Part shown: one piece after another, positions 1 to 21,873 of the stretch
How positions within the stretch are numbered: position 1 is the first letter of the stretch
Layout: each line of letters begins with the position of its first letter
IMG/VR virus record: IMGVR_UViG_3300026518_000064
Location: 1 to 21,873 of that record
Source: a virus
DNA: 21,873 bases
Strand: one strand, 5' to 3'
Notes under the pieces: generated by a model
Database searches by the model: none
Seen by the model: only the letters and a program-made list of their open reading frames with translations
What the model was told of the DNA's origin: nothing
Translations under genes and position numbers: made by a program

Positions 1-188
1 GTGTAAACACGTGGAGCTTCACTATCAACAACAACACCAGCTTCACTTGTAAGTGCCAGAATACCTTTACCTACTGCCATTGTAAATGATGGACTATCAA
101 CGATGATAACTGGAAGACCAAGAGATGCGAATTTACCTGTGTTGATTGTCATACCACCAACATTGTCCATTTTTTCACTGATGTTCAA
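1..188. repeat. Terminal direct repeat, left copy (circular closure)
   Basis: Bases 1-188 match bases 21686-21873 with a single mismatch (T62 against C21747). The reading frame of the capsid gene runs correctly through the join, from 767 down past base 1 and on to 21487. The simplest reading is a circular or circularly permuted genome whose assembly carries one overlap, giving a unique length of 21,685 bp. A true short terminal repeat is possible but unlikely, because the repeat lies inside a capsid gene. Confidence 0.92.
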
Positions 189-767
189 GTCAACGAATTT
201 ACTCGCTGTTGATGAGTGCATATATAGGGCTTTAACGTTATTAAATTTATCTCCAAACGCAAAACGTAGTGAATTAATATCGTTAAAAGTAACGTCTGCT
301 GTACCATCTCCAAGCACCATGGAAGGTTCAGAGCTGATTGCAGCGATTAATGAACCAATAATTGTGTTAACCGCATCTTCAACTTGTGCCTGTGCTGTTG
401 CAACACCAACGATTTGAGAAAATGTAACTTCTGGATCTACTGCTAACTTAGCGAAAGCGTCTGCAGTTTTTTGGATAAATGAGTAACGATTTAGCTTAAC
501 ACCTATTTGCTCAATTTGGTCTAGTGTTTCGGCTGTGATTGTTGCAACACTAGACGGATCCCTGTGCTTAATGATTGTACTTGAAGCCAACTCTTTAAAG
601 ATTGCTTTTTTCTCAAAGTTACCTTTTAAGCTCTCTGAAGTTAAAATTATAGTTCCGTTGCCTGATGCGTTCCATACGTCAACTTCCATCTGCAAAGCTT
701 CAATATATGAGCTATTGAACTCTTCATCATAGATTTTGAAAGTATCCAATGTGTAATTAATTGCCAT
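1..767 (-). CDS. Major capsid protein, N-terminal part (gene continues at 21487-21873)
   Basis: This holds the N-terminal 255 or so residues of the major capsid protein that forms the icosahedral shell. The gene runs off the window at base 1 and resumes at 21685; joined over the circle it is 321 residues, ending at 21487. The start is ATG at 765-767, preceded by AGGA about 8 bases upstream, which lies next to the scaffold stop. Seen: it begins MAINYTLDTFKIYDEEFNSS, followed by a helical alanine-rich middle (VGVATAQAQVEDAVNTII) and a segment around ALYMHSSTASKFVDLN. Known: this length, the position directly after a scaffold, and the middle segment fit HK97-fold capsid proteins, perhaps the 'major capsid protein 13-like' group. 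The role is inferred from gene order and sequence character. Base 62 differs from its repeat copy at 21747, giving Ile here and Val there. Confidence 0.85.
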   Translation of the reverse strand, partial: MAINYTLDTFKIYDEEFNSSYIEALQMEVDVWNASGNGTIILTSESLKGNFEKKAIFKELASSTIIKHRDPSSVATITAETLDQIEQIGVKLNRYSFIQKTADAFAKLAVDPEVTFSQIVGVATAQAQVEDAVNTIIGSLIAAISSEPSMVLGDGTADVTFNDINSLRFAFGDKFNNVKALYMHSSTASKFVDLNISEKMDNVGGMTINTGKFASLGLPVIIVDSPSFTMAVGKGILALTSEAGVVVDSEAPRVY

Positions 768-777
768 TTTTTAGTCC

Positions 778-1443
778 TTATAAAAATTTGTCTTTTATCA
801 TAGCCACTTTTGCTCTCTGCTCTGTGACTTCTTTTGTTGTAGGAGTTACGCCTACTTCTCCTGCACCACCACCCTGTGCTTGCTTAAATAAAAAACTAAA
901 CTCGCCATTTTGCAACTCAAGAACTTTGTCTTCGACTGTCATAGGCTGATTTCGTTCATTAAAAAGAGTTTTATCACCATCTTTAAACTTAAATGTTGCA
1001 CCGTCTCTCTCTGCACCATCTAAAACAAGCTTTGTAAGCTCTTGAAAAGCTCTATCGTTTTGAACTTTGTCAGATATTCCAAGTCCTCTAAGAGTATCTT
1101 TTAAAATCATCTCGCTTACTTCGGCTTCATGTTTTGTGCCTACTGCATCAAACTCATCTTTAAGCTTCTGATAATTAGCTTGTAAAGTTTCATTGTCTGC
1201 TTTTAAGCCCTCGTCTGCGTTTTCTGCGAATTTTTTTAAGTTATCTTTTGATAGCTCACTTATGCCTGTAACTTCACGCACCATGTCTTGAAGATTTTTC
1301 TTTTTCTCTATCGCTCCCGAAAGTTCAGTTTCTAAAACTCCAATTCTCTTTACGTTTTCGTTATTGCTTTCATAAAGACTTTCAATCTCTTTTAAAAGTT
1401 CTGGCTCGTCTTTTAGTTTTGCTTTAAACAGTTCTAAACCCAT
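778..1443 (-). CDS. Capsid scaffolding protein
   Basis: A 221-residue protein predicted to guide procapsid assembly and then leave or be degraded. Seen: a long charged helical N-terminal half with heptad-like spacing (about residues 10-115, for example ESLYESNNENVKRIGVLETE), a middle around residues 115-165, then a Gly-rich hinge (QAQGGGAGEVG) and a short basic C-terminal helix ending in VAMIKDKFL. Known: scaffold proteins of the GP20 type share this plan of coiled coil, flexible linker and C-terminal capsid-binding helix, and lie just ahead of the capsid gene. Here the capsid start follows the stop by 10 bases, and the capsid ribosome site overlaps this stop. The candidate promoter at 1492-1500 lies upstream, so scaffold and capsid may be co-transcribed from it. 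Confidence 0.85.
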   Translation of the reverse strand: MGLELFKAKLKDEPELLKEIESLYESNNENVKRIGVLETELSGAIEKKKNLQDMVREVTGISELSKDNLKKFAENADEGLKADNETLQANYQKLKDEFDAVGTKHEAEVSEMILKDTLRGLGISDKVQNDRAFQELTKLVLDGAERDGATFKFKDGDKTLFNERNQPMTVEDKVLELQNGEFSFLFKQAQGGGAGEVGVTPTTKEVTEQRAKVAMIKDKFL

Positions 1444-1491
1444 TCTAATACCACCGTATTATAAATTTAATCGCACCCGATTATTAGTTGT

Positions 1492-1500
1492 ATTATAGCA
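1492..1500 (-). promoter_or_regulatory. Candidate extended -10 promoter ahead of scaffold and capsid
   Basis: The minus strand reads TGCTATAAT, a perfect TGnTATAAT extended -10. It sits in the 67-base gap between the minor head gene and the scaffold gene, about 50 bases before the scaffold start. No clear -35 box is seen. The same nonamer pattern occurs at 17809-17817 and 18490-18498, also in gaps before tail genes. A strong promoter here would suit the high demand for capsid and scaffold. Confidence 0.55.
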
Positions 1501-1510
1501 CATTGCCAAG

Positions 1511-2500
1511 CTATATAATACTTTTTATGTACTTATCTACGTCTATAAGTTTTTTATTGTTTAACTCTGGATATAAGGCTGCAGCATCTTTAAATGAAAA
1601 GTCCTTATCATTTACTATCTTGACCATTCCATCTTTTAAAATTATAGGTCTCTCACCTTGCTTATAGCCCTTTGGAATTGCGACAAGGTCACTCCTACAG
1701 TTTGGATGCAATGGTGGAGTGTAATGCGGCTTCTGTGCATCAAATTTATGCCCATCAAGAGAGCGGCATAAAGAGCTTGTCCTACTGTCTAAAACAGCCA
1801 CAAAGAGATATTTGTCTATGTACTCCTCGTTTTCTCTATATAGCTCGCTTGTTGCTCTTGAATTAGCCTCAACTATCAAAGATTGAACTACTGTTCTAAT
1901 ATCTCTCTTCGCTGTATCTCCTGATATATAAGGCTTTACTGCCTTGATTATGTTCTCTACAGAGCTTCCAATGCTATATTCTCCAAGTATGGTAGATTTT
2001 ACTTTTTTTGCTTGACTGTCTGCAATACTTTTGATAAGCATATCTTGCGTTGTTGAATATGTATGAGTTACACCTTTTGCATCGACATAGTAATACGCTA
2101 TTCTGTTTATATTTATAAGCTTGTTAATTCCCTCTTTGTTTATAGTTGCAAGTGCTACTGCTGTTTCAAAATGCTCTTTAGCTAATGGATATTTAATACT
2201 CCATTCAAGCTCTTTTTGAGTGTACTGTTGGCTAGCATATATTATTTCCCCAATATCGTTGTAGATATTTTTTGAGAACTCTTGATTGATACTCTTAAGT
2301 TCATTATTTATTTCTATAATGATTCGTTGCAGTCTCGCCTTTGTATATAGACCTCCTCTCTCGTTAAGAGCAGTTACAGCTCTGCTGTAAGCTAGTTCAA
2401 GAGATGCTATATACTTTTTTTCTGCTTCTGGCGATACACGGCTTAGTTGATGTAAATTATATTCCAACATTTTGGCGTTCTGTTTCCTGAACCTCTGCAT
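1511..2500 (-). CDS. Minor head (head morphogenesis) protein, SPP1 gp7 / Mu F type
   Basis: A 329-residue protein expected to sit inside the head or at the portal and help assembly and DNA delivery. Seen: the C-terminal third holds the family signature, VLDSRTSSLCRSLDG followed by HYTPPLHPNCRS (about residues 235-272), with the Cys and His pattern typical of Phage_Mu_F / SPP1 gp7 proteins. The N-terminal two thirds are mostly helical. The ATG at 2500 overlaps the portal gene by 44 bases and has no good ribosome site. A second ATG at 2468-2470 has AGGAAA upstream and would cut the overlap to 14 bases, so the true start may be 2470 (319 residues). The gene follows the portal, as usual for this family. 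Confidence 0.88.
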   Translation of the reverse strand: MQRFRKQNAKMLEYNLHQLSRVSPEAEKKYIASLELAYSRAVTALNERGGLYTKARLQRIIIEINNELKSINQEFSKNIYNDIGEIIYASQQYTQKELEWSIKYPLAKEHFETAVALATINKEGINKLININRIAYYYVDAKGVTHTYSTTQDMLIKSIADSQAKKVKSTILGEYSIGSSVENIIKAVKPYISGDTAKRDIRTVVQSLIVEANSRATSELYRENEEYIDKYLFVAVLDSRTSSLCRSLDGHKFDAQKPHYTPPLHPNCRSDLVAIPKGYKQGERPIILKDGMVKIVNDKDFSFKDAAALYPELNNKKLIDVDKYIKSII

Positions 2501-3767
2501 CTATGTCTGTAATGTCAAAAACCTCTGTTTTGTTTAGTGCTTCAAGAGCTGTTTTTTGAGTTACCATACCAGATATAAACGCCTGATTAATATCAGATAC
2601 TACTGTTTGATTTACGCTTATATTGAAATCTTTATTTACAACGATTTCTCCTACGAATTGTCTTGAATATCTCATTTCATAAAGAGCTTTTACGGAATTG
2701 TTTATAGTATTTTGGTAATCGTCTGCAATATCTATAAGCCGTGATTGCTTCTCGCTGTTCTCCTGTAGCGATTGAGTGGCTGTCTTCGTTTTAATGCTTT
2801 CGCTTTGAAGTCTTAAAGCTCTCACGCTCATATCGTCTTCCATTTTTTGAAGATGCTTGCTCGATATGTCATAAGTCTGTCCACTCATCTCAACCCATTC
2901 AAGAGACGCCTCAGGGTCGTCTGCAAAGTTTGCACTTCTGACACCGATTACCATTTTAGGAGCTTGTGGTTTTATATCTGCGCCTAAAACATCATTTTCT
3001 GCTTCGATGCCCAACGCTTTTCCGAATAGCATTGGAGTTAGTGCCTCCAAAAGATAATCGTCTTGAGAGCTTTGAAAATTTAAGTGTTTTATATTTACTT
3101 TTGCAATGTCATAAAGAGGGGGAACATCATCAATATCAATTTCAAATAGAGGGCAGTAATTGTAAGAAGTTGTAATACTCTCTACCAATTCCAATTTATT
3201 TCCGATTGTAGTCCTGTATATATCAATATTCCCATCTTCTTTAATATGTCTATATTGGAGCTTATTAGCAAGTGAGAAGCCGCTATCCTCTTGATAATAT
3301 TCTTTTATTACAGCCATTTTAAACTTATTTTCGCTGTCTTTTCTCCAATTAATTAACTGCGGTCTGATTATCTTTGTAAAGTAAGGGATACCTCCAATTT
3401 TTGGAATATCCACAAGTATATAAGCCTTTCCGTACAGTATTGCACTTGACACAATATCCTTTGAGAATTGATTTAAGTCAAGCCCATTGCAAGCATTGTC
3501 AATAAATTCAATATCTCTTTCTGATATATTATTATATGAAATTGACTTTCTGAAAATTTCTCCTACCATTGTACTAACAATTCTTTCTACAAAATTATTT
3601 AGAGTAGCTCTTTTTTTTCTGTTATCAAAGTCCTCTTGATATTCATTTGAGTTTTTAACAAGATGCTTTATACTTGTGGATATTCCCTCATATATATCCT
3701 CGCATATTTGCATCTGTGGAAGATGCTTAACGTATTCATCTCTAACAAAAGTAATATCATTTTTCAT
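2457..3767 (-). CDS. Portal protein (DUF4055-like)
   Basis: A 436-residue protein that should form the dodecameric portal ring at one capsid vertex, through which terminase pumps DNA and to which the neck attaches. Seen: an N-terminal segment KKRATLNNFVERIVSTMVGE (about residues 52-71) followed by FRKSIS, then YGKAYILVDIP, PPLYDIAKVNIKHLNFQSSQ, and a helical C-terminal part rich in Gln and Ser (TKTATQSLQENSEKQSRLID) matching the portal tunnel and crown region. Known: these features resemble DUF4055 portal proteins. It starts 30 bases after the large terminase stop and overlaps the minor head gene, the standard order for packaging and head genes. Confidence 0.88.
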   Translation of the reverse strand: MKNDITFVRDEYVKHLPQMQICEDIYEGISTSIKHLVKNSNEYQEDFDNRKKRATLNNFVERIVSTMVGEIFRKSISYNNISERDIEFIDNACNGLDLNQFSKDIVSSAILYGKAYILVDIPKIGGIPYFTKIIRPQLINWRKDSENKFKMAVIKEYYQEDSGFSLANKLQYRHIKEDGNIDIYRTTIGNKLELVESITTSYNYCPLFEIDIDDVPPLYDIAKVNIKHLNFQSSQDDYLLEALTPMLFGKALGIEAENDVLGADIKPQAPKMVIGVRSANFADDPEASLEWVEMSGQTYDISSKHLQKMEDDMSVRALRLQSESIKTKTATQSLQENSEKQSRLIDIADDYQNTINNSVKALYEMRYSRQFVGEIVVNKDFNISVNQTVVSDINQAFISGMVTQKTALEALNKTEVFDITDIDAEVQETERQNVGI

Positions 3768-3791
3768 ATCAGTTCCTTAAACATTTTAAGT

Positions 3792-3800
3792 ATTATACTA
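3792..3800 (-). promoter_or_regulatory. Possible -10 element between terminase and portal
   Basis: The minus strand reads TAGTATAAT directly at the large terminase stop (TAG at 3800-3798), so a consensus TATAAT (3797-3792) lies 25 bases before the portal start. It lacks the TG of the other candidate promoters and no -35 is clear. It may be a weak internal promoter or chance in AT-rich DNA. Confidence 0.3.
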
Positions 3801-5033
3801 TCTTCTCCTACCACTTACTAATGTTGGTCGTTTTATTGCGAATTTTCTATGAATAAAATACCCAAGGGCATCGCAATAGTCATCAATAGCTGGATGGGAG
3901 TTATACTTCTCTGGTCTATTCTTTTCATCATATCCTTGTGCTTCTAAAGAAAATGCCAACTGCTCGCAAGTGTTAGAGTTTATAAATAGTCTATTATGAG
4001 AAAACAGTCCGTTTACTGCGTTTATTCTATCACGAACGAATGGGTTTTTTGAAGGAGCATCAACCCTGTGACCACCTTGTTTCAATAGTGCTATACTCGA
4101 AACAGGAGCATTTGCACTCTCATTTCCTCCTGAACTATCAGGGAACGCTACAATAGTCTTATTTGGATACTTAGCATTTATTTTTTGTACTGTGTCTTGT
4201 GTAGTTACTGACAATATCTCATCTACAGCTATAGGAATGTTATTATCTATTACAAATACTATCGTTACGTTTCCACCAACGTTGAAATCTTGTCCGTAGT
4301 ATATTATTTTATCTTTATCAGTAACAACTCTGTCGATGTGATGCTTAATTCTATCGTACGCCCAATATACTTTATTTTGATTAAGTGATACGAACTCGCC
4401 TCTTAGATATAAATCTGCTAGTATACCGTCGTAGTTATTGAGTATCTGCTGTGTGTAGTCTTCAGGCAGAAAAGGATTGTTATATGTTGATGCTTTTATT
4501 ATCTTGTAGCCAGCAGCTTTGTTTTTAACCCATCTGTCATAAACGAATCCGCTTACACCGTTATCGGGAGTAGTTACACAAGCGATTGAGTTTGGTACTT
4601 TGGAAGTCTGTCTTATTCTCTCTACTACTTTTCTCCATACTTCTTCTGCTTTGTCTTTATTTAAAGTGTCTATCTCATCAACTATTGCATGAGCGACTTC
4701 AAAAGCTATGATTTTCTCTGGTCTGTCGTATGACCTGAATAGAATATTTCCATGTCCATGCACTTGTATTGTAGAAGTTGATTTATTGAGCGTATATTTT
4801 AGTCCTACTGCTTCCAAGTCTTCAATTACTCCTGTAATAGCTCTAAGCCTTATTAAGTCATACGTTGGCATAAGGTATAGAGTATCTATATCTTTGTCTT
4901 CCATCATAAGCTTAATAAGCCTTATTGTGCCTGCTCTTGTCTTACCGCTGCCAAGCCCTCCAATGATTGCAGGATATTTGTCCGTACTAAAAACAAAGTC
5001 GTCTTGATGCGGTAACAAGTTAATCGTTGGCAT
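3798..5033 (-). CDS. terL: Terminase large subunit
   Basis: A 411-residue DNA packaging motor that couples ATP hydrolysis to DNA movement and cuts the concatemer. Seen: Walker A GGLGSGKT at residues 25-32, Walker B AIVDEID at 116-122 with D119 and E120, then a C-terminal RNase H-like nuclease region with acidic residues at YYGQDFNVGG, VAFPDSSGG and HPAIDDYCDALGYF. The length is near the family norm of 400-550. The start overlaps the small subunit by 14 bases, implying coupled translation. Known: terminases of this build often package by headful, which gives circularly permuted DNA; that fits the circular closure of this sequence but is not proven. Confidence 0.95.
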   Translation of the reverse strand: MPTINLLPHQDDFVFSTDKYPAIIGGLGSGKTRAGTIRLIKLMMEDKDIDTLYLMPTYDLIRLRAITGVIEDLEAVGLKYTLNKSTSTIQVHGHGNILFRSYDRPEKIIAFEVAHAIVDEIDTLNKDKAEEVWRKVVERIRQTSKVPNSIACVTTPDNGVSGFVYDRWVKNKAAGYKIIKASTYNNPFLPEDYTQQILNNYDGILADLYLRGEFVSLNQNKVYWAYDRIKHHIDRVVTDKDKIIYYGQDFNVGGNVTIVFVIDNNIPIAVDEILSVTTQDTVQKINAKYPNKTIVAFPDSSGGNESANAPVSSIALLKQGGHRVDAPSKNPFVRDRINAVNGLFSHNRLFINSNTCEQLAFSLEAQGYDEKNRPEKYNSHPAIDDYCDALGYFIHRKFAIKRPTLVSGRRR

Positions 5034-5517
5034 TTCCTAGCCTTTTAAATGTAACTTCTTTATCATCGTTAGTGTTTACTTGTATTGCTGTATCTATCTT
5101 TGGAGCGAAGCGATCTGCTACACCTAAAGTAACTGCACTTTTATCTGTTGCTTCACTTATCATCTTATGCTCTGCAATAGTAGTGTTTTCATCTATCTTT
5201 TTTGCCATCACTTGAAGATTTTTAAGAGTTATTCTGTTTATAAATTCGAGGTGTTTTACTTTATCATCTACAACTTTTGAAACACTTTGCTGGTGTTCCG
5301 TTTTTAGTGTTCCAAAGTGTTCCATTTGCTCGTGTGCCTGTATAGAAGTTTGCACCATATGTTCCACAAGTGTTCCATTTTGTGCTATTAAACCCTTTGT
5401 TAAACGGCTGATTGTTGCTACACCTACACCGTGCTTTTTAGATAGCTCTCTTTGACTAAATGCTCCAGTATGAAAGTCTGCTAAAATCTTCTCTTTTTTA
5501 GTGTCACTTATTGCCAT
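5020..5517 (-). CDS. terS: Terminase small subunit
   Basis: A 165-residue protein predicted to recognise phage DNA and hand it to the large subunit. Seen: an N-terminal helix-turn-helix (about residues 8-40, FSQRELSKKHGVGVATISRL), then a long helical middle (about 50-120) likely used for ring assembly, and a C-terminal tail (KIDTAIQVNTNDDKEVTF) that could contact the large subunit. The ATG at 5517 overlaps the ParB-like gene by 14 bases, and the gene overlaps the large subunit by 14 bases. The identity rests on the HTH, the size and the position next to terL. Confidence 0.85.
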   Translation of the reverse strand: MAISDTKKEKILADFHTGAFSQRELSKKHGVGVATISRLTKGLIAQNGTLVEHMVQTSIQAHEQMEHFGTLKTEHQQSVSKVVDDKVKHLEFINRITLKNLQVMAKKIDENTTIAEHKMISEATDKSAVTLGVADRFAPKIDTAIQVNTNDDKEVTFKRLGNAND

Positions 5518-5752
5518 TCTTATAATCTTCCCAGTCTATCTCAACACCATTTATTCTAATCATAGTGTTTGATGTATAATCTATATATCTTTGTACTATC
5601 ACTTGTGCATATTTTTCATCTAGTAATATTGGATTAGTAAAACCAAACTCTTTTATACTACTTGCTATCTGTTGTATCTGATCTTCATTGTGTGTTCTTG
5701 CATTATTTGCATAAGGAATTAAATCAGATACTTTCTTGTTTATAATATCCAC
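5504..5752 (-). CDS. ParB-like N-terminus joined to a DNA methyltransferase C-terminus (internal-deletion remnant)
   Basis: This 82-residue protein looks like the two ends of a much larger gene. Residues 1-45 (KVSDLIPYANNARTHNEDQ, then IKEFGFTNPILLD) match the start of a ParB/sulfiredoxin-type domain. Residues from about 46 (EKYAQVIVQRYIDYTSN, then INGVEIDW) match the extreme C-terminus of phage ParB-methyltransferase proteins, where ELDPKYADVIVQRY-like sequence ends the methylase domain. Known: such fusions are around 400 residues and often sit just before terminase. The ParB catalytic core and all methyltransferase motifs (DPPY and the SAM site) are missing, so methylation is not expected. 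The reading frame is kept across the junction near 5612-5623. The start is GTG at 5752, with AAGGAG six bases upstream, overlapping the previous stop. It may still be translated as a small protein. Confidence 0.8.
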   Translation of the reverse strand: MDIINKKVSDLIPYANNARTHNEDQIQQIASSIKEFGFTNPILLDEKYAQVIVQRYIDYTSNTMIRINGVEIDWEDYKNGNK

Positions 5753-5755
5753 TTA

Positions 5756-5911
5756 CTACTCCTTGAGTGCCAACTGACTATTCTTTCCTACATATTCTTT
5801 AACCCACTTTCTTACAAGCTTTGACATATCCTCATCATTGTGCATAGCAACTTTTTTAAATCTCCTTGCTAAATCTATGTCCATCTTTATATTAAAATTA
5901 TATTTTGGCAT
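5756..5911 (-). CDS. Small ribbon-helix-helix (CopG/Arc-like) protein
   Basis: A 51-residue protein. Seen: a short strand (KYNFNIKMD) followed by helix 1 (DLARRFKKVAMHND) and helix 2 (DMSKLVRKWVKEYVG), the layout of ribbon-helix-helix DNA-binding proteins such as Arc or CopG, in which two chains pair their strands and insert them into the DNA major groove. The start ATG at 5909-5911 has AAGGAA seven bases upstream. It lies directly before the ParB/methyltransferase remnant and terminase, and its stop overlaps the next ribosome site. As the only obvious small regulator in the genome it is a candidate to bind the palindrome at 12060-12080; that link is inference. Confidence 0.6.
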   Translation of the reverse strand: MPKYNFNIKMDIDLARRFKKVAMHNDEDMSKLVRKWVKEYVGKNSQLALKE

Positions 5912-5912
5912 T

Positions 5913-6002
5913 TTATATTCCTTTTTTATAATATTTTACTTTGAAAACTTTTCTAGCAACTAAATAACCGGATTTGTTTATCTTATATACAAAATAACTC
6001 AT
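5913..6002 (-). CDS. Tiny 29-residue ORF between SSB and the RHH gene
   Basis: MSYFVYKINKSGYLVARKVF is followed by a basic tail of nine residues. The ATG directly follows the SSB stop (TAA then ATG, no gap), and the stop ends two bases before the RHH start, so the ORF fills the gap exactly. The ribosome site is weak (GAGA about 15 bases upstream), so translation would rely on coupling to SSB. The sequence looks like a small beta-strand peptide with a basic end. No family is recognised. It is kept because of its perfect fit to the gene layout. Confidence 0.4.
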   Translation of the reverse strand: MSYFVYKINKSGYLVARKVFKVKYYKKGI

Positions 6003-6515
6003 TTAAAATGGAATCTCATCTTCTGTAATGTCAATCTCTGGTATCTGTGCATCCATGGATGGTTTTTGCTTCTCTTTGTTGTACTGCTCTCTCATCTGAT
6101 TTGTAGTTCTAGCGTTTTCGTTATCGTATTTCGGATGAGGTTGAGGTATATTTTCGTGTGTTACGGGAGCGTTAGAGCCTATATTATCATTTTTAGAGCC
6201 TAGCATCTGCATAGTTTCTACGATAACAGAATGTTTACTTCTCTTTTGTCCATTTTGGTCTTGCCATTGCTCAAAATTCAATCTTCCCTCAACGAGTATT
6301 TTGCTTCCTTTTCTAAGGTATTGATTTGCAACTTCTGCACTTCTTCCAAAGAATGTAATATCTACAAAACATACCTCTTCTTTTCTCTCTCCATTTGAAT
6401 AGAATTTTAGTGTAGTTGCAATAGCTGTCTTTGCTATTGCCATACCTGAACGCGTGTATCTTTTCTCTATGTCACGAGTAAGATTTCCAACTAATATTAT
6501 CTTGTTAAAGCTCAT
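6003..6515 (-). CDS. ssb: Single-stranded DNA-binding protein
   Basis: A 170-residue SSB that coats single-stranded DNA during replication and recombination. Seen: an N-terminal OB fold (about residues 1-108) with NKIILVGNLTRDIE, VCFVDITFFGRSAEVANQYL and KGSKILVEGRLNFEQW, then a disordered linker (about 112-155) and an acidic C-terminal tip EIDITEDEIPF that recruits partner proteins. Known: bacterial SSB tips end in DDDIPF-like sequence. The OB fold closely resembles SSB of Campylobacterota as I recall them, which is the best host clue in the window. The start ATG at 6513-6515 has AGGA eight bases upstream. With RecE, RecT and VRR-NUC it forms the recombination and replication module. Confidence 0.95.
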   Translation of the reverse strand: MSFNKIILVGNLTRDIEKRYTRSGMAIAKTAIATTLKFYSNGERKEEVCFVDITFFGRSAEVANQYLRKGSKILVEGRLNFEQWQDQNGQKRSKHSVIVETMQMLGSKNDNIGSNAPVTHENIPQPHPKYDNENARTTNQMREQYNKEKQKPSMDAQIPEIDITEDEIPF

Positions 6516-6627
6516 TTCTAATCCTTTTTTTTAATAGTAAAACTCTTGTATTTTTCAAACTAAAATCTATTTCGTTTACCTTAACAAGCTTTTTAAAATA
6601 TATAACATAAGCTATAAACTTATGCAT
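6505..6627 (-). CDS. Small basic 40-residue protein, unknown
   Basis: The sequence starts MHKFIAYVIYFKKLVKVNEI and continues to a basic end (LLLKKRIRNEL). The ATG at 6625-6627 lies inside the last codons of the upstream Zn-ribbon-like gene (8-base overlap), with GAGGAG about 7 bases upstream. Its stop lies 11 bases inside SSB. The strong ribosome site and overlaps at both ends support a real gene. The N-terminal hydrophobic stretch (about 10 residues) is too short for a confident membrane helix. No family is recognised. Confidence 0.5.
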   Translation of the reverse strand: MHKFIAYVIYFKKLVKVNEIDFSLKNTRVLLLKKRIRNEL

Positions 6628-6892
6628 CTTTTTTCTCCTCAAATTTATCAGCATAAAAACGTCTACATTCTATACATGATAATGGGTAATTACCATCATT
6701 ATCTACATGATTATTTATGCAGTAGTCACATGAATTTTCTTTTTCAAAATCATCGAATATTCTGTCAATAAATCTAATTACACAATATCTATTTATAAAA
6801 ACTGAATCGGTTTTACCTATTACATTCATTTCGGTATATGTATATGTGTTTAAATTTGAGAATAATTCATCTTTTGCTTCTTCCCTTGTCAT
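6620..6892 (-). CDS. Small protein with two CxxC pairs, probable zinc binder
   Basis: A 90-residue protein of unknown function. Seen: an N-terminal acidic helix (TREEAKDELFSNL), a middle IRFIDRIFDDFEKEN, then two cysteine pairs, CDYC (about residues 55-58) and CIEC (about 73-76), separated by a 14-residue loop, then RRFYADKFEEKKDA. The paired CxxC spacing suggests one structural zinc site. Known: small phage proteins ending in a zinc knuckle followed by RRFYADK-like sequence occur in early regions without an assigned role. The start has GGAGG about 9 bases upstream. It overlaps the next small gene by 8 bases. Confidence 0.7.
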   Translation of the reverse strand: MTREEAKDELFSNLNTYTYTEMNVIGKTDSVFINRYCVIRFIDRIFDDFEKENSCDYCINNHVDNDGNYPLSCIECRRFYADKFEEKKDA

Positions 6893-6942
6893 AAAAGAAT
6901 AACCTCCATATTGTTTTTGATTCTGAATTTTGGTAGTATCAT
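6889..6942 (-). CDS. Possible 17-residue leader ORF
   Basis: MILPKFRIKNNMEVILL. The ATG at 6940-6942 has AAGGAA seven bases upstream, and the stop overlaps the next start in an ATGA junction (6892-6889). It may serve only to carry ribosomes from the upstream gene onto the CxxC protein gene, whose own GGAGG lies inside it. Very short, so it could be chance. Confidence 0.25.
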   Translation of the reverse strand: MILPKFRIKNNMEVILL

Positions 6943-6945
6943 TTT

Positions 6946-7254
6946 TTATTCCTTAAAATATTTTGCCACTTCCATACATCTCTTCCACGCTTTGATATAA
7001 ATCGGTCTAGCAACCAGCAATGGGCTTGTTTCATACTCTTTTATCCTATTCATATAGTATTCAATAACTTCATCTGGCTTAAAATGAATAATGGAGGCGG
7101 TTGCCTCCATTTGCTTCTTAGAATATTTATTAATATACTTGTATTTTCCCATTTTATAATAACCAAGCCCATTTTTTCTAAGCTGAATAAACAACGATAA
7201 AGCTTTATCTCTTCCTATATGATTAACTAAATCTTGTCTTGTAAAGTCCATCAT
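6946..7254 (-). CDS. Hypothetical early protein, 102 residues
   Basis: No family is recognised. Seen: a mostly helical protein with an N-terminal segment DFTRQDLVNHIGRDKALSLF that could be a helix-turn-helix-like fold, a Tyr/Lys-rich linker (GYYKMGKYKYINKYSKKQ), and a C-terminal helical region (PDEVIEYYMNRIKEYE, then AWKRCMEVAKYFKE). It begins at ATG ATG, overlapping the RecT stop by four bases (ATGA), so translation is coupled to RecT. Its place right after RecT suggests an accessory role in recombination or replication, but the sequence does not show it. Confidence 0.7.
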   Translation of the reverse strand: MMDFTRQDLVNHIGRDKALSLFIQLRKNGLGYYKMGKYKYINKYSKKQMEATASIIHFKPDEVIEYYMNRIKEYETSPLLVARPIYIKAWKRCMEVAKYFKE

Positions 7255-7868
7255 AAAAGCTCATTTTGAATTTTTTTAGATGCTTTTTTATCTTCTACAA
7301 CCTCAACTTCTGTTATCTCTTCAACCTCCTCAAGTGTTGTAAATCCTAGCAGAGCATCTGGCGCATATAATCTACCAAACCAGCTCGCAGTTCTATATCT
7401 TGCCATCTGTGACTTCATTGTTTTCCATTTAGGATTACTTAGCCATCCGTTTGCTTCAATAAAGGCATCATCGAGCCATTCTCCATATACAAGCTCTCCA
7501 TTTATAGAGTTATAAGCTCTTATTCTCCATTTTGGTTTGGTCTCCTCCTCCCATTTCATAACACTGTCGAATTTGCCTGAACGATTTAATATTGCAATTA
7601 CTAATGAACCACTCATGGATGGTTTTCCCTTTACGACGTATAGCTGTTGCGCCAACATTACCATCGGGATATTTAAAACTTTGCTCATTTCATTCAGTAC
7701 AATAACATCCCCAACGTTTTTATAGTTGGATGGGAGGATAGAACCGCTTATCATTGCCTGTGCTTTTCTCTGTTCTAATGCAAACATTCTTTCACTCACT
7801 TCTAATTCTGAAATCTCATGTGGCTCTTCTCTTACAATAATATCATTTAATTGTGTTTTCTCTGTCAT
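7251..7868 (-). CDS. recT: RecT-family single-strand annealing protein
   Basis: A 205-residue recombinase that anneals complementary single strands. Seen: the RecT-family run from QRKAQAMISGSILPSNYK (about residues 33-50), through VGDVIVLNEMSKVLNIP and VVKGKPSMSGSLVIAILN, to WKTMKSQMARYRTASWFGRL and LLGFTTLEEVEEI. This order, including KPS.S..L..A and the MARYRTASWFGR box, is typical of RecT. It is shorter than E. coli RecT (about 270), mostly from short tails. The start has AAGGAT about 7 bases upstream, and it lies 12 bases after the RecE-like exonuclease, its usual partner. Together they can drive concatemer formation by annealing. Confidence 0.92.
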   Translation of the reverse strand: MTEKTQLNDIIVREEPHEISELEVSERMFALEQRKAQAMISGSILPSNYKNVGDVIVLNEMSKVLNIPMVMLAQQLYVVKGKPSMSGSLVIAILNRSGKFDSVMKWEEETKPKWRIRAYNSINGELVYGEWLDDAFIEANGWLSNPKWKTMKSQMARYRTASWFGRLYAPDALLGFTTLEEVEEITEVEVVEDKKASKKIQNELL

Positions 7869-7880
7869 AATAAATCCTTT

Positions 7881-8651
7881 TTATACTAAATTATTTTTTT
7901 CTAAATACCAATTTGGTAGGCTCAAGCTCTTTACTGCATCAACTATCTCTTCGCTATTTGTATATGCCTGTACTAATCCGAATACTCTTGCAAACTCTTC
8001 TCTTCCGTACTCCATAAAATTGTAATCACATTCATACAATAAGGCTCTTTTATCTTTTTTACTTCCGAATAAAAAGCCAAAATTAGTATAGTTTAAACCA
8101 TTTCCATTTACTACGGTTTCGTAAAATGCTGATTGAAGAGGATACCCATATTCAAAACTGTTTGAAGTTACTTTTCTTAAATCATCTGCTGTACTTTTTA
8201 AGTCAATTATAAAACCGCTCTTTTCATCGTAAATGTCAATTTTGGCTTTTAGCTTAATATTGTCAATACTATGCTCAAAAACAAGCTCTCTCTTGCTTCT
8301 TTCAATGATTTTTCCGTATCTTTTTAGTACAACGTCGCTCATTTCGATTGCAAGCTGCATATCTTTAGCATCTACAATAATTTTATCCTTATTAGCCTCT
8401 GCGTACTCTGCATGAGCTTCTTTATCTGCATTGCTTCTGCGTGGTCTGTCAAGAGGCTGCGCATATCTGTTTATAACCTCTTCTCTCTCTAATACCAGCG
8501 TATGAAACAAAGAGCCGAACTCAAAAGCTTTGCTCTCTGTGCGTGGTACAGGATTAAGTGTGTCGAATAATCCGTACTTTGCAATGTCTTTAAACTGTGT
8601 AGCTCTCCATCCGTCTAATTCGTTATACTCTAAATCTGTCATTTTTTTCAT
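7881..8651 (-). CDS. RecE-like PD-(D/E)XK exonuclease
   Basis: A 256-residue nuclease that should digest one strand of double-stranded ends to give substrate for RecT. Seen: the motif FGSLFHTLVLE with H50, the catalytic core KLKAKIDIYD (D139) and FIIDLKSTADD (D150 and K152), and the Gln-Tyr motif YPLQSAFY after it. This is the H, D, (D/E)xK, QxxxY layout of exonuclease VIII / DUF3799 and lambda-exonuclease-type enzymes. The length matches the compact C-terminal nuclease domain of RecE. The start follows the preceding small ORF by one base, with AGAGG upstream. It pairs with RecT immediately downstream. Confidence 0.92.
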   Translation of the reverse strand: MKKMTDLEYNELDGWRATQFKDIAKYGLFDTLNPVPRTESKAFEFGSLFHTLVLEREEVINRYAQPLDRPRRSNADKEAHAEYAEANKDKIIVDAKDMQLAIEMSDVVLKRYGKIIERSKRELVFEHSIDNIKLKAKIDIYDEKSGFIIDLKSTADDLRKVTSNSFEYGYPLQSAFYETVVNGNGLNYTNFGFLFGSKKDKRALLYECDYNFMEYGREEFARVFGLVQAYTNSEEIVDAVKSLSLPNWYLEKNNLV

Positions 8652-8652
8652 C

Positions 8653-8763
8653 TTATATACCTCTAATAATTTTAATTATTTTAGAAACTTGTGCAACTGT
8701 CAATTTACTATTGAAATTTAGTAATATTTTTACTAAATAATACTCTTTACTTTGCATAATCAT
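8653..8763 (-). CDS. Small 36-residue ORF before recE
   Basis: It starts MIMQSKEYYLVKILLNFNSK and goes on LTVAQVSKIIKIIRGI. The ATG overlaps the stop of the upstream membrane ORF (TAATG), and its own stop is one base from the recE start. The second half could be a short helix pair with a possible HTH-like run, but it is too small to assign. The coding stretch contains the inverted repeats at 8705-8738, so the region may act as RNA or DNA rather than, or as well as, coding. It is supported mainly by its tight fit between neighbours. Confidence 0.4.
   Translation of the reverse strand: MIMQSKEYYLVKILLNFNSKLTVAQVSKIIKIIRGI
8705..8738. repeat. Overlapping inverted repeats upstream of recE
   Basis: ATTTAGTAA (8716-8724) and TTACTAAAT (8730-8738) form a perfect 9-bp inverted repeat with a 5-base loop. 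TTACTA (8705-8710) can instead pair with TAGTAA (8719-8724). The middle arm can therefore pair either way, giving two exclusive hairpins. This could be an operator with three half-sites or an attenuator-like switch before the RecE-RecT genes. AT-rich chance is a real alternative. Confidence 0.35.
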
Positions 8764-8915
8764 TATGCTTTCTCTCTATTGCGTTTAAATGAGAAATATA
8801 AAAGCGTAAGAAGTACAACTAAAATGCCTCTTGTTAAGTTATTTGGATTGTCTATAAGTGTCAAGCCCAATATAATAATTATTAGGCTTAAAGTAGCTGT
8901 GAATATCAAGTTCAT
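8763..8915 (-). CDS. Small membrane protein with two predicted helices, 50 residues
   Basis: Seen: a first hydrophobic stretch (FTATLSLIIIILGLTLI, residues 5-21), a short polar turn (DNPNNLTRG, 22-30), and a second stretch (ILVVLLTLLYFSF, 31-43), ending in the basic tail KRNREKA. This is a hairpin of two membrane helices with both ends probably in the cytoplasm. The ATG at 8913-8915 has AAGGAAG about 7 bases upstream. It is the first ORF after a 67-base gap with a candidate promoter. Known: class II holins and small phage membrane proteins share this plan. With no endolysin recognised, a holin role is only one option; inhibition of other phages or of host membrane functions is another. Confidence 0.6.
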   Translation of the reverse strand: MNLIFTATLSLIIIILGLTLIDNPNNLTRGILVVLLTLLYFSFKRNREKA

Positions 8916-8942
8916 GTTTGCTTCCTTGTTTTGATTTAATGA

Positions 8943-8951
8943 ATTATCTCA
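8943..8951 (-). promoter_or_regulatory. Candidate promoter for the recE-recT operon
   Basis: The minus strand reads TGAGATAAT, one mismatch from the extended -10 TGnTATAAT, in the 67-base gap between the 61-residue gene and the small membrane gene. It is about 28 bases before the membrane gene start. Short ACATTA repeats (ACATTAAA, twice) lie just upstream. Confidence 0.35.
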
Positions 8952-8982
8952 CACAAAACATTAAAATAACATTAAAGCAACA

Positions 8983-9168
8983 TTATTCTTTTATTACTAT
9001 TTCAACAACTCCATCCACAAAATTGTAATAATTATCTGGCTTTTTGCCCTCTTGCACCCATATACAATGTAGTGCACTTTCTATATCAAGAAATCCTTGC
9101 GCTATAATCTTCTCTTTATGCTCTACTTCGTATCTATCACCTTTTGGCTTTATTTTGTAATCTATCAT
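8983..9168 (-). CDS. Hypothetical protein, 61 residues
   Basis: No family is recognised. Seen: a small, likely beta-rich protein with alternating charged and hydrophobic residues (YKIKPKGDRYEVEHKEKIIA, then a helix DIESALHCIWVQEGKK, then FVDGVVEIVIKE). The ATG overlaps the stop of the previous gene by four bases (ATGA), with GGAT upstream. It is the last gene before the 67-base gap and candidate promoter at 8943-8951, so it may end one transcription unit. Confidence 0.6.
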   Translation of the reverse strand: MIDYKIKPKGDRYEVEHKEKIIAQGFLDIESALHCIWVQEGKKPDNYYNFVDGVVEIVIKE

Positions 9169-9674
9169 TTAATATCCAATCTCATAACATATTTATAAAC
9201 ATAATCGCTATATTTAAAAGCCCTGTTTATCTCGTCTCTATCAATATTCTTTTCTGAATAGTCCTGTAGTTCTACAAGCTCATTTATCATTCCGACATGG
9301 ATTACTTTGTTTTTGTGCTCGTGATGTATTCCAAGCAATCCAAGCCCGAGAGAGAATACGTTTACTTTTAAACCTCCGTATTCGTCTATAAGTTCAGGCG
9401 GTACGTTTTCGTTTGCGATATAGTCTTCACTTGCTTTAAACATACAAGCATTACTAAGCTCTAAGGCTTTTTGTTGCGTTTTAATATCAAATCTCTTAAA
9501 TATGTGAGCCATTTTTGTAGCTACTGAATTAGCTAGTTTTACATCATCTTCTTTTTTATGCTCTTCATCAACTTTCTCTAATCTATCCCAAATATAAGAA
9601 AATGCTGGCAGCAAAAGGCTTAACTCTCTTATATGCTTTGTATTATCTCTTTTTTTAGTTCTTTTCTTTGCCAT
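9165..9674 (-). CDS. Hypothetical helical protein, 169 residues
   Basis: No family is recognised. Seen: a basic N-terminus (AKKRTKKRDNTKHIRE), then mainly helical sequence (ELSLLLPAFSYIWDRLEKVD, then ANSVATKMAHIFKRF), and a middle with GLGLLGIHHEHKN followed by a helical C-terminus. There are no catalytic motifs, signal peptide or membrane segments. The basic start could bind nucleic acid. The ATG has AAGGAT about 9 bases upstream and overlaps the previous gene by 20 bases. It sits between the replication initiator and the recombination genes, so a DNA-metabolism role is plausible but unproven. Confidence 0.65.
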   Translation of the reverse strand: MAKKRTKKRDNTKHIRELSLLLPAFSYIWDRLEKVDEEHKKEDDVKLANSVATKMAHIFKRFDIKTQQKALELSNACMFKASEDYIANENVPPELIDEYGGLKVNVFSLGLGLLGIHHEHKNKVIHVGMINELVELQDYSEKNIDRDEINRAFKYSDYVYKYVMRLDIK

Positions 9675-9870
9675 GATAACAATCCTTATCGTCTATTAAT
9701 TCAGAAACTAGATTATGTCTAATATCTTCTACTGCTTCCTCGATTTTATATACTTCGCCTATGCATGTAATCCATAGAACTTCCATTCGTGAACTTATCT
9801 CTTTTATGCTTTTTATGCAATCTTCTAGTTTGTCCAAGCAAGACAAATACTCATCTTCTGCTACAGCCAT
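9655..9870 (-). CDS. Hypothetical small coiled-coil-like protein, 71 residues
   Basis: No family is recognised. Seen: an acidic helical protein (DEYLSCLDKLEDCIKSIKEI, then EEAVEDIRHNLVSEL) with three Cys residues and heptad-like Leu/Ile spacing, ending in a polar tail. The start ATG at 9868-9870 overlaps the small membrane gene by 10 bases and has no good ribosome site, so translation is probably coupled. It overlaps the next gene by 20 bases. Confidence 0.55.
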   Translation of the reverse strand: MAVAEDEYLSCLDKLEDCIKSIKEISSRMEVLWITCIGEVYKIEEAVEDIRHNLVSELIDDKDCYHGKEKN

Positions 9871-9995
9871 TGTATGAAGTCATCTTTTTTTCTCTTAGAT
9901 GCTCTTGAACGCTTTTTATATCTAAAACCATACCAAAGCATATATGATACTAAGAAAGTTGCTCCTATAGCCGTTAAAACTAATTCTATTGACAT
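9861..9995 (-). CDS. Small single-pass membrane protein, 44 residues
   Basis: Seen: one hydrophobic segment (LVLTAIGATFLVSYMLWYGF, residues 5-24), followed by a strongly basic stretch (RYKKRSRASKRKKDD) and FIQWL. By the positive-inside rule the N-terminus faces outward and the tail is in the cytoplasm. The ATG at 9993-9995 has AAGGAT about 8 bases upstream and starts two bases after the initiator stop. Its end overlaps the next gene by 10 bases. Known: phage pinholins and other small membrane effectors can look like this, but so do many early proteins of unknown role. No function is assigned. Confidence 0.6.
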   Translation of the reverse strand: MSIELVLTAIGATFLVSYMLWYGFRYKKRSRASKRKKDDFIQWL

Positions 9996-9997
9996 TT

Positions 9998-10762
9998 TCA
10001 ATCCTTTTGTTGTTGGTTTGTTGTGCTTGATTGTATTAATCCTGAAAGAAATAAATTTTTAGGAACTGTCATATTTATAAATCCTGTAGCACCTCTGTAT
10101 TCTACAGATATTTTATCTTCTATCTCATAAGCACTATTACAATCATAAATTTTATCTCCAATATTAAGTTTAAAATCTTTTAGTGAGTTAATATCTATCT
10201 CGTTAGGCTTTGCATATTTAGATAAGAATTTATTGTAGTTATATAAAGTTATTTTGTCTTTATCTCTAAGTTTTTTTATAACTCCATTTTTAAAAGCGTT
10301 TGGTCTTCTTATTCCTTTTCCACCCTCTGTAATATAATCAATAAACTCATCTAAAAAAAGAAAATCCTCTTCTTCTTCTTCTTTGTTTGGTTTATTATCT
10401 GGTTTATTATCTGGTATAGGTTGGATATTATCTTCTTTTCCATTGGCTAAAACCGCCAAATGGATTATTGAAAACCACTTAGTCCTATCGTATGGACTCT
10501 TATTGTAATTTCCTGTTGCTATAAGCCCAGCTTCTTCAAGCTTTTTTAGTGCTGTTTTTATTTGGCTTTCGCCTAAGTACGGGAATAATTTTTTCCAAGC
10601 TTCGACACTATTGTAAGTCCAAAAATTATTATCGTAAAAATTTTTATTATTTGCTTTATTTTTTAAGCACCAAAATTCTAAATTTTTATATATAATTGCA
10701 CAATTTACCCCGTACTTTTCTGCTATTTCTATATTAAAACTATGCTCCATAATATACACCAT
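9998..10762 (-). CDS. Winged-helix replication initiator-like protein
   Basis: A 254-residue protein likely to start phage DNA replication, comparable in layout to lambda O or DnaD-type organisers. Seen: an N-terminal winged helix (about residues 1-98) with EHSFNIEIAEKYGVNCAIIY, ESQIKTALKKLEEAGLI and NKSPYDRTKWFSI; a low-complexity linker (about 115-135) with PDNKPDNKP and a Glu run; then a C-terminal helical domain (about 135-250). The YDRTKWFSI box is frequent in phage replication proteins. The start may be the second ATG at 10748-10750, which has GGUG upstream; the ATG at 10762 has no ribosome site. It overlaps the HNH-like stub. No helicase or loader follows, so host proteins would be needed. 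Confidence 0.75.
   Translation of the reverse strand: MVYIMEHSFNIEIAEKYGVNCAIIYKNLEFWCLKNKANNKNFYDNNFWTYNSVEAWKKLFPYLGESQIKTALKKLEEAGLIATGNYNKSPYDRTKWFSIIHLAVLANGKEDNIQPIPDNKPDNKPNKEEEEEDFLFLDEFIDYITEGGKGIRRPNAFKNGVIKKLRDKDKITLYNYNKFLSKYAKPNEIDINSLKDFKLNIGDKIYDCNSAYEIEDKISVEYRGATGFINMTVPKNLFLSGLIQSSTTNQQQKD
10389..10412. repeat. Tandem 12-bp repeats inside the initiator gene, possible origin iterons
   Basis: GGTTTATTATCT occurs twice back to back (10389-10400 and 10401-10412), followed by a partial third GGT. The repeats encode the PDNKPDNKP linker between the DNA-binding and C-terminal domains, and lie beside a long purine-rich stretch. In lambda the origin iterons lie at the same place inside gene O. 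The position suggests an origin, but two short repeats alone are weak evidence. Confidence 0.35.
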
Positions 10763-10856
10763 AATCTAAATAATAATGAAAAGCTCTATGACAATTTGAG
10801 CAAATACTGACGGTTTCTATTCCACCGTCTTTTTTTGATTTTGGATAGTGTGTCAT
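10740..10856 (-). CDS. HNH-like stub, 38 residues
   Basis: The sequence begins MTHYPKSKKDGGIETVSICS and continues NCHRAFHYYLDYGVYYGA. The run HYPKSKKDGG..TV.IC.NCHRAFH resembles the second half of HNH nucleases, in which a His-containing strand leads to a CxxCH..(F/V)H motif. Only one CxxC is present and the usual N-terminal half is missing. The ATG overlaps the GIY-YIG stop (ATGA), and AAGGAAG lies about 7 bases upstream, so it is probably translated. It could be a minimal stand-alone protein or the surviving end of a truncated HNH gene; which of these is not clear. Confidence 0.55.
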   Translation of the reverse strand: MTHYPKSKKDGGIETVSICSNCHRAFHYYLDYGVYYGA

Positions 10857-11419
10857 ACTTCTTCCTTGTATAGCCATGAGTTATTTCTTCTAAACTTTGC
10901 CATTGCTTTTTCTTGTCTTTTTCTTTTTTCTTTAGATGAAATTTCTTTATGTTTTTTTGGATTTACTATTGCATCTGTATTTATAAGATTTTTTTCTTTA
11001 ATGAAGTTTGTATATAGTTGGGATAATTTTGAAATATCGTGATTTTTTCTTGCATATTGTATTCTGTTGAATAGCTGTATAGATATATCTTCAAACTTTT
11101 TATTTTTTGTATTGAAACTCTTTATTGTGTAGCTTTCATGTGAGTGTGTTTTTATCAGATAAGATACAGATTTTTTAATAGATGGAAATTCTTTAAACCA
11201 TTCTCCGAATGTATGATGCTCTGATAAATGCTTTTTTACTATTTTTTCGACATAAAATGCCGTAGACTTAGATAAAAGACCTATTTCATCGTATTCAAAA
11301 ATAGGCAAAGGGCAACTTGTTTGGATTTCTTTTATTCGCTCACTTAGTTTTCTTGATGTAACACCAATTTTACAGAAAACACCTGTATACATAATATAGA
11401 TTTTGTATTTTTTTTGCAT
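10853..11419 (-). CDS. GIY-YIG / T5orf172-type protein
   Basis: A 188-residue protein. Seen: an N-terminal domain (about residues 1-80) starting KIYIMYTGVFCKIGVTSRKL, with R28 in the following helix (SERIKEIQTSCP) and a later FYVEKIVKKHL and GEWFK. This is the T5orf172/MUG113 branch of the GIY-YIG fold, which covers nucleases and DNA-binding proteins. The C-terminal half is helical and very basic (KHKEISSKEKRKRQEKAMAK), likely to bind nucleic acid. The ATG has ACGGAG seven bases upstream, and both lie inside a predicted hairpin at the end of a structured leader (11420-11608). Known: phage GIY-YIG genes are often selfish free-standing nucleases under tight translational control. A host-takeover or regulatory role is the alternative. 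Confidence 0.75.
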   Translation of the reverse strand: MQKKYKIYIMYTGVFCKIGVTSRKLSERIKEIQTSCPLPIFEYDEIGLLSKSTAFYVEKIVKKHLSEHHTFGEWFKEFPSIKKSVSYLIKTHSHESYTIKSFNTKNKKFEDISIQLFNRIQYARKNHDISKLSQLYTNFIKEKNLINTDAIVNPKKHKEISSKEKRKRQEKAMAKFRRNNSWLYKEEV

Positions 11420-11608
11420 TGACTAGCTCCGTAACTACGAGATAGTGCAATAGAGGAATTGGTTGCAAGACCTTTAAAGCACTTTAATAACACTAAGCGG
11501 TCTTGCGGGCTACTTAGTGTTATTGAAATGTTTTAATTCGTACTAAAATAATAAAGTCAAACCCTCTTTCGAGGGCGAAGCTTAAAAGCATGACTTGATA
11601 TTTCAATA
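11420..11608 (-). ncRNA. Structured RNA leader with a pseudoknot upstream of the GIY-YIG gene
   Basis: No ORF fits this 229-base gap, but dense complementarity does (minus-strand RNA). An outer 9-bp stem pairs TATTGAAAT (11608-11600) with ATTTCAATA (11529-11521). Inside it AAGTCA (11596-11591) pairs with TGACTT (11559-11554), enclosing a small GCUU/AAGC hairpin and CCCTC-GAAA-GAGGG (11575-11562), which has a GNRA tetraloop. Next, AATAACACTAAG (11524-11513) pairs with CTTAGTGTTATT (11497-11486). Its loop holds GCAAGACC (11506-11499), which pairs with GGTCTTGC (11472-11465): an H-type pseudoknot. Finally CTC/GAG and TTGCA/TGCAA stems (11450-11414) cover the GGAG site and the start codon. The outer stem and the pseudoknot share bases 11521-11524, so they compete, as in a switch. 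The function is unknown; the pairings are seen directly. Confidence 0.65.
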
Positions 11609-11611
11609 GTA

Positions 11612-11617
11612 ATTATA
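11612..11617 (-). promoter_or_regulatory. Candidate promoter for the structured leader
   Basis: The minus strand has a consensus TATAAT (11617-11612) right after the VRR-NUC gene. Transcription from it would start around 11604-11607, which is the 5' edge of the outer stem of the leader. No -35 is clear. The match of predicted start and first stem supports an independent transcript. Confidence 0.5.
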
Positions 11618-11648
11618 TACTTTTCATCGTTAAAATTATATAAATTTT

Positions 11649-12047
11649 CTAATCTTTCATAAATTCTTTAATCGACTTAATTGCTTCGTCTGAACCATAC
11701 GCAACACATACGTTAAAATTCCTACTTTCTAGCTCCTGTATCCAAACTTTTTGATTATCTGATAACTTTGTATGGCTTATGCTATTTTTTCCACTCTTTA
11801 GAGTTCTAGCACGTTGTTTCATCTCTAAAAAGAGAATATCTCCTCTTTTAAATATAATCATATCGGGGAAACCTGAACTTACGCCCTCTTTTTTTAAATC
11901 GAAAGCTGTTTTTTTGTGTCTTTTCCCTCCATTTGGAACTGCAGTAAAAAGGATATTATTTCTCTTGCAGTAGTTTACTACTTCAATTTGCTCCTGATGT
12001 TCAGATTGTTTCTCTTTTAATAAACTTATATACTCTTTTGATGTCAT
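11649..12047 (-). CDS. VRR-NUC domain nuclease
   Basis: A 132-residue small nuclease of the PD-(D/E)XK fold. Seen: an N-terminal helix with E19 and E22 (HQEQIEVVNYCKRNN), then AVPNGGKRHKKTAFDLKKEG, the core GFPDMIIF with D62, and LFLEMKQ with E75 and K77, then a helix LSDNQKVWIQELESRNF. The strand GVSSGFPD and the ExK pair are typical of VRR-NUC. Known: stand-alone phage VRR-NUC proteins act on branched DNA such as Holliday junctions. Here it could resolve concatemer branches made by RecE-RecT. The ATG has AAGGAT about 9 bases upstream, beside a 21-base palindrome. It is the first gene after the tail and lipoprotein block. Confidence 0.88.
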   Translation of the reverse strand: MTSKEYISLLKEKQSEHQEQIEVVNYCKRNNILFTAVPNGGKRHKKTAFDLKKEGVSSGFPDMIIFKRGDILFLEMKQRARTLKSGKNSISHTKLSDNQKVWIQELESRNFNVCVAYGSDEAIKSIKEFMKD

Positions 12048-12059
12048 GTTTTATTATCC

Positions 12060-12080
12060 TTACATTATGTTATAATGTAA
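12060..12080. promoter_or_regulatory. Perfect palindrome, probable operator ahead of VRR-NUC
   Basis: TTACATTAT (12060-12068) and ATAATGTAA (12072-12080) are perfect 9-base arms around a 3-base centre. On the minus strand the palindrome overlaps the ribosome site AAGGAT of VRR-NUC and lies just downstream of a TATAAT-like run (AATTATAATTAC). This is where an operator would block the first early promoter. The ribbon-helix-helix protein at 5756-5911 is a candidate ligand (inference). It could also fold as an AT-rich RNA hairpin. Confidence 0.5.
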
Positions 12081-12100
12081 TTATAATTAAATTTATCTTT

Positions 12101-12244
12101 CTAATGACTTCTAGTTAATTTATCGTCTCTAATATTATAATCTATTTGTACATCTGCATCATGACATTTTATTTTATAACTTCTTACATTCTTATGTGTT
12201 GCACAACCTGTAAGGAGTATAAATAATACTATAAATAATTTCAT
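12101..12244 (-). CDS. Small lipoprotein, 47 residues
   Basis: Seen: a short signal peptide (KLFIVLFILL, residues 2-11) and a lipobox LTGC with the lipidated Cys at residue 14, then a mature peptide of 34 residues (CATHKNVRSYKIKCHDADVQ onward) with a second Cys at 27. Cleavage by signal peptidase II would leave an acylated periplasmic peptide at the inner or outer membrane. The ATG overlaps the stop of the fibre-associated gene (TAATG). Known: phage lipoproteins of this size include outer-membrane spanins (Rz1) and superinfection exclusion proteins. Its place after the tail genes fits lysis, but no partner spanin is seen. The lipoprotein call is firm; the role is open. Confidence 0.7.
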   Translation of the reverse strand: MKLFIVLFILLTGCATHKNVRSYKIKCHDADVQIDYNIRDDKLTRSH

Positions 12245-12546
12245 TACTTTATAGCTACTCTTGCTTGCTCTCTTTTCTCTAATATTTCTTTAGGTATAGC
12301 TTTTCTAGTTTCTTGTTGCCTAACAATATACCAATCTGTAGAAGCAAGATAATATTTAGCATCACTATTGATTTTATCTTGTTCTATTTTAGATAGCTCT
12401 TCATCTGTATATTGTGGTTCTACTACTCCACCCTCAGCTATCCATTCTTGTACTTCTTGATAATGTCTGTTACCTTTGTCATCTGGAACTGACATATTTC
12501 CGTTTACTAACCAACCATTTTCTTGTTGTTTTACTGTATTAATCAT
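12244..12546 (-). CDS. Fibre-associated small protein (tail fibre assembly-like)
   Basis: A 100-residue protein. Seen: an N-terminal segment that reads like a position and rotation text (GWLVNGNMSVPDDKGNRHYQ, then EWIAEGGVVEPQYTDEEL), followed by YYLASTDWYIVRQQETRKAI and PKEILEKREQARVAIK. The box L..TDWYIVRQ.E..K.IP.EI..KR..AR is common at the C-terminus of small proteins encoded just after phage tail fibres, some of which are fibre assembly chaperones or fibre tips. It lies 12 bases after the fibre gene. The role is inferred from this pairing. Confidence 0.65.
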   Translation of the reverse strand: MINTVKQQENGWLVNGNMSVPDDKGNRHYQEVQEWIAEGGVVEPQYTDEELSKIEQDKINSDAKYYLASTDWYIVRQQETRKAIPKEILEKREQARVAIK

Positions 12547-12558
12547 TTTTTATCTCCT

Positions 12559-13887
12559 TTAAAGTTCTGCGTCTATATAAAAATAAGTACCTTGTGACTT
12601 ATCATCTGGTATATAGGACAATACAGTATCAGATATTAAAGCAATTGGTTGTGCTGTAACACTACTGTCTCTAAGGACAACAACTGAAGGTATTGCTCTT
12701 TTTGTTACCTTAAAGTACACAGTAGACCTAGCAGCATCAACATTTTCATAGTTAGGATAAATTTTCATATATTCATAATACCTCTGGCACAAACTTAGCT
12801 CCAATCCATAAGGTCTCTGCTCAAATGGTGTAGCTACTAAACCTTCCTCTAGTTGTAGCTCTGCAATTTCAATAAAATTGTTAGCTGTTGCAGCCCAGTT
12901 TACACAATCTGAAGTAGTTAAATAATCTCCATCTTGCCAAGTATCTGTTACATCTGTTGAATAAGATTCTTGATTCAGAAACCCAATTGTAAATTCTATA
13001 CCTGAGTCAGCGTTATTTAGTAGTGCTGGACTAAAACTATGATTTAATGGTATTTGAACTTCTACTTTTTGTGCTGTATTAGCTGTTGTATAGTTAAATG
13101 TAGTAGTATAGCTTTCAACATTAGCTGTACTATCAGTAAGATTTCTAAAACAGACAGGATATTCACCAACTACATTTGAATTAAACAAGAATGATAAAGT
13201 TAAAGTTTTACCTTGTTTAGCTAATGTGTATAAATCTTGTCCCTCAAATGCATATCTAAACCCATACCAATAATTCTTTCCTGTTAAATCTGAGACTGCA
13301 GTATTCACTTCAAATTTAATTGAGTTACTTCCCTCTATCTCAGATTTTGATATAGTAAATTCTCCATCTGTCTGATTACCACTGTACATTCTATCAGCAG
13401 TTTTATATCCATTAGTACCACTATTATAAGTATAGCTTGTCCCTCTCTGCCATACATCAAAGCTACCATTAATAATTAAATTCTTAAATCCTCTAATATA
13501 AGGAGCTACCGACTTATCTAACTCATTAGGAAGTCCACTACCTGAAGTATGAATTATATTATCAGCATCTACACCATCTGCGCTGTTTTGAGCATCTGTT
13601 GCGCTTTGTTGCGCTGCATCTGCGCTGTTTTGAGCATCTGTTGCGCTTTGTTGCGCTACTAATTTATCGGATGCGACTTGACTTGCATCTGCAGCAACTT
13701 GACTAGCTTTTGTATTTATATCACTTTGTACTGAATTTGCTTGAGTAGCCCAATTATTAACCTCACCAACATAAACATTTGCTTGATGTGATACAAAATT
13801 ATTTGCCTTTATGTTAAAAGCCTGTGGCGTATCTGTTGCACTATTTGGAGCATCTGGAAAATTGGATATTGTTTGCTCTATTGCCAT
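12559..13887 (-). CDS. Tail fibre protein
   Basis: A 442-residue fibre expected to bind the host surface. Seen: an N-terminal attachment region (about residues 1-50, FPDAPNSATDTPQAFNIKAN), an alanine-rich coiled-coil shaft (about 50-105) with a 14-residue repeat QQSATDAQNSADAA in tandem, then a beta-rich receptor-binding body that starts NLIINGSFDVWQRGTSY and ends near PFEQRPYGLELSLCQRYYE, and a C-terminal 65-residue tip. Known: NLLINGSFDVWQRG and FEQRP-L-LCQRYY motifs mark a widespread carbohydrate-binding-like module in phage fibres. It follows two other tail proteins, and the ATG overlaps the upstream stop (TAATG). The shaft repeat is nearly identical at DNA level (13575-13657), a sign of recent duplication. 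Confidence 0.88.
   Translation of the reverse strand: MAIEQTISNFPDAPNSATDTPQAFNIKANNFVSHQANVYVGEVNNWATQANSVQSDINTKASQVAADASQVASDKLVAQQSATDAQNSADAAQQSATDAQNSADGVDADNIIHTSGSGLPNELDKSVAPYIRGFKNLIINGSFDVWQRGTSYTYNSGTNGYKTADRMYSGNQTDGEFTISKSEIEGSNSIKFEVNTAVSDLTGKNYWYGFRYAFEGQDLYTLAKQGKTLTLSFLFNSNVVGEYPVCFRNLTDSTANVESYTTTFNYTTANTAQKVEVQIPLNHSFSPALLNNADSGIEFTIGFLNQESYSTDVTDTWQDGDYLTTSDCVNWAATANNFIEIAELQLEEGLVATPFEQRPYGLELSLCQRYYEYMKIYPNYENVDAARSTVYFKVTKRAIPSVVVLRDSSVTAQPIALISDTVLSYIPDDKSQGTYFYIDAEL
13575..13657. repeat. Tandem 42-bp repeat in the fibre shaft
   Basis: Two copies of a 42-base unit (13575-13616 and 13617-13657/8) are identical over at least 41 bases and encode the 14-residue shaft repeat. 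Within each copy TTGCGCTTTGTTGCGCT and TGTTTTGAGCATCTG recur. Whole-codon length and near identity suggest recent slippage or duplication; copy number could vary and change fibre length. Confidence 0.85.
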
Positions 13888-14489
13888 TATGTTTCCTTTG
13901 TAATTTGAATTTGAGATGGATATCTTATTCCATCAACATATATATTATCTGTATCTGATTTTAACGAAAACGTTATTATGCTTCCTATATCAACTTTTCC
14001 AACTAAAATATCTTTTAAAACTATTTGAGTAGAATTATTTTTTACAGCGTTCATGGATAAACTTTTTACAGTCATTGCGCCAATCTTCAAATTAATTGTT
14101 ATATTTGCATCTGTGTCGTTATCGTTTACTATGTTTGCAATACATATTATATTACCAGTATTCACGTCTTCTGCTGTTGTTAATGAGCATATAGCTTCAC
14201 TTTCTGTGTCTTTTACAAGAGAAATGTTATTACTGCATTTACTGTTCCATATTGTAGTATTATCATAATCATTTTCTCTTGAAAATAGTATTGAAGTATC
14301 ATTTTCGAACGTGTATGTAAACTCTATTTTTGTAATTACTGTATCTTTTGCGTTTATATAAGCAAAGGGGCATCTATTTATAGAAACTTTTACTTTTTCT
14401 GTAGTTATAAAAGCATTTCCGTATGGAACGAAACCGCTGTATTCAACTCCTTTTTTGACATCAAATGAGCCAACTAATATCGTATCCAT
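13887..14489 (-). CDS. Distal tail protein, beta-rich, unknown
   Basis: A 200-residue protein with no recognised family. Seen: almost all beta-type sequence with many Thr, Asn, Ile and Val residues (KVDIGSIITFSLKSDTDNIY, TKIEFTYTFENDTSILF), no catalytic motif and no membrane segment. It could be a baseplate or fibre-adaptor domain. Its stop overlaps the fibre start, and its start overlaps the upstream tail gene by one base, so it belongs to the tail tip set. The function is inferred from place only. Confidence 0.65.
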   Translation of the reverse strand: MDTILVGSFDVKKGVEYSGFVPYGNAFITTEKVKVSINRCPFAYINAKDTVITKIEFTYTFENDTSILFSRENDYDNTTIWNSKCSNNISLVKDTESEAICSLTTAEDVNTGNIICIANIVNDNDTDANITINLKIGAMTVKSLSMNAVKNNSTQIVLKDILVGKVDIGSIITFSLKSDTDNIYVDGIRYPSQIQITKET

Positions 14490-15412
14490 TAAATTACCTC
14501 CTTAATTGAGTAACTAGCTTGAATTTCAACGCTATTGGATAATACGGTAGAATAGTCTTCAATATATCCCAAAATAGGTAAACTCTCATATTTGCTGTCT
14601 TCTCTCTCGTCTGCCACTATTAATATAATTTCTCCATATAAAGAGTAAGTTTTCCTTTTCATCTCCTGCAGTCTAATGGAAGGTATTGTTACATCCAAAT
14701 CCATATATTGCGAAGCATCTCTTTTCTTAATGGTTGTTATTCCAAAATCATCTTTTTGTACGTCTGAATTGTCATTAAGCCCCAACGATAATCCGTATAG
14801 AGTATCTCCAAGATATATACCATTGCCAGCCACCATGAAGTTAACTGATGCGGTTAATAAGCTATTTTTTTCAATAGTGGTTCTAATATATGAGTTTGCA
14901 AATGGTGGAATATTGAAAATGAAGTTCTGCTCATCCTCGTGATTAAACTCTTCAAAATAATAGTTATACCAATTATTTGAATTTGGTCTATTATATGATA
15001 TTTGTACATCTTCATATAATATAGAACCATCATTGTTGCTAATAACTTCAACTTTAATACTTGCTCCATGAACACCACCAAACGCTAAAACTGTATATAA
15101 ACCATTTTCGAATTCTGAAATTAATCCAACGTCGTTGAAATCTATTGCCGTGTCTTCGTTCCAAATAGTATATGTTTTAGCTCTCAAATCTGTTTGAGCG
15201 TATCTATTGCTTATTCTCCACTTTAACCATTTCGTATTGTTATTGTCGTCCGGAATATTGCCTTTATTATTGTCTATTACGTTTTTGTAGTAATAGTGAT
15301 TATATAAAACCTCATCACCGAACATATAATTATATGTTTCGGAGTATAAAACACCTGTTTCTTTGACATTTATGCTCTTATAATCTCCAATCTCCTGTCT
15401 TATTGCAATCAT
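14489..15412 (-). CDS. Distal tail / baseplate protein
   Basis: A 307-residue protein directly after the tape measure. Seen: an N-terminal part with many Tyr and Asn (YNHYYYKNVIDNNKGNIPDD, NNTKWLKWRISNRYAQTDLR), a middle resembling an adhesion or receptor-type domain (AGNGIYLGDTLYGLSLGLND), and a C-terminal beta region (YGEIILIVADERED, then SNSVEIQASYSIKEVI). The opening motif of a polar insert before WL.W..SN.YAQTD is found in tail proteins of phages of this type as I recall. It probably builds the tail tip hub that takes the place of a Dit or Tal protein. Four-base overlap (ATGA) with the tape measure. Confidence 0.65.
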   Translation of the reverse strand: MIAIRQEIGDYKSINVKETGVLYSETYNYMFGDEVLYNHYYYKNVIDNNKGNIPDDNNNTKWLKWRISNRYAQTDLRAKTYTIWNEDTAIDFNDVGLISEFENGLYTVLAFGGVHGASIKVEVISNNDGSILYEDVQISYNRPNSNNWYNYYFEEFNHEDEQNFIFNIPPFANSYIRTTIEKNSLLTASVNFMVAGNGIYLGDTLYGLSLGLNDNSDVQKDDFGITTIKKRDASQYMDLDVTIPSIRLQEMKRKTYSLYGEIILIVADEREDSKYESLPILGYIEDYSTVLSNSVEIQASYSIKEVI

Positions 15413-17775
15413 ATTAACCTCTCCTCTAGCAGAGTATAAGAGTTTCTAAGTGTAGATAACTCTTTTTTTGTAGTTTTGTTTATCTCATATAAATTAGAGA
15501 GCATATTTAGCTTTTTGCTAATGTCTTGAAATATTCCATCAGAACCATTCAATCCAAGTGCCTTAGTAGATTGTGCATTAACTACATACTCTTGTCCATG
15601 AACTACACCAGCCTCTTCGTTTACTCCGTAGTTCCCTGTGTATCCACCTTGCTTATATCCTACATTTTTACCGCTTGTAGGTATTTTTCCATAAGTGTGA
15701 GTGACACCCGCAAAATCATAATAATCCCTAGTAACCCATTCTTTTTGATTTTCATCAAAATATGAAGCTGTGCGTGTATTATATTTAGGATTTTCTTTGA
15801 TTACGCCCCACGCCTCACGAGAAACGTTTGCATTTTTTGCCGTCTTGTAATCTATACCTGATAATTTTGTCTTGCTCTCATCTGAAATAGCCTTTAGCTC
15901 TTCTGTTGTGATATTTCCATCTGCAATGGAATTTTTTATAAGATTGCTAAGGGTATTATTTTCTGATAATTTACTGTCACTTGACTGTGTAGCCTGTTGT
16001 ATTTTCTTTAATGCATCTAGTTGTAAATCTACACCCTCTTTTGCATCGAGCTGCGCATCTTGAAAACCTTTGATTTGTCTAAGTGCATTTTGCTTTGCAA
16101 ACTCCTGCTCTGCAGAAGAGTTATATTTACTGCTGTCGTTAAATTCATCTAATGAGCCAATTACAATGTCCATCTTTTTGTTGTAATCGTTCAAAAAGTC
16201 TTGATTTGTTGTATCTGTCTTAAATAAATCAAATGCCTCTTGCGCAGAAGCTTTTGCCTGTTCAAAACTTATGTCGCTGCCTGAACTTCCAAACAAAGCA
16301 CTTTTCGCTTGTGAGTAGTAATCATTACTTAGCCCAATAGATATATTAGAGAGTGATGTTTTGAACGTATCTAATACGCCATTTAAGCCATCAAAGTTGT
16401 CTGCCGTATCTTTTGCCGTATCTCCTAAATAAATAACGTCCTGAACGGCAGAGCTTATTCCAGAGCTATTATTACTATTATTTAATATTGGATTTGTTAC
16501 ACTTGGAGTAAATACAGAGTATGTGTTACCAGCTGCTAAGTCGTGATTTCCACTTTGTTGGTCTGGTTTTAAATTGCCTTGTGCATCATAGAGAAAACTT
16601 GTAGCTGCTGCAAGCTCTGTAACCGCATCTGTTTTCGATTTGATTATGTCGATAGACTTCTGTTGTATGTCTGCATTCTGCTGTACTAAATCACTACTCT
16701 TTTTTACTTCATCATTTACAGCTTCCATCTCTTCCTTGAGCTGTGCTTCTGTGTCTAGTCTATCTTGCTTTTTCCAAGCAATACTGTCAAGCCACTTTTG
16801 CTCATCTTTCTCATCTGCGACTTTCTGCTCTAAAATAGTTGTAAGTGCAGAAGTCTTCCATTTCTCCTCATCGAGATGAAGCATTTTTTTCTTTTGTGCT
16901 TGCATCCATTCGTTGTCAAGTTCAATTCGCTTTTTATATGCTTCTAGTTTCTTATCTCCAAACCAAAATTCATCTGCTTCGTTTATAGCTTCGCCCATCC
17001 ATTTGATGGAATAAGCAAGATTTGACATTGCACCTGTGCCTGTTTTAGCCCTATCAATAACTTTTCCAAGATTATTATTAAAGGACTGCAATGCCTGACC
17101 TATAGTGAGGTTCATTTTGTCAAACTCTGCATTTACATCGTTAGCACCATCTTTTAGAGCCTTGAGCATAACCTCTGTTGTTATCATGCCCTCTTGTGCC
17201 ATTTTTCTAAGCTGTCCATTAGTAACGCCTAAAGATTTAGCAAATATTTCATTGATACGTGAGCCATTTTCTGCAATAGAGTTAAATTCATCTCCACGCA
17301 AAACACCCGAAGCCATTGCTTGACTTAATTGTATCATTGCTGATTTGCTCTCTTCTGCAGAAGCACCTGATACAACAAGAGCCTTGCTGACTGTTTCTGT
17401 GACATTCACAAGGTCTTTTTGAGAAATGTTGAGGTCTTTTGTAGCTCTTGCCATTCTTGAGTAAAGTGTAGCAGTCGCTTCGTATGATTGCCTTGACTTT
17501 TCTGCAACATCAAAAAGCCTTGATTGTGACTGCATTAAATCCAATGTACTGCTTGATACAACTTTTAATTTTGAATTAATTGATGTCCATGTATCTGAAT
17601 ATTTTACTAAGCTTCTAAGAACTTCTGAACCAACGACCGCACCTACTGCCATTGAAACAAGTTTTAAAGAGGAGGTTGTTTTTTTTGAAGTGGATTCAAC
17701 GCTTTTGAGCTGTTTGTCAAGCTCGTTTATCTTATATGCGCCTTTTGTGTCTATATCTATGACTAATTGAGCCAT
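15409..17775 (-). CDS. Tape measure protein
   Basis: At 788 residues the longest protein here; it sets tail length and is ejected ahead of the DNA. Seen: an N-terminal region (about 1-60), then the tape-measure domain (about 60-270) with SQSRLFDVAEKSRQSYEATA, LYSRMARATKDLNISQKDL, SGVLRGDEFNSIAENGSRIN and GQLRKMAQEGMITTEVMLKA, matching the TIGR02675-type domain. Long helical and disordered stretches follow, and a C-terminal region with GGYTGNYGVNEEAGVVHGQE. At about 1.5 angstrom per residue a tail near 115-120 nm is expected (inference). The ATG has AAAGGT about 9 bases upstream. A promoter-like TGATATAAT lies 34 bases before. No peptidoglycan hydrolase motif was seen in it. Confidence 0.92.
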   Translation of the reverse strand: MAQLVIDIDTKGAYKINELDKQLKSVESTSKKTTSSLKLVSMAVGAVVGSEVLRSLVKYSDTWTSINSKLKVVSSSTLDLMQSQSRLFDVAEKSRQSYEATATLYSRMARATKDLNISQKDLVNVTETVSKALVVSGASAEESKSAMIQLSQAMASGVLRGDEFNSIAENGSRINEIFAKSLGVTNGQLRKMAQEGMITTEVMLKALKDGANDVNAEFDKMNLTIGQALQSFNNNLGKVIDRAKTGTGAMSNLAYSIKWMGEAINEADEFWFGDKKLEAYKKRIELDNEWMQAQKKKMLHLDEEKWKTSALTTILEQKVADEKDEQKWLDSIAWKKQDRLDTEAQLKEEMEAVNDEVKKSSDLVQQNADIQQKSIDIIKSKTDAVTELAAATSFLYDAQGNLKPDQQSGNHDLAAGNTYSVFTPSVTNPILNNSNNSSGISSAVQDVIYLGDTAKDTADNFDGLNGVLDTFKTSLSNISIGLSNDYYSQAKSALFGSSGSDISFEQAKASAQEAFDLFKTDTTNQDFLNDYNKKMDIVIGSLDEFNDSSKYNSSAEQEFAKQNALRQIKGFQDAQLDAKEGVDLQLDALKKIQQATQSSDSKLSENNTLSNLIKNSIADGNITTEELKAISDESKTKLSGIDYKTAKNANVSREAWGVIKENPKYNTRTASYFDENQKEWVTRDYYDFAGVTHTYGKIPTSGKNVGYKQGGYTGNYGVNEEAGVVHGQEYVVNAQSTKALGLNGSDGIFQDISKKLNMLSNLYEINKTTKKELSTLRNSYTLLEERLI

Positions 17776-17808
17776 TTTTGATTACCTTTTTGCTACTCGC
17801 ATTAAGTA

Positions 17809-17817
17809 ATTATATCA
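17809..17817 (-). promoter_or_regulatory. Candidate extended -10 promoter ahead of the tape measure
   Basis: The minus strand reads TGATATAAT, identical to the element at 18490-18498, in the 47-base gap between the tail chaperone frameshift product and the tape measure start. No clear -35. Two identical nine-base copies in neighbouring gaps are unlikely to be chance alone. Confidence 0.5.
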
Positions 17818-17822
17818 TTTTT

Positions 17823-18412
17823 CTATTTTTTTGAATTTAATCCCTTGATATATGAAGTCATAATTTGCAAAAGTATTGGTATATGAGTTTTTTTTCTTAA
17901 TCCTGACCACTTAACACTATCTTTTAGAGCTTCGTACTTAAATCCTACTAATCCATGCGTATTATATTCGTAAGGAGTATTAAAAAATATCTTTACAATA
18001 ATCAGGCTCTCTAAATCTTCTGGAAGTTGCACTATCTTTGAGTATGGGTCGTTTACAACGTTATCCCTGTCTCTTTTGCTTAGAGTATCAATTCCGATAC
18101 CTGAGCCTCTCTGTTCAAAGTAAGTATTAAGCTGTGCTACTTTTTTTCTCTTTTCTCTGCAATATCTTTAATAATAGTCTCAAAAATTATTTTATAGTTA
18201 TACTCTTCCCCTATTGCCATAATCTTATCTTTGTCGTCTCCGAATAAACTCATTTCTAAACGCTCTTTGAAGATTGCATCATCATCGTCTTTATTGTCTT
18301 TGAATTTCTTTTCTAGTGCCTTTGTTTGCTTTCTGGTAACATTTTTAAGCGTTCCTTTTAAGACCTCATCGTTATATTCAAGAGTGAAATCGTCTTCTAG
18401 TATCAACTTCAT
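17823..18412 (-). CDS. Tail assembly chaperone GT, made by -1 frameshift
   Basis: Predicted 196-residue fusion made when ribosomes slip one base back on A AAA AAG (18146-18140) near the end of the G gene. After the slip the frame reads VAQLNTYFEQRGSGIGIDTL, continues through KRDRDNVVNDPYSKIVQLPE, and ends at 17823 in SYIKGLNSKK. The extension has no start codon of its own that fits well; a GTG at 18032 lies in mid-domain. Known: lambda gpG/gpGT and most siphoviruses make a short and a long chaperone this way, and the long form links tape measure and tail tube during assembly. The position between tail tube and tape measure fits exactly. Confidence 0.8.
18078..18146 (-). promoter_or_regulatory. 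Programmed -1 frameshift site with downstream stem
   Basis: The heptamer A AAA AAG (18146-18140) is in frame with G as GAA AAA AAG, followed at once by the stop TAG (18139-18137). After 7 bases GCTTA (18132-18128) can pair with TAAGC (18082-18078), enclosing a 5-bp hairpin GTATC/GATAC and a short AGA/TCT helix. A slippery heptamer, a stop beside it, and a stem at 5-9 bases are the classic parts of bacterial -1 frameshifting, as in dnaX. Confidence 0.75.
18137..18412 (-). CDS. Tail assembly chaperone G
   Basis: A 91-residue acidic helical protein, the unshifted product. Seen: a strand-rich start (KLILEDDFTLEYNDEVLKGT), then helices with KQTKALEKKFKDNKDDDDAI and a C-terminal helix ending IIKDIAEKREKK. 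The start chosen is ATG 18410-18412, with AAAAGGATAT upstream; the frame is open back to an ATG at 18436, but that start has no ribosome site. Known: gpG-like chaperones coat the tape measure and recruit tail tube subunits, and are made in large excess over GT. It is separated from the tail tube by the broken homing endonuclease. Confidence 0.8.
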   Translation of the reverse strand: MKLILEDDFTLEYNDEVLKGTLKNVTRKQTKALEKKFKDNKDDDDAIFKERLEMSLFGDDKDKIMAIGEEYNYKIIFETIIKDIAEKREKK

Positions 18413-18425
18413 ATATATCCTTTTT

Positions 18426-18444
18426 ATAGGGCGCAATGCCCTAT
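18426..18444. repeat. GC-containing hairpin in the G gene leader
   Basis: ATAGGGC (18426-18432) and GCCCTAT (18438-18444) form a perfect 7-bp stem with a 5-base loop, between the promoter-like element at 18490 and the G ribosome site. On the minus strand it is followed by AAAAAGG, so it is not a classic terminator. It may protect the 5' end of the chaperone mRNA or be a processing site. Confidence 0.45.
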
Positions 18445-18489
18445 TGTTGTGGGGGTGTATGCTACAAATAAATACCCAGCTCTTTACGA

Positions 18490-18498
18490 ATTATATCA
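18490..18498 (-). promoter_or_regulatory. Candidate extended -10 promoter ahead of chaperone G
   Basis: The minus strand reads TGATATAAT, about 78 bases before the G start at 18412, in the 125-base divergent gap between G and the plus-strand remnant. Same nonamer as at 17809-17817. It would restart transcription of the tail genes after the inserted homing gene. Confidence 0.5.
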
Positions 18499-18537
18499 CA
18501 TTAATTAAAAACGGGTATATTTGCATAAAGGATTTTT

Positions 18538-18809
18538 ATGACACAAGAATATTTAAAAAAAATTGTTAGGTATGAAAATGGTAAATTATATTGGATTGTA
18601 GATATGCAACCTAGAGGAAAAATCTAAAAATTATGAAAACTAATAATAGTGGTACAACTGGTGTTTGTTGGAATAAACAAGCAAATAACTGGAAGGCATA
18701 CATTCACGATAAAAATAAGAGAATTAACTTAGGTCATTATAAAAACAAAGAAGATGCTATCTCGGCACGAAAAAAAGCCGAGATAAAATATAACTATACT
18801 ATCAAATAA
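18538..18809 (+). pseudogene. Broken HNH homing endonuclease with AP2 domain
   Basis: The only plus-strand coding sequence. The first part (18538-18627, 29 residues, MTQEYLKKIVRYENGKLYWI...) matches the N-terminus of phage HNH homing nucleases and has AAGGA about 7 bases upstream. It then stops. The second part (18633-18809, 58 residues, open back to about 18615) is an AP2 DNA-binding domain: NNSGTTGVCWNKQANNWKAY, then RINLGHYKNKEDAISA. In intact genes the HNH core of about 70-100 residues lies between these. Here it is gone and the two parts are in different frames. It is therefore inactive as a nuclease, though the AP2 part could still be made. It points against all other genes, overlaps the tail tube stop by 8 bases, and splits the usual tube-chaperone pair, all as expected for an inserted mobile gene. 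Confidence 0.82.
18759..18784. repeat. 8-bp inverted repeat in the AP2 remnant
   Basis: ATCTCGGC (18759-18766) and GCCGAGAT (18777-18784) form a perfect stem with a 10-base loop holding seven A residues. It lies 18 bases past the tail tube stop on the minus strand, so it may end or stabilise the tail tube mRNA. There is no T run after either arm, so it is not a standard intrinsic terminator. Confidence 0.4.
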
Positions 18810-19785
18810 AAAAGCCGTTTTTTATTTGTACTGCTGGACTTGAGCCATCAAACAGTCTTAAAGTCAAAGTTCTGCTTAACATATCATTGTTTGAGCTGTC
18901 GCTGTACTTATCTGCTTTTGCAATATCACATTTAATCTCTACAGATTTTCCATTGACAAAATTGCCGTCTTTATCTAAACCAAGCTTTATAACTACAGCT
19001 TTTGCCTGTCCGCTTTCAATTAAAGATGCTTCTCTGCCGTAACTGTCCTTATCTACAAAGAACCCGAGTTCAAGTGTAAGAGCATAATCTGTAATCAAAT
19101 TCTTTTTAAGTCCACAAGTACCGCCCATTGTGTACAAGTCTGCCACTACTTCATTCATGGCAATAGTTGCGCTCTCTATTGGAAGACAAGTTCCATCAAG
19201 CAAAATAACGTCTGCGCAGCTTACAATCAAAATCGGCTCTTCTGTTAGAGTTACAGTAGGATTAACTTCTTTTGCTCCCTTTGCATCATCTAAATACCCC
19301 TGAAACGTATTTGTAACTGTCGCAGGCTCTCCGATTTTCATGTCTATTTTTGCACCACAAACTAGAGAGTTTGTCATAGACATTTTGTTATCATCAAGAT
19401 ACACAAGTGCCGATACTGTTGGCATTACCTCATTATTATTTGAGTATGTTACAGTCTCTTGTCCTACTGTAGTTGTGTCTATTGTTTCATCAAATCCTGC
19501 GCACATTAGTAGCCGTCCATACTCCGGTGGATTTGATAAAGCAGAGCCTCCCACGTCATTACTTCTCATGTTCATCTTTGCATCAAATGAAGTCTTAACA
19601 CGGCACAAATCAACAACGCTGTCCTTTGTGTTCATTTTTCCCGTTAGTCTGTTTATATCAACGCTTGTGAACTCTGGCGTAGGTATAACTGCATCTGTTG
19701 TCTCAATAAAGCCTGTAGGAGGCGTTGGCAGCGTTTCATTTGGACTTACAAATAATGAAGTCTTTTTTGTACTAATTATTGACAT
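18802..19785 (-). CDS. Major tail tube protein
   Basis: A 327-residue protein expected to form the tail tube. Seen: a Pro/Thr-rich start (SPNETLPTPPTGFIETTDAV), then beta-rich sequence throughout (ESATIAMNEVVADLYTMGGT, VVIKLGLDKDGNFVNGKSVE), ending with SRTLTLRLFDGSSPAVQIKN. The pattern of 'E...RL.TG' early and a late DYALTLELGFF / LRLFDG region is like phage tail tube proteins of siphoviruses lacking a sheath. It follows the tail terminator-like gene and leads to the chaperone and tape measure, the standard order. The name rests on this order plus the beta-rich character. Confidence 0.8.
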   Translation of the reverse strand: MSIISTKKTSLFVSPNETLPTPPTGFIETTDAVIPTPEFTSVDINRLTGKMNTKDSVVDLCRVKTSFDAKMNMRSNDVGGSALSNPPEYGRLLMCAGFDETIDTTTVGQETVTYSNNNEVMPTVSALVYLDDNKMSMTNSLVCGAKIDMKIGEPATVTNTFQGYLDDAKGAKEVNPTVTLTEEPILIVSCADVILLDGTCLPIESATIAMNEVVADLYTMGGTCGLKKNLITDYALTLELGFFVDKDSYGREASLIESGQAKAVVIKLGLDKDGNFVNGKSVEIKCDIAKADKYSDSSNNDMLSRTLTLRLFDGSSPAVQIKNGFFI

Positions 19786-19794
19786 TTTATTTCC

Positions 19795-20178
19795 TTATGT
19801 ATATTCTTTGGCATTAAACAATACGATACTCTCTACTATTCCATTGGTTAGATTTATGCTTCCCTCTCCTGAAAAACTAGCTATATCGTAGTATAAATTG
19901 CCACTATTAAAACATTCTAAAAGCTCTATCATTTCGCCCTGTAAATCAAGAACTCTCAAAGTATTTTTTGCGTAAAAGCTTATTTTCATCATAGTATGAT
20001 TGATAACTCTATGACCACCATTGTTACAAGTAGATACTGATTCTCTAGCAATAGGAATAAATGATAAATGGATTGCCTCATCTCCTATTATGTCCTGTGT
20101 ATCATAAAATATGGGAGTTGTTGTCCAATTATCTTGTATATACTTCTCTGTAACTTTCTTTGTCTCTGATAAGCTCAT
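19795..20178 (-). CDS. Tail terminator-like protein
   Basis: A 127-residue protein placed just before the tail tube. Seen: an N-terminal helix (SLSETKKVTEKYIQDNW), then beta strands typical of lambda gpU or DUF4128-type proteins (HLSFIPIARES, HTMMKISFYAK), a helix (LRVLDLQGEMIELLECFNSG) and a closing strand pair. Known: tail terminators share this helix and sheet plan and cap the tube at the head end. It is two bases from the neck gene upstream and nine bases from the tube gene. Named by fold pattern and position. Confidence 0.7.
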   Translation of the reverse strand: MSLSETKKVTEKYIQDNWTTTPIFYDTQDIIGDEAIHLSFIPIARESVSTCNNGGHRVINHTMMKISFYAKNTLRVLDLQGEMIELLECFNSGNLYYDIASFSGEGSINLTNGIVESIVLFNAKEYT

Positions 20179-20180
20179 AT

Positions 20181-20522
20181 TTAAGCCCTTATTCTTTTAA
20201 GCTTTGCATTAATTGCTATATTGGTTCTCTCCAACATTGGCGAACCACCGAAAAGCCATTGCTCCGAACCATAAGCCCTTCCATTTACTACACGTCTTCC
20301 ATCATACAAAATACTAGCATATTCTAGAGGATTACTAATTCTCCACTTCATGCCGTCTATGCTTTTCTTTTGTAATACCCAAGACTTTTTAAACATACCT
20401 GTTTTAACAGGTGAAGCCATTTTAAGATTTGCGAATAGTGACATACTCTCTTCAGATATTACTCTGCCTGATTGCTTCATTATGTCGCTAAGTGCATCTG
20501 TAGGTGATTTTGTATTTGGCAT
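20181..20522 (-). CDS. HK97 gp10-like neck / minor tail protein
   Basis: A 113-residue protein. Seen: an N-terminal helix (TDALSDIMKQSGRVISEESM), then the signature SPVKTGMFKKSWVLQKK and ISNPLEYASILYDGRR, with a short basic C-terminus. The P-V-x-T-G-x-[FL]-[KR]-x-S-[WF] box and the NP.EYA...EYG-like box are hallmarks of the HK97 gp10 / lambda Z family, which join tail to head. It starts one base after the head-closure gene and precedes the tail terminator gene. Confidence 0.82.
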   Translation of the reverse strand: MPNTKSPTDALSDIMKQSGRVISEESMSLFANLKMASPVKTGMFKKSWVLQKKSIDGMKWRISNPLEYASILYDGRRVVNGRAYGSEQWLFGGSPMLERTNIAINAKLKRIRA

Positions 20523-20523
20523 A

Positions 20524-20877
20524 TTAAGCTCTTATTTGTAGTTTTTGAATTATAACTCTGTTTTGAGCTATTGTTTTTTCAATATCTACTATCTTATACT
20601 CTTTTCCAGCGTATTTTACAGCCCAATCCTGTTGATTTATATCAAAATCAGTTCTAATGGTTAGCTTCAAGTCTCCCACTATCACGTTAGGGCTTAACTG
20701 CTCTGATTTCGTATAAGATGAGACTTTTCCATTTATCTTGAAATCCTCTTCTAACTCCAAGTTCTCACCCTTTTCTGGATTATAACCCAAGTTAGTCTTC
20801 TGAAATAAAGTAGCGTCTTCCCCATATTTTGAAATGAGATTATTGGCTACTCTTTGCATATTAGAAGCGAACGACAT
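20524..20877 (-). CDS. Head closure (head-tail joining) protein
   Basis: A 117-residue beta-rich protein. Seen: a helical start (SFASNMQRVANNLISKYGED), then strands (EDFKINGKVSSYTKSEQL, VIVGDLKLTIRTDFDI) and a final KEYKIVDIEKTIAQNRVIIQ followed by KLQIRA. This is the pattern of SPP1 gp16-like stoppers, where a small barrel ends in strands after '..Y.I..I......' sequence. It would close the portal channel and bind the tail. The ATG shares one base with the adaptor gene stop (TAATG). Confidence 0.72.
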   Translation of the reverse strand: MSFASNMQRVANNLISKYGEDATLFQKTNLGYNPEKGENLELEEDFKINGKVSSYTKSEQLSPNVIVGDLKLTIRTDFDINQQDWAVKYAGKEYKIVDIEKTIAQNRVIIQKLQIRA

Positions 20878-21314
20878 TATGACCTTCCTACGTAAGATTG
20901 AGAAAAACCGCCACTTTTGTTAATGCAACCATACTGTTTCAATAATGAAGTAGTAATTGGATTAAAGCTGCTATTGTTATTTGCTTTGTATGCACTATCG
21001 TAAGTAACTTCAAGACCATCAACTTTCTCTTTAGTAATTGCCTTTTGATTTGCATCATAAGCTGTCATATCCGTATTGCTAGCCTGTAATATCAAATATA
21101 ATTGTGCTACTTGCAAATCGTTTGTATTGTCTTCTGGAAGATTTATTCCATCGCAAAGTTTTATTTGCAATGCTGTCTGCGTGAGTAGTGCATCTTGCTT
21201 CACTGCATCCATTGACTCCCATGCAGCATTATTCAACTGTCCATCCATAAACAAAGATGCTGTTGTGGATGAAACAAAACTGTTCCATCCATCATTTGGA
21301 TATATAATTATCAT
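20877..21314 (-). CDS. Head-tail adaptor protein (gp6/DnaT-like)
   Basis: A 145-residue mostly helical protein. Seen: a start IIIYPNDGWNSFVSSTTASL, helices with WESMDAVKQDALLTQTALQI and LQVAQLYLILQASNTDM, then a long loop and FNPITTSLLKQYG. The motif 'A....... K...L..A...I' with a W-x-S-M-[DA] start is typical of phage proteins annotated as DnaT-like or head-tail adaptor, which dock on the portal. It begins in a TAATG overlap with the aromatic-repeat gene. The role is inferred from position and pattern. Confidence 0.72.
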   Translation of the reverse strand: MIIIYPNDGWNSFVSSTTASLFMDGQLNNAAWESMDAVKQDALLTQTALQIKLCDGINLPEDNTNDLQVAQLYLILQASNTDMTAYDANQKAITKEKVDGLEVTYDSAYKANNNSSFNPITTSLLKQYGCINKSGGFSQSYVGRS

Positions 21315-21487
21315 TAACTATCCTTTTTAGCTCTTTTTCTTTTATGCTTCTTTGGTTCTGCTTCTATATCTTCGTTTTCTGTAATAGAACCATTATAGAA
21401 AAACGGTTCTTTAAAGAATTTCTCCTTAAAGAAGTTATTATCTACAAAGAACTTATTTTCAAAGTATTTGTTTGCAAAATAACTCAT
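21314..21487 (-). CDS. Small aromatic-doublet repeat protein after the capsid gene
   Basis: A 57-residue protein. Seen: six aromatic pairs at near five-residue spacing (YF 3-4, YF 8-9, FF 13-14, FF 19-20, FF 24-25, FF 29-30) in KYFENKFFVDNNFFKEKFF, then a linker, then a basic tail (KKHKRKRAKK). The ATG overlaps the capsid stop (TAATG), and the stop overlaps the next start. Known: phage genes just after the capsid often encode short 'YFA..YF' repeat proteins of unknown function. A head decoration or DNA-contact role is possible, given the basic tail, but not shown. Confidence 0.7.
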   Translation of the reverse strand: MSYFANKYFENKFFVDNNFFKEKFFKEPFFYNGSITENEDIEAEPKKHKRKRAKKDS

Positions 21488-21873
21488 TAGCTCAATCCGT
21501 TGAAGATTGCCCCAGCTGTGTTTTTAATATCTGTTGCAACTTTACCCCATGAGCCTTTGTCAAACAATACTGCATTTGTTGGTGATACTGTTCCTTTAAT
21601 GTACGAGTAACCTTTTACAAGTATGTTCATGGCAGTTTCTCTTTTGATACGTAGCATTGTGTTCTCTGCTGTACTATCAAAGTCTGTGTAAACACGTGGA
21701 GCTTCACTATCAACAACAACACCAGCTTCACTTGTAAGTGCCAGAACACCTTTACCTACTGCCATTGTAAATGATGGACTATCAACGATGATAACTGGAA
21801 GACCAAGAGATGCGAATTTACCTGTGTTGATTGTCATACCACCAACATTGTCCATTTTTTCACTGATGTTCAA
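21487..21873 (-). CDS. Major capsid protein, C-terminal part (start at 767 over the circle)
   Basis: This is the C-terminal 128 codons (to the end of the window) of the capsid gene whose start is at 767; the last 188 bases are the same DNA as 1-188. Seen: VDSPSFTMAVGKGVLALTSE, then RVYTDFDSTAENTMLRIKRE, a final TNAVLFDKGSWGKVATDIK and NTAGAIFNGLS. The frame is continuous through the join, so no part of the gene is lost. The mature protein length of 321 fits HK97-type shells. The variant base gives Val in this copy at the place that is Ile in the other. Confidence 0.85.
   Translation of the reverse strand: MNISEKMDNVGGMTINTGKFASLGLPVIIVDSPSFTMAVGKGVLALTSEAGVVVDSEAPRVYTDFDSTAENTMLRIKRETAMNILVKGYSYIKGTVSPTNAVLFDKGSWGKVATDIKNTAGAIFNGLS
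21686..21873. repeat. Terminal direct repeat, right copy
   Basis: Second copy of bases 1-188, with C at 21747 where the left copy has T at 62. In the capsid frame this changes ATT (Ile) to GTT (Val). The difference suggests reads from a mixed population, or a sequencing error at one end. Confidence 0.92.

Follow-up and report, generated by a model that had tools for sequence, protein, structure and literature searches.

The window analysed here, the whole stretch of 21,873 bases of a virus record, has a G+C content of 33.6%, and its likely genes lie nearly all on the minus strand. One portion of a probable capsid gene occurs at both ends (1-778 and 21487-21873; about 60 amino acids, one residue differing). 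The record thus probably represents a circularly permuted genome in its entirety, about 21.7 kb long and with a terminal repeat that has a slight mismatch. The region of interest is the 229-nt gap that extends on the minus strand from the stop of a VRR-NUC nuclease gene at 11649 to the start of a GIY-YIG nuclease gene at 11419. In a simple ORF-based gap scan, the phage has two gaps of more than 130 nt, and this is the larger one. An ORF check of the gap gave no convincing ORF covering 11419-11649, and the initial sequence-only reading was therefore correct in describing 11420-11617 as non-coding. The genes around the gap are the following:

9998-10762: replication initiation gene, next after the GIY-YIG gene and starting normally
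10853-11419, minus strand: GIY-YIG nuclease gene of the MUG113/T5orf172 type, 188 amino acids (Pfam PF13455, MUG113, E 2.6e-7)
11649-12047, minus strand: VRR-NUC nuclease gene, upstream of the leader (PF08774, matched to profile position 115 of 116)

The GIY-YIG protein retains the KIG motif, R28 and E58 that form invariant alignment columns among its relatives, and it is a probable free-standing homing-type nuclease; its AlphaFold model was weak and a PDB fold search was uninformative. A T5orf172/GIY-YIG gene that directly precedes a replication gene, as in the window, is also present in Vibrio phage 1.178.O (locus L086, 1441-2476), where its leader comprises only 57 nt. Elsewhere in the window, an orphan AP2-like ORF with a weak Pfam match below the cut-off lies on the strand opposite to the genes (18633-18809, plus strand) and terminates at a perfect 11-bp hairpin (18803-18828); it may represent the tail of a homing endonuclease that has decayed. 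A short protein encoded at 5504-5752 on the minus strand has a ParB-like N-terminus and a tail which we take to resemble the end of a DNA methylase, and its gene possibly suffered an internal deletion. Among the terminase relatives, L038, L063 and L070 give two matches to the ParB-like part, about 600 nt apart, and in L038 the stretch between the two matches reads as an HNH-like insertion.

The region is indeed non-coding, and its capacity to fold is far above chance. As a whole it folds better than its shuffles (z -3.5 and -4.2 in two runs), and of the 726 windows that were scanned, three of the four with the lowest z-scores fall into this region. The following elements were recognized in it:

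11541-11608, minus strand: D1, a closed, self-contained, Y-shaped domain of 68 nt (-20.7 kcal/mol, z -4.6)
11599-11608 with 11541-11550, minus strand: basal stem of D1, 10 bp
11591-11596 with 11554-11559, minus strand: second stem of D1, 6 bp
11580-11589, minus strand: small hairpin of D1
11561-11576, minus strand: GAAA-capped hairpin of D1, which is also a terminator-like site (GCCCTC GAAA GAGGGT, then TTGACTTT)
11474-11536, minus strand: H2, a hairpin with 24-nt arms (11474-11497 and 11513-11536) and a 15-nt loop, found by folding and by an inverted-repeat scan
11499-11506, minus strand: B, GCAAGACC, in the loop of H2
11465-11472, minus strand: B', GGUCUUGC, directly below H2 and a perfect complement of B, with which it would form the pseudoknot stem
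11414-11450, minus strand: weak hairpin around the Shine-Dalgarno sequence (GGAG, 11427-11430) and the AUG (11417-11419), z -2.0

According to the folding predictions, the leader consists of two independent parts, D1 and H2, instead of one domain enclosed by an outer stem. The 9-bp outer stem that had been proposed (11601-11609 with 11520-11528) costs 5.5 kcal/mol relative to the best fold and has a pair probability of at most 0.001; its 5' strand pairs locally with 11541-11550 instead. With such a cost and such a probability, the conflict between outer stem and pseudoknot at positions 11521-11524, from which a switch had been deduced, is not the relevant one, and that switch loses its support. 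D1 and H2 together form a compact unit of about 140 nt with z-scores of -6.0 on the minus and -6.1 on the plus strand. D1 alone has a preference, with a z-score of -4.6 on the minus strand versus -3.1 for the plus-strand RNA, and its three G-U pairs exist on the minus strand only and would be A-C on the plus strand. As the neighbouring genes are also encoded on this strand, the leader is better read as minus-strand RNA. From H2 alone the strand could not be decided, and neither RNA is clearly favoured by it: its z-score is -5.9 on the minus and -8.3 on the plus strand, where the RNA is more stable, its arms differ by three changes that are all transitions and pair slightly better on the plus strand, and it has one G-U pair on the minus and two on the plus strand.

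The upper 12 bp of H2 (stem A, 11513-11524 with 11486-11497) are perfect and exactly present as initially described, but they constitute only the upper half of the hairpin, the lower half, two 5-bp helices with mismatches, having been missed. The interleaved 8-bp stem 11499-11506 with 11465-11472 and the loops of 6, 1 and 13 nt were found exactly as claimed, and the predicted stems of 12 and 8 bp interleave with loops long enough to span them, as required for an H-type pseudoknot. No other A-B-A'-B' arrangement whose perfect stems have at least 10 and 7 bp exists in either orientation of the window. The stacking score of A plus B, -36.2 kcal/mol, was reached by none of 1500 dinucleotide shuffles of the leader (mean about -21), and it ranks at about the top 1% of real windows from six phage contigs if base composition is left uncorrected. 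Because B' begins directly below H2, the lower half of the hairpin must open before B can reach B', after which 13 nt are left to span the 12-bp stem. The rough energies amount to -17.5 kcal/mol for full H2, -11.6 for its upper 12 bp and -12.3 for the B duplex, and a pseudoknot penalty of about 7-9 kcal/mol has to be subtracted from the upper stem and the B duplex. On these estimates, the pseudoknot would differ little in energy from the hairpin with its lower half paired, and a bistability between hairpin and pseudoknot is plausible.

The signals next to these structures are less conspicuous. It had been thought that a hairpin hides the ribosome site, but the start hairpin is weak, and opening of the GIY-YIG start site requires 6.0 kcal/mol, which is rank 11 among 31 genes (4.9 +/- 2.3 for the other 30) and thus an ordinary accessibility. 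The TATAAT at 11612-11617 exists, but it was not among the promoter-like sites that were scored, and the transcript start deduced from it is unsupported. Promoter-like sites in the region are not in excess (11 versus 9.8 +/- 3.4 in shuffles); one on the plus strand starts at 11419. Terminator-like sites number two versus 0.4 expected, and the one at 11561-11576 has a 6-bp stem and an interrupted tail, TTGACTTT, with 5 T in 8.

Searches for relatives of the RNA were consistently negative. Among the Rfam 15 families, covering riboswitches, ribozymes, introns and sRNAs, there was no match at the gathering threshold, and the best sub-threshold matches had E-values above 3 and belonged to unrelated families, in agreement with the initial impression that this is not a recognized RNA. 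Using blastn against phages and plasmids, only short and weak matches were obtained for the RNA. A pattern scan of IMG/VR yielded a single match (L083), which lies inside a coding region, shares nothing else with the leader and was dismissed as chance, and a stricter scan of IMG/VR gave no match. A single-sequence covariance model, run on 780 kb of related loci and 17 records, recovered only the window and its own palindrome on the other strand. Kin of the phage were likewise sought in vain with the VRR-NUC protein, the 9165 protein, the exonuclease and the single GIY-YIG sequence as queries, and with a two-sequence GIY-YIG alignment in genomes; in the 12 records tested of terminase relatives (37-55% identity), no GIY-YIG match was detected.

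The two-sequence GIY-YIG alignment nevertheless led to nine viral loci, and the leader of the closest relative, L092 (56% identity over 75 amino acids), resembles that of the window. It is 161 nt long and non-coding, and it is preceded by a methylase gene and followed by the GIY-YIG gene. It contains a hairpin of 11 + 13 bp, made up of one helix between GGGCUUACUUGCU and GGUGAGUAAGUUC and a flanking one between GUCUUUACUAAG and CUUAGUAAGAC, and its loop includes UUCCCUCUCA, which pairs with the downstream 10-nt sequence UGAGAGGGGA. The Shine-Dalgarno sequence GAGAGGGG lies within this downstream strand and hence inside a predicted stem of 8-10 bp. The best interleaved pair scores -38.1, which was reached by one of 1500 shuffles; seven leader regions were examined and the comparison is post hoc, but this value would survive a correction for seven tests. 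The ordinary fold without the pseudoknot is only slightly better than shuffles (z -1.0). The order of the elements and the hairpin size are common to the L092 and window leaders, and the sequences are unrelated: alignments of the window leader with the leaders of L092 and L093 were no better than those of shuffles, sequence homology with either was therefore rejected, and as no sequence is shared, a common origin of the window and L092 leaders is unproven. The L092 leader is thus a suggestive parallel. In L093 (44% identity), the leader of the GIY-YIG gene is about 490 nt long, and its long hairpin lies far upstream, and the more distant relatives have leaders that are short or fold no better than chance.

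Two further observations concern L092 and L093. Downstream of the preceding ORF, positions 2051-2150 of L093 contain a hairpin of 19 bp that has a single mismatch and precedes a T run, and the loop of this hairpin holds GTACCACC, complementary to GGTGGTAC just upstream, so that an interleaved hairpin recurs close to a related GIY-YIG gene. L092 (2338-2351) and L093 (2190-2203) also share the 14-nt sequence AAAACCCTAAGNGT, in a local alignment that is reached by about 4% of shuffles; this sequence might mark the boundary of the nuclease cassette or serve as its target motif.

How does this leader compare with known leaders of phage genes? The available text of PMC2988022 describes RNA structures that limit the translation of the endonucleases I-TevI, I-TevII, I-TevIII, SegB and Aeh1 MobE. 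The window leader resembles these T4-type leaders in that a structure is located directly upstream of a phage nuclease gene (PMC3014915; PMC2988022, available text), and the L092 leader does so with its Shine-Dalgarno sequence inside a strong predicted stem. In the T4-type cases, as far as the available text goes, hairpins lie over the ribosome site, and several are accompanied by a late promoter that bypasses them (PMC2988022, PMC3014915). The window leader is different, as its ribosome site is not buried in a stable structure, its main structures lie upstream of this ordinarily accessible site, and it has a predicted pseudoknot and an extra domain in addition. A more similar case is seg43(25) of Aeromonas phage 25, a segD-like endonuclease gene, for which the available part of PMC2988022 describes a very stable hairpin just upstream of the ribosome site that does not cover it; this part of the paper leaves the effect of the hairpin on translation undetermined and mentions neither a pseudoknot nor a second domain. 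The other similar case is the gene 32 mRNA of T4 and T2, in which an H-type pseudoknot upstream of the start codon serves as a protein-bound translational operator (PMC3014915). The likeness consists in an H-type pseudoknot, predicted in our case, in a phage mRNA leader, but the gene 32 pseudoknot belongs to the gene of a single-stranded DNA-binding protein and nucleates the binding of gp32 along A+U-rich sequence (PMC3014915), whereas the gene in the window encodes a nuclease. By analogy, the arrangement in the window appears closer to seg43(25) or to the gene 32 operator than to a simple sequestration, and the leader may best be read as akin to, and more elaborate than, those of the hairpin-regulated T4-type endonuclease genes.

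What alternatives exist for a function as mRNA leader? The inverted repeat could act as double-stranded DNA, either as an operator or other protein-binding site, for example in an autorepression by the nuclease of the kind that I-TevI exerts at its own promoter, or as a replication-related site next to the replication genes. H2 is indeed the strongest inverted repeat in the DNA of the window (score 25.1 versus 20.7 for the best of six shuffles), it has the late genes on one side and the replication gene at 9998-10762 on the other, its arms differ by transitions only and favour no strand clearly, and proven or putative operator sites of I-TevI, I-TevII and I-TevIII overlap the promoters of these genes according to the available text of PMC2988022. 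However, usual operators have short arms and spacers rather than 24-nt arms and a 15-nt loop, D1 argues for a minus-strand RNA, and the interleaving of B and B' has no obvious use in DNA, so that we regard such a role as rather unlikely. A boundary function, in which D1 and H2 would be a terminator, an mRNA end or a processing structure for the upstream genes without any switch, draws on the terminator-like hairpin 11576-11561, on the surplus of such sites, and on the long hairpin with T run that follows the preceding gene in L093. As the stem has only 6 bp and is followed by an interrupted T tract (TTGACTTT), as H2 lacks such a run on the minus strand, and as terminators do not require a pairing of B with B', this function appears slightly less probable still.

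It would be surprising if D1 and H2 were a stand-alone, trans-acting phage RNA transcribed from either strand. Their compactness and low z-scores on both strands, as well as the plus-strand promoter-like site that starts at 11419, would fit such an RNA, but the homologue searches revealed no conservation, promoter-like sites are at chance level, and no clear terminator follows H2. Introns often host GIY-YIG genes (PMC2988022), and the region could for this reason be what is left of a self-splicing intron, or of another known ribozyme, in which the nuclease gene once resided. This is highly improbable, as Rfam gave no intron or ribozyme match even with lax filters, the leaders of L092 and L093 have no Rfam intron match either, the VRR-NUC domain is intact and the upstream gene thus not interrupted, and the next gene starts normally.

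We therefore prefer the interpretation that the region acts in cis and as RNA, namely as a 5' mRNA leader that tunes the expression of a probable free-standing GIY-YIG homing-type nuclease via a hairpin/pseudoknot equilibrium, and we assign to it a probability of roughly 45%. It is in line with the limitation of the translation of T4-type endonucleases by RNA structure (PMC3014915; PMC2988022, available text). The cis-regulatory leader of the sequence-only reading, absent from Rfam, thereby remains the best-supported view, but it has to do without the outer-stem switch, the hidden ribosome site and the mapped start. All in all, the leader is real, unusual and was in part misdescribed; it belongs to no known family and has one suggestive structural parallel, in L092.

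Mechanistically, we infer that the leader is transcribed from the minus strand, that the pseudoknot forms and that translation is affected thereby. D1 would fold first, as a closed domain, and H2 would form next, with its upper 12 bp being stable in either state. The two weak helices of the lower half of H2 would then compete with an H-type pseudoknot between the apical loop and the 8 nt immediately below the hairpin. Since the estimated energies of both states are similar, the choice between them could be made by a ribosome, by the position at which transcription starts, or by a protein, possibly the nuclease, and it would alter the access of ribosomes to the start codon 45 nt downstream.

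A wider generalization is that a class of phage GIY-YIG nuclease cassettes carry their own pseudoknotted leader, a long hairpin in two parts with a loop that pairs just below it. This leader would be a bistable translation switch absent from Rfam, whose sequence diverges fast while its architecture is kept, as in the window and L092. This idea is speculative and rather doubtful, but in another phage (L092), the gene of a related nuclease is preceded by a leader of similar predicted plan whose sequence is unrelated. If true, it would mean that a simple and testable RNA switch, with hairpin and pseudoknot as mutually exclusive states, travels with a mobile gene.
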